NCBI RefSeq assembly: GCF_910596095.1
Contig: NC_056545.1
Coordinates: 24,017,067-24,081,066 of the forward strand
Origin: Thunnus maccoyii
Lineage: Eukaryota > Chordata > Actinopteri > Scombriformes > Scombridae
Length of the DNA stretch: 64,000 bases
Reading direction: 5' to 3'
Of this stretch, positions 1 to 64,000 are shown one piece after another. The notes below the pieces were generated by a model. It had not been told where the DNA came from and did not search any database. It saw only the letters and a program-made list of their open reading frames with translations. Every line of letters begins with the position of its first letter. Position 1 is the first letter of the stretch. A program made the translations under genes and the position numbers.

Positions 1-1925
1 CATGGGCTAAAAAAAAACAGTGTCAGTCAAACGCAGCCTCTTTTCATGCTGGAATAACAAACAGAACTTCAAGTCAAACTCAATCCAGCTTTATTTCATG
101 TATAATATTGAATGATTCCTTTATATAAGTTCTGTTTTAAAATATTTATTTTAAAATATGAAAGTCACTAACCAGAACAAAAAGAACGCAGAAAAGATGA
201 TATTCAAACTTTAAAAAAATTTGATTTAGCCCTGCTTGCTTATGCAGAAAGCTCTAAATTCTCTGAAGAGTTCCGCTGAGATTCTGCAGTTTTCTGAAAA
301 TGGACCTGCCAATTTTGAAAAGTGGTACTGCTACAACCAAAGACAACGGACAACATATTGCACATCTATATCAGAAGACATCTTTCACAGTGAATGAAAC
401 TACTTGTCATCTATGCGAAGATTAAAGTGTTAAATTAAAAATGGTTAGACAAGTAGTTCTACAATATCAGTTCAAACCCTCTGTATGGTCGTAAAAAATA
501 TCAATGTGGTGCACATAGTGGCTGCTAAGCACAATGCACTGTATCTCAGTTATGTAATCACTGCAACAATATTACTTCTTCTGAAATGTGCTAACTGGAC
601 TGCAGGGAGATATTGGGGGAAATTACTTAATCAATACAAACATGTCTGTTATGCCCTAGGAGATCATTCAGCACCAACCAAGCAATGGAACTGCTGCTGC
701 TGCTAATTCTTTAAGTAGTAATTTTCAATCTAAGTATTGTTTGTTTGTTTCAATTCACCCACATTTAATCTATTTGAAACAGCATTTATCAGCATTTACT
801 GTCTCACAATGTCAGCTGTTTCCCTCCAAATTTGCTTGTGTGACAATTTCGTCACTTCCACAGGGCTCCAAAGAACAATACACAGTATTGTTTGAGGCCT
901 TTGTGCTGCTCGCTTTTGTCTCTTTGAGTTTTAGAGTGAAGTCAGCTCTACAAGAGAAAAGTAAAGAAGGTACAATGACAGCCCACATGCTGGGAAGTGC
1001 AAGGAACCCAGACAAATATGTGTCAACGAAACGGTGATGAAATGAAATTTTATGAAGAAAACATCATGCACATCACAAACATTTTTCTTTGCTGCACAGT
1101 GAAAAACAATACAAAAAAAATCAACAACACAGATCAAGCAATGGTTGGCCCTTTACGCCTGTTCTGTGACTTCCAGAATAAAAATCTGCCTGCTGAAAAA
1201 CTCCAATCTCCATTAAGTGACATTGCTGATATTAACTTTGAATCAAATGACTCCCTGCAAGGTGAAAGGATAGTAGTGACACCCCAGTCTGCAGCTCTGT
1301 GCAGCCCTCAGCCACTTTCAGCTCATTATTTTGGTTCACTGGTCTGTCTGGTTGAGGTCCAACGACTCTCACCAGCCCCTGCATAAAAAGCCATGGGCAG
1401 CTGCCAGCTCACAAGCTCAAGCAAGCTGTACAGCACCTGTGCATTGAAAAATGGCAGAGAGCTGAGGTGAATGAGAGGCTGCTTAAGAATGCTCAGCATA
1501 TAGCAATCCATTAAGCCCCACATTTTGTTCTCAGGAGTTAAAAACAAAATAGAACAGAACAGAGGGCCGACACCATGTGTAACACTAGAGACAGTGAGTT
1601 ATTCTTACACTGTGCTTACCTTTGGCTGTGTGCACTATTAGTGTCTGGGAAACATAAACAGAAAGTGAACAGTGGTCTCATGCACCAAAGTCCACTATCA
1701 TGTAGCCATCCACCCACTTTCCTCCTCTTAATAAGGCAAAATCATCTTATCAAGTCACCTTATATTGATATCATCTGTACTGCCCCTGGGTCATAATTAC
1801 TACGGCCGCTAGATGGCGTAAACGTGACTATAGGTCGTTTTTGCCAGCCTGAATTTTAGACCTATACTGTTGTTTTTAATTTGAGGACGGGCTGGTCTGG
1901 GGGTTCAACTCAAATTTCATAGAAA
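1..1925. other. Intergenic, no supported gene
   Basis: AT-rich sequence with only short open frames and no recognisable protein, RNA gene or convincing exon. The part near 1265-1440 is more GC-rich and reads like a fragment of an interspersed fish repeat, but I could not assign it to a family. Confidence 0.6.
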
Positions 1926-2142
1926 TCTATGACATAGTTGTTGAGACATTTCCTGCAAAAGCACAAGTCATCAAACTACCACAGGGTATGTAAGCACAAT
2001 ATGTGTCACACAGACATTTGGGCCATTTTTGGCCCAGTAAGAAATGTCACAACAACTATTGGATGGATTGAAATTTTGAAGTTTCGCATAGACATCCATG
2101 ATCCCCAGATGATAAATGCTACTAACTTCAGTGACCCTATAA
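1926..2142. repeat. Interspersed repeat fragment (CAACAACTATTGGATGG family)
   Basis: The phrase CAACAACTATTGGATGGATT near 2051-2070, followed by text of the type 'catagacatccatgatccc', matches a very common percomorph interspersed repeat that I remember from many fish genomes. An inverted copy of the related phrase (GTTGTTGAGACATTTCC) lies at about 1936-1952. Further pieces of the same family occur at 5041-5111, 5406-5790 and 34770-35060 in this window. Family class is not known to me; it encodes nothing here. Confidence 0.6.
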
Positions 2143-2585
2143 TGTTGTCATAAAAACCAGCTTACAGAACCTTTACATTACTCTGTGCTAACTGAAAGCC
2201 ACAAACACACAAACTACCCTGAAAAGGCCACTGGTGCTAATTTGCATTTTTTTGCATTTCTGCACCACAGTAATCTCCATGTGGCACCAATGATTCATGC
2301 TTGCTTTTAATCCAGTAAAACATATGCTAATCATTTGACAACGCAGAACAGCATAAAATGTTACACATAGCAGACTGGGTAAAAGGCAAGGCCATTTCCC
2401 CAAAGAGCCCCTGCAGTGCCAGGAAGGGTCCCTCTCTTTTGAAATTTAGGAATGACTGCAGAGAAATATTATCTCTGTTTTTTTCTCGAGGCATAATTGG
2501 ACAAAATTGGACATTATGAATTAATGGTTATAATTATTGAAAGTTTTAATATTTATTACATGCTTTTTTGTTCTGTCCACCCCAT

Positions 2586-2906
2586 GTGAGACATTTTCAG
2601 AGAGGACACACTCATTTCCCCTGCAGTACTTTACTCCAAGGGCAGTGTGCTGTGCGTAGACAGACATAGACTGAAATTCTGTGCAAATTGCCCTGTTATT
2701 CTTCTTTCCAGCACAGTGAACTGTGAAGTGCTACATCTACAGAATGCAGTAAAGAATACATTTTTTTTTATTTTTACAGATCTAACACTAATAAAGTGAA
2801 AGTACAGTAGACTTAAATTTCTGGTGTTGATATGAACTTAACAAACTATCTCGAATCAATTTAGCTCTGGTTTGTAAAATGTATAAACATCAATTAGTGG
2901 AGTTTC
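2586..2906 (+). repeat. Duplicated segment, copy 1
   Basis: About 320 bases that recur in the same orientation at 5112-5405 with only scattered substitutions and a few small indels (for example both carry GAGACATTTTCAGAGAGGAC at the start and AAAATGTATAAA near the end). Copy 1 has an extra T-rich stretch near 2761-2777. No coding potential. It could be an interspersed element or a local duplication. Confidence 0.75.
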
Positions 2907-5040
2907 AGACTTTTTTTTTTTTTTTGCTGTAAATGAACTCTGACAGTGTCATTGTGATTATGTTTTACACTCTGAATGCACTTTTAACTCCTAACCTTGC
3001 TGTGACACCCAAAGTGTTAATTGGTTAATCCCGCCCTTCCCTATGGAGGAAAAAACCCTCACGGACTTCAACAACTGAAGAATAGAGTCCTCAATTCTTT
3101 TGCAGTGCTTTGGCAAGAAATGTAGATGTTTTCTGACTAGTGATCATATATTTTGATGCAAATATTTGTCTTGCACTTAATATGATTTACCACTGTTACT
3201 TGCTATATATCAAGGTTGGCTAAAGAGTGGGCTTTTTTTTGCGATAGCCAAATATGATTCGAGTTTAATCAACCCCGTCTCCTAGAAATTACATTCATAC
3301 AGTAAGGAAACCTTACCTTTTTGTACAGAGGGTGTATGGTATGCATACACAATACAAAGCAGAGGACGTTGACACCCAAGACCAGCCTTTGTAACTTTGT
3401 TTTTGAGTGTTGCTATGTATATATGTGTGTATTGTGTGCATGTGTATAGGCGTATTATGGTGTGGTAATTCAGCTTAATTGTGTAGATGTTATGTGTCGT
3501 CCTGTATACCTATCAGGACTTTGAAATGAGTTCTTATATTGGGCTGTTCCCGACTAGGCTTAATTAATAATGCATTACATTACAAATAGCAAACTGAATG
3601 TTGAATGTGACAGAAAAAAAGTGTGCTTTCATGCAGATGTGAGTAGGCACCACAGAAACAGCATCCATTTGTCTGTGCTGGGATGGAAATGCATATATCA
3701 TGAGATGGTCAGGAGGCACTGAGACAGCAGTATGGTTGTAAGTAAGCATGCTTAAATTAGCAAGCTGTGGCTGTGACCTCATTATATGGGGACAAACAGC
3801 TACTGCAGATATATAAAGTGTCACAATTGGCAAAAAAAATTCAGTAGTCATGCCAAGTTTCCAGTCAGTTGTAAAAATCATGCAAATGATTTTACTTCCC
3901 CTGTCAGTATTTGTTGGTCTATTTCTATTGGCTTGTTTGATTAACATGCAGCCTCTTTTCTGCTTTTGTGTCCGCCAAATATAAACACAACAGACTCTTG
4001 CTTGTTTCTCCTCTATTTATGGAAACATTGCTGCCGGTTTGATTCACAGACAGAACTAATGACTCATTTTGACGTGGAGACTCACTGGCAGTGTTCCTTG
4101 GGGATAAAGAGGGCTGGAAGGGGGCAGAGAAGGGCAGTCGGGGTTTACTCTCACTCCTCCTCTCAGGGTCGAGTGTCCTCCAGAGGGGCTTTAGAGGAGG
4201 AGTAATATACTGAGATGTGAGAGATCGGATTCCCCTGGGATGGAAATGTAATATGACAGGGCACAATAGAAGAGGCAGGGGAGAGAACTGGCTGAATTTC
4301 CATACAGCAGAGGAGGCAATTGCCTTGGGCTTTTCATATGGCCTTGAACTTGGCGTAATTTGGTTTAATAATCCTGCATAACACACTTCTGTTTCCATGC
4401 CTTCCTCCATCATGTTCAACATCATGTAGAGCCATGTTAATAAGAGTGACAGAGGCGTGTGGAAGCACTGATGGTGGCATTTTACAGTCACTACGGATTA
4501 TGTTCTTAATCATCAAAGAATTCAGGACCACAAATGTTTTTCCTCTTAAAAAATATATCAGATACTTCTTTAAACTTTGACTGATGTTAAAGAAAACATT
4601 CCGTATCAGGTAATCACTTCCTTTATTGCCCCAAGAGGGCAATTCATTTGGCTGACAAGGATCATGACACACAGTAATACCACACACATGCAAACACACG
4701 GAAAGCAAGCCAAATGATTAATGCACGTCGACAGAGTAACAGATTTAACCCCATTATATAAATAAATGAATACATAACGCAAGACATGTAACTGCAGCTG
4801 CTGTGAGGCAGTTTTCATAATTTATTTTACTTTGCTGGTTTGATAAGGTCAGATGGTTGACTTTTGGATCGTATTTACTGCGTGCTCCCTCTCTATGAAA
4901 TGTGTCCTTTAAACACTATGTCCTCAATCCTTAAAGGTACAGTGCATCATTTAGATCTACACACATTCAAAATAAAGTTTTAGACCTAGTATTGGCACTC
5001 ATTCCAAGTTACTTCTATAATGACAATGATTATTTTTCAC
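2907..5040. other. Intergenic, no supported gene
   Basis: No gene recognised. Two minus-strand open frames (3564-3947 and 3925-4491) are present but show no family resemblance or biased composition and are treated as chance frames. A relatively GC-rich patch near 4080-4290 is the only compositional change. Confidence 0.55.
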
Positions 5041-5111
5041 TATTATTCAGTATTCAGAAGAGGGAAATTCAGAGAATCACCAAAGTCTTTAGGATACATC
5101 ATCCAGAAACC
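5041..5111 (+). repeat. Interspersed repeat, left part
   Basis: The text 'atcaccaaagtctttaggat' near 5078-5097 is a typical line of the same percomorph repeat seen at 1926-2142. It is followed directly by the duplicated segment at 5112 and resumes at 5406, so the duplicated segment may have inserted into the repeat. Confidence 0.5.
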
Positions 5112-5405
5112 ATGAGACATTTTCAGAGAGGACAAACTCATTTCCCCTGCAGTACTTAGTCCAAGGGCAGCCTGCTGTGCATAGACAGACATAGACTGAA
5201 ATTCTATGCAAATTGCCCAGTTATTCTTCTCTCCAGCACAGTGAACTGTGAATTGCTATATCTACAGAATGCAGTAATGAATACAATTTTTGCAGATCTA
5301 ATGCTAATAAAGTGAAGGTACAGTAGACTTAAATTTCTGTGTTGATATGAACTATACTAAGTTAAGCTCTCGTTTGTAAAATGTATAAATATCAATTAAT
5401 GGAGT
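5112..5405 (+). repeat. Duplicated segment, copy 2
   Basis: Second copy of the segment at 2586-2906, same orientation, slightly shorter. Its borders fall inside an interspersed repeat whose halves lie on both sides, which is what insertion of a mobile sequence would leave. Confidence 0.75.
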
Positions 5406-5790
5406 GTCTTTTAATCAACCCAAAAATGTAAACCTGGTGGTAGCGCTAGAGGAAAAGTCAGGGAATTACTAAAGTTTTTAGGATACCTCATCCGGAAACC
5501 ATGAATGTCTGTGCAAAGTTTTGTGCCAATCCATCTTGCAGATGTCAAGATATTTCACTGAATAAGTGAAAACTTTAAAGTTTAAGTAAAGGAAAAGTCA
5601 GGGCATCAGCAAAATCATTAGAATTGATTTCCTAGAGACCTTGAATATTTGTAACAAGTTTCACAGCTGCACATTCATTCTGTTGAAATATTTCAGTCTG
5701 GGCCAAAGTGACTGAAATATCTCAACAACTAACTACAGACAGACTGACATCCATAGACCCATGCTGCTAGCAGGGCTACAAATAAATGAG
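5406..5790 (+). repeat. Interspersed repeat, right part
   Basis: Contains two degenerate tandem lines of the CAACAACTATTGGATGG repeat family (a gaaaagtcaggg phrase at about 5451-5462 and again at 5591-5602) and ends with the characteristic tail 'agactgacatccatagaccc' near 5741-5760. Non-coding. Confidence 0.6.
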
Positions 5791-6375
5791 TGCACAAGTG
5801 AATTTTTAAAGACCTACTGACTGGTAATTTTGACTTTTGATATTAATTTTTTCAGAATATATCTGTTTTTATTCTCTGAATTAAGTGTCAATGTATTCTA
5901 TGCTAAGTTCCAATTCAAATCAACAAAATATCACTTGCTTCACTTATCACAGAATCGTATGTTTATAGCTAGAAAAAAATCACTAAAATGCTTGCCTGGA
6001 GTTACAGAAATAAGAGCATTTTTTTACTTGCTCAATCTTTTTTATTTGATTTAGCAGAAGAAGCTTTGATGGTAGAAGAAAGCTCAGATTTTGAAGTGCA
6101 GTAACATGAAGCAGGTCAGACCAATAGCCTTGAAACAGTGAGAAAAAGCTTGTTAGTCAGAAACATCACTTCAGGCTCACTCATATCTTGTCAGCACACT
6201 AGCATGAATGAGGATGATTGACAGTCAACACAGCTGGAAGGCCTTTTTAATTTCAATCATTGGCCGAGAAAGAATCACATTCTACGGCAAGAAACTTCTA
6301 ACACAGCCTGCTCTCTTCAAGTGCATATATAAATGCACTTATACAGCAAACACCTGAATACCCATATACAAGCAT

Positions 6376-6380
<5 letters not shown>

Positions 6381-6406
<26 letters not shown>
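6381..6406. repeat. (CA)13 microsatellite
   Basis: Thirteen uninterrupted CA dinucleotides. Confidence 0.95.
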
Positions 6407-6782
6407 TAAGCATTCTAGTCTAGCGGGCAGAAGTCTTCATAGTTAAATATCACACACTAATGAGACAGAAAAAATCACAGGCACAGGTGTCAGACTGGGA
6501 ACACACACTATCTTTTAATTTATTTCAATTCAGTGAAGCTGAAACAGAACTATACTCTCCTTATGAAGCTTACATATTTCCCTTACAATGTTGACAATAT
6601 CAGTTGATGCTATATATCCAATCCTATTTGGGATATTCATAAAAATCTTAAATGAAATTAAATCTTAAATAAAGAAGAATATACAGTAGTAACCATTTTA
6701 ATTGATACAAATTTGTGGATGTCCTGTAAAACAACAAAAACATTTCCTTAAATGTAATAATGATATAATATTTATTGAACTT

Positions 6783-6814
<32 letters not shown>

Positions 6815-6864
6815 TATATATATATGTATATATATATATATGAAATATATATATTTATATATAT
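6783..6864. repeat. Compound (TA)n-(CA)n-(TA)n microsatellite
   Basis: A TA run is followed by a CA run and then by an interrupted TA run. The TA parts are self-complementary and could extrude as hairpins. Confidence 0.9.
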
Positions 6865-8359
6865 GGTTAGTGTGACTGTGTATTAATGCAGAATCATGTC
6901 ATGAACTTTTCATGTTGTACGGGTAGTTTGGGTGTTGGGACAGACCTTGTATCTTCTATCAACTTCTCATCATACATTTCCAAAATATAAAAAGTGTGTA
7001 TATGCTGCCTCTGCTGGTCACCCCTGACCTCTGGAGCTCTGAAATAATCTGCATGCATTTATGCAGGTTATCAGAAGAAGTCTTAGAATTTTGATGTACT
7101 GAAGACCAAAATTTTAGTCTGAGCAGCTTGATACATACCAGAACAACGCCTGTATTTATCAAACTGCAAAAAGTAAAATTTTGGACTTAAGTAAAAGATA
7201 AAAGTAAACATCTTTCAATTTTACTACTACTCACAAATTTAAGAATAAAATGTATGTATCAATATTCCTTTGACTTAGGAATGGTCTTAAATGTAAGAGA
7301 GTTGCAGAGGTGATATTTTAAAGTAGATCCTAGATGAGTGCAGTACAGAAACAGAGCTGAGCACACCTGTTTTCTGTCAGGTGTTAAGTCCAATGGCCTC
7401 TGGAGATGAACTCTTCCTACAAAGCAACATCAGATTGTGACACCCATACACCCATAGTTATTGGAGAATGCTCATAATGTGTTCAGGATCCTCCCTCATA
7501 ATCTATACCTAATATAATTCTTGGCTCCACCCTCCAAGTGATCACAAATAAAATATGACCGATCAATAAGGTGTCTTGCTTATATACTGCACAAACTTCA
7601 ACTCATTCACTTATGCCAATCCCTACATTCCCCCTAAAAACTGGACACTTCTTCTCCCTGGGAATGTACAGCAGGCATTCAGGTTTACAGGTGTGGGTGG
7701 CCTGGAAGGGCCAGACAAAGAGTCAGTGACTGTAGAAGTACCCTGAGTAGAAGCTGGAGCCCTGTAGGCCGCTGTTGGAGTTCATTCTCTGCCCTTAACT
7801 GTGTCACCTGGGGCAGCCAGCGGGCGAGGAGCCATATTCAAAGTTTCTTGTCTTACCATTAGGGGTCTGTGTTTGAATGTATAAATGTTCAAGTGTTTGT
7901 GTATAATCATTTTAAAACATGTTATAAAATATTTACCAGTTAGCTAACGGGGAAAAATGTGCAAATTGTGCCCTGAAAAAGAACATTGAAACAGGTCCTT
8001 AAAAATATTATGACACCTGCAGTTGATTCAGTATTTAAGAAGCTTTATGTAACTTTGACATCACTGAGGGTAAAGAACGTCACAGAACACAGTATCATTT
8101 CACATATGATGATTTTATTGAATTCAACAAAAACAGTCAAATTGTAAAACATTGTGACACACATGAACAATAGGAATGAATGTATGATCTATTAACAGTA
8201 ATAAACACTTAAAATATGTGTGGTATGGACATGTAATATTACATCAACATGTAATATTTTGTATATTACATATTATACATATTATATATTTACCAAAGTA
8301 TTTAAAATCACAGTAAAATGTTGTAGGATTATGATATTGTTGGATATTATATTATATTA

Positions 8360-8662
8360 TATTGTGTGTGTGAGGACCTTCCCAGTCCCACCAGCACAGA
8401 AGAAGCAGCTTCCTCTGTGCTCGTGGGGTCAGGACAGTCCTCATCCTCTAGGCTGGTGAGGAGGTGGCTGGAGGCAGTGGAGGGGGAGGAGGGAGGGGGG
8501 AGGATGGTGGGGTGGGGGAGGGTCAGTCGTACTTGTACTCACTGGGTCTTCAGATAGTGTCTGGTGTAGTGTTTGGGAGGCAGGGTGGTGGGACTGGTTC
8601 AGAGGTCTGCTGTGGTGCTGGGTCTTCCTGGGATGATTGGTTGGTTGACATACTGACAATAC
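8360..8662 (-). other. Exon-like proline-rich module C (possible pseudo-exon)
   Basis: Read on the minus strand, this segment begins after a CACTTCAG or TATTGTCAG acceptor-like signal and contains the phrase GAAGACCCAGTGAGTAC, then a run of proline codons (a PPPPHHPPPS stretch), and then a frame reading EDEDCPDPTSTEEAASSVLV. The last part recurs at 9385-9500 and 9906-10035. The proline part and the EDEDCPDPTSTEEA part lie in different frames, so as it stands the module is not one continuous reading frame. It lies 3' of the other pieces of the minus-strand locus. It may be a decayed or alternatively used exon of that locus; no protein family is recognised. Confidence 0.4.
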
Positions 8663-8789
8663 TGAAGTGATGAAATAATATTCAAGAAGGTTCTTATAAT
8701 AGATATCATCAACATCTGTAAAGTTAATTTCAGCTTATACTTTATGTCACTGTTGCTGCCTTTCTAGTTTTAGTGAGGGGATTACTTAC

Positions 8790-9346
8790 TTAGTCGACTG
8801 AAGCGCAGGCTGCCACTGCTTTCCAGTTTGTCCAGTGGTCATCCATCCTTCTGATCTGGTCGGGAGTGAACATATCTTTTTTGTCGATAAAGAAACCCTG
8901 GATGATGAGTCTTCCACGTAGTCGCTTATAATCCTGAAGGCTGTGAAAGAACAGTTGCCTCTGCTGGATGCAGCGGATCAGAGGAATTGTTCCAGCCTCC
9001 ACAGCTCCAACTGTCACAACAACAAAACACATCATCTTTGGTGGACACCTTTGATATAACAGCATGTTAGACAGCCACCTGCTCTGTCAGAGGTGCAATC
9101 CAACAACTGAGACAAGATCCCAGAGTATGAAGAATGAAGAGCATAATATTCATTCATCAAAGTTGTCATCACTTATTACTTTACCTTTGTCTGTTACAGC
9201 CACCTATATGTTACTAAAAAACATGAATTTTCAAGAGAGTGAATCAAATAAATAATCTTTGGATGACTAGTAAGTGATATTAAGACATACAGGGCACTTT
9301 TGTTAACATTGTTATGTATTAACTTACCCTTTTCTGGTGTAACCAT
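8790..9346 (-). CDS. Putative short two-exon coding segment, function unknown
   Basis: On the minus strand, a short exon 9346-9328 (ATG then VTPEK) ends in a GTAAGT donor, and an exon 9010-8790 begins after a TGTTGTTGTGACAG acceptor. Joining them keeps one frame and gives 79 residues starting MVTPEKVGAVEAG and ending TNWKAVAACASVD. The middle is rich in Arg, Gln, Lys and aromatic residues (for example QQRQLFFHSLQDYKRL), so it looks like a folded or nucleic-acid-facing segment rather than low complexity. The stop codon TAA is followed at once by GTAAGT, a perfect donor, so the exon may also be spliced onward. The ATG is preceded by an in-frame TAG that could instead be the AG of an acceptor, in which case this is the 3' end of a longer product from the minus-strand locus. 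I do not recognise the family. It could also be a relic. Confidence 0.35.
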
Positions 9347-10400
9347 CTACACATGCAGAAAAATCTTGTGTGTGTGCATGTGTGTGTGAGGAGCTTCCCA
9401 AACCTACGAGCACAGAAGAAGCAGATGGTAAAACTTCCTCTGTGCACGTAGGGTCAGGACGGTCCTCGTCCGTTGGAAGGGGGAGTATTTGTACTCACAG
9501 GGTTTTTGGGGAAAAAAAACAAAACACAAGAGTGAGTAAGATAAATAATCACAGGATTTTTTCATAAGTGCCAGCAAGACTTACAGGAAACTTTTCATAA
9601 TGTAATTGATAATTAACATAGCTCTGTTTGTCAGTAAAATAAATCTTTGGAATACCAGTAAGTGATATTGAGACATAAAGGATACATTTGTTGTGTTATT
9701 AAGCATAAACCTTTAACTGGTATAACAATCTAGACCTATAGAGAAAAATACATAATAGTATGACAGATTAAGTTAGATAAATAATCATTCAACTGTTGAA
9801 TAAGTGACATTAAAACTTGCAGGACACTTTGTTAATGTTGTCATTAAGTTTTGATTTACCTTCTTCTAGTAATCCAGACAGTCACGATCTACAACTGGAG
9901 AAAAAGGCCTGCGTGTGTATGCGAGGAGCTTCCCAAACCCACCAGCACAGAAGAAGCAGGTAGTAAAAACTTCCTCTGTGCAGGTCGGGTTGGGACGGTC
10001 CTCATCCTCTTGGCTGTTGTGCTCACTGGGTCTTCTGAAAAAAATCAAAATACAAGCATGAGTGAGATAAATAATCACTGAATTTTTAGATAAGTGCTAA
10101 TGAGAATGGCAGGAGACGTGCTACAGAGGGAGTGACATAAATAGTCTTTGGATTTCCGATAAGTGATATTAAGACTTGCAGGAGACTTTTGTACATTGTT
10201 AAGTATTACCTTACCTTAGTCTGGTACAGTCATCTACACCTAGACAAAAAAAATCAAAATATTACAGATTAAATAAAATAAATAATTAATGAACTGTTAA
10301 ATAAGTGATATTAAAACTTGCAGGACATTTTTTGTCTATATTGTCATTAATCATTAACTTACCTCTGGTGTAGGCACTTACAACTTAGTCTAAAAAAAGA
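9251..10400 (-). repeat. ~0.5 kb tandem repeat with exon-like modules
   Basis: Units start at about 9251, 9776 and 10265 (the last partial), a period near 490-525 bases. Each full unit holds a spacer with the phrase 'aagtgatattaa', a minus-strand T-rich tract plus AG, a micro-exon-like piece ending in AGGTAAGT or a close variant, and a longer module on the CTTCCCAAACC..AGCACAGAAGAAGC theme (9385-9500 and 9906-10035). On the minus strand the long module of copy B reads DEDRPDPTCTEEV. Copy A carries a one-base length difference that breaks the same frame after CTEEV. The copies are diverged, so the duplication is not recent. It looks like a duplicated exon-intron unit of the neighbouring minus-strand gene, partly decayed. 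Confidence 0.6.
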
Positions 10401-10640
10401 ACAACTTAGCAAGTAAGGTTGGGATAATTATAAAAGTAATAATGCTAATTAAATAAGATATTAAATGGATAAGCAGGTATATTGTACACTTAGTTTACAG
10501 AGTTTCTCAATATTAATATAATAGCCTAAGCAGGTAAATTTCTTTGTAAGTCAGATGTTCATACTTAACTTTTTTCACATATTATGTCATGGACAATAGC
10601 TCATGTTTTATAGCATTCTGCCGATTTAAAGTGTGATTCC
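10401..10640. other. AT-rich spacer
   Basis: No gene or repeat recognised between the tandem units and the next repeat fragment. Confidence 0.5.
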
Positions 10641-10815
10641 CTGGATAAGAGATCGAGGGGAAGTGGACGTGTCCTTGGGCAAGACACTGAACTAGATGGT
10701 TATGCCAGTGCCTCGCATGGTACAATTTGTTGCTATCAATGCGTGCATGAATGAGAGGTAGCTACATTGTAAAGTGCTTTGAATGAAAGTGCTGTATAAG
10801 TGTATTACATTTAGG
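10641..10815 (+). repeat. Interspersed repeat fragment ('tgtccttgggcaagacac' family)
   Basis: The phrase TGTCCTTGGGCAAGACACTG (10669-10688) followed by AAAGTGCTTTGAATG and a tail of the 'gctgtataagtg' type matches a widespread teleost interspersed repeat known to me by sequence. It lies just 3' of the acidic gene's stop codon on that gene's strand, so it may form part of its 3' untranslated region. Confidence 0.6.
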
Positions 10816-10963
10816 TGTCCTATTCATTGTTATTTGAGGGAATTGTTATTCAAAAGGAAAAAAATGTATTAACAGATGCAAAAATCCCTGGTGCAAGACG
10901 CTACCTAAGGCAGTTTTTACGGTTTTCTAATCCTGTTTCCTGTGGTGTGCAGGGCTGGCAATT

Positions 10964-13776
10964 CTAGTCGGAGTCACTGTCATCAGCCCACAACGGGAAT
11001 CCAAAAGGACACTCCCAGTATCTCCTGCTTGTAGCTGAGGAGCTGCTGCCAGACGTTGTGCTGCTGGTTGCAGAGGAGCTGTGGCCTGAAGTTGAGGGAA
11101 CTGGGTTGTCCATCCTTTCCTCACAGTTCCTCTTCGGGGGCTTGGCAGTCACCTCCTCCCAGTGGCTGTCTTCCCTGCTCCTCTTCGTGGACGAGCTGAG
11201 GCTGGGGGTTGAAGGAGCAGACTCTTCGGGCTGTTGGGATGCTGAGGCTCCAGGGAGCTCGTGGTGCTGAACAGGTACCGGTGGATGCCTGGCAGTCAGC
11301 TGCTGAGGAACAACAAAAGGAGCAGCAACAGGAACAGGAGCACCAGCAGGAACAGGAGGATAAGCTTCTCTCCAACGCTGCCAAAAGTTGTCTGGTGGGA
11401 GCTGCTGGACAAGAGGAGAACGAGGTCTGATGTCATCGTCTTCTAATTCCTCTTCATCTTCGGACAGACTCTCATATCCGGAATCCTCGCTTGACCAGTC
11501 AAACCAGTCGTCACTGTCATCGGTGTCTTCATCCTCCTCTTCATCACTCTCGCTCTGCTGGTCGTCTTCCTCCACCTCATCCTCTTCATCAGAAGAGAAC
11601 GGAGGAACGTCCTCACCTCCACCTGCACCTACAATACCTACCACAACCTCATCCTCCTCCTCCTCGTCAGAAGAGATGTAGATGGGGAGATTGTTGTCAT
11701 CATCGTGGTCCAGGATCCTGATGACTTCAGGGATGCCGGGTCCTGCAGGACGCTCAACGAGGTAGCCGACACGCTGAAAGGAGCCACCTGATGGGAAAAG
11801 AGACACATCACATGAGAACTTGATTTCAAATCTGAAGTATTTCTCATAACATCAAATAATTGTGACTAAATAAGCAACAATCAATGTTTAAGTTAGACAA
11901 CATACAACTATGACTGCAATACACGTGTCAGAGCTAGCCAATGGCAAAGCCAACAACACACAAGATGAGGGCATGAGAGTCATTTTTTATGCTGTATTCA
12001 TGTGGGACTTAATGATAACCATTGTTTAGTCCACTCAGTCACTTGGAAAAACTACCTTAAAAGGCAACTTGAATTTTATCTAATAGATGTCTATTGATCA
12101 ATAACCCATTTGTACCACTTGTGTAATTCTCATTTTATTAAGAGCTGATTACTAATCATTCGATTGTTGTGACATATTTGGCTGCCAAGTAAATGAAGGT
12201 TTACGCCATTCTGACTTGTGAGCTCTGTGATGAGGGACTGCTCATTACACTGCGTTTTGGTCTGGTCTGAAGACTACAACAATGGCTAAGCCTGAGTTTA
12301 GTAACACATACTATTGGAGTATGTAATGATGCGGAAAAAAAATGAGAGCAAATATTAAAAAATACTATTCCCAAGGCCGCAGTGATGGTTTATAATTGTA
12401 ATAGACCTAATAATAATAATAATAATAATAATACACTGTAGGGCTCTCAGTTAAAAGGCGCACATAAACAATGCTCTGTAATTGCTAAATGAAGAGAGGT
12501 GGAGCTCCCTATGCGCCCTGCGCTTTTACGCGGGCTCTCTCCGCTTTTTTTTGGATCTGGATTCAGATTAAAGCCCACAGAGCTACGTTCCTAATCCGTT
12601 TTTGGACGAAAATTCAACTCAACGGAAAATGGAATAACAGGATAAATGAGAAAACGGAGAGGGGGCTAGGGAAGCGATCTAGGTGAAGAAGGCAACATGG
12701 ATCACGAGAAAAAATGTGATTTATCTCTTAGTGGCCCATTAACTGACTCTTGTGTAGGCCTACGTGCATTGGAAGGAGTTTCTTTTGCACCAACAGAGCA
12801 TTGTAAAGACTTCAGTGACACAAAACTTTCCATAGTTGGCAATAAGCTTCGTGAATTATTTAATGTGAAGTCAGCTGTGCATCATTATGCACGCTGAACC
12901 ATGAGCATATTGGTTAAACCATGCGCAACCAGCAACAGAGTTTCTCCAAAATAACTACAGAAACTTCTGTGCTTCTGTGCACAACAAACTAGTCGTTTTT
13001 AACTATTTATTTTCCCAGTTTATGTGATGCAAATCTTTAGGGCATGTACGAGACGGTAGCATCCTGGACGCAGGACGCGCACATGCAGAACCTTAAAGCT
13101 GCATGTTTCTTTCCTCTCCCTCGAAAAATAAAACAAACGAACAAACAGATCGCGTTTCAATGTTATGAAAATACCAAAAATGATGCAATTACAGTACGGC
13201 AACAGCTTCGGATACATTTTTAGACAATTAAGCTTCAACAATCAAAAAAGCAGCTTGGATTTAGCTACACGTTAGAAGAACCGGACCCAGGTCTGTTTAC
13301 ACCTGTACGTCCTGACGTTCTGACGTCTGGAGCTCAGAGTTCCAGCGTCTCCATGGTGCGAGACAAGAACATAATTTTGGCATTTTCCGAAATTTGGCCC
13401 AGTCGCCATCTTTTTTCCATAATTTCAATGCAAGTTTTGGACAATTTGATGTATTGAAACCAAAATAACAGTGTTTCAAATCACCACACTAATTGTTTAC
13501 ACATTCCACACCTGTCCCGGGATATTTCATTCGTTCTATCCAATAAATAATCATTTTACACGGAGAAATCGTAGAATAACTGTCTGTTTTCACCAAATCT
13601 GTGTTTTTTTCAATAGGCCCAATTACATGCTATGAACTGTCCACCTTTAAACTCTAAAAGTGACATTATTTTTTACTCTAAGATTGGTTTCAAAACTTTC
13701 TTGGAGATAAATAATGAATAAATCATAAGTAAAATATAAATTTTAAATTGGTCTTACCTGCCGGGTCACGGTCCAT
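10964..13776 (-). CDS. Uncharacterised acidic Ser/Pro-rich protein, two coding exons
   Basis: Exon 1 is 13776-13758, ends in a GTAAGA donor and encodes MDRDPA plus one base. Exon 2 is 11787-10964, starts after TTTTCCCATCAG, and reads GGSFQRVGYLVERP onward to a TAG stop. The join keeps frame and gives 280 residues. An ATG inside the intron at 11806 extends the second exon's frame but is not needed. Residues ~35-135 are dominated by Asp/Glu/Ser tracts (DEEEEDE, DEVEEDD, ESDEEEDED). A short aromatic segment (DNFWQRWREAYPPV) and a Pro/Val/Ala linker follow. Two basic clusters (TKRSRED, KPPKRN) look like nuclear-localisation signals. A Ser/Thr run and the tail WECPFGFPLWADDSDSD close the protein. 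I infer a nuclear protein that binds basic partners through its acidic part, perhaps a transcriptional or chromatin regulator. I do not recognise the family; no catalytic motif, signal peptide or membrane segment is visible. Confidence 0.65.
11788..13757 (-). other. Intron of the acidic gene
   Basis: Bounded by GTAAGA and CCCATCAG on the minus strand. It contains a (TAA)n tract near 12408-12433 and no recognised gene. A GC-richer stretch around 12480-12690 has a short plus-strand open frame without family resemblance. Confidence 0.6.
12408..12433. repeat. (TAA)n microsatellite
   Basis: About eight uninterrupted TAA triplets in the intron of the acidic gene. Confidence 0.9.
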
Positions 13777-14036
13777 CTCATGGGCGACTCCAGTCAGCAG
13801 GTGGTCACCAGCGAAGAGGGGTCCTCCGAGGGCCATTTCCAACTTGTTCAGTTGTCCAAGTATCCAAGTAGTCCTTCAGAGATCCAAGTAGTTTTGTTTT
13901 CCAACAAGATCCGCTTTAGAAATTCTTTCCAGCGCTTCAATTCTCCAAGAGTTCACTTTCCAGTGTCCAAGCTTTGCAACAGGTCAACTCGGGTCCAAGT
14001 TCAGATGCAAAGTGAGGAATCAATGTTCTGCACGCA
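13777..14036 (-). other. Probable 5' leader of the acidic gene, with repeated CTTGGA motif
   Basis: This is the stretch between the bZIP-site cluster and the proposed start codon on the minus strand. It has six exact copies of TCCAAG on the plus strand (CTTGGA in the transcript), starting at 13855, 13863, 13883, 13944, 13966 and 13994. About 0.04 copies would be expected by chance in 145 bases. Another ATG sits five bases before the proposed one, in a different frame (ATGAGATGG), and would read out of frame after splicing. The transcription start itself cannot be placed from sequence. Confidence 0.5.
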
Positions 14037-14085
14037 TGACGTAACCTCGGTTTGCTCATCAATGACTCATCACGCGTGTGCGTCA
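14037..14085 (-). promoter_or_regulatory. Cluster of three bZIP-type sites (CRE/AP-1) upstream of the acidic gene
   Basis: Within 49 bases there are TGACGTAA (14037-14044, CRE-like), TGACTCA (14063-14069, a perfect AP-1 site) and TGCGTCA (14079-14085, CRE/AP-1 half-site variant), with the palindrome CACGCGTG (14071-14078) between the last two. An AT-rich 'gaatatat' element lies just upstream on the minus strand. The arrangement resembles promoters responsive to CREB/ATF or Fos/Jun. Function is inferred. Confidence 0.5.
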
Positions 14086-14539
14086 CATTTTCGAATATAT
14101 GTTGTATGTTGTGGTTTATAATTATTTTTGCAACATTATATTACATGTAACTATAATACAACATGATTCAGCAATACTGTACTTATGATCATGTCAATAC
14201 ACATTTGAAAACAATATCGAGAGAGAGAGTAGAGAGAGAGATTTTAAGCAGACCAACAGATGATGTAAATTGCCTGACATTTGCGTCCACATATGAATGT
14301 GCTGCTGTAATCTTCCGTTCATTGTATTATAGAAATGTCTCCTTCAGCACCAGATGCGTGTAATGATGAAACACACAGCCTGGATGCAGAACATTTTGAG
14401 CCAGACCACATCGTCACAGTTTTATTACATTAAGTTCTATGTACAATAATAGGCAGAAACTTTTTCATCCCGAAAACATATAGTCGAAGGTAAGAAAAAA
14501 AAAACCTGCATTGTTAAAAATACATGACAATCATGAAAC
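14086..14539. other. Spacer upstream of the acidic gene
   Basis: No gene recognised. It includes a short GA-rich patch (14219-14241). Confidence 0.5.
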
Positions 14540-14703
14540 TAACTGCCATTCACCAGCAATAGTGACAACTGCCAAACTGGATTTTGTCCCTCATCGATCA
14601 TTGAATGCACGTTAGGAAACGATTTCTTACGGAGGACAGCAGAGCATATGTGCACCTGTTGTTTTAAGACAGACTTGAAAAGGGTGAACCTATCCTTTAA
14701 TTC
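14540..14703 (-). repeat. Interspersed repeat fragment, minus orientation
   Basis: Read on the minus strand it begins AAAGGATAGGTTCACCCTTT and continues with a line of the type 'caagtctgtcttaaaacaac', a common percomorph repeat. A plus-orientation relative lies at 32100-32300. Its left border abuts the hAT-like element at 14704. Confidence 0.6.
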
Positions 14704-15329
14704 CAGTGGCGGAAAGTAACTAAGTACATTTACTAAAGTACACATTTGAGGTACTGCTACTTTGTACTTCTACATTGCAGAGGGAAATGTTGTAATTTTT
14801 TTACTCCATCACATTTATTTGTCACTTACAGTTAATTTTCAAATTAAGATTTTACATAAAATAATATATTTTAATATTCTATTGTTTACATTGTCTGCTC
14901 GTTTCTTCTCTTAAATGTGTGAGGCACTTGTGAAAGGTGAAAGGTGCTATATAAATAAAATGTATTATTAGTATTATTATTTAAAAAACATATGCTACAC
15001 TTATATAGGCCTACTATGATGCATTACTATTACTATTAATCTACCCAAAGTATCTAAAATTGGCTTCACACTGATAAACTACATCATTAAAATGTTCTTA
15101 CATGTACCTTTTAGTGATAAAAACAAACAATATGATATACTGTAATAATATAACATTCTAAAATAAGCCAGTCTGCATGATGAATACTTTTACTTTCTAT
15201 ACTTTAAGTACAAATTGTTGATAATACTTCTGTACTTTTATTCAAGTACCATTTGGAATTCAGTATTTTTACACTACAATATTTCTACTTTTACTTAAAT
15301 AAAGGATATGAATACTTTTTCCACCACTG
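14704..15329 (+). mobile_element. Non-autonomous hAT-like element with perfect 8 bp target duplication
   Basis: The 626 bp segment begins CAGTGGCGGAAAGTAACTAA and ends with the imperfect inverse complement GAATACTTTTTCCACCACTG. It is flanked on both sides by the same eight bases, TTTAATTC (14696-14703 and 15330-15337). Eight-base target duplications and CAGTGG-type termini are the hallmarks of hAT transposons. There is no transposase frame inside; the interior repeats the 'aagtac' theme typical of this teleost family. The intact duplication shows where it inserted and that it has not been excised. Confidence 0.85.
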
Positions 15330-15419
15330 TTTAATTCTATATCACTGCATCTTATCTAATTAGTCCACCATTTGTTTTTTTGTGAAATCCATAAGTAACT
15401 AGTCACTATAGCTGTCAGA

Positions 15420-15570
15420 TAAATGCAGTGGAGTAAAAAGATCATTATTTCAATGTGAAATATAACAGAAGTGTATGAAGTAGCATAAAATGGCAATACT
15501 CAGATAAAGTATGAGTACCTCAAAAATGTATTTAAGCATAACACTTGAGTGTAAAGTACATGTAATAAAC
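15420..15570 (-). mobile_element. Decayed relative of the neighbouring hAT-like element, opposite orientation
   Basis: Text such as 'aagtagcataaaatggcaat' near 15479-15498 and 'gagtacctcaaaaatgta' near 15514-15531 is the inverse complement of lines found in the same element family. Ends and target duplication are not recognisable. Confidence 0.55.
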
Positions 15571-15944
15571 ACTGAAACTAAAGGTCTAAAGAGTGTGTTT
15601 TTGATTTGATGAATCATTCTGACAGATGAGGTGTTGAAATGTCATTGTTCTACAATCACAGACACTATGAGGCTCATTACCTGTAGCAGCTCACTTATTG
15701 TGACTAAGAGTCCTCTGAACTACCTCTAACTTCTCACAGAGGGGTTGATTTTAGCATTAACATGCTCTGTGAATTATTCTTAGACCAAAAACCCAGGGAT
15801 CTTAAAGTTAAACTGACACAACCCTTATTTTTCTTAAGTTTATCTTAACTCAGCCAATTAGGAGCCACTTTTAGCTTCAGGATGTTTGTCAAATACAGCC
15901 CCAGCACTGGTACTGTGTGAATGAAAAATTTCTAAGAAATGGTC

Positions 15945-16725
15945 TTAAAGGACCAGTGTGTAGGATTTAGTGGTATCTAGCAGTGAGGTTACAGATTGTA
16001 ATCAAGTGAATAGCCCTCCCCTCACCCTCACACCTCCCCTTCCAAGCTTCTAGGAGAACCTACAGTGTCCCCGAAACTTAAAGTATGTATAAAAGGCCCT
16101 CTCTAGAGCCAGTGTTTGGTTTGCCCATTCTGTTGAAACATAGCGGTGCAACATGGCGAGCTCTGTGGAGGAGAACCCACTTGCCAATTTTTTTTTCCCA
16201 GGATGGCAAAGTCATGACCTGCCCTACTCTGCCTCTGATTGGCTAGTACTCATTGCCTTTGTTGGGTTGGTTGGTTAGGTTTAGGCATGAGGAGTGAGAC
16301 TGGTCAGGGTTAAGGTAAGAATATCAGGGTCAGGGCCAATAAAAGCCCCTTTGAATTGAATTGCAAAAAATGCTATGCTATGACAGGCAACCACACACCG
16401 CTGTCCAAAACAGTCATTAGCAAATGTAATTGTAATCATAACTAAACTTTACAAATTTCCATTAATATTATTACTTCTGATCTTACTGCAGTTCTGCATG
16501 TGGTTTGTTCAAGTGGTGTTGCTGCACTTAGCTATCCAAGATGGCAGACACACTCGTGCATGTGCTACTCAGATCAGGCAGCAACAGGGCTCATTCTGAG
16601 GTAACGAAAACACGATTCTTATTTTCAGGTCATTATACACTAATTAAAACATACTTATGAATATTATATTCAATTTCTGCCAAGTTCCGCTAGATGCCAC
16701 TAAATCTTACACATTACACTTTTAA
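15945..16725. mobile_element. TTAA-flanked non-autonomous element (piggyBac-like MITE)
   Basis: It begins TTAAAGGACCAGTGTGTAGG, and the inverse complement of its right end begins TTAAAAGTGTAATGTGTAAG. Both arms continue with ATTTAGTGG and ATCTAGC, so the termini are inverted repeats. TTAA lies at both edges (15945-15948, 16722-16725). TTAA targets with terminal inverted repeats are characteristic of piggyBac elements. No transposase is encoded. A 102 bp deletion-type relative lies at 47107-47208. Confidence 0.7.
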
Positions 16726-19065
16726 GAATGGTCCTAAACTTTGACTTCAGAGTTAAAAAAATTCTTTTTAAAGGTAGGATATGGGAGTTTTACATAAAGC
16801 AGCTCAAAGAAACTTTTGGTAAGTTGCTCAGTGGTTGTTAGACCACAGTTAAGTACCCACTTATGTCCAGCAGGTGGGAGAAAAGTGTCAGAATGATTGA
16901 TGTTTAGTTACACCTCAAGTACATATTATAACTGCAAAGCTTGTATCAAAGTTCAATTGAAAATATTTGACAATGGCCCACAGTTATAATTATCAACACC
17001 TAAATAATAAATAACATTTTTAATTAGAACAATCAGAATTCTTTTCTGATCTAATCAGATTTTCTATTTGATTACTATCTTATTGTGGTTTAATATTTCC
17101 TACTGTGTTGTTTCTTTTGGATGTAAGGTGTGTTGACTCTCTTGTTGATGATAGCACACCTTACATAAACTTAGTATACTTTATACTTTGACTTTGTCTT
17201 GATAAGATGGTCATAAAAATGTAAAGCGTGAGATAATACAAATCATTGTTCTTCTTTCCTCTTTTTTATTTGATTTATTGTTCTCTGGCTCTGCTTACTG
17301 ACTGTTCATTTCTGGACCAGTGCATCCAAGCTGCTCAAATTAGTTCACTTATTTAGAGTAACAATAAACAGTCTCCCTCTTCCCTTTGACTTAATGCTTC
17401 AGTTGTTCCTTACTTGAGAAATTTGTGTCAGTTACCCCCATTGACCTGGTCAGTTTTATGAAGCACAGCGCACTGCTATTTCTAGTTGAACAAACAGTCT
17501 TGCCAGCCTCAGTAATTCTCACGCCTTCTCCTCCTCCCTAAATAGGTTATTTTATGGCTCCCTCTTGGATTGAGGACATTAACATTACGATCAACATCCA
17601 CAGTGATCTTCCTGTGTGTGCTCTCTTTTAACCCATACTTAATCATGCATTTAGGGCAACCGTAGAAAGCAGGTTGCTATAGTATCATTTGAGATTGAAG
17701 AATGTGCTCACATCTCAAAGTGTGTGGCTATTATGTATGTGACTTCAGTGCCAGATGCTCAAACCTGGAATGCCTGGAGGTGAGTTTTGGAGGATGATGA
17801 CACTCTCCCACACCAATACAAACTTCAGTACAGCTGTGTGAAAGAACATCCAAGTTACTTGTTATTGTTTAATCTCTTTAGCCTGCGAGATTATTCAAGC
17901 TTTCATTAATTGTTAACTGGTTTTCATTTACGGGCAAGTGGGGTGATTTGAGCTGCTGGGAAAAGTGAGCCACACCTTATTTAAAGGAGTTGTCTTTTCA
18001 TGTATCCATACCTTTTGGAAGAGCCCCTCATTTTACTGTGATGGAGGAGGAAACATGAGACAAGAGGTAATACTAATTTAGCTGTTGTTTTTTTGCTCAA
18101 CACTGAATTAGTAATGATGATGAATTAGAGAGGCTGAACAGTAACAGTTAAGATATTAAAACAATATGTCACTTTTACTTCAGGACAACGGCTAAACATA
18201 CATAGTCCCAATGAAAAATGAAACTCACAGCAAAGTCTTTTAGTTGGGACTTTGGTGCTGGAAGAATACATTGTTGTTGAGTCTGTAAAATGCACTAGCA
18301 TCATAAATAAAATTCCCTTCACCCACACTATATTGGGAACTTGGCAGAAGTTTCACTAGCAGGTACTGTATCTCAAAACCTCAGCAGATAAAATTTAAAG
18401 TGTCCGCATAGCTGAACTGGCTCTTAAACTCCTTTCAGTTGCAAGTTTCTTGGAGAAACTACATTTCCAGGCAACATAGCTGTTCAAACCAGCAAACTGA
18501 GTACTCAAACTCAAATAAAACTCATAATGATCACTTTTTTAGTGTTTGAGTGTTTTTGTGATCAGGAAGGTCATAATAGAATAGATAAATAAGTAGAAAG
18601 CCATAGGCTAGGCTGACTGGTTTAAAATTCTGATGATCTGCAGACAAGTGATGAGAATATATATAGAGATGAATTAATTAATATATTTTTGACTGTCATT
18701 GAGTTAAAGTGTCACTAAAATTGGTGGTTGTGTGATTGCATTCAAAGTTAATGTTGCTTTGGTTCAACCTATCTTCTCCGCATGCTGAAGCAAAACGGAG
18801 CAACTTGTGCTGAGATAACAACTTTTTTGGCAAGTCATACATTTCCAAAACCTTTATAGATATAATCCACTAACTTCAAGTGATGCACCTCAGCCTGAAA
18901 GACAGAATTTGTACGTACATGTCTTAAATTGAAGCATTTCTGTCATCACCTTTGTTAAAAATAAGTAAACGATGAATGAATGCACCAGAGGGTGTGGGAA
19001 GTCATGTGTCTGTCTCCACATGTCTATGAGGAAAGAGAGCAAGGGAGGGGAGAGAGAGAGACAGG

Positions 19066-19105
<40 letters not shown>

Positions 19106-22100
19106 AATAAGTTTACATATAAGCAGGATCAAGGAAGCAGAGGAGTACATTTATGATCTGGGGAAAAAGGTTGGGATCAGACGCATGTGTAAGACAAACC
19201 ATGTGAGGTGAGTCACCACGCTTTGAACATCTTTATTCAAGGTTTTTATGTGGAGAAATAAGAGGGTTAACCAAGCACATATTGCATTATATCTTGAAAT
19301 TCTCAGTCGCAAAGATGACGATGATAAAGGTTCATGTGAGAACTGATATTTGGTGTTCATGTTAAGACTCAGACATGTATATAAATGTATGAATGTGTTG
19401 CTTAGTGATTCATTTATGTCACCTTTTCTCTGGTTACACATTCACAGGGTGTTAGTTAGCATTTAGGTGAGTGGTTTAGTCTTGATTAAGCAGCATCACA
19501 AGACAATTTATAAGATAAAACACATATGCATTGCAAGGAAAGCTATATGCACATCTGGCAGCTTTATGAGCATAACTAGATATTTGAGTTTGAGTTAGCT
19601 TGTGGGGTCAGGATGTTAATGTTGGACACGGATAAGGAGTGTTAGATGGCCAGTTTGTCTTTCAGTTTAAACCTCTTTAATCCGGTGTGTGGAGCAGCTG
19701 TGGGACAGCAAGTCAGGACTTTAGACTCTTGTAATTTTTCATGGGGCCATTCTTTTGTTTGTTTGTTTTTTTATAGCTTACCTAATTTTAAAATGTATTT
19801 TCACTTATGCCAAATATTCATGAAGCAGTGATGGAATATGTATTCAAGTGTACAGTTATAGCCTGTGTCTATTGTTCTTATAACTGTATAACAACAGATT
19901 TTTAGCTCTACATTGTTTAATTTGTTTTAAATTATTCTTATAAATTGTGTTTTAATAATATTTAAATTGTACTGCTCTTTCTTCCAGACTTGCTACAGTA
20001 TTTTATGATTTGGATAAAGCAATGACGTTTTTATATTTTATGACGCCTGTTTAATGGAATCAACACAGCATGCATAAGACCATGGAGAAAACATGTCTTG
20101 TGTGTCTTCTTCAATTTATGGCAGAAAAGAAAAATCAAGAAGCTCAGTTCAAGAAGGCAAGGACACAAATGCACTATACACAAATCATACACATTAGCTT
20201 CTCCTTAGATGTGACTTTGGCGAATTGTCAAAGGATGTTGTGAAATTATTATTCTATATTGCTGTCCCACCTTGTGCTGTCCTGGGCCGGATGTTTTACC
20301 ACATTGTTATCTCCTACTGTTGACTCATCTGCCTCACCAGCTATACTTAATTTGTTCCATGATGCAGGGGATTTTTCATATTCAGGTTCCTGACCTCTGT
20401 GTGCAGATACTTCTATGATGTTGGCAGCTGCTGACCAGAAACATGATGTCATATAATTACATTATTGTGTGTAGAGCAGATGCATGACTGGTGGTGGTAT
20501 TTTATATCTCACAATTGTTTTATCGAGGAAGGCTGTCTACAAATCCACTTTTGAATTGGCTCATTAGACATTACGGAACTAATACACTAAGCTTCAGATA
20601 CGCTGTGCATTAAGCATATCTCAAAGAGTCAAAATGACTTAACGGTGGTGAAGTATATAGTCATGAACGTGCAGTATGTGTCCAAAGTTTACACTTAGCC
20701 CTCAGTGCAGTAGCTGTGTTGCTATACAGCAGATACAAGTACAGAATACAGTTTAGAACAGCCTTTCACATCACATGGATCCATTGAAAGAATCATATGA
20801 CAGGCTTCTTTTATCAGTAATTTTATTTAATGCCAGTCCTTTAAATAATTCTGAATATCACTCAAATCATTTTGAAATGTTTGAGAATATGCATTTTCTG
20901 GCCAATTCTGCTCATGTGAAGGTAATTAGGTCTGATTTTTTTTTTTTGCCAATCCTCCTAGACTCTCTCGAAAGCAAGCAAATTAATTATGCAATGAAAT
21001 GTAAAATGATCTCAGGTTCTCATCATGGTACTATAGTGTTGTATTTCACCTGTTACTTTACTCTTGGCACATCAACAACAAAATGAAAGTGTAGACAAAT
21101 ATGGATCCTTTTCTTTTCTTCTCCTTTGTCTTTTGTGTTCAATCCTCTCTGACTCTCAGTGGCTTATTGCCAACAAAGCCTTGTTCTTCTGGCACCAAAT
21201 GAGAGCTGCAGGCTGACCAGGGATACAGCTTGATCTAAACTCCGCCAGTGCTGAACAAACAAAGTCACCATGGAAACAAGAAGTGTTTATCCCCGAGGGA
21301 AATCCATTGACATTATTTTAAAAAAACCATTATGACCTTGGATTATCTGAATTGCCAGGTACAGGTGAAACAGTGGCTATAGTTTAATAGGTAACATATA
21401 TAATATATAGCTTGAGGAAACATAAGATACATTATGTTCTTCATTTGAGATGATTAACAATTAAACTTATGCACAGTGACTTAATACTTATAAAATGTAT
21501 TATTATAACTGAATTACCAAATTCCTTTTTGCATTGTGTAAACCAACATATCAGGGACATGCAGAACAAAGGATGTTAGCACTTTGTTGTGGTACTTTCC
21601 TTGAATATGTGCTGATATATAAAATAATTATGTCCAGATAATAAAAGTGAGAAAGTGGATTAGGTATTTTTCACTAAATGGTCCATTTTTGCAGACCTGA
21701 ACTGTGACCTTTGACCAGACTTCTGTGGTGTTGCAAGTCACATAAACCTCCTAAGACTTACACCAAATCTTTTTGGTATTTTTGTGTGTATTGAACTCTG
21801 AAAGTGCTGAATTATGAACTAACCTTTACTGTTGCATTCACATCCGTTAGTCAACTTAGCTTAGGAAATTAGTTTTGAAGAATGAACCAACCCTTTAATT
21901 TCCTCCACTCTAACCTAATCATTATGACTCTATATCCGCTTTTCTTATCATTGTCATTGTAAACTTCCTTTTATCATATTTGTCATCACAACAGGGATGA
22001 TACAGTATTGGAAAAAGCCTGAATGGGGTCACGATCATCACAACGTAAAAGATAAGGCAGTTCCTAGAACAACCTGGAAAACTGCACTTCCCTCTGTTTT

Positions 22101-24605
22101 CCCGCTGTTTGTAGTCACTACCAATTTGACATGATCTCTCCTATTAAACATAAATGAGCGGATATTGAGTATTGTGTGCTTGTGTGTCTCAATCTCCTCT
22201 TCCAGAAGTAGGTCAGAGGAGTCAGGCAGAGGTCATGGTCAACTCAGTATCAAACAGCTTGTAGGGATTTAGCCATGATGTGATGATTTGACTTAAATTA
22301 GAAAATACAGGTTCACTTGGTTTTGGAGCTTGAAGATTCTAACATATATCCAGTATTCCTGTCAGCAAAATTACACTTTTACACAATTACATTCGCATAA
22401 GGTTTAAACCATAGGTGGATGTATTCTGGATGGAGAGTGCATGAAATATTCACATACCAGTACCATCTAATGTCACGATCAGTCTGCTGTTTTAAAAGTT
22501 GCCCCTGCTTTAGTATCATCCAGCCTTAATTAGAGAATTTGAGAACCACTGTTCCTCGCCAAATGTCATCTATTTTTTATGGAAGTACATCAGCTGGCCT
22601 CACTCTAAGAAGGAAGCAGACAGCAAATTAAAAATAACTTTATCAAATATGTGGAACATACACAAATAGTCTTGGGCAGTTATAGTTGAGCTACTTCCTA
22701 TATTGCATAAAAACACAGCATTACATATTATACTTGTGCCTAATTTATTTTACATTTTAAATACGTTTAAAGAGTCATGAATAGCTTGCAGGTGATGCAG
22801 GAACTTTCTGATTTTATGATGCTTGATCAATCATAGATCAGAGATCAATCATATTTTACCAATTTATACATACTTTGAGTTTAATACTCAGCCATTGTAT
22901 TTGTGGATGCACACCCACCAGTGAAGAAGTGTGCATATCTAAAAGAAGCCAGTAAAATGTATTAAATCACAAGGTATGTGGTCGGATACACAGGAATCTC
23001 TTTCTTTTTTTAGAATAGAGAGTTCTGTTGAATCACCATGTACGTAAAGGCTTGGATTTGTTTACTTTATCCTTAGACTGTGACAGAATGTTTTATGATT
23101 GTTTTTAAGATCCTGTCTCAGTATCATCCCATGATGAACAATATAGGACATCCCACACTGTCTCCAGGGACTAGCTCTCCAGTCTCAACATATACATATA
23201 AAGGCTCTTTATCTCTCTCTCTGTGCTGTTGATCATCTAGGTCTATTACATGTTTCATGAGTGTATGTGCCTCCAGGCCACCCTAAGTCCTGCATGTATC
23301 ATATTTTGAACACTCCCTACACACTCTGGTTTGTGCTACAGACTCTGTCTCATTTGTTAGTGTAAGGGCTATAATGTATAATCTGCATAATGTCAGCTAA
23401 GATCACCAAAAGCAAAGAGGAAAATAATCGAATAATCTACTGTGATTCCGGAAAAAAGGCAAATCAGCCCTATTGTTGCATTTGGAAGACTGGGGATGTA
23501 GAATCTGATAAGGCTTTACAAGGGATGGTGGTGCCAGCATTAAAAGGATTTTATTGTATGTGAAAATGATAAACAGCTGATGTGGTAAACAGACACAAAA
23601 GCACAAGAACACTGTTGTTGCATTGAGGAAGTTGATATGTTTAACTTGTGGGTGTATAGTAACTTTATAGAGTTTAGAAGATAGTATGTAAATAAGAGAG
23701 TGGAATGTAATGTCAAGTGTCTGGTCGCTGACATGAGTAGAAATGGTGGCACGTTGTACACACGAGTCGTGCTTTTTGTGGTATTTCTCAACTTGCCTCT
23801 AGAAATATTCTATCTATTCAGTCTATTTTTGTTGTTTCTGGTATGGATGTAGATGTGTGTATATATTCACCTGTGTTATCACTGGTATGGTCAAATTTGA
23901 GAATAGTGGAAGAGAAAGTTGAACTATGTATGACCAAAAAGTCAATAATCTATCCCGCATAAACGTGGCTCTTTGTGACAAACAGTCATATTTGGGTAAT
24001 GAATGTGGATGTGGATGTCCAATGCTGAGACAGTACAGGGCAGGGATATACATGTAGCTAAAAGTTACATCCCAAGCATACTGTAATTATAAGTGTTAAC
24101 ATGCATTTGGCCTAAAAACCAGAGTGCATTGTACATACATTTATATAAAAAGAGGAATTAGTTTTGTAAGAACGAATGAGGGTTTAAATATAGCAGTGTC
24201 ACTTAGAGTATGTACTGTGGTCTATTGTTTGGCATCTTATTTGATTTATTATTTACAGTTGTGATTTATTTTGCTGTTTTGTCAGTTAAGCTACTGGACA
24301 ACACAATGTGGGGGAAGTGTAATTAACCATAGTTCAATATTGACTGCAAAACCAAGATAAGTATACATTTAATTGTAGAACTCCATAACAGAAAGCTACA
24401 GTATGTCATGAAGCCTTATCTGTAAGTCAACTGTTCAGTGACTATTTTTGGTTTTCTGACCTTCAACAGGCAGCTGCAGTTAGACTACTTCATGAAATAT
24501 CATAAAGATAAACATGCTTTACTTTTCCAATACAAAAATGATAAAATATTATTTATATGGTGAAATGTGAATTTTCAGTTAATAACAGTTCTTGTTCTTC
24601 CCCAG
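16726..24605. other. Intergenic, no supported gene
   Basis: Nearly 8 kb of AT-rich DNA between the mobile-element cluster and the H2-like receptor. Open frames are short and unlike any family I know. A GA microsatellite lies at 19050-19106. Text near 21700-21900 resembles tails of fish interspersed repeats but is too degraded to classify. Confidence 0.55.
19050..19106. repeat. (GA)n microsatellite
   Basis: Interrupted GA-rich run. One strand is a homopurine tract. Confidence 0.9.
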
Positions 24606-24867
24606 GGTGAAGTGTTTACCTTGGAGGCCAACAGCAGTGGCACTGTGAAAAAAAGATGGCTGTTAAGTTCTTTCCACTCAGTGATCTACTCATGAACCTG
24701 ATTACCTTTATACTCAGGAGCCGTGGAAGGGATTTTCTGATGGAAATGTAAACTGGCAGTATTTGAGAAAGTGTGGAGATAAGTGGATGAGCCTGTTTAA
24801 ACCTTTTCTGCTGAGATAGCGACAGCAGCAGTGTGTCAGTGACCCCGTGCCTGAGGAATAGGGCACC
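24606..24867 (+). other. Likely 5' untranslated exon part of the H2-like receptor gene
   Basis: A good acceptor, CTTGTTCTTCCCCAG, ends at 24605, followed by 262 bases without intervening splice signals up to the start codon. An in-frame TAG (24859-24861) just upstream of the ATG excludes a longer N-terminus read through this stretch. The upstream untranslated exon was not located. Confidence 0.45.
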
Positions 24868-26862
24868 ATGATCTCCACAGCTCTCCGCTGGCTGGTCCTG
24901 GTGTCTATTATAATTCTGACCATCAGTGGGAATGTGCTGGTTTGTTTGGCTGTGGGGCTCAGCCGTCGACTGTGGCGCATTGCTAACTGCTTCGTGGTGT
25001 CGCTGGCAGTGACAGATCTCCTGCTAGGCCTGCTGGTCCTGCCCTTGTCTGCCACTGTGGAGCTACGCAGTGGGAAATGGCCCTTCGGAGGAGCCCTGTG
25101 TAACATCTACATCTCACTGGATGTCATGTTGTGTACATCCTCCATCCTGACCCTGCTGGCAATCAGCGTGGACCGATACCTGGCCATTTCAGCTCCCCTT
25201 AGCTACACCCGGAGAGTTACCCGTCCAAGGGTGACACTGGCCATGATCGCCATCTGGGCCTTGTCACTAACTGTGTCCTTTGTGCCCATCCACCTGGGCT
25301 GGAACACAGTGGATTACAGAGTGCAGAACTTGGACTGGGGCATCTGGGATGAGTACAAGGATGGGCGCTACTGCCAGTTTGAATGGAATAACAACTATGT
25401 TCTTTTTTATGCCTTTGGCTCATTTTACCTGCCTCTGCTGGTTATGTGTGGAATGTATCTTTGCATATTCAGAGTGGCACGAGAACAGGTCAGTGTTTAT
25501 TATCATTTTGTAAAACATGCTGAGGTGGGATATAAAAGGTCATAACTTAAAGGGGACATATCATGCACATTTCCAGGTCTATATTTATGTTCTGGGGCTC
25601 TACTGGGATATCTCTGCATGATTTACAGTTAAAAAAAACTCCTTATTTATCTTATACTGGCTCTTTATGCAGCCTCTCAGTTCAGCCTCTGTCTGAAACA
25701 GGCCGTTTTAGCTCCTGTCTCTCCAAGGCCCCCTCCTGATGAGCCCCCTCTGTTCTGCTTGGTTAGCCTCTGCAAGCTATTTAAGCAAACAGTAGTAGTA
25801 GTATTTCACTACTTTTTCTCATTCCATATTGAAAATTTCAACTTCTCAAATACATCTGTACATGTTCAAACTTGAATCTGATCCAAAATATGCGAGTGGA
25901 CAATGTGCACAACCCATGGAACAACCTTAGCAACAACCTTAGCAACAAAGGCTACAGAACAGATGGCCATTTGTGGGCAATGATCTGACATCAGTTCAAT
26001 GGTGAAGTAGCAACCTGGGTGTTCAGAGCAGGCTGAAGCCCTGGCATTTGAATTGCAGGGAGCATTTTTACATACATTCACCTCAAGTTTTGGACATTAT
26101 AACAGTATAAAAATAACAAAAAACCACAAAAAGCATGATATTTCCCCTTTAAGACCTGCAGCACTTCTGGTAATCAGGACGAAATACGATTTCATATTAG
26201 TGATTGGCAATTTAGTAGAACAAACATATGAAACAGACATTAAAATAACATTAACAAAATCATATTCATTTGTAATGTATCACTGAATTAAATTCATCAG
26301 ATAAATGAATGAACACAGTCCCCATATCTCATTACTGTGTCTTCTGGCTCTCTAACCTTCTCTTAACCAATCCTTACAGGTACGGCGTATTCGTGCTGCC
26401 ACTCCATCATTTGCACGCACAGCATCAACTGCTGCCATAGCCCAAGAGCACAAAGCTACAGTGACCCTGGCAGCTGTTCTGGGGGCCTTTGTCATCTGCT
26501 GGTTCCCCTATTTCACTTTCTTCACCTGCATGGGCATAAAGGAAAAGACTAACCCCCCCAATACACTTCACTCTGTGGTCCTGTGGCTGGGCTATTTAAA
26601 CTCAGCTCTTAACCCCATCCTGTATCCAGCTCTCAACAGGGATTTCCACAGGGCCTACGGAGAGCTGCTTCGCTGCAGAGGACCCTCTCGCAGAACACTG
26701 CAGCTTACTCCAGCATCTGTGCACAATTGCAGAAAACGATTTACTAATGGACAAAGGGTTTCCCAACAGTCTGAAGAACATATAGACACAGTTAAGACAG
26801 AAACTGAGGCAAAAAGCCTTACTCTACATGACAGAAATGGCATCCCTGATGAGCCAAGTTGA
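24868..26862 (+). CDS. hrh2: Histamine H2 receptor-like GPCR
   Basis: A class A aminergic receptor at the plasma membrane; mammalian H2 receptors raise cAMP through Gs. Exon 1 is 24868-25488 (donor GTCAGT), exon 2 is 26380-26862 (acceptor CCTTACAG), giving 367 residues. Diagnostic features are GN in TM1 (N22), LAVTD in TM2 (D50), the amine-anchoring Asp in TM3 (D85 in SLDVMLC), DRY at 102-104, the C78-C169 disulfide pair, CWFPYF in TM6 (W248) and NPILY in TM7 (285-289). The phrases [11 protein letters not shown] and [16 protein letters not shown] agree with H2 receptors. ATG 24868 has a fair context (GCACCATGA), but leaves only about seven residues before TM1 and no N-glycosylation sequon, shorter than human. 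TM5 has Tyr and Ser where human H2 has Asp186 and Thr190, so ligand binding may differ. The intron falls in loop 3. Which teleost paralogue it is cannot be told. Confidence 0.88.
25547..26152. mobile_element. TTAA-flanked MITE in the H2-like receptor intron
   Basis: The left end TTAAAGGGGACATATCATGC (25547-25566) and the inverse complement of the right end (26133-26152) match at 19 of 20 positions, with TTAA at both edges. This fits a piggyBac-like non-autonomous element. It fills most of the intron between the two coding exons and encodes no transposase. Confidence 0.75.
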
Positions 26863-27310
26863 AATGCCATGGATCCACTGTTCCACAACTGGACTGTAGA
26901 CTGGCAGCAAAATATTGTAAATTACAAACTTGCTCCACTGCTCACAGCACCAGATTAGCTAACCATTTACACTATCAGTTAGGTGTTTAGTGTATAGTGC
27001 CAAAGATGATAGAATTCATGTAAAACTCAAGCTACAACAATGTAACATAACATTTTTGTTAATGTACTGGATTCCAGGAAGAATAGTCCATGATATAGGT
27101 GGCCATTTTTCAAGAACCTACAGAAACTGGGTTTTTTTCATTCTTATGATCAAAATCCATGGTAACTGACATCTGTTTGGTGATACGTGAGACAGAAAAA
27201 CTGTATATGACAGAAAGCGAAGTCAAGATCAGTGACACTGATAACCTATCGTGTTTTATTTGCTGAACCAGCTGCCTAAAATCAATAAAAACTTTCCTTC
27301 AGCTTTAAAT
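26863..27310 (+). other. 3' untranslated region of the H2-like receptor gene
   Basis: Follows the TGA stop. A canonical AATAAA polyadenylation signal lies at 27284-27289, and a second at about 27342-27347 could serve as an alternative. Confidence 0.6.
27284..27289 (+). terminator. Polyadenylation signal AATAAA (H2-like receptor)
   Basis: Canonical hexamer about 420 bases after the stop codon of the receptor, on the same strand. Confidence 0.55.
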
Positions 27311-27347
27311 GGACACCCTGATGAAAACAAACTCAACTGTGAATAAA

Positions 27348-29267
27348 ATCTGCAGTACTGAAAAGTCTGTTAACTGAACACATGTAAAAAGCAGACAACA
27401 ATGAAATTCCAATCAAAGAATGTGCAGAGCAGATCTGAGTGGAATGAATAGATGACTCAGTAAGTTTCCCAGCAAGCTGCATGGAGACACATGTGGTTAA
27501 AAGTTAGCAAATTGTTTATTTTCTCCCCACTTGACCCTGCCAATGAAAGTGAATAAGTGACCAGCAAGTTGATTTGACATGTACAATATGTGTATATGTG
27601 TGACTGACCTAAACAGCATGACCCAAATGACTAACTGCAACTTGATGAGATGTCCATAAAAGTTTTTTTTTAACTCTAATTATTATTATTATTTATGCAT
27701 ACCAGAAACATAGTCTAACTCTAAGTTATGATGAAGACCACTTGCATAAATTAAGTCACATAGTGAAGCTGCAAGAATTTTGACTTATTTTAAATACTTT
27801 TCTACTGGACATGTTACTTAAATAAAACAAAATCTCCATTCATAAAATCACCATTACTACCATGCTACATTTACATTTGTTGCAAGGATTTTCCTCCTGT
27901 ATAAACCCCAACAGTTAAAGTACCCTGACTCTACTACCCACTGATGTCTTGTCTACAATTAAATAAGGATGAGAAATGATTGGGAGTGCAAATGTAGCCT
28001 ACTTGACAGATAGTGTTGTAAATATCAAAGAGCATGAAAATAACACACACAGACAGAGACACATACCACCCACCAGACTGGAAATAAACTAAAATGCATA
28101 AAGATGGATTAAAAAAGCATCAGGGTTGATAGTGAATTTAAAGCTACCTACAGATAGTGGATGAGTGAACATAACTGAGTCATGATCAGGGGGGTAAATT
28201 AACAAAATTGTAAAACAACCATGGTTGCCTTCAGTGGATAGCTGAAAGATAAAACTATAAAATTGGATTGAAATCACATTGAGAGAAAATTGTGTTGCTT
28301 TTATTTCATCTTGCAAATAAATGTATAAATTAATATTATATAATAATTAACATTCTCACGTATAAAGCTGAATAATGTCACCCTTGGACACATAAAATAT
28401 TTTTTTAGTATTTATTTTTTATTAAATGTATCTATCATAGCATTGTGTCAATTACATGTATTTTCTATTCATTACTAAATCTTTTGTATCCATGTATTAT
28501 TTAATTAGTAAATAATTTTATACCAACAAGGCTGTCACTCTTAAAACTCCACTTTTGCATACATTGCATTTGCTTAGGCTATCTATGTATTGCAGATACT
28601 GTATTGTATATTGAATATTGGTAATGTGTTTTCTTTGATCATTTGAATGATTGAAAGCCTCAACATTAGTGGTTGTCAAACGTTTTCACTGACAAGACAA
28701 GGCAAACTAAGAGAGATCTTCTGTGCCATTGATGGTAGTTGAAGTAGACAGAAGCAGGGAAAGGGAATGAGGATGAAGTCATGACTTGTTTCAACCCTTT
28801 AGAAGAGGCGGTGCTGCTGAGGCGGAGACATTAGGACACTTTTATTCATGATTATAAGGTCTAAAACAGGAAGCGATCAAGCAAGCAGCTACATAGTGAC
28901 ATAAAGTTGAAGATTTGTGTGATTAAAATCATTAACTCTAATTCAGATGCTGTTTGAAGTGCAGGATCGTTTATAGATCGATCATATTAAATGCAGATGT
29001 GTGCTCTGGACTGAGGAGGATGCATTTCTGTTCTTAATATTGTTCCCAAATACAGTACATCTCAAGCATGTTAAAGACACTGAATGTTGCATGTGCAACC
29101 ACATGGAGGTAAAACAGTTGCCTCTAAAAAACTTGTTGGAATCCATCAGATGATGCTCCATCACTGGCTATGACTAACCATGACTTTGTGCATGGAAAAC
29201 CAAAGCAAAAGAAATTAGGTGTTTACATGTTGCATAGTTAACAATCTCATCACAATGGGCATAGTGA
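27348..29267. other. Intergenic, no supported gene
   Basis: AT-rich, with short chance frames only; no repeat family recognised with confidence. Confidence 0.55.
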
Positions 29268-29660
29268 CTTCCTGGAATTGCTGCTGATTGTCTGGTGATT
29301 TCATGTTGACAACAAGACTCCAGGAGGTCACTGCTCCCAGCTGCTGTTTGCCAAGAATCAGTTACAACACATAACTCCCTGTAAAAGCCAAACTTGATAT
29401 TTTTACATTTCTATTTGTGTACAGATTAAACAAACAACATATAGCATGTTAATTTAGTTTTAGAGATGCTGATAGGCATATTTTGAACTTTGGACAGAGC
29501 CAGGCCAGCTGTTTCCCCCTGCTTTCAGTCTTTATGCTAAGCTAGGTTAATCACCTCCTGGCTTCAGCTCCATTCTTGCACAAACATAGGAGTTGTCTCA
29601 GTCTCCTCATCGAGCTCCCAGTAAGCAAATAACCATAATTCCCAAAATGCTAAATTATTA
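29268..29660 (+). repeat. Interspersed repeat ('tctttatgctaagctaggtt' family), copy 1
   Basis: Contains GACTTCCTGG near the start, an AACAAACAACATATAGC line and the phrase TCTTTATGCTAAGCTAGGTT (29530-29549). The same order of phrases recurs at 51200-51505. Known to me as a common percomorph interspersed repeat; it encodes no protein. Confidence 0.65.
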
Positions 29661-32099
29661 ATTTTACAGCATTTTTAGAATTAAATACTCCATGTATGGA
29701 AACAAAAGCATTAATTTGTTGATTTTGTTTGGTCTCAGAAAACTTCACTGTGCAGGAGAGCTGTCATTCAGTACAACTGGGTCAGACAACTTTCTGGATG
29801 CTGTGGCTAAATGACAGAAGCATCCAAATAATAACTCTAATTCGGGTTTGGAGATGGCTGACATCTTGGCTGATTTGGTGACATGAAGAAGGGGCATAGG
29901 TGGGTACAGTGAATGTACATTCTTGCATGTCTAAAGCTGTAGAAGCATGTCTTTGTTTGCAAATGCAGTTCACAAAGGGGAGGAACCAGGTTTATCTTTT
30001 TCATTCAGTATAGGGGCAGGGGTATGGACCTCAGTTTGGGAGTGTGTGTCTATTAGTATGCATGCATGACTATTATTCTAATCCAATAATAATATCATCA
30101 AAAGTAATTTGGTTGTAAGACAAGCCAATTTCATACAAGACAATCACTAACAAGACACACACAACTTGACTCCTTTGGTGGTCCTGTCCGAATTAATATC
30201 AATTTCCATAAATATTACAGTAATCTTTCCATGAATAAACTGCAGTAATCATATTGGAAAGTTTCCCAAATCTCAAATAAGTACAAACACGACTCAATAA
30301 ACTTGAAGAATAAACCATTTTTAAAGTGTTTTTGCTAATCACACTCAACAGAGAATCATTCTTTTTTTTCTTTCTTGTTTAAATAAAACCTGATAGTGCC
30401 TCTTCTGGTGTTTTCATAGGTGGTCAAGGGACCAGTTCATTCACTTGCATGAGTGGGTAACAACAACAATGTCAACTTATGATAATACTTGCACCACCAG
30501 CCAAATGTCACCATGGTCAAAAGTAATGTTAGAAAAATGTATTCCCTAAAAAAAATGTATTGTTTTAATTTATAGATGAAAAAATATGAATAAATTAATA
30601 TACCTGAAAAGTATGCCTCCTGTAAAATAAGCGAGAGAGTTTGCACTCAGTAGCATTTAGTGACCATTGTCCTAATACATTGCATGCATAAATGCAATGT
30701 ATTTGCTTGCATGCATTTGTTATAGTGAAATATACAGAATGTCCCTTTTAAAGAACATTACACAATGAAATTATCAATAATGTCATTACTCAGATGCCAA
30801 AAGTAAATAAAGAGTAAAATTGTGAATCTATGTCTTTTAGCTTTTCAATTTCGGTACCTAACATATCCAAAATGACAACAAATGCAGACAACGAATATCA
30901 GATATACAGTATTATTACTTATGTATAACTAATACAAATGTAGGTTGTTGCATTAGTGCTGGTTTAAAATGCTTTAATAATTGCAATCAACTTCTTCATA
31001 ACAGCTGCAAATCCCCTTCATCTATAGTCTCTATCCATTTAAACCTAGTCGGCATGGATTCTATGCTTCTGTAAATGCAGATTGTTTAATGAAAAATAGT
31101 GTGCTGCAACAGAACCTGGAGTGAACCACAAAAGAAAGAGAACAAAAAGAATAATATGGAAAATCACCACCAAGGTAATCAAGCCACATGATATCCTTCT
31201 CTCTTGTTGTACATAATGGGACCAAAATGTGCTTTTTGATAATATTAAAGCCTAGTAAAGACATTTTCAGATACACATTGGAGCCACACAGTGTGCGTCA
31301 TCATGTGTTTTATGAAAATGTATCACTGGCTCATAAGTGTGCTAATCCAATATTCTGCTTATCTCATTATTTATAAGGCCTGGTGGCCAGGCTACCTTCT
31401 GTGATCTCAGATGTTGAGTGTCTCATTTTCATTGTGGTTATTGCTGTTGACTCTTACATTATCACTTCCTATCATATGTCTCCATATGATAAAACTCCAC
31501 CTGCTGTACAAAGAGCAACATTTTTATCTAAATGTCAATAATACATTGTGTGAACAATTATTTTATCTGTGTTAATAGAGAACAGCCAATTTAATCAGAT
31601 AGACATAGATAGAATGTTAGTAGAATTAGGCTGCCTGTTAGGATTAAACTTTACATTTTCGCATCAGTGAAGGCTGCAAAAGAGAATTGTTGAAATGAAA
31701 TGCAGCGTTGAAACCAAGAGAAAACAAATTAGGACAAATAGGGAGAGGTTTGTTAATCAATGTGATTACAATGAGACATGACACATGACAAAGTAGAAAC
31801 AGCATCACAATACTGGAAGATACAGTATAAAAGTTAAATGTGCCACTTCCACAATAAACACTAATTGCATGTATACATTTATGGAGAACAAAACAAAAGG
31901 GATAGAACCAGGAGAAGGACAAGTCATGAATCTTAACCATGTCATGTGATTGAAGGCTGAACATTTAATATCACTTACTTTACTGTTCAGTGAAGGATGA
32001 GAAAGTTCCATAGCTGAGATACAACACCACAGTCACTTTTTGCTGTTTTATTTTAAGAATTTTAAAGAATTGAAGTCTTAAAGAGGTTTTGAACATAGT
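29661..32099. other. Intergenic, no supported gene
   Basis: No gene, RNA gene or classified element seen. A small palindrome around ATACATTGCATGCATAAATG (30676-30695) is the only local structure noticed. Confidence 0.5.
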
Positions 32100-32300
32100 T
32101 TACTTAAAGGATACGTTTTAAAACAATAATCACATGCTCAAGTGTCCATTATCAAAATAGTTTTAACTTACTGTAATAATTGCTCCTATTCATATTGATT
32201 GTTGAAAGATCACTTCCTAACATGATTCCAGTGGAAGTGATGGCAGGCAAAATTCTCTTTTCTAAACATGAAATATTTCCTAATTTGGTGTAAAAATTGT
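32100..32300 (+). repeat. Interspersed repeat fragment
   Basis: Begins near AAAGGATACGTTTTAAAACA and carries lines of the type 'aattgctcctattcatattg' and 'ccagtggaagtgatggcagg', matching a percomorph repeat also present inverted at 14540-14703. Confidence 0.55.
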
Positions 32301-33395
32301 GTTTTTGGCCATGACCACATTTAGTCACCTTTGTTAAATATGGAAGCCCTAATAAGACCATAAAAAATGAAAAATATATAGCAGCAGGGCTCAATACACA
32401 CTAGGGTTAAAGATTTATTTAAATTCTTATTGACTTTGACATCAGTCACCAGCAGCTTAGGGTCTGGGGGCAAATAATGGCAAGAATTTTATTCTTTATC
32501 ACGAAATTGGGAAAACAGCCATAATGACAATGTGGAATACTTTTCTGCCTTCAGGGGATGAGTAGAAGCAGTGCATTGAAAACAGGGCAGAGTAATCAGT
32601 GACAAAAAGCCACAGCTGCCAACAACTTGTAACATCAAAGAGCAAAACAGTTGTATTATCAGTGCTGAGAGGAGGAGGCACTGTCAGTGCGAGTCCACTG
32701 CAACAATCTTCTGAAGAATCCAATTGTAGCAATTTTGTCACCTCATTTCTCTGAAGTGGAAAAGTGGAGAATTGGTGAAACAAGGGGCTACAAAGCATTG
32801 TGTGCTGTTAGATGGTTTGTGGTGGTTCTGTATTGTCTGGGACAAAATGTCCATTGTGCAAACTGCTAAATAAACTTGTGTTATTTTCTCTCCTTGTGGG
32901 TTTATCTGGCAATGGCGATGGTCAAATTGTTGCCTTTTCTAAGGGGCAGCATTCATAGATGTGAACAGATTCAACCTTACTGGCTAAACAAACATATGCT
33001 AGTTTTTTCAGTCAGTGGATTCACTAAGATATGTGGCTAAGCCTGTGGTGTACCTATGGGGCATACTGCAGCTTTTATCAAAGATAGCAGTCCAGACAAT
33101 ATTTAACTTGTTCTGTCTAAACACAGTATATCCACCAGATGGCAGTGTTAACTAGTGTTCACCCTGCCGACTATACTTGCAGAAATATTACATTGACCCT
33201 TCTCTAGGCCTTTCTCAATGTGGTATGCATGGTTTAAAGAAAAAAAAAAGAATAATGGCTTTTGCAGACAGGATTATAGTACGTTGTACTTGGTGATATT
33301 TCTGCCCGGGCCCTGAAAGATACAGTAGCAACATGATGTTTTTGACTGTCTGGTATAGGACATTGTAATAGTATGTCCTCAAAGGGTTGCACTAG
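32301..33395. other. Intergenic, no supported gene
   Basis: No gene recognised. Confidence 0.5.
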
Positions 33396-33510
33396 TCGAG
33401 TCAAGTTTATTCATAAAGCACATTTCACACAACAGGTGTAGACTCAATGTGCTTCAAGATAAAAAGCACTAAACATAGGCAAATGGGATTATACATGACC
33501 AAAACATATA
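33396..33510 (+). repeat. Short interspersed repeat ('caagtttattcataaagcac')
   Basis: The phrase TCAAGTTTATTCATAAAGCA (33401-33420) followed by CAATGTGCTTCAAGATAAAA is a familiar short teleost repeat. A relative is at 61404-61530. Confidence 0.6.
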
Positions 33511-34769
33511 AGATAAGAAGGTATTACATGTAGAAAAACATATAAGGTAAGATAAAAACATAAGATAAGAAGGTATTACAATAAAAAGGGAATAGGATAA
33601 GATGGTTATTATTATTATCATTAAAAAGGGAATACGAGTTTAAGAGGTCTGTTTGATTAGTTAGAAACTCACCAACTCATTAAATATAAAAGCTCCTCAT
33701 AAATGTTAGGGTTTGAGATTTGGGAATAGAAAATGACTAAAAACTCCAATGATTTTTTTCTTAAATTTAATTAATGTTCATAGTGAAGGCAGAGATGTGT
33801 CAGTCCATGAGGACTCTCCTCAGTGCAAAGATCAAGCAGAGCAGGAAAGAGAAGTGAAACTATGTCAAGGAAATTACTGATAAAAGACAATAAAGAGGAT
33901 TACTTCGTTATCTATGGAAATGAGTTCATTATTTTGGATTTTGCGTATGTTCTAAAATTGTTTTTCTAGAATTAATCAAACACTGATTTTAATATCACCA
34001 GAAATTGTTAACTGATCGAGTTAAGTTTAGACAGCACATATTTGCATCATCATCCTGTGCACTTATTTATTTATTTATCTATCTATGTTTTGTGGTGCAA
34101 ATGTGATAACACTTTTTAAATATCTTCCTACATTATGCAACTGTGTAGGAGGTAATGTGGGTGGTGAGGTGCAAGAAAAAAAATTCCTTTTATTGGTTTC
34201 TCTGCAGCTTTTTGAGCCTGCATTATGAGGCATTATACTGCCAGTGTATTTGATTGGAGTGCTGGCTGGTGTTTGTTAAGTCGCATGTCCTAATTGTCCT
34301 CAGTGGACCTGAGCAGGACAGCGGTTGCCATGGATAATTTAACAAATTTCTTCCGCAGGTTGCACTGGGAGTGAATTTTGTTGAGGTTTGCCAATTGGTC
34401 AGACTACACATGAAGAAATGAAAGAACCTTTAAGTTGAAGTTATTCCTTTAATGTTTACATTTTGTGTCTCATTTCTAATCTGCAGATTTCTAGTATTTG
34501 AACACATAATGCCGTGATGTTAAACCTTCAACTCTGCTATAACCCAGTGCTGTAACATTCATCTTCTTGACATGGGTTCAGCTTCCTCAGCACTTCTGTA
34601 TTGAGCATAGTGCCAGCTTCAAAGGAGACAGTGCCTTATTTCATAGTCATGCAGAGCAACTGAATTGAACACAAGTTTGACAAAAGTTACAGGTATGTTT
34701 CTGAACACTTCCTCCTTTACTGACATGTTTCATCTTTTGTTGCTTTATATTTTGATTTTTAACCATCCT
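33511..34769. other. Intergenic, no supported gene
   Basis: A degenerate duplication of an 'aagataagaaggtattaca' phrase at about 33509-33580 and a TTTA tract near 34065-34080. No gene recognised. Confidence 0.5.
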
Positions 34770-35060
34770 ATGTAATGTGGATGAATTGCCATGATATTTT
34801 GCAGAGAGATGGTTCCCAGATGATTAATCCCAACGACCTGGGTGACTTTTCCTCTACCGCCACCATGAGGTTGATGTTTGTGCTTTTGAGGTAAATGTCT
34901 CAACAACTATTAGATGGATTGTACTTGGAATAGATATCAAGCACCATGACCAAGTCACCATTTTCATTTATCCAAAACCTTTGATTTATAACCAAATATC
35001 TGCAAAATTAATGGCCTTCCCATCAGCCTCAGCTGTAACACTCTAAACCAAGGTATTAAA
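34770..35060 (+). repeat. Interspersed repeat, CAACAACTATTGGATGG family
   Basis: Carries ATGTCTCAACAACTATTAGA (34897-34916) and the companion lines 'cctctaccgccaccatgagg' and 'cccagatgattaatcccaac', the same family as 1926-2142 and 5406-5790. Confidence 0.65.
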
Positions 35061-38000
35061 CCTGCAAACCTCTATTGTGGAGCAGTGAGCATTGTTTATG
35101 TAGAGAATGATAATGAATTCTATTTTGACCTTGATCAGCATTATTGTGAACATGTAGCAGTCTTTTGGTTATTTCAACATGTAGCATTCAACCTACAAAA
35201 CATGTAGCAAATGTATGTTGCAGCTAAACTTCACATAATTTAATTTTGGAGCTTTCATTGATTTGCAGGTGTTGAATACATCCACAAAACAATAACTTGC
35301 TTACAAGTAGACAATCATCATTTCTATACATATACTTCATACAGTATTTTACGTTATAGTGTTCTTATAATCATTTTATTTTATGCACTGATTTGCTTAA
35401 ACCTTACATGTTTTAAAGTTTTCATGTGTTACAGCCAAAACCTGTGTTCTTGTATATGGCGTGTGTTTGTGGGCCTGTATGTGTTTTTTGTGTGAGTGTG
35501 TGAGTTAGTGTGTGGATTCAGCAATAAAGCAGCTGTTGCCATTGCCTCACACTGCCAGATATCTCAGCTCCTCGGCCTCCCACTGTTCTTGTCACTTCTA
35601 ATCACTCCATGTGCAGTTGACTGCTAAGATTCCTGTCTAGAGATCCAGCAGCAGGTTTGTCTGAGCATGCTCAGCGCGGGGGCTTGGCAGACTTAACATG
35701 TGAGTGTGGGAGGCAACGCAGTGCTGCTGCAGGGGTCAGCTGTGTAGCTGCCTGCACCCAGCAGCAGTTTTTATACTGATGAAACTGAACAGCCAACTCT
35801 GAGGGAAATACGGACAAATGTGTCACTTCACTCACCAGCCATCTGCAAATGAATGAATGAATGTGCTCTGGGTCTGACTTTCAAAGCAAAATAAGTCAAT
35901 ATCATTAAAAATGAATCTTGCACAGTATTGATGCCATTATGAGAAAAAAATTCTCATTTTTAATAAAAGTCAGTTTTTTTTACCATTTCCTTCATCGTGG
36001 GGCCAGAAATATGCTGCAATAATCAAAGTATAATAATCAAAGTATACATTAGAAAACTCCTATTAGTTGTCAGAAGAGATTTCACAGTTTAAGGGAATCT
36101 AAATTTTTGTGGGTGACAATGATTATTTTTGCTTTTTACTGCAATGTAACATGCTATCTGATATGGTTTGTAAAGGCTTTGGATCAAGCTTGTGATAAAG
36201 AGCATAAACTTGACAGTACCATAGAGAGAAGACAGAAGTGATACAGAAATTAGACCTGTGAATTATCCATGTTTTATGTCTGTTGACATAGCTTTGCCTC
36301 CCCATGGTCTCTAGGAGGCATACAGACATGATTACACTGAGTTGGTAGATGAATGAGCAAATAAAAATTCCAGCAAGTTACTTTCTGGTCCCACAAGATG
36401 CTTTGCTAAACACAACAATACACATTTTCATAGGCAAATCCAACATTTTCTCAGTTACAAAGGCACAAAGAGCTGGTTCATAAATCTCATTTGCTTACAA
36501 TTTCTGTGCACTGTAAGTCATTGTAACTGGTAAATAATGAAAAAGTTTGTTTCCTTTTAGGGTTCACCGCAAATCTTAAATACTGTAATGTGTTACCTCA
36601 TTTTATGTTCTTCACAATAGAGCCACAAATAAATGCAGTGAAAACCCAGTAAAAGTATGACAACATGTAAGACTGCCAGTGGCCTGATACTGTAAAAAAA
36701 AAGGAGATGTATTTCTTTTTCTTCATTGCAGTAATTACTAATATCATACACATGCTTATACTCTTTTTGACATTGTGTGTTCTACTATGCTGCTATTTTT
36801 ACTCTGCAACTCTCTGAGTAAAGTGCTGCCCTCCTGGGATATAAACAGGATTGTGCGAACAACCACCTCAAGTCACGAAAGTCATAGTCTTACTCTTGCT
36901 GTATTGATTTTTTTCTTTTTTTTTTGTGACATTTAGGATAGAGACAGAATGGAGACCTTTGAAAATTATATGATGATTGTGACTGTGAGGAGATAAATAG
37001 AATCTATAAGCATTAAATATAGACAAGACAGAGGATGAAGGGGAGGAAGCACTGCATCATGCTCTCCCAGAGCATTTCCCCAGTTCAGTGGAGTGAGAAA
37101 CAAAAAGCGCTGTCTCCAAAATGCAAGCAAACTGCAAGCTTACATAACCTGTCACTTCGTGATAGAGTAGACTGTGTGTTTATGGGCTATTGCTTGCATA
37201 TATGTGGATTTGTCACACTTTAGTTTTGTTTCAGCAATGACAGCGTCTCAGTTCTGCTGGATGTCTGATCACCATAGTGACAAAAATGTGCATTCAGGAT
37301 TATAGATGTGCTTTCCTGCCAAAGCTGTACAGATGATAATCATGGTGATGATTAATATTATAACTGTAGACAGACATTCTTCCAGGATGTGTTTCACAGT
37401 GTATTTTTAGATAGAGCTTTTCTCCTATCCATCTTTTTTTTTTTGCAATCATTTCTTTATTCATTTTATTTCCAATAAATGTATTCACAGTTGATACATA
37501 CTGAAACTCAGACCCTAGACCCACCCTCTCAAATCCCCATTTACCTGATTTCAGCCAAAAAGCAGAGACTTAATGGGTATGCATTACTGCACAATAATAA
37601 AATGTACCTTGTTGTTTTAACTAAGGATTTCCATATGTTGACACAAGAGAAACTTGTTGGGACTTCAACAGTTTCTGCAGGGAAGGATTCATCATTTGTG
37701 ATCTGGCTGATGTCACATCCAGCAAAAGTGAAACTTATATGACTTATATTTTAAGTAGTTTATTTAAAGTCTAAAATCACAGGTCTCAATAAGGCACACA
37801 TTACATATACATAGACTGTAACACATGAAAACATATTACAAAAAAGTAATCAAATAAAAATAGAGTAATAGTTCATATCATTATCAAATAATGTATCATT
37901 CAAATTTTCATATGGAGACTGGAGCACAGTCAGAAATTTTATGTGTTGTGTTGAAAACACTTAGGGGTAAATAGAAAAAAGTCTGGGTTGCAGTTTTCAT

Positions 38001-38470
38001 ATCCTACATGATTTTTGGATAGAGAAATCATCTCACAGCCTTAAATGTCCACTTCATAAGGCAGACAAGAGGAAGCACTGATTTAATACAGATACTGCAT
38101 TACTGATGATTCACTAGGCTGTAATATCACCTCTTTTGAGGACATGTTGTGATTGTGTAATTGCACAGCTACAGTATGAATATAAAGTGTATGTTTAATG
38201 TAAAGCATTTGCATTTGTCATCATAATAAATAAATAAATAAATAATAAAGGGAGAAGATGTAGTAATTGTTGATTAAAAAAAAAATTTAAAAAACGATTG
38301 GATTTGCCTCAAGAATCTGGGCTTCAGCCTTAAACCACAACATGAACTCCCTATTTTCTTTTTAAACCAGACATGGATCATGGATAATTCAATTGTGTAG
38401 GCTCTAGAAAAAGGTAAGTAACTGTGTAAGCTCTAGGAAAAGGTAAGAAAGAGCATCAGCCTGACTGAGA
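35061..38470. other. Intergenic, no supported gene
   Basis: About 3.4 kb of AT-rich sequence upstream of kcnip1. Possible distal regulatory DNA, but no specific site can be supported. Confidence 0.5.
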
Positions 38471-39386
38471 GTGAGGAAGCACAAATGCAAGACAGGAGGA
38501 GGGAGCATAGAAGAGGGAGGGCGGGAACAGTGGTGGCTACCGGCGCTCTCTGCAGTACAGATCTGCTGAGAGCACCAGAGCAGAGCTCCTCCACAGACCA
38601 CAGCCGCAGGGCTCCCACTGAAGTTCAGAGAAAATCCTCACACAGAAAAATATATATATATATATATATATATATACTAGGAGAGAAACTGCTACCTCAC
38701 ATTTCCACAACACCACAAGAAAGAAGACAAGACAAAGAGGAGAAGAGTGATCTGAGAAATACAGACAGGAGGTGGGAAGAACTGGACGAGGTTCTTTTTT
38801 TCTTTGGAGGAACAGAACTTCCTGGTCTTCATGTTCTATGCCTGGAGTCCATTTAATAATTTACCCTCTGCCTGATCTTAGTTTGTGGAACTTTGCTTTT
38901 TTATTAAAGTTTCACATATAGGTCTGGATTTTTCTTTCCAATCAACATTTCTGCCTATCTGGCTCTCTTGGCAATTCTAGCACCTTTTCATTTGCCTCTG
39001 AACTTCACCACAGTGTATGTGTGTGTGTTTCTTTTGGTGTGTGAGTATCTGTTTCTGACTGAGTGAGTGAGGTGTAACTGAGTGGAGGAACATTTGTGTG
39101 AGTGAATGTACATTGTTTTGCATTTAAGCCTCACTTAAAGATTCATTTTGCAGGTGACTGATTATTCATGTCAGTTCTTACTTTTTTCTCCACAAGGATC
39201 CTGTTAAAGGACCATAAGATGTCATATCACAAAAACTACTGAGGCAGATTCTTCTTTGCAATAAGTATCACCACCCGGACTAAAGTCATATCTTCTGAAA
39301 GGACGTCGTCAAGCTCAAACCATTTTTGAGATATACTGGAGGGAACAACATTTTTTCTGCCCCGTCTGCCCTACCTCTACCTCAGG
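38471..39386 (+). other. Probable 5' leader and promoter region of kcnip1 (distal first exon)
   Basis: The first part (38471-38640) is purine- and GC-rich compared with its surroundings and is followed by a (TA)n tract. Immediately before the start codon the text TCTGCCCTACCTCTACCTCAG, ending at 39385, looks like a strong splice acceptor, so the coding exon may be preceded by a separate untranslated exon within this region. A 123-codon frame at 38485-38856 is probably not translated. Confidence 0.4.
38650..38676. repeat. (TA)n microsatellite
   Basis: Uninterrupted TA dinucleotides inside the presumed kcnip1 leader region. Confidence 0.9.
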
Positions 39387-42300
39387 ATGGCTGGCTGCGC
39401 CAGCCGCTGCAGGCAGGGGGTGCTCAAATTAATCCAGTCTCTGCAGAGACTGGTCTCAGGAACCCTCACAAAAGGTAAAACAGATACACTTGCATCTTTC
39501 ACTTATGCATTCACACATTTTTATGTGTACTTGATTAGATACAGTGTGGTTTTGTGACACCACTAAGCATTTAATAAATACTCCAAAGGACGTCAGTTGA
39601 GTAGGTGGTCCTTCAATGTGGCCCAGGACACATACTCTAAAATAGATCGTCTTGACATCCACAATAGTGCAACATATATGCTAGCTGGATCGAGTATTGT
39701 TCCCTTGTAATAGGGTGCAAAACCAAAATTTCTGTGTTTTGAGTTTCCCAAGTAGTGAATGTGCCATCATCTTCTAAATTTTACACCCTCACTTAACCAG
39801 TCACTAGTTTTATCATTAGAATTGTACCTATCTTTCCCAAATAGATCAGCATGCTGCTAGTGAGTTCTGATGTTTGTTTCATGCAGCTGATGCAGCCATG
39901 TGGTCAAGGTTAAGACTCAGTTCCTACACCAGCCAAAGTGTAGTCTATTCATCAACACCCATGTTTCCTGTCACATTGTCCTTGAGTGAAACACTGAGCC
40001 ATTGCTTTGGAAGACTAAGTCTCCCCAGCGTTTCAGCTCTCAGCTGAAGAATATGAATACATCTTATTTGGTAATGCAGTAGTGTTCAAATGTACTATAG
40101 TTTGATGTTGGAATGCAACACCATTCTTAATCTGGTCTATCAGGATAAACATCAGGATATAAAAAATGTGTTGAGTTTTGGACACTGGAGCAGTGTGATA
40201 TACTGTAGCTGGTACTGTGCTGGTGGCAGCTATATTGAGCCATCAGGCCAGATGAACCAGATAAGATTAGAGCCCTCAGGAGCCCTATAGAAAAGGAGGC
40301 CAAGATATTTCTGTTACACAAAATTTTGTATACCTTTACTGACCTTTTTTGCTTTTTTTTCTGATGAAATAATGGACATTTTCACTTCTTTGGAGCTTCT
40401 AAAACTGCTTCCTATTAAACAATTTTAGGCTCGCAATTCCACAATGTATGTATGCACAGACTAAGGACATGTGCAAACAAACACCCAGGGTGTAGGTTTG
40501 ATTTCAGAGTTGGTCAGGACACAAAGGTGGGGTGGAGTATGTCTGAGAGGCAGGTAAATTAGAGGCGCGATATGGTTTATTTTGTAAATAGTGTACATTC
40601 GCTTGCAGAAAACTGTCAACAAGGGTGTTAAAAAGGAAGCATTTGCAGGATTTGCAATTGAGCTGTTTGAGCTTCAGCTGTTCTGAGGTTTCCTTAATAG
40701 TGTCAAAAATGTTTTTAAATTCCTTAATGCGGGCAGCCATGTCATCACCAACTGATTTTCAGGTTAAAGGAGCTGGTTTACTTAGTAAATGCTTGGAACC
40801 AGTATCCCACCTATCACCTTCAAAAGCTAAATGATGACGTTATGCAACATCTGTACACATCCCTTTGCGATGCACTCTAAAGCTCTTATTGTGTTTGTCA
40901 TCGCCGTGTTAAAAAACCCTGGCTCTCTTTTCTCTTCACTACGTCATCCTATTTGAAAGTTACTTTTCACCTTAGTGGCACAAAAACACGCTGAGTCACC
41001 AAGTCAGAATGCTGCTGCAAGTCAGTCAGGAATGATAAAACACATCAACTCGCGCTGACTTTCAAAAAAACTGCAGGTCCGTTGTGGCCCTTATTTATAG
41101 AAAATTAAATTTACCATATAAACACAAATGTGGCACATAAAGTATCTGGCAGGCAATGCCTCATTTAGACTCCCAACTTTCAGTTATGTATGTCTGATCC
41201 ATGTACTTTTTCCACCATTTGTATTTCAATTTGTAATTTGTCTGCTTATTTTCCAACCAGAACTATTTGGATAATTTTACTATCTAGCTCCAAATCATTT
41301 GAAGCATATCCACTGCCATGAAATGATTTCTTACAGAAAAATGAAGTGAACTTGACACTGCAGCTATGGCAACAGATTCACAAATAGGACTTCCGGCCAT
41401 TTGGGAGAATTTACAAACCTAAAATGTATGCAAGCTTCAGTACTTGTAAGGACACATCTAAATAGTCGCTTGTATTAGATAATCCTATTCATCCTTTTCT
41501 AACACGCTCTGTCAATGGTGTGAATATGCTTTAACAACTGACAGGGAGAGCAACTCTAAAACTCCATTCAGTTTTGGCCTGTACTCTATTTTACCATCAT
41601 ACTAATAAACTACAAACTCTCACAAACTATTGAAGGAAGACATATAACATGTCAATCAATTCTACGTAAGGATTGATGAATGAACAAAAAATATGGAAAA
41701 GTGGTCTTCATAAAGTTTTGCACATTTGTATTCCTTGTATATTAAAAACTACCAAGTAGTTTTTTAACACAAAAAAAACTGCTACTGTGATGAAGTGAAA
41801 GAAAATATAGCTGAGAGTGAAGTGTTCTAACCTGGCGGCTTAGTCAGCTACTGTGCTATTCTAGAAATAATACAGCCTACTCATGGCTGCATGGGTTGAC
41901 AATCTAGGTCATGCAATGCAGCCACATATCTGTAGTGTCTAAAAACTGAAGTACTGTGCATAACCCATTCTTTTATTTAAAAAAAAAAAAAGAAATAAGT
42001 TAACAATTCCAAACCTACCTTCACAGAAATGGGCTTATATCATCAATCGCATGGACTAATTATCAAAGTGGGCTACTGATGAAACTTTAGCAAATGAAGA
42101 GGAAAACAGTTTTCAGGATGATCTCAATCCTTCTTTTCTAGAGGCCAGTAATCTTACCTTCTGCAGCCTCAGAGGATGAGTATCTGATGAATCGGAGTGT
42201 CAATTCTATTGAGTCTCTCGTCCATTGACAGCGCGCCTCGGTGTGTGTTTGCTGCTTCTCCCCAAATGCTCTTTTGTGCTTTGCTGATTGCAGCTCATGG

Positions 42301-45300
42301 TACTGACCTTTTTCTTAGTCAAAGTTAAGATACTTGTGCATTGGGCGACACAGGGGCCGTGTCTTCATTTAATTCCATAATTGAATGTCAATGAGTTAAT
42401 TAAGTGCCTCTAGCCAAAATACTCAGTTATAGATTGCATAAGATGGTGCCTATTGATTATAATGTTTCAACTCAGAGTAGGAATTTTTCAAGTTTAATTT
42501 TTAAGTTTCACAGCTTATCTCAATATGGACACGCTCAAGTACAGTAAAGGGTGTGAACACACTTGTGCAACAATTCTGTACCTAAACACTAAGAACTAAG
42601 GCCTCAGAAAGGACTATGAAGTTCAATTAACATCTTTCTGATGGAGACTCAATGAAAGCTGAACATTAACAAAAATATCAGTATTTATTGTTGTGTTGGA
42701 TTGCATCGTATTAGGTTTATTGTGTCCATAAATACTTTAATAAAACACACAATTAGGGTATACAATTCTGAACTTCTAAACTAAATATTAAAACATGTCT
42801 GATATGTAGATGCATATTATGTATAATTAAAGGTCCAATCTGTATTTTTTCTCCATATAAATTTGAGGAATGTTTATATATACAGTATAATTGAAGATCA
42901 CTGAAAATTTGCATTTGTATGTTTCTCAACCAAATGTAATTCAAAATCCAGACTTGTTTACAAGCTTTACTGATGTAAGCAAACCTTTTACAGCATCAGA
43001 AAATGACAGGCTTACATTTAATTGGTGTCAAGCTGTGTCCATGAATTAAAAGACCTGTCAATTAATCTGAGTTAATACTAGGTTGCAATTTTGTGTTTTG
43101 ATTTTTAGCAGCAGGACAGAGTGTATCTTTAATATATCCAAAATATACATTTCTGCCAGTGTAACAGATTGGCCCTTTTATAAACTGATAGTTGACAACA
43201 ACACAGAAGTAGATTAACAGGCACTGAGGGTTTCATTTTACTGGCAAATGTTTGTAAAACCCTCATGCAATGTTATAAAGGTTATTTTTCTTTCATATCA
43301 TTTTGGTCACATGAAACAATGTTATACACCATGGAAAATAATATGCAATCTTTGGGCATGATAACATACAAGACAGATTCAAACAACAGAATAGAAAGAG
43401 TTTATGTTGCAATACAGTAGGTTTATAGCATACTGCGGCTGTGGTTGCGTTCCAAATTGAAACCTTTCCCTGGACAGTTCTCTCATAATCGTGTCTCGGA
43501 GCAGTCTCTTTAGATTGCTATCATATGCATGGGAGAAGACATGAAAAATATGCATACACACACAGTTTCACACACGCAAGCCTGTCAGGTAGAGTGAAAA
43601 ATGTAAGTCCCTCATCTCCAGCACGCACATATCTCCAGTAGTTTGGATTGTTATGCATATTTGCCTGCACACACTTATACATATAGTGACATGAACCATA
43701 AAACTCTCCTTGTTCACCTTTAAAACACTCTACTTACAAATGCAGCAGCATGTATATTCATCTTCAGACCTTTAAACATCCCAGGCTGTAGAATGCCAGA
43801 GTTGGGAAAACAGGGTTGCTGATGTGCCTCAGGCAATAAACTGAGCAACAAACTGTTATTCTTAGGTCCCCAGTGGCTAATGTATTTTTTCTCCTCAAGT
43901 CTTGATTTATACTGTACTTTACACCGCTGCTTTTAGAAACTGTTTTGTTGTGATCTATAAGAAGACTGCAAACAAGTGAAACTTTATGTGAAATCTAACC
44001 GTGTTGTTGAACTGAAGAAGCAGTGGAGCTTTGAAACAAGCTACTGCTGCTCAATTAATTCATTTTTATTTTTCTTGTTCAGAGAGTAGCTGAACAGTAC
44101 TCAAAGCTGGTTTTCATTTGGGGATGTGACTGATAATGTGTCTGGCTGATAAGTCTGGAGCTGTATTTGAATTGTAGATTGGAAGACAGGGATGTTTTCC
44201 TCAGATAGAAGACAGTGGAGGGCCCAGAGTCCCCGCCATGCTTCATTTTTAAATCGCAGGTATGAAATTATGCATACATGGACATAATTAATGTCTAATT
44301 TCAACATTTTCTTTGAACCGTTTTAAACATTTTGGGCTGTTTTGTGTAAGCATCACAGGGGGATGAGTATTGCATATTTGCATATTTTTTTTCCAGCTTA
44401 TGCACAATTTAGACTGTCTAATGCTAATATCTCTACCCAGAATCAGCTGCTTTACTCTTCTCTGTAATACCGATCAGTCTAAATAAGGTAAATGTTATGG
44501 TTCTGAAATTGTTATGCAACCCTTAACAACACCTTGACTTATTTTTAGACTGATTTTATGGTTGGTATTTTTACGTTTCCCTAAACTTTCTACCATTCTT
44601 GTATTAATACACCCTCTTTCGTGTAGACTCCTATTGGAAACAGGAGAAGTGCTGGTGATGACACTCTCATCCGGCCTCATGCTGCACCTGTCTTTCACTA
44701 TTACAAGTCACGTGTCTTCTAAGTGCATAACCTTGCACCAAGACTCACATCCTCTTTCATGCCAGATATACAGATTCCTATCAAAGGCCTGTGCACTTCT
44801 ACCATACCTCTACTATAACCAACACTAAGGCAGAATTACTCAGCATTGCCATGTATTTGTGAACTGGCCTCCCCAAAAAACACTCTATCTTCTTTCTCCT
44901 TTCATTCTCTTTCTCATTTTCTGTGGCTGTGAAAGCAGTGGATCAGAGCTGACAGTGTGTGTCTCCGCTTTTAATTTTTTACATCACTTCACTACTCGCT
45001 TTTATGTAACCGTCTTCTTCTACATTTATTTTTATCTCTTGCCTCCTCGCTCTGCGTCTTTTATTCTCCACATTAATTCTCTCTACCCTCATCGTTTTAT
45101 TATCTGGTATTTACATACAGAATCCCCCTCTCAGTAATTTTGATGTAGTGAACAGTATAGTAATGAATGAAAGGGTGCTACTTTTTCTGCCTACATGTCA
45201 TATTTTGCTGTACTCGGGGTTTTTTTTGTGCATGTTGTATTTATTAATGAACAAAATGAGCTTGCAATGGCGACACAAGCTGCTGATTGTTTCAGGAATG

Positions 45301-48300
45301 ATTGTACTCTGCTGCCACCTGTTGTTCAAACAGTAACACCACACGCTTACCAAAATAGAGAAAGTGCTGTGAACTCTCTGCTTAGTAAGCAAGTAAAGAA
45401 AAACACCCATAGTGTCAGAAAGAAGCTGTGACTGTCCAGGTGATCTGAACTTACCAATTAAGCACAGATACAACCAGCCTCATCATTATAAATATCAGAA
45501 ATAGTTACAATTGCATTGTTTCAACAGTGCTGACTTCTATCAGACTGTTCAGACTTGAAAGTCGGGCAAAAGGTCTCCCGTTGTTTGGTGTGTACCGCCA
45601 CTTGAGTGTGTTTTCGCAATGAAAAATTGGTTTCTGGTTTCCCTGAATATAACTTATCTCATCAAAAAGAGCTGGTGGCTGTATTTTTTTTTTTTTCAAA
45701 AGAATATGTATGCATGTGTTTGCTCTGTGCGATAGGAATACTATGAGCACACTCATTTGTAAGTGTGGAATATAAAAGGACTTTTACTCCAGGTTCCCCA
45801 CGTTGCCACAGGCAGTTTTCAATACATGACAGACAAAAGAAAAATTGTTATTAGATTTGGGTTTGCTTTTTTGTTTTTTTTTATTCCTCTTCTTGAAATG
45901 AATTACCAGGTAGAAAACATTTTAAATATTTGTTACAATATACATGTCAAATCACTGAAATAAATGGGTTAAATTTGTTTATTACTAAAGTACTGATTAA
46001 GGAAATTGGTAAATATTAAGGCTGAAACTAGCTATTTTTATTCATTTTATTGCTCACCTGATGTCTGTCTAATTCAGTCTAATTTATTAATTGTATGCAG
46101 TTAAGCCCTCAGCTCGCTGCTATTCCTCAAACTATTTATTTTAACAATGCTTTTCACTAAAAAGTTTATAGGTTCACCACAGACATGAGGTATGTAGGCC
46201 TAACAGTGTTACATTTAGAAGGTTGCTATATATAAACATATAATACTGTGTTTTCCTGTTTGGCTTCATGGTGGCACTGTTGTCTAACTGTTACTATGAA
46301 TAAGTTCAGGAACAAGGATGAAGAAGTTTGTTTTATACTGTCACACTGACATGATACAGAGAAAGGTTCTGATGACAGTAACTCTGAAAATGAAATGAAA
46401 CTGAAGGAACTGATGATGAGTATTATATTTAAGTCATGTTTAAGTTATGAAACAAATAATTCAGAAACATAAATAGAGCAGGAGAGTGATAATGCTAGCT
46501 CAGATGACATTGGCGCTGAACATGAGGAGGGCCAAGCTGCTATTCAAGTAGTTGTGCCAAGAGTCTCAGTCTGAGCTGCGACAGATGAGGAAACCTCATA
46601 TCCCTGCAAAAATGGACTTGTGTGGGTGTCAGCCCAACCTCCTCCAAGCAGAACCAGAGCTTTTAATGTACTGTATTTCACACCAGAAAAGGCCCTACAT
46701 GAAGAAAAGGCTGCAATGAAAAATATTAATGAAAATTATCTTTAGCATCTTTAAATGACTGAGGGGAAAAATGGTAAAAGTATGTTTTTTGTGGGTTTAT
46801 TATTGTCAATTACATGTTCTGACAAACAATATTATTTTAATGTAGCTCAATATGCATTATATATGCAACTGGTCACCAATGACATAAGTAATAAGTAATT
46901 ACTATATCCAAATTGATACATTTCCATGTGAAACTAACTATAAGCCATTCGACAAAAAAGATTGTGGAGAGATAATATACTATCTCCAAAAACTGTACAG
47001 TATATTGATTCATCAGGCAGCCCCTTTTCCCCTCATCAAATCCATGTTATCCTATTCTTAAAGCACAACTAGTTCTAATATGAAGTATGAAGGTAACAGA
47101 GGGATGTTAAAGGTGCATTGTGTAGAATTTAGTGGCATCTAGCGAGTGGACTTGGTAGAAAACGTGCAACCTCACCGCTAGATGCCGCTAAATCTTACAC
47201 ACCTTTAAGGTGAGAAAAAGAGCAGTAGAGATGAAATAATTTATTGGGGGGCTTCTGCATAACAAGACTAGAGAACCACCTCTCAGGTTTGACACTCTTA
47301 TCTCATGCCAGGAGGAGAGAAGAGAATTTCTCTCAGATCGAAAGATTTTTTTCCACCTCTTCCATGTTTCAACCTACCTACCTCGAGTTATTGTATTTTT
47401 TTCACACTTAAAGAACAGTTTCAGTCAGATACGGGACTGAGGACATAGTCTTGATTGTCTTCAGCTTACTTGAAATTAAGTGATGAACATGTGCAATGGC
47501 TTTTCAGTAATGCTGCGTTCAAATTCTGCTCATGTTGTCTGGATCTATTATTATTTTTACTGCTCTCTCACCTTTCCATTAGTGGCTGTAAAATTGAAAT
47601 TTTGATGAGGGAGTCCTGTCAGTTGGCAATGGTGAGCCGACTTGTGTAGCTCATGAAGTGGTGAGAAGATGATGAAGAGATGATGACATCAGTTGTGCTT
47701 GTCACTGTGCAGGCTGATATGCTGCTTAAAGGCAGTTCCAGATGGCAAACATCTGTCAAGGGGATTACAACAGTTTCTTATAGTGATCTAAATGCTTAAC
47801 TCTCCATCTGCAACTGCTTGCGTATGTATGTCAGGGGGCTTATTTCTATTTGTATAGGGAGGAGGGGAGGGGAAGGTTTGTTTAAACATCTGTGATATCA
47901 AGTGGAATTTTTATTTATTCTTCCTAGTCTGAGATGACGTCACTGTGCAGATTTTTTTTTTCCAGGAAGTAAAAGTAATGAATATTTGATGTAAAAACAC
48001 AGGGAAACGAATGAATGAATTGCATGAGTGCAAATGAGCTATAAAGGTAGAAAGGTAATTTTTTAATTTTAGTGTGTAGTGTGTGAAAGGCACCTACCAA
48101 GAGAGAGGTGTATATTTACCAGAATTATGCATGACTTTATATGTTTAACACACAAACACAGACACACATATACACACAAACACCACACAATTTAACTGAA
48201 TAGCGGTAACCTGCATACTGTGCAGTCCTTTGCTATTCAAACAGTGTAGACAAACAGGCTTACATAACTATGAGGGAATAAAATATTCAATTTATGAATG

Positions 48301-51300
48301 ACTATGGAGTTTAAGCTCTTAAACTCATGATGTCATACATCGTAGGCCTGTCACATCGGATTTATTTTTGCCGCCGTACTCCTCCACATGGCTTTTTGCT
48401 CTTTTTACGGCTCACTCTGAAGAACGCAACTTTCAAGAAACAGGAAAGCTGAAACAACATTGAAAAAATGGCTCTCCATGAATTTTTTAAACCGAGAGAG
48501 GTTTTCTGAAGCCGTCACACACACCCAAAGAATAAGTGAGGCAGAGAGAGAATTTCTGGTCTGGAGCCAAAGGAATATTTAAAAAGACATTCACATTTTT
48601 CTATGTTTTACTCAATCGCTTTACTTGTACTTCACTTTGACTAAATCAGCCTCTTTATGGTTTCAAATCTCTTTCCATAGATTCGATAAATGTGAATTTT
48701 AATCGTCAAGCTGTGAATCACTTCTTTCTGTTTGGCAGTTGATGCATATGTCAGATGACATATCACATGCTAAGATATACTACATGAATATCCCTCCTAA
48801 GATATGTTTTAGCAAACTCACTGGTTTTGACCACAGTGAGGGCACTTATATAAACACTTGCTTCTGCCTCCAACAAACCATTTGATTTTTAACACTTGGT
48901 ATTTGAAAAGAAATAAACATTACTCAGTCTTACTGCTTTCCATCCCCCAATGCACACAGTCTAATTTTCTTAAACTGAAGCTACTCCATGAATATTAATT
49001 GACACCATTAAACACTCTGTCCCTGTTTGTACCAATGTACAACATTTAAAAAAATACAAATTCTTTGTTGTCCTCTACATTACAGTGCTGCATAGAGTTT
49101 CTACAGAGAGAAAGATCTGAGTTATGTTAATGTGGTGAATCAACTATTGTATACACACATGCAAACACACACACGCACACACACACGCACACCCACACAC
49201 ACACACACATACTCACACACACACATACACAAAGTGGGCAGCCTTCACAGCTACCAAATCTACATGCTCATTATGGTACAAACCATGCTTCGGGGAGCAG
49301 AGTACTAATTTGGAGTGGTATTGGACTAAAGTCATCATTAGCCATCGGGTTGAGTTGTCTGTGCACATGTGTGTGCATGTGTTTTTGTATGTGCATGTAT
49401 ATATGTTAGGGCAGTAGAGAGATAAATAAGTAATGAATAAGAGGAGAAAATAAGAATAGATAGATAAAATGCACAGTGCAGTACATATAAAGCACAAAGA
49501 TGTGTCTGCTTTAAATGCCCTTCACCTGCTACCATTCGCTTGTCAGTAGTGTTATTACTGAGTGCGGAATCAGTTACCAACACTCCACAATAACACGAGG
49601 GCATGAGGAGGCAGGGTGCTTGAAAGAGGGGGGAAAGCTGACAGATGAGTAGAGTGAGGCACAGAACGGAGGGAGTGGCGCAGGAAGGCAGGAGCAGCTT
49701 GTGTATGTGTGTTTGGAGGAAGAGATCAGAAATCCAAGAGAATCAGCTCAAAGAAGAGAGTCGTCTCTCAGTGACAGATCTGAAATCAGAGAGAAGAGGG
49801 GCAAAGCCCCTTTAAGATACAGAGCTGTGGAGGGAGATAAAGGCATAACGACAGACTGAGAATATCGTGAAATAAATAGAGGACTATTACTCTTTGGGTT
49901 GTTTGACCAGGCTGGTTTCCACGGTGACAACATGGGTGCAGTGGTGGGCACTTTGACCATGCAAACCAAGCAGAGGAGACCGTCGAGAGGTACGTCAATA
50001 TTAGTCAGAGATGAATGGAGAGAAGACAAAAGAGCAACAGACAACGGAAATGACAAAAACATTCAAATAATTCTTTAGACCAATGGTAATCCATAATATA
50101 TCTTTGTTATTATGTGTGCACTAGTGCAACACATGCACATTTAACGTAAACAATAACATTTATGTCTTTACCATATTTCTCTGGAGTGCCTATAAATTAT
50201 TGAACTAGAAATTCAAAGAACAGCAAAAGAAGATCCGCTAATACATTTAAATTGCTTTATGTGGCGGTCAAGTACGGAGAAACAGAAAACAAGAATAGAT
50301 ATTTTAAAATGAAAATTGATAATATTCACTCAGAATTGTGAGGAATCAGTCCTCCACTGATGCTGAGGTGTGAAGCGTAACACATGTAATGTAGTCATGA
50401 TGGAGAGATTACAGTAAGCCATGAAATAGGATGTCCTTGAAAATAACTAGAGAGCAAAATCACTGCCCCCGACTCTGTGATTAAGTGTGCGTGTTCGTGT
50501 GGGTGCCCAGTTGGATGTGTGAGTGAGTGAGTGAAAGGGTAAGCGAATGAGGGTTCAGGCGAGAGCATGTGAATTATCACACAGCTCACATATCATACCT
50601 CTCCCTGGCCTTATGCTTGAAAAGCCCGTTGTCATGGAGACTGGGTTGAAGGGGCATAAGAGGAGGCTGTGAACAATACTCAGCCAGGATGAATGATGAT
50701 GAATTTACAGCAGCATAAGATAGAGATAAAGTAGACGCACCTGCCAACAAAGCAATTACTCCCTGATATTAGACATGGATGACTGGTTTTCCACCAAGAT
50801 GAGATGGAATATTGTTCCCTGCTCTGATAAAAAGCCTTTCAAAAGCCTTTGAACAAAATGAATAAAATGCACAGAGGTCACTCTGTTTTTTCTTACCTTC
50901 ATTAAAGTTTGTCTTGCAGTGCCTGCTGTACAGAGGTACAGAGATAAGATACGGTTAGATAGATGAGACTTTATTGATCCATAAGATGGAAACAAAGTAT
51001 TGCACAAAAAGTGAAAAGAGTTAGGTGACGAGGATAGTGTACAAATAAAACTAAATCAGAGCCAGGTGTGTATGTATGTGCAAAACCAGCCAAATTATTT
51101 TTCAAAACATGTTAGATTTTCTTCAAAAAAAAAAAAATGTGAGTGTTAAAATGTCACATTGTGTTTTTACGGGAGCTTTTGTGCTAGACTATTTCTGGCC
51201 GGGTGCAGTGACTTCCTGGAAGTTTGTCATCACCTAGAGGTTGCAAGGCTACCAGCGGGGACTCCAGGAAGTCACTGGATTAAACAAACAAGATATAATG

Positions 51301-54300
51301 TATTAATCAGTGAGCTTTAAAGGTGCTGGTAGTCAGATTTTATTACTTTTGGGCAGAGCCAAGCTAGCTGTCTCCTCCTGATTCCAGTCTTTATGCTAAG
51401 CTAAGCTAACTGGCTGCTGGCTGCACTTTCACCATACAACTACCATCTAACTCTCTGCAAGAGGGCGAATAAACCTCTTTCCTAAAATGTCTGACTATTA
51501 CTTTAAGGTAAGGTAGCAAATATTTATTTGAGTGTGAGATGGAGGGAAGAAATAGAGTCAGAGAAATTATGCCAAAACCAAAATATGCAGTATGTTTAAC
51601 ATGAACTACCCAGATGATGTTAACTCTTCTTAAAGTGTTTGCACTGTTCAGACGTCAAGACGAAATTGACAGTTGGGGCATGTGAAACTGAATACAACCT
51701 GTTGTTCCCAAAACTGTTTGTGTAAACTGGCCTGAAGCTGCCACAGCTCCCCACCTGGCACACATTTCTAATTATCCCCATCACTTCATTATATAACCTC
51801 ACTATATGCTGATGAATGCTGCAGATGTTGTTATGTATGTGCAGAGCAACTGTTGAATCATTTATATTCAGACTCTTGCCTTGCAAATGACCATCAGCAC
51901 TGGTGATGTTGGTAGAGAATCTGCAGTATTTCTCTGCCTGAATCCCTCAGTTATGTTCTGGTAATTTTGTCCTCTAGTAAGATTTGTATTATCATTTATA
52001 GTATCTACTAGTAAACTCTAAATTCAAAATCAATACTATATGTCCCCTTCTTATCATGCTTCCAAAGCTCAGTGTTTGTCTTCTCTTTTTTTAATGTCCT
52101 CCAAACATATTGTGTTATCCTTTTCTGCCATCTGTTGTTCTCTTTCGCTTCTCACCTTTTTTCCTCACACTCTGCTACCTCCTTCTCTCTCTCTTCCCAT
52201 TTCTCCATATCTCACCCTTCTTCTAATCAACACCTCTGCCTGTTTCCTTCTCTCACCCTCATTTTTTTCATGTGTTTCTGATCACACCATATCATTTGCA
52301 TTTGCAGGAAAGCACACGTACCCTGACAGAGAGGGAATACATGCTCACGAGCACAGCAAGACAACACTTTTGCTGTTTTGTATTCTTGTGGTTATAGGCT
52401 TTTATTCAAAGGAGAAAAAAAATGTACAAATTGTGTATGACATTTTTTTTTTAATCAGTTCATCCAGTATCACCACCACTGCTCACATTTATCATGGCTG
52501 TCTATCCCCATGACAACAAGAGGTAGTGAGATTGCAACAGGAGCGAGGAGGAAGAGGAAGATGGAGGGTCGATTGAGATAGAGCAATACATAACCACGTA
52601 CACTATGTTCAGCTGATAACTGACTGTAAATATTCCAAATATTTCATCATTCAGTAACCTTCAGAAAATAGATCCTGAACATATCACAATAAATTGCTTA
52701 AACTTGTTGTCATATTATCTCTATTTTTGTAGTTTTGCTTGTGGAAGATCTCTGTTAAAGTCATATTTTGTTATTTCATCACCATTTCCAAATTAGCTAT
52801 AGGCTATAGCTTCACAAATACTTGATGTTTATTTATGTCGCCTTGGGAACATGTTTGATCTCAGTAAACACGTGTAAACTTGTGTACAGCTGCAAATGAT
52901 GTTCTGTTGGCTGAAACATGGATTTTGCATTTTTTGCACTGATTGAAACTGAAACCTAATGAATAACTAACATGATCCAAATAATGCAAATTAAGATTGT
53001 TCAAAAGTTTAGGCAATTATTCTCGTATAAAGAAACAAATGCAGCTAATTAGATCTTACTTTTAGAACTTAAATACAGTCAGGCATACAGTTTGTGCCTC
53101 CGGGTACGGATAAAAAGACCAACAAGATATATAATATAAAATTCAAATTAAGATTGCCTCTGGCAGATGATGCAAGATGCTAGATGTAGTACTGAGGATT
53201 AATCTTTACACATGAGTTGAAATAAATGAGTCACTGCTTTCCAAAAAGCAGGAGAATCATGTTCATTTTTATCTCCTTTTCTTAGAGTCTGACTAAGCCA
53301 ATCGATGCTGACACAACTACAGTAGAGCTTGTTTGGACTCACGTGTGTGTTTGTCAAGTCATTTAACCAGCTTTCATTGTGCAGCCTGGTAGTGTTTTGT
53401 TCTTTATGTTAAAATAATCCACCCAAGGATATAGCAGATAATACAGTATAACTCCAAAAAATGCTAAATATATTATTTATATCTCAAAAAATGATGTAAC
53501 TTACAGAGACCAGCCCCATGTGAGTGTGTGTTTCTATGTGTAAATATTCTGTCTAATAATCTGTCACACCAGCACAAGGCTGTAGATGTGTGTGAAAACC
53601 TAATAACGACTTGCAGAGAGCACTTGTTTTCTCTTGGATATTTGTTCGTTGTTGTGAAATTATAGGTGTGTGGATTGCGTCCGCTGTCGGAAGTCAGGGT
53701 GTTAGCATTGCCCTTTAGCTGGAGACTGTCATAGTGACAAACACTTGCCCACAGCAGAGCCATTACTTCACATCATTAACCACCATCCATCTCCACAGCA
53801 CCTGATACTGAGCACCATGTTACCATTAATAAAATCCCTCAACTCCTAGAGGGGAATCTAATTTGTCAAGTGTATGTAGCTCTTCTAAAAATCCATCTTT
53901 GTCTCTCTTCTACCTCTTTGTGATCCTCTCCCTGCCTTATTCTTGTGCTGCTACCTCTGCAAGCGCACTTTTCTGCTGTCTAATCAGACTTTTAATATGT
54001 TTCCCGCCGACTTAACATTCTCAAGCTTTGCTGAATTGTCTCTTTCCTGTGTGTTACAGTTTTCATATTTCTAAAGATTGGAAAGACATGGCACATGTTA
54101 AACGGACTGTCTTGACACGATTCGGTGTAATAAATATATCTCTTGCTATCTCTCTCTCTCTCTCTCTCTTCCCTGCAGATAAAACAGATGATGAGCTGGA
54201 GATGACGATGGTGTGTCACAGGCCAGAGGGTCTTGATCAACTGGAAGCTCTTACCAACTTCAGCAAACCGGAGCTGCAGATCCTCTACCGTGGTTTCAAG

Positions 54301-56334
54301 AATGTAATCACACATTGTAGTTGACAGATACGATTACAGCCTGGACAGTTCTGGTTCATTTTTCCAACAGACTGAAAAAACAGTAATATCATAGGGTACA
54401 ATAATCTTAATTCATCTTTCCCACAGGAATGTCCAAGTGGAGTGGTAAATGAGGAGACATTTAAACACATCTACGCACAGTTTTTTCCTCATGGAGGTAA
54501 AGTACAACACTTTCTGTGAAGACGCTCTGTGAAGCTTTTTAATAACAGAAGGCCTTACATATTTGTTTTTTGTGTTGCAGATGCAAGCATGTATGCACAT
54601 TATCTTTTCAATGCATTTGACACCACAAACAATGGCTCCATTAAGTTTAAGGTAACAAAAAGTGTCATCCATCTTTGTAATCATTTTTATTCAAAACTTC
54701 ACTAATTTCTTCACTATAATACGCAATGATGCTTCCTGAGTTTATCTTGTCTCTCTATTCTGTTCTGTTTCCAGGATTTTGTGGTTGGGTTGTCTATACT
54801 GCTGCGGGGAACACTGAGGGAAAAACTGGAGTGGACGTTTCACCTTTATGACATTAACAGAGATGGCTACATAAACAGAGAGGTGAGACTGTGCTGTCAC
54901 AATGTATACAATATGCTTTTCATGTCATCTAAAGCCTCTGTCTCAGCACAATGTGCATCTTCTCTTCTTCTTTCAGGAAATGACTGAGATTGTGAGGGCC
55001 ATTTATGACATGATGGGCAAGTACACCTATCCTGCGCTGAAGGGAGACGTCCCACAGCAGCATGTGGATGCCTTTTTTCAGGTTAGATCACCAACACATA
55101 ATTTCACAGACATATGAGTCGAAGTCAGCATTTGTTATTAAGTGACAGGTGATTGTAAAACCCATTATTTTACACAGCAGGAAGTAAAACAACCTGACTC
55201 TTAATGTCTCTTATCATACCCTAGTAACTTCCCAAATTAATGTTTTTAGTTTTATTGAGACACTTTGCATATAATACAAGATTTCAGATAAGGCTTGTAA
55301 ATTTTTATATCATTAGCAAAGCCAGTCCTTGCAGTCCATAGCAACTTTCTAAGACAGTATTGTGTTCTATAGTGTGTACAGTTTATTGCAACACAAGCTC
55401 ACAATAAACACATTTCCACAACAGAATTATCACATATTCGCTGATACTGGCTCACACTATGTTCTGTTACATTGTTTTTCCACAGAAAATGGATAAAAAC
55501 AAAGATGGAGTGGTGACTTTAGAGGAGTTTGTTATAGCCTGCCAGGAGGTGTGTATCGCTCTACATCTGGGGCTGTCTTCATTTAGTATGTAATAGCAAT
55601 AAAATATGTTTAAAATTTGAAACATTTATCAAAGAAGGAAGCATATTGTCATATTACTGAGATATGTTCCTAGTATTCATACACATATGTTATACACTGT
55701 AGAGGTACATTTAAAATTTTGGCATGGAAATTCATTCTTGACCTTGGGAAACAGAAGTCCATTTACTAGCTTTCAGAGCTGTCAGTCACATCTCATGGTC
55801 TTCACTAAGTGAATGGAGCACAATTACACACTTATGCATTATGACACCTGAGCTAGCTCCAGCTGCTGAATTAAGACCCTGAGATGCAGTTGAAAGCTCC
55901 AAAAGCTAGTGAGTGGACCTTTGAGCTTAGATAACACATAGAAAACATATATAACATTGAAATTGTCAATGCAGACAGTGCAAGTAGATGTGTGCTTTAT
56001 GTAGATTTATAACAGGTTCTAATCACCGCATTATATGCCCAAATGTGCATTAGTCTAAATGAGGTCATACACATGCAGAGAACACCAACTTCAACATTAC
56101 AAAGAATATCAACACTCCTCCAGAAATATTTGAAACGGATGTTTCTGCAAAGATAAATGAATTATGTTAGCCCTGGAAGCTGCTTGTGCAACAGGACTAG
56201 CTGTACATCGTTATATACAGAAGTACAAAACAGATGCTAGTTAATTACATCATTCTGCCATGATTACTTGTCTTCTCTCTCCCCAGGATGAAATCATGAT
56301 GAGATCCATGCAGCTGTTTGAGAATGTGATGTAG
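39387..56334 (+). CDS. kcnip1: Kv channel-interacting protein 1 (KChIP1)
   Basis: A neuronal-calcium-sensor protein that binds the Kv4 channel N-terminus and tunes A-type potassium current. Coding exons: 39387-39474, 54179-54303, 54427-54496, 54581-54651, 54775-54882, 54977-55081, 55486-55548 and 56287-56334, all with GT-AG borders and preserved frame, total 225 residues. Exon 1 reads [17 protein letters not shown], matching the human isoform that begins MSGCSKRC; cysteines 4 and 8 are possible palmitoylation sites. The core follows the family ([43 protein letters not shown]). EF-hand loops are [12 protein letters not shown] (108-119), [12 protein letters not shown] (144-155) and [12 protein letters not shown] (192-203); EF1 is degenerate, as usual. 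The protein ends [11 protein letters not shown]. Intron 1 spans 14.7 kb and contains an alternative first exon. Assignment to KCNIP1 rather than KCNIP2-4 rests on both N-termini and on npm1 lying next door; the teleost a/b paralogue is not resolved. Confidence 0.93.
39475..46299 (+). other. kcnip1 intron 1, 5' part
   Basis: No further exon recognised. The stretch around 42140-42380 is less AT-rich than its surroundings and could be a conserved regulatory element, but that needs comparison with other fish. Confidence 0.45.
46300..46735 (+). pseudogene. Decayed piggyBac-like transposase N-terminal fragment
   Basis: In one frame, with one internal TGA, the segment 46489-46719 reads acidic text ([15 protein letters not shown]), then [18 protein letters not shown] and [11 protein letters not shown]. 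The combination of an acidic N-terminus followed by a 'W-x(3,5)-PPP-x-R-T' line is typical of piggyBac transposases just before the catalytic domain. Upstream, a weakly related acidic stretch ([11 protein letters not shown]) lies near 46359-46391. The catalytic domain with its Asp residues is absent, so this is a truncated remnant in kcnip1 intron 1. Confidence 0.6.
47107..47208. mobile_element. 102 bp TTAA-flanked palindromic MITE
   Basis: TTAA lies at both edges (47107-47110, 47205-47208). Left arm: TTAAAGGTG, then ATTTAGTGGCATCTAGCG. The inverse complement of the right arm reads TTAAAGGTGTGTAAGATTTA and then GCGGCATCTAGCGG. Only about 30 bases separate the arms. The arms match those of the larger element at 15945-16725, so this is an internally deleted relative. 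Confidence 0.8.
47209..49619 (+). other. kcnip1 intron 1, middle part
   Basis: No exon recognised. A CA-rich microsatellite lies at 49164-49230. Confidence 0.5.
49164..49230. repeat. Interrupted (CA)n microsatellite
   Basis: CA repeats with several G, C and T interruptions. Confidence 0.9.
49620..49931 (+). promoter_or_regulatory. Probable promoter and 5' leader of the kcnip1 internal first exon
   Basis: Purine-rich sequence directly upstream of an alternative start codon. It has no acceptor-like signal just before the ATG, which fits a transcription start inside this stretch. A CCCTTTAAGATA motif at about 49807-49818 is TATA-like, but no start site can be proven. Confidence 0.4.
49932..49989 (+). 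CDS. kcnip1: Alternative first coding exon of kcnip1 (myristoylated-type N-terminus)
   Basis: Reads [19 protein letters not shown] plus one base, then the donor GTACGT. It matches the human KChIP1 N-terminus that begins MGAVMGT and contains TKQRRPSK. Gly2 with a small residue at position 6 is a typical N-myristoylation signal, which in the family directs KChIP1 to membranes. The exon ends in phase 1, the same as exon 39387-39474, so it can splice straight to 54179 and give a 215-residue protein. The two alternative N-termini imply two promoters about 10.5 kb apart. The extra IAWWYYQYQR exon of a longer human isoform was not found between here and 54179. Confidence 0.88.
50950..51010 (+). repeat. 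Short repeat fragment ('gactttattgatcca')
   Basis: The phrase AGATAGATGAGACTTTATTG (50958-50977) followed by ATCCATAAG resembles the 3' tail of common teleost retroposons. Confidence 0.4.
51200..51505 (+). repeat. Interspersed repeat ('tctttatgctaagctaagct' family), copy 2
   Basis: Starts near GCAGTGACTTCCTGGAAG, includes AACAAACAAGATATAATG and the phrase TCTTTATGCTAAGCTAAGCT (51389-51408). Same order and orientation as the copy at 29268-29660. Confidence 0.65.
51506..54148 (+). other. kcnip1 intron 1, 3' part
   Basis: No exon recognised. An open frame at 52040-52513 is T/C-rich low-complexity sequence and is not supported as coding. Confidence 0.5.
54149..54178 (+). repeat. (TC)n microsatellite forming the splice acceptor tract of kcnip1 exon 2
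   Basis: A run of TC dinucleotides (54149-54169) leads directly into TTCCCTGCAG, the acceptor of the first shared coding exon at 54179. The microsatellite is therefore the polypyrimidine tract itself. Confidence 0.85.
55612..56019 (+). repeat. Duplicated ~400 bp segment, copy 1 (kcnip1 last intron)
   Basis: The segment recurs at 58941-59341 in the same orientation. Shared text includes AACATTTATCAAAGA near the start, GCTGAATTAAGACCCTGAGA in the middle, and TAACACATAGAAAACATATA towards the end. It lies wholly within the intron between kcnip1 exons 55486-55548 and 56287-56334, and carries no exon. Confidence 0.85.
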
Positions 56335-56993
56335 AAGAAGGGGTAGATGATGGAGAAAAAGGCGTGGAAAATGAGAGGGCTTGTTGTGAGTGTGTGTTTG
56401 TGGATGCATATGTGCAATACATCCAGTCTCTCCCTCCCTTCCCATTTTATCCAGCTGTGGTCTGGAAATAGCCAAAATCCCCACAAAGACTTTAATGAAG
56501 GGACTGGACTGGAATGCTTTTAGCCTTCCTGCGGAGTTGCGCCACACAATACAAAGTGACTGATGTGACAGACTTGGACATAAACACATCACCCTCAGTC
56601 CTGCCTTGAAGATTGGCCTGTAAAAGATAAAGATGCTCCTACATTACAAGGCTGCTCCTGACCAGCAAAGAGCTACTGTTCAACCAGCAGAAGTTTTTGT
56701 TTTTTTTTGCCAAAATATAATTGCATGCAAGAGGTTTTGATTTATCGCCAAATATTTGTTATGGGAATTTGGCCATACAGACTTCTGTATTTATCTCATG
56801 CATCTTGGTTGAAAGATATGGCATATTTCAAATGATGTGTCAGTTTCACTATTACAGTGACCCCTGTACTTTTGTATTGGCCTTGCTGTCGCTTGCTTGC
56901 TGAGTCTGTCTGATGCTTATTGTTAGAGTATGTCTAAAGCTTGCAGTAGAAAGTCAAACAATCTAGTAACATTACTTTTCATGAGTCTTATAT

Positions 56994-57040
56994 GGTGTGT
57001 GTGTGTGTGTGAGTTTGTGTGTGTGTATGTGTGTGTGTGC
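56994..57040. repeat. Interrupted (GT)n microsatellite
   Basis: GT dinucleotides with several interruptions, in the presumed kcnip1 3' UTR. Confidence 0.9.
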
Positions 57041-57837
57041 CTGTCTTTCTGTCTATGTTGGAACTTAGGTATTAATGAAAAGGAAGAAGAAATGGATTCA
57101 TTATTTTATATTGTCACCTGCTGCTTTGCTTCTTGTGGTCAAATCGGTGTGTTGTTGAAAAATGTAAAAATGTATTGTGAAAAACGTGCATAAATTTTGG
57201 ATTTCATGACAAAGAGCCTGCAGAATGAAGACGTTGAATAATTTATCAGGAAGAGGCTTGTGATCATAAAACCTTTAACTGCGGAGGTGAATGGTGATTA
57301 TGGTGTGATTCGAAGATGGCTGCAATGAAGACAGTAAAACATGTGTATAGAACAACCATACTGATCCAGTAAGAAGAGTCAGGTGGTATGTCCTGGGCCC
57401 AACTTTCTCATGAAATCCTTATATGAGAACGTTTCCGATAATCTTGCAGGGAAATACCACTGAATGTCAGCTTTGGAATGTGATAATTTGATGGCACTGA
57501 GGACAGCTCCATTTGTGTTAGCGAACATCTAGCACTGCCTCCTATGTCCAAACCAAATCTGTGATGTCACACTGACGTACAGGTACAGACAGAATAGGGT
57601 GACTCCTGATGGTTTCCTGTGAGTCAGGGTGCGTTTGAAAGCACCACTGTAATAAAAAACTCATGAGGCTATAGTAGTTTAAGCACTGAAATATGAATCA
57701 CTGCTCTTTTGTCAGTGGAGCAGCTTTTTGCTATATGTATCTGTGTGACATCACAGTCACAGGTCTCTGAAATCTTGGTTCGGAACGGAGTTGTTATATC
57801 TCACTAATAGAAAACTAAACTAATTCTAAGCCATAAG

Positions 57838-57843
57838 AATAAA
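57838..57843 (+). terminator. Candidate polyadenylation signal AATAAA (kcnip1)
   Basis: Canonical hexamer about 1.5 kb after the kcnip1 stop codon. A second candidate is at 58326-58331. Confidence 0.4.
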
Positions 57844-57901
57844 TATGATGTGAATTCTTAAATTGAGTTGTGTTTTACTTGGCAATTGTTGTTTCTTGTA
57901 C

Positions 57902-57977
57902 AGTACCAGTCAAAGGTTTGGACACACTTTGTCATTCAAGGAAATGGGAAGGTGTGTCCAGACTTCTGACTGGTACT
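57902..57977. mobile_element. 76 bp Tc1/mariner-type MITE
   Basis: The outer 26 bases on each side (57902-57927 and 57952-57977) are near-perfect inverted complements, of the type AGTACCAGTCAAAGGTTTGG. Only 24 bases separate them. 'Agtaccagtcaaaagtttgg' termini are common in teleost Tc1/mariner-derived miniature elements. It lies in or near the kcnip1 3' UTR and would fold as a hairpin in RNA. Confidence 0.85.
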
Positions 57978-58331
57978 TACATGAATTTGAATAAGTACAG
58001 ATGCATAAAGAAAGGTGAAATGCATCACTTATTATATATCATGTAGCTGACTTTGTCAATTTATGTTATTTTGTGTTATTTTCAAAGAAGTGATTATATG
58101 ATGTAATTGTGTTTAATTTTTAGTTATTTTTTAAATCTTTGTTAATTTATTTATTTTACTTCTTTTCCTTGTGTAAGAGTGCATTTGTTTCTTGTGTTTG
58201 ATGCTGCTCTGTGGTTTTTATGGACAGTATTGATATATATTGCTGTAAAAGTAATGAAAACTGAATTTAAAAAAAAAACACCACCTATACAGACAGAGTT
58301 CCAATGAATGAAAAAAGACTTCATGAATAAA

Positions 58332-58940
58332 TATCCAACTTTAGGTTTTTAAGCTATTTGTCTTTAAAGATCCCCTCTAGACAAATTTGAAGACATATAG
58401 AAATACTCTGCTTTGATTAATAATTTGTGTCTGATGTTTTTTTTCACAAAAAGTTCACTTACTTCCTTGAAAATCCTTAAAATTACATCTCCTCCTTCTC
58501 CCTAATTAAAAATTCAGAATCATTTCAAAGATTTAACTGCTGGACACAAGATGTCTCCTTCTTCACTGAAAAGTCCATTCTCAGTGTTTGTGCACTGGAG
58601 GCTTCAAGTTTCCATATAACACTTGTGTAAGTGACATACTGGACCACAGCTGGCTCCAAAATTGTTGTGATGACACCAATTATGCTTGTAAGTACATGCC
58701 TTAAACTCAGATTTTAGATGAGCACAGAGAAACAGCCTTCTAGCATCCAACATCCATCTTAACAAACGAGAAGAAAAAGAGATTTTTGACTGGAGGGGAA
58801 CTTTAAAAATACACTTTCTAATTAAAAATGATCCTATTAAAAAAGATAAAGCAGTGTAGACTTAGGAGTAGAATGAACAAATTAGGCTATGCTTTGTGGA
58901 GAACTGACATTCTTAAATCATCAAATGTACAATACAAATG
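58332..58940. other. kcnip1-npm1 intergenic, first part
   Basis: No gene or classified element recognised. Confidence 0.5.
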
Positions 58941-59341
58941 AAAAATTTAAACATTTATCAAAGAGGGAAGCATGTTTTTCATATTACTGAGATTCCCAGA
59001 TATTCCTCGTATTCATACACATTTGTTATATACTGTAGAGGTATTCATTCTCGACCTTGGAGAACAGTAGTCCTTTTACTAGCTTTTACAGCTGTCAGTC
59101 ATCTCACAGTCTTCATTCTGCGAATGGAGCACAGTTACACACATTATGACACAGGCCACATTATGACACCTGAACCAGCTCCAGTTGCTGAATTAAGACC
59201 CTGAGATGCAGCTGAAAGCTCCAAAACCTGGTAAGTGGATCTCTGAGCTTAGATAACACATAGAAAACATATATAACATTGAAACTGTCAGTGCAGGCAG
59301 TGCAAGTAGATGTGTGCTGTATGTCGATTTACAACAGGTTC
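58941..59341 (+). repeat. Duplicated ~400 bp segment, copy 2
   Basis: Second copy of 55612-56019, same orientation, with small indels, including a short internal repeat of ACATTATGACAC (59140-59151, 59158-59169). An 88-codon frame across it is not conserved in copy 1 and is not taken as coding. Confidence 0.85.
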
Positions 59342-59403
59342 AAAAAATTAATTACTTACCTTAGTTATGAGTAAGCAAACATGTCTCAAAACCATGATCT
59401 AAA

Positions 59404-59672
59404 CCAGTGGTTCCCAACCTGGGGTCACTGGATTAATCTGAGGGGTCATGAGATGATAGGAAAAACAGACAGACATTGTTTTTTTAAATAATTTTTTCAA
59501 ACTTTCCTCTAATTTTTGCTTTATTTATTGGGAATTACTGTGTTTTATCTCCTGAGGCCTCTAAAAGTTATACAAATAAAACAATGTCCTCCAATGCAAT
59601 GTGTGACGAGGGGTCCCTGGTAGACTTTGCTTTATTTTAAGGGGTCACAAGCTAAAAAGGATGGAAACCACC
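59404..59672. mobile_element. hAT-like MITE with 8 bp target duplication upstream of npm1
   Basis: The element starts CCAGTGGTTCCCAACCTGGG, and the inverse complement of its end reads GGTGGTTTCCATCC. GATCTAAA is present on both sides (59396-59403, 59673-59680), a perfect eight-base direct repeat of the length hAT elements make. It ends about 200 bases before the npm1 start codon, and so next to or within the promoter. No transposase is encoded. Confidence 0.75.
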
Positions 59673-59680
59673 GATCTAAA

Positions 59681-59872
59681 GAACTTTGTCGAATGCACTA
59701 CACATTGTGGTACAGTAGATGGTGCTATTAAACGCGTTGGCTCTCTGTTCAACAACATTTAACAGGGAAGAAGAAGAAGGCGGGGCACCACGTTAGTTAG
59801 TGGTTATTGGCAGTACTTAGTATTTCGTCCACGACAGGCTAGCAGTAGGTTGTCAACAGTTAAATCTCTGAA
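59681..59872 (+). promoter_or_regulatory. npm1 promoter and 5' leader region
   Basis: The 190 bases before the npm1 ATG hold a GC-richer stretch (AAGAAGAAGGCGGGGCACCA) that suggests a GC-box type promoter, without a clear TATA box. The transcription start cannot be fixed from sequence. Confidence 0.45.
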
Positions 59873-61651
59873 ATGAACGGTTTGGACGAGGAACCAATGG
59901 CGCCACAGACGTTTCTTTACGGTGAGATAACTTGTTAATTTCGTGAGTGTCTTCACGGTGTTCAACAGTACGTGTCCTTATGTTTTACTGCTGGTATCAA
60001 GACAAGAAAACGATATAATTTAGCCGCACGTGGCCCTCAGTAATGGAAGGTATTGTTCCTGTAGATAACGCATTTAAAGTGTGATATATTGCGTTATGAA
60101 ATCATTCCGTATAATAGCAGGAGAGCAGTAGTGAGTCCTGGTGATCTGCGCGGTTTCTCACCATTTCTGCCATACACGTGTTTGGCTATCAACATGGCGG
60201 CCCATGTTTTCTGAACAGCGTTGACATTTAAGCATTTTCTTTCTGACAGAAGTTGGAGCCTCTGTAGTTTCAGCTATAGTTAATTTCAATGAAGTATCGC
60301 CCTTTTTACGCTAAAGTTTGACCTGACTGTTTGTAGCTCGCCGGGAATAGTGACCTCAACGTGGGTTCAAACACACGCGGACCCCGCCGGCTCCCTCTTC
60401 ATGAAGTAGACACATACTAGCATATTATTTAGGTCTTTGCGTCTGTTTTTTGCGGTCTTTTGACCATGAAATGATCTCTGTGGCTGCCTTAGCTAACATT
60501 TTAAATCACATCATGTTATCATGAATTTATCCAGTTTCATAGGGTCCCGTGTAACGTTACCTTTTCGTCCCATCACCAGCCTAATGTTGCCAAACATGCT
60601 TTATATTTGGACATACTTGAGATGATTTTATAATGCAGACATGACACATAGATAGGATCTTAGTTATTCGTGCTGCTGAGTATATTACTGAATAAAGTGA
60701 GTCATACATTCAGGGTTGATTCAGACCATAGTGGAATCACTTATTTTCCACACGTGATATGTGAACTGTGTCTTTTGCACCCAGAAAACTGAATTTGTTC
60801 ATTCAGAAATAGACAATTCCGAGAGGCTTAATACTCTTTATCCCCAAATTTCAGAAAAGCTGTAACAGCATAAATGGAGAGGCAGAGTGCGTTAAAATCT
60901 GCCATTGTTGGTTTAAAACACCAGATTTATATGTAACTAGAGCTACGGGACTCAGCAGTAGTAGTGTTGAATTTGCACCTCCATAGTTTTCAGTGTAATA
61001 ATTGTAAAGTTTTCTCTCCTAATTGAGGGAATTCCCAGTCATGGCAAGGCCATGTGGACATATTCATATCAGTAATCTGCGTGGCTCCCTCTTGTGTGCA
61101 TTGGGAATATAGCACCCAGATGGTTACCTATCCAAGGTAGAGCACACTTCACATCACCTGCAGTGAAGTTATGTTTTGTAGGGGGGTTTTCTGTTAAGGA
61201 AATGACTAGTCTATCACAGATTTAAATCTTAGTATTTATATGCTTCAACTGCTACTGTCGGGACTGATTATTATTATTACTGTTATTTTCACCAGGGTGT
61301 GTGCTCGAATCTGGAAAAGAGGTGGTGTTCAATCCTGACGACGATGACTTTGAGCATCAGCTAGATCTAAGGATGGTAAGTATCCTGAGATCCAAGATGT
61401 ATGTGAAGTCAGTTTTATTTGTATAGCACCTTTTTAATACACAATGACAGCTCAAGGTGCTTAACATAAGCATAAAAGCAATTGAACAGCATGATAAAAT
61501 TTTTAAAAATACAGAAATATAATAATTAAAAATTAACACCAATCAGAACACACACACACATTCACAACATTAAAAAATATACTTTATTACATGTCATTTA
61601 TTATAACCATTTAACAGATCTTTTATTTTGTGTGTTTTGGCAAGTGGACCA

Positions 61652-61685
<34 letters not shown>

Positions 61686-63552
61686 GAATTACGTTTGTTT
61701 ACTGCTTTATATGAACTGTATCATTTTTGAATAGCCTATTGGACAATCATAAGGCCATGCAGTGTAACCATTGTTAAAAAATGGCCTTGTATTACATGAG
61801 TATTGCACCCGCTGTGCACAGAGATTAACAGTCAATTGAATAAACTCAAATTCTTGAAGTGATAAAAGAGCTGTAATGCCAAGTAGCATGTGGATGGCAA
61901 AATTAAGTGTTCTCTATTACCAGCATGGGCCCACTTAGAGATGTCTCTTGTGCCCGGATGTGTGCCTCGAGCCAAATATGAATTAAGCAGAATTTATAGC
62001 AGTGAAACTAAATGTTACGCTGTCAAAATTAAGGACAATTTTTGCACCATCTGCTCATGTTTAAGTCAAACACATATTTTCTTCATCAAAATAATTCCTG
62101 CCTAAGAAAACTAGGCATTGGGAAAGATGCACCTCAGTAAACATGACCATAGAACGATGAGGGGTAGACTCAAAGTATGTCCTGAGGTTAATTAGATTAT
62201 CAGTTATTATCAAGTAGAAAATCTCAGCGAAATTCCTTACTAACAAACATCCACTTTTTACACTTTCCCCCCACATTAGTTGGAGCAGGTTGTATGTACA
62301 CATAATACACTTGTCTAGCAGAATAGTCTACTCCTCATGCATGCCTTCTAACATGTTTCATGCAAACATTTCACACAGTCATTCACAGTGTATTAAGTTG
62401 AGTCACCTGTTTATTGAAATGCAAAAGTTAATATAGGATTGGAAGTAATTGTCTGTAACTATCTCTTGCTCTGTTTAGGCCTGTGTGGACCCCAGCACAA
62501 AAGATGAACTTCACATGGTGGAGGTGGAAGGACAAGACACAGAGGGTCAGAAAATCAAGGCAGCACTGGTTTCACTCAGGCCCTCAACCCTTCCAAGTGT
62601 GAGTAAAGTTCTTTTATCTACACTGTAAATGTCCTCTCATTGTGCTGAGTTTTCTCTTCAGCTCTCACACCCACACAGTCAAAAGCTGTATTTGTTCAGT
62701 CATGCTACTCTGTTGCTTTTATGTAATGCTGCCACCAATCTTGACATTTTTGGATTTCATCACCACATTCGGCTCAGAAAATTAATACTTTACTTTTTTT
62801 TTTAATGCTGCTCTGTGTAAAAAAAAAAAAAAAAAAAAAAAATTTATAACCAATATATCAAGGTTATTGAACTCCAGACTCGTAAGAGCACCTATTTAGT
62901 GCAGTGTGCACCTTTAAAACACTGTGCAACATGAAGATGGTTTGCTAACTGCAGTGGTTGTTGCAGGTGTGTCTCGGTGGTTTCACAATCACGCCCCCAG
63001 CAGTTTTCCGTCTGAAGGCAGGTTCTGGTCCGATCCATATCAGTGGACAACACCTTGTCAGTAAGTATTTGTTGCACAGATAGAGGGATGTTTTAACTAG
63101 TCTGGAAAAAAAGCTGTGTGTATATTATTAGTGTCTGGTAGATTTATTTTTGGGATTGCGAAGGTTTATTCATGAGTAACTGATGTCAGAAGTCTTTTTT
63201 TTTTTGTAATGGTAAAAATGTCTGTTTTGTTTTAGTGGTATGCTTTGAATCTTGTCGTAACAATTCCAAATTGCTCTTAAAGTGATGGAAGCTGATCAGT
63301 CTTTTTATGAAGACGACGACGATGATGATGAGGAAGAGGAAGATGTCAAAACATCAAAGAAAAGACCTGCTTCCTCCCCCGCCCTCAAGTCTCAGGTTTG
63401 TTTGACATCTTTTGCAGTTTCAGTTAAAAATTTGTCAAAATTCAAATGACCATAACTCTCATTTGACACCCTTTTTTACAGAAAAAAATGAAAATGGACG
63501 TGGAGGATGATGATGATGACGATGACGAAGACGATGATGATGAGGATGATGA
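59873..63552 (+). CDS. npm1: Nucleophosmin, N-terminal part (gene runs off the window)
   Basis: A nucleolar histone chaperone that forms pentamers and acts in ribosome assembly and centrosome control. Coding exons visible: 59873-59921, 61296-61375, 62479-62598, 62967-63060, 63283-63395 and 63482-63552 (donor GTGAGT), with phase kept at every junction; about 175 residues so far. The N-terminus [17 protein letters not shown] aligns with the NPM core start; [26 protein letters not shown] and [13 protein letters not shown] are the core-domain hallmarks. Residues ~120-135 form the first acidic tract after the core ([12 protein letters not shown]); KKRPA and KKMKMD are basic, nuclear-localisation-like; a second, longer acidic tract follows. 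The C-terminal nucleic-acid-binding domain lies outside the window. Position next to kcnip1 supports npm1 over npm2 or npm3. The core is fairly diverged from the human protein, so it may be one of two teleost npm1 copies. Confidence 0.9.
59922..61295 (+). other. npm1 intron 1
   Basis: Bounded by GTGAGA and TTTTCACCAG. It contains AACATGGCGGCC (60191-60202), a YY1-type motif often found just inside housekeeping genes, so part of the promoter activity may extend into the intron. No other gene seen. Confidence 0.5.
61404..61530 (+). repeat. Short interspersed repeat in npm1 intron 2
   Basis: The phrase TTTTATTTGTATAGCACCTT (61413-61432) followed by CTCAAGGTGCTTAACATAAG is a typical short teleost repeat, related to that at 33396-33510. 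Confidence 0.6.
61659..61685. repeat. (GT)n microsatellite
   Basis: About thirteen uninterrupted GT dinucleotides in npm1 intron 2. Confidence 0.9.
62819..62842 (+). repeat. 24 bp poly(A) tract in npm1 intron 3
   Basis: An uninterrupted A run. No retroposon body was recognised in front of it. Confidence 0.9.
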
Positions 63553-63617
63553 GTGAGTGTTGAGCTTCACACACATTAACAGGCTATTCTAACCTTTTCA
63601 GATTACATACACTCAAA

Positions 63618-64000
63618 CACAGTGGCGCTCAAAAACTTCACTAAAATCAAAAACTTTGTCAAACTAATCAACACTTTTAGTCAATGATATCTCTAAAATA
63701 TAATATAGGCTACAAGTCAAAAATGGTCCAAATTTAATGTCTTAACAGGTTTTGAGGTCTGGTGACTGTAGGTTAAGACATGTAAAATGACAGTCCTGTC
63801 TCTTCCTTGGACTTCAGACAGGCACAGCTTCACTGCATGTTTAGGTCACTGTCCTGCTGGGAAATGAAGCCACTTCTGATCTTGATGCCAGCAGACATGG
63901 CAGGCATCTGCAGAACAAAGAGGGTCTAATTTTCCTCCAGCATGATGTTGCCTCTGCAGTTTAAAAACTCAAGAGCTCAGCAAAAAATCTCTCACATTAG
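63618..64000 (-). mobile_element. Tc1/mariner-like remnant in npm1 intron 6 (runs off the window)
   Basis: The plus-strand border CACAGTGGCGCTCAAAAACT resembles a Tc1 terminal repeat. Read on the minus strand, 63720-63990 gives broken Tc1-transposase-like text: QQDSDLNMQ (compare the family's 'QQDNDPKH'), then a KSKEE stretch, then a line of the type SPDL around 'tcaccagacctc'. Several stops interrupt it, so it is a relic inserted opposite to npm1. Confidence 0.55.

Follow-up and report, generated by a model that had tools for sequence, protein, structure and literature searches.

The window analysed here is a 64,000-nucleotide stretch of the Thunnus maccoyii genome (contig NC_056545.1, forward-strand positions 24,017,067 to 24,081,066), and all positions below are counted from its first letter. 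Between 8360 and 14085 it holds, on the minus strand, a two-exon gene and, behind the stop codon of that gene, three near-perfect hairpins. A sequence-only reading had proposed a 280-residue, two-exon model at this place. Its splice-site sequences (donor G/GTAAG after exon 1 at 13758, acceptor CAG/GT at 11787) and its stop codon (10964-10966) stand, but its start does not, as an in-frame ATG at 13836, upstream of the internal ATG at 13776, gives 300 residues instead. The coding part of exon 1 (13758 to 13836, minus strand) thus spans 79 nt and ends at a phase-1 donor, and exon 2 (10964 to 11787, minus strand) encodes the remainder of an acidic, Ser/Pro-rich protein.

The open frame has 295 codons, whereas dinucleotide shuffling of the 1 kb around it (300 shuffles) yields at most 244 and 20 shuffles of the entire window yield at most 170. 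The locus looks like a genuine protein gene, for which splicing from 13758 to 11787 is predicted. From the stop codon down to 7900 there is a single AATAAA or ATTAAA hexamer, an AATAAA at 8114 to 8119 on the minus strand, and both this poly(A) signal and the sequence beyond it are alike in two paralogues, C13a and C23a. This shared, solitary signal suggests that the hairpin modules and the protein gene belong to one unit.

The gene family and its divergence

Four intact two-exon genes of this kind were found in the T. maccoyii genome, namely the window gene (300 aa), C13a (439 aa), C13b (372 aa), and C23a (497 aa), together with five decayed relatives. The intact genes have the same exon layout, phase, and exon-1 length, and exon 2 is open in all four; the start codon of the window gene is also that of C13a and C13b, and the 79-nt exon 1 and its phase recur in the C23a model. 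Against the distant paralogue C23a, from which synonymous divergence is high, dN/dS for the three C13 genes is 0.34 (bootstrap interval, 0.22-0.49; the window gene), 0.43 (0.30-0.59), and 0.45 (0.31-0.60). Indels in exon 2 are multiples of three in 5/5 cases versus 19/53 in seven noncoding comparisons. These computations support a kept frame and, against the distant paralogue, purifying constraint. Among the close paralogues themselves dN/dS is 0.90 to 1.03 with intervals that include 1, so that any constraint acting on the protein in recent time is either weak or counterbalanced. The earlier proposal of a fast-evolving gene is supported; the gene has several copies, which agree with the one in the window in exon phase, 5' sequence, and open frame.

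The first part of intron 1 (13197 to 13757, minus strand) is an unusually alike noncoding block. Compared with C13b it is 2.9% diverged, versus 12.0% for exon 2 and 24.9% for the remaining intron, and it matches C23a over 351 columns at 70.7% identity. The block holds GGAAAAAAGATGGCGACT (13418-13401), and the pattern AAAGATGG[CT]GACT, in a scan of five other copies, is present in C13a, C13b, C23a, and C20 and absent from C13d. Two further alike blocks (74% and 94%) occur upstream of C13a and C13b; these stand apart from the unit and could be repeats.

Profile searches agree with the earlier statement that the protein could not be placed in any family, as Pfam, NCBIfam, and PHROG hold no relative at curated cutoffs or at an E value below 0.001. 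The best protein-family match is BUD22 (E value, 0.18; 11.6 bits against a cutoff of 37). PDB sequences likewise contain no relative, and for a 73-aa segment the best matches were 0.21 in PHROGs and an E value of 1.1 in PDB sequences. In open-licence PMC text, none of the matches listed (titles and abstract beginnings) describes this family or the hairpin letters. This fish gene family, for which there is no domain model, is very probably genuine and fast changing.

Could the locus be a transposon or viral product instead? Copies are dispersed over C13, C20, C23, and C5, and in the window, C13a, and C13b units the likeness ends at places within some tens to about 200 bases of one another, as a mobile element would have it. 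Yet the copies carry no TE or viral domain, and the 47 pattern matches among IMG/VR viral contigs include no relative. The intron and the 5' region were duplicated too. Terminal inverted repeats were not seen at the unit ends among the pairs listed (25 of 26; 22 of 22) or in the border alignments, and the likeness between C23a and C23b extends about 2.4 kb beyond the poly(A) signal, unlike a fixed unit; on these grounds we rejected a transposon unit with fixed borders. We regard a transposon or viral origin as highly improbable. A retrocopy origin of the C5 relative was also rejected, because C5 retains sequence past the poly(A) signal.

Conserved motifs of the protein

Residues invariant in all four intact proteins include IRI.D, LPI.ISSD, ESDE, GY.S, and DSDSD. 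To call SIM-like stretches, we applied the rule of a hydrophobic hhXh/hXhh core with an acidic flank, as given in excerpts of PMC8616421. A first stretch, VIRILDHDDD (11696 to 11725, minus strand), satisfies it in 4/4 intact paralogues, and a weaker one, EDEVVVGIV (11630 to 11656, minus strand), passes the acidic-flank cutoff in three of the four, failing in C13b. The pattern is short, and at least one SIM arises in 0.17 to 0.51 of shuffles. The sequence DSGYES (11468 to 11485, minus strand) resembles a beta-TrCP degron; it is present in the window gene and C23a and reads DTGYDS in C13a and C13b, and this short pattern arises by chance at 0.06 to 0.11 per protein in shuffles. A nuclear-localization-like repeat unit, KRSRE..AKPPKR, is present at 11129 to 11185 (minus strand) and stands in tandem repeats in the paralogues, but the window copy fails the strict bipartite pattern, which C13a contains three times and C13b and C23a twice each.

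Going by these short motifs, which are conserved, the protein would be disordered and nuclear, bind SUMO, and be turned over through its DSGxxS degron, disorder being gauged from charge and hydropathy only. Like PML and Daxx, nuclear proteins with SIMs described in excerpts of PMC8616421, it has an hhXh/hXhh core of hydrophobic residues next to acidic and Ser-rich sequence; no domain shared with them was found, and the likeness is limited to short motifs.

Hairpins behind the stop codon

The modules that had looked like decayed acidic exons are near-perfect hairpins shaped like microRNA precursors. Hairpin A (9923 to 10003) has arms of 35/35 nt and an 11-nt loop (z, -6.77), hairpin B (9388 to 9467) has 35/35-nt arms and a 10-nt loop (z, -7.10), and hairpin C (8371 to 8443) has arms of 35 or 38 nt, depending on which of two foldings is taken, and a 3-nt loop (z, -7.25); all three are on the minus strand, past the stop codon and ahead of the unit's sole poly(A) signal. 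They rank first, fourth, and fifth among nonoverlapping 100-nt windows of the 64 kb, and hairpin C has the lowest folding energy among 6390 windows. The acidic text EDEDCPDPTSTEEA that had been read as exon-like is indeed there, at 8448-8407, yet corresponds in essence to the 5' arm of hairpin C (8443-8371).

The proposal of alternative 3' exons or a decayed neighbour gene is not supported for these modules, whose frame is broken across copies by 1-nt and 10-nt indels; the 1-nt and 10-nt deletions of modules B and C sit in the loop and closing pair. In favour of exons, an acceptor-like TTTTTTTCAG stands before hairpin A and before the C13a1 and C13b1 modules, and a nonhairpin segment at about 8656-8545 (SVCQPTNHP..) is stop-free in one frame in five copies, over few sites. 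In C5 an open frame extends from the NLS-like repeats into this segment. Its open frame gives pN/pS of about 0.6 to 1.1 in the more distant pairs, but the synonymous sites number below 25 in each pair, and the ratios in another frame are comparable. A 98-aa open frame (VGAVEAGTIP...CASVD; 8790 to 9086, minus strand) is not a conserved exon, having an internal deletion in C13a and C13b and being altered in C13c. Alternative exons or a decayed gene are a very unlikely account of the downstream modules, while a short coding exon at about 8656-8545 may keep a small residual chance.

Elsewhere, hairpin modules recur in C13a, C13b, and C13d and, broken, in C13c. A genome DNA search with the hairpin returned nine matches, all inside this gene family and three of them the window's own, which supports restriction to the family; a 19-mer of the hairpin, used to search for a source gene, also gave nine matches, two of them one-mismatch matches outside it. 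Since the hairpin model found no meaningful match in the searched stretches of C23a, C23b, C20, and C5, the hairpin is not a feature of the family as a whole. Arms measure 42/39 nt in C13a1, C13a2, and C13b1-3, with 11-nt loops; 34/38 nt in C13d, with an 8-nt loop; and 25/22 nt in a fourth C13b copy, with a 9-nt loop. Three copies fold weakly, with z of -2.07 in C13b3 (8/200 shuffles as stable), -1.94 in C13d (7/200), and -0.22 in C13c (82/200), and the fourth C13b copy folds poorly (-13.6 kcal/mol).

One possibility is an inert set of hairpins, derived from a young inverted duplication that spread only as the gene itself was copied. Their confinement to C13 copies is consistent with this, as are the loss of the fold in C13c and its weakness or poor state in C13b3, C13d, and the fourth C13b copy. 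On the other hand, each of the window gene's three tandem copies keeps the fold, and over nine copies the apical stem is more alike than the loop (97.0% versus 79.3% identity). Aligned cells are paired at 96.8%, versus 47.3 to 59.5% when slid. The stem likeness could also be explained by arm-to-arm or copy-to-copy conversion. Among 24 pairs there is no double (compensatory) change. The shuffle control is uninformative, with 500/500 shuffles reaching the observed values and a covariation score (0.068 versus 0.073) that gives no support. On balance we think inert hairpins quite unlikely.

A candidate transcript with two outputs

We gauged likeness to pri-miRNAs by criteria published in PMC6298569 and PMC10954719, as excerpted. 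The Microprocessor stem optimum given there is about 35 +/- 1 bp (PMC10954719), and the 35/35-nt arms of hairpins A and B agree with it. The stated terminal-loop optimum is more than 10 nt, against loops of 11, 10, and 3 nt in A, B, and C. By eye, no CNNC was seen in the short flanks, the basal motif is UG in A and C and CG in B, and an apical UGU occurs in the C13a and C13b loops but not in those of A, B, or C; the excerpted literature presents these three motifs as redundant. No Rfam family fits the hairpins at gathering level. Hairpin A bears a weak similarity to mir-3158 (RF03941; 27.4 bits; E value, 0.1), and membership was rejected at a score far under the gathering cutoff of 97 bits.

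By analogy, the hairpins resemble pri-miRNA hairpins in host genes as these excerpts describe them, with arms of about 35 nt (A and B), high stability, and clustered homologous copies; they differ from them in having no Rfam family, no CNNC seen, and a 3-nt loop in one copy, and so miss some of the criteria. They may equally be compared with Drosha-cleaved stem-loops in mRNAs such as Dgcr8 (PMC10954719, as excerpted), where a hairpin likewise lies within the mRNA and cutting would repress the host, although their arms are longer than the roughly 26 bp given there as the average for non-miRNA stems. Targeting of the family's own coding sequences by the hairpin arms was set aside, as the best matches (15 to 17 of 22) are near the level of 15 shuffles (13 to 16 of 22).

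The explanation that we hold to be just probable is a single unit that pairs a short-lived, SUMO-binding nuclear protein with Microprocessor-substrate hairpins behind its stop codon. A minus-strand transcription unit would run from about 14040 to about 8100, its two coding exons yielding a largely disordered, acidic protein of 300 residues. Judged from its motifs, this protein would most likely enter the nucleus and bind SUMO-modified proteins through a SIM, and the DSGxxS-type degron would most likely keep it short-lived. The three hairpins, homologous to one another and about 35 bp long, would most likely be substrates of Microprocessor (Drosha/DGCR8). Their processing would have one of two outcomes: small RNAs, in which case this would be a microRNA host gene, or cleavage and destabilization of the mRNA that carries them. 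Alternatively, the hairpins may serve the RNA of the protein gene as other cis elements (e.g., of the Staufen, ADAR, or nuclear-retention type), with no Drosha processing. Their place between the stop codon and the sole poly(A) signal, the very small loop of C, and the fact that no CNNC was seen suit such elements, but the 35-nt arms and 10- to 11-nt loops of A and B suit Microprocessor well, and we consider this alternative rather unlikely.

What had been read as decayed acidic exons is structured RNA. Should the hairpins be processed, the protein and small-RNA outputs would co-evolve here through duplication of the whole gene. Extending the Microprocessor reading to the family, we offer only tentatively, as possible rather than probable, that one transcript yields both a nuclear protein that evolves fast and binds SUMO and a cluster of pri-miRNA-type hairpins that is growing, and that the two duplicate jointly. 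Were that so, every new copy of the protein would carry its own small-RNA or self-cutting brake.

A fast-evolving gene family

The window gene lies on the minus strand of the window (C13:24017067-24081066) and is predicted to encode an acidic protein from two exons (13836-13758 and 11787-10964). The two-exon model proposed in the sequence-only reading is present in the sequence as described; we revise its start codon. That model began at an internal ATG (13776) and gave 280 residues. We prefer the in-frame ATG upstream at 13836, which gives 300, because the coding part of exon 1 is then 79 nt, with a phase-1 donor, in all four intact genes (the window gene and its paralogues C13a, C13b and C23a). 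The 295-codon open frame is longer than any frame in all 300 shuffles made of its own region and all 20 made of the window.

A search of the genome (782 Mb, 54 contigs) with the window protein returned at least 20 matches at E values up to 1, falling in the window gene, C13a, C13b, C23a, C13d, C20 and C23b, with one on C24 (E 0.046) that we took as low-complexity chance. Two further relatives, C13c and C5, were found by other searches. The 108 matches listed for the C23a protein were mostly low-scoring, pairing the repetitive part of the query with one C8 region, and were discarded. Family counts are lower bounds because the search scores only the best candidates. At least four genes are intact: the window gene (300 aa), C13a (C13:25.225 Mb, 439 aa), C13b (C13:25.615 Mb, 372 aa) and C23a (C23:3.770 Mb, 497 aa). 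Decayed members are C23b (C23:3.148 Mb), which has stops; the C20 relative (23.278 Mb), with stops and frame changes; C13d (C13:28.895 Mb), partial sequence only; C13c (C13:27.918 Mb), 3' part only; and the more distant C5 relative (24.958 Mb).

By the Nei-Gojobori method, dN/dS against C23a is 0.34 for the window gene (bootstrap interval, 0.22 to 0.49), 0.43 for C13a and 0.45 for C13b, values that are rough because dS is large there (1.1 to 1.3). Close pairs give 1.03, 0.90 and 0.90, with all intervals including 1, which suggests that recent change may have been fast or relaxed. All five exon-2 indels (window/C13b and C13a/C13b) are multiples of three, versus 19 of 53 indels in seven non-coding comparisons. 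We consider it very likely that the window gene and its relatives are a real, quickly evolving family. Annotations of other fish may well list the gene already, under the label of uncharacterised protein.

The first 555 aligned bases of intron 1 (block 13757-13197, minus strand) diverge from C13b by 2.9%, compared with 12.0% for exon 2 and 24.9% for the remaining intron. Part of this block persists in C23a at about 71% identity, including AAAAAAGATGGCGACT, which C20 has with one change and which we take to resemble a YY1 site. This similarity could stem from gene conversion or from a regulatory element.

Elsewhere in the window, plus-strand open frames at 24862-25542 and 26356-26859 match positions 1-185 and 179-260 of the 260 in PF00001 (7tm_1); by eye they suggest a histamine-H2-like receptor, apparently with an intron between them. 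An exon-like frame at 54730-54984 (plus strand) matches the EF-hand weakly (E 0.00074; 19.3 bits, under the curated cut-off of 25.4) and looks by eye like a Kv-channel-interacting protein.

Predicted features of the protein

The window protein has 70 acidic residues and 18 Lys/Arg in 300 (pI 4.05). On a charge-hydropathy plot all four intact proteins fall on the disordered side, and all four end in DSDSD. DSGYES/DTGYDS matches the DSGxxS pattern, presumably a beta-TrCP pattern. A repeat unit carries a strict bipartite nuclear-localisation pattern two to three times per paralogue; the window copy of the unit does not match it. Scored against the SIM rule of PMC8616421, VIRILDHDDD conforms in all four intact proteins and a second SIM-like stretch in three. 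Short patterns of these kinds turn up in shuffled sequences too, and the SIM, degron and nuclear-localisation motifs are function predictions from pattern.

Hairpin modules downstream of the coding exons

Downstream on the same strand, where the sequence-only reading suggested decayed or alternative 3' exons, lie three predicted hairpin modules, A (9923-10003), B (9388-9467) and C (8371-8443). Such modules are also present in C13a, C13b and C13d, with a broken copy in C13c. A genome DNA search with the hairpin gave at least nine matches: three in the window (query included), two in C13a, three in C13b and one in C13d. A covariance search of 11 sources recovered the known copies and a fourth, poorly folding C13b copy (-13.6 kcal/mol); in the C23, C20 and C5 stretches supplied to it, it gave no meaningful match, the best being in the C23a stretch (E 0.11) on the strand opposite the gene.

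The aligned modules share 24 consensus pairs. Single-fold z scores are -6.77, -7.10 and -7.25 for A, B and C, -4.87 and -3.17 for the two C13a copies, -5.48, -5.12 and -2.07 for C13b1 to C13b3, -1.94 for C13d and -0.22 for C13c. Among 6,390 folds of 100-nt windows, the window hairpins rank 1, 4 and 5 of the non-overlapping ones. Unrelated hairpins at 57881 (plus strand, -50.8 kcal/mol per 100 nt) and 38521 (minus strand, -50.1) are similarly stable, and another very stable one unrelated to the locus lies at 47121 (plus strand, -44.3). Within the decayed coding region of the C20 copy, at position 8440 of the turned stretch, lies a long hairpin without interruptions (-56.4 kcal/mol).

Pairing holds in 96.8% of cells, versus 47.3 to 59.5% after sliding. 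The aligned copies hold no compensatory double changes, and a shuffle control gave the pairing no support. Across nine copies (C13c excluded), the apical stem is 97.0% identical, the paired columns as a whole 93.9%, the loop 79.3% and the internal loops 71.6%, the last a soft figure given uncertain alignment near the 5' base.

Could these modules be coding instead? The hairpin copies differ by 1-nt and 10-nt indels, and a 98-aa frame at 9086-8790 (minus strand) is deleted or altered in paralogues. In the segment at about 8656-8545, one frame is stop-free in each of the five copies compared; in that frame pN/pS is about 0.6 to 1.1 in more distant pairs, with fewer than 25 synonymous sites and a similar result in another frame. 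The C5 relative has an open frame that continues from the nuclear-localisation-like repeats into the counterpart of this segment. We lean towards this segment being non-coding.

Transcription unit and role of the hairpins

The only AATAAA/ATTAAA from the stop codon down to 7900 is an AATAAA at 8119-8114 (minus strand), and it and the sequence beyond are similar in C13a and C23a. Because of this single, shared poly(A) signal, the hairpins most likely share a transcript with the coding exons, within a long 3' UTR or its introns. In the decayed C5 relative (about 5480-6108 of its stretch), nuclear-localisation-like repeats, one of the downstream segments and the poly(A) region adjoin one another, without the 2 to 3 kb separating them in the window gene. 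3' of its stop codon C23a has a minisatellite, with many copies of a unit of about 101 bp (about 3690-6180 of its stretch); a 25-nt piece of it matches window 10910-10886.

Judged by pri-miRNA criteria taken from PMC6298569 and PMC10954719, the hairpins have a suitable arm length and give a mixed result for the loop, and no CNNC motif was seen at them. We think it probable that these hairpins are real RNA structures and belong to the same unit as the protein gene; the chance that they are Microprocessor substrates is about even. Taken together, we narrowly favour one unit, from about 14040 to 8100, that would yield both a nuclear SUMO-binding protein and hairpins processed as putative Microprocessor substrates.
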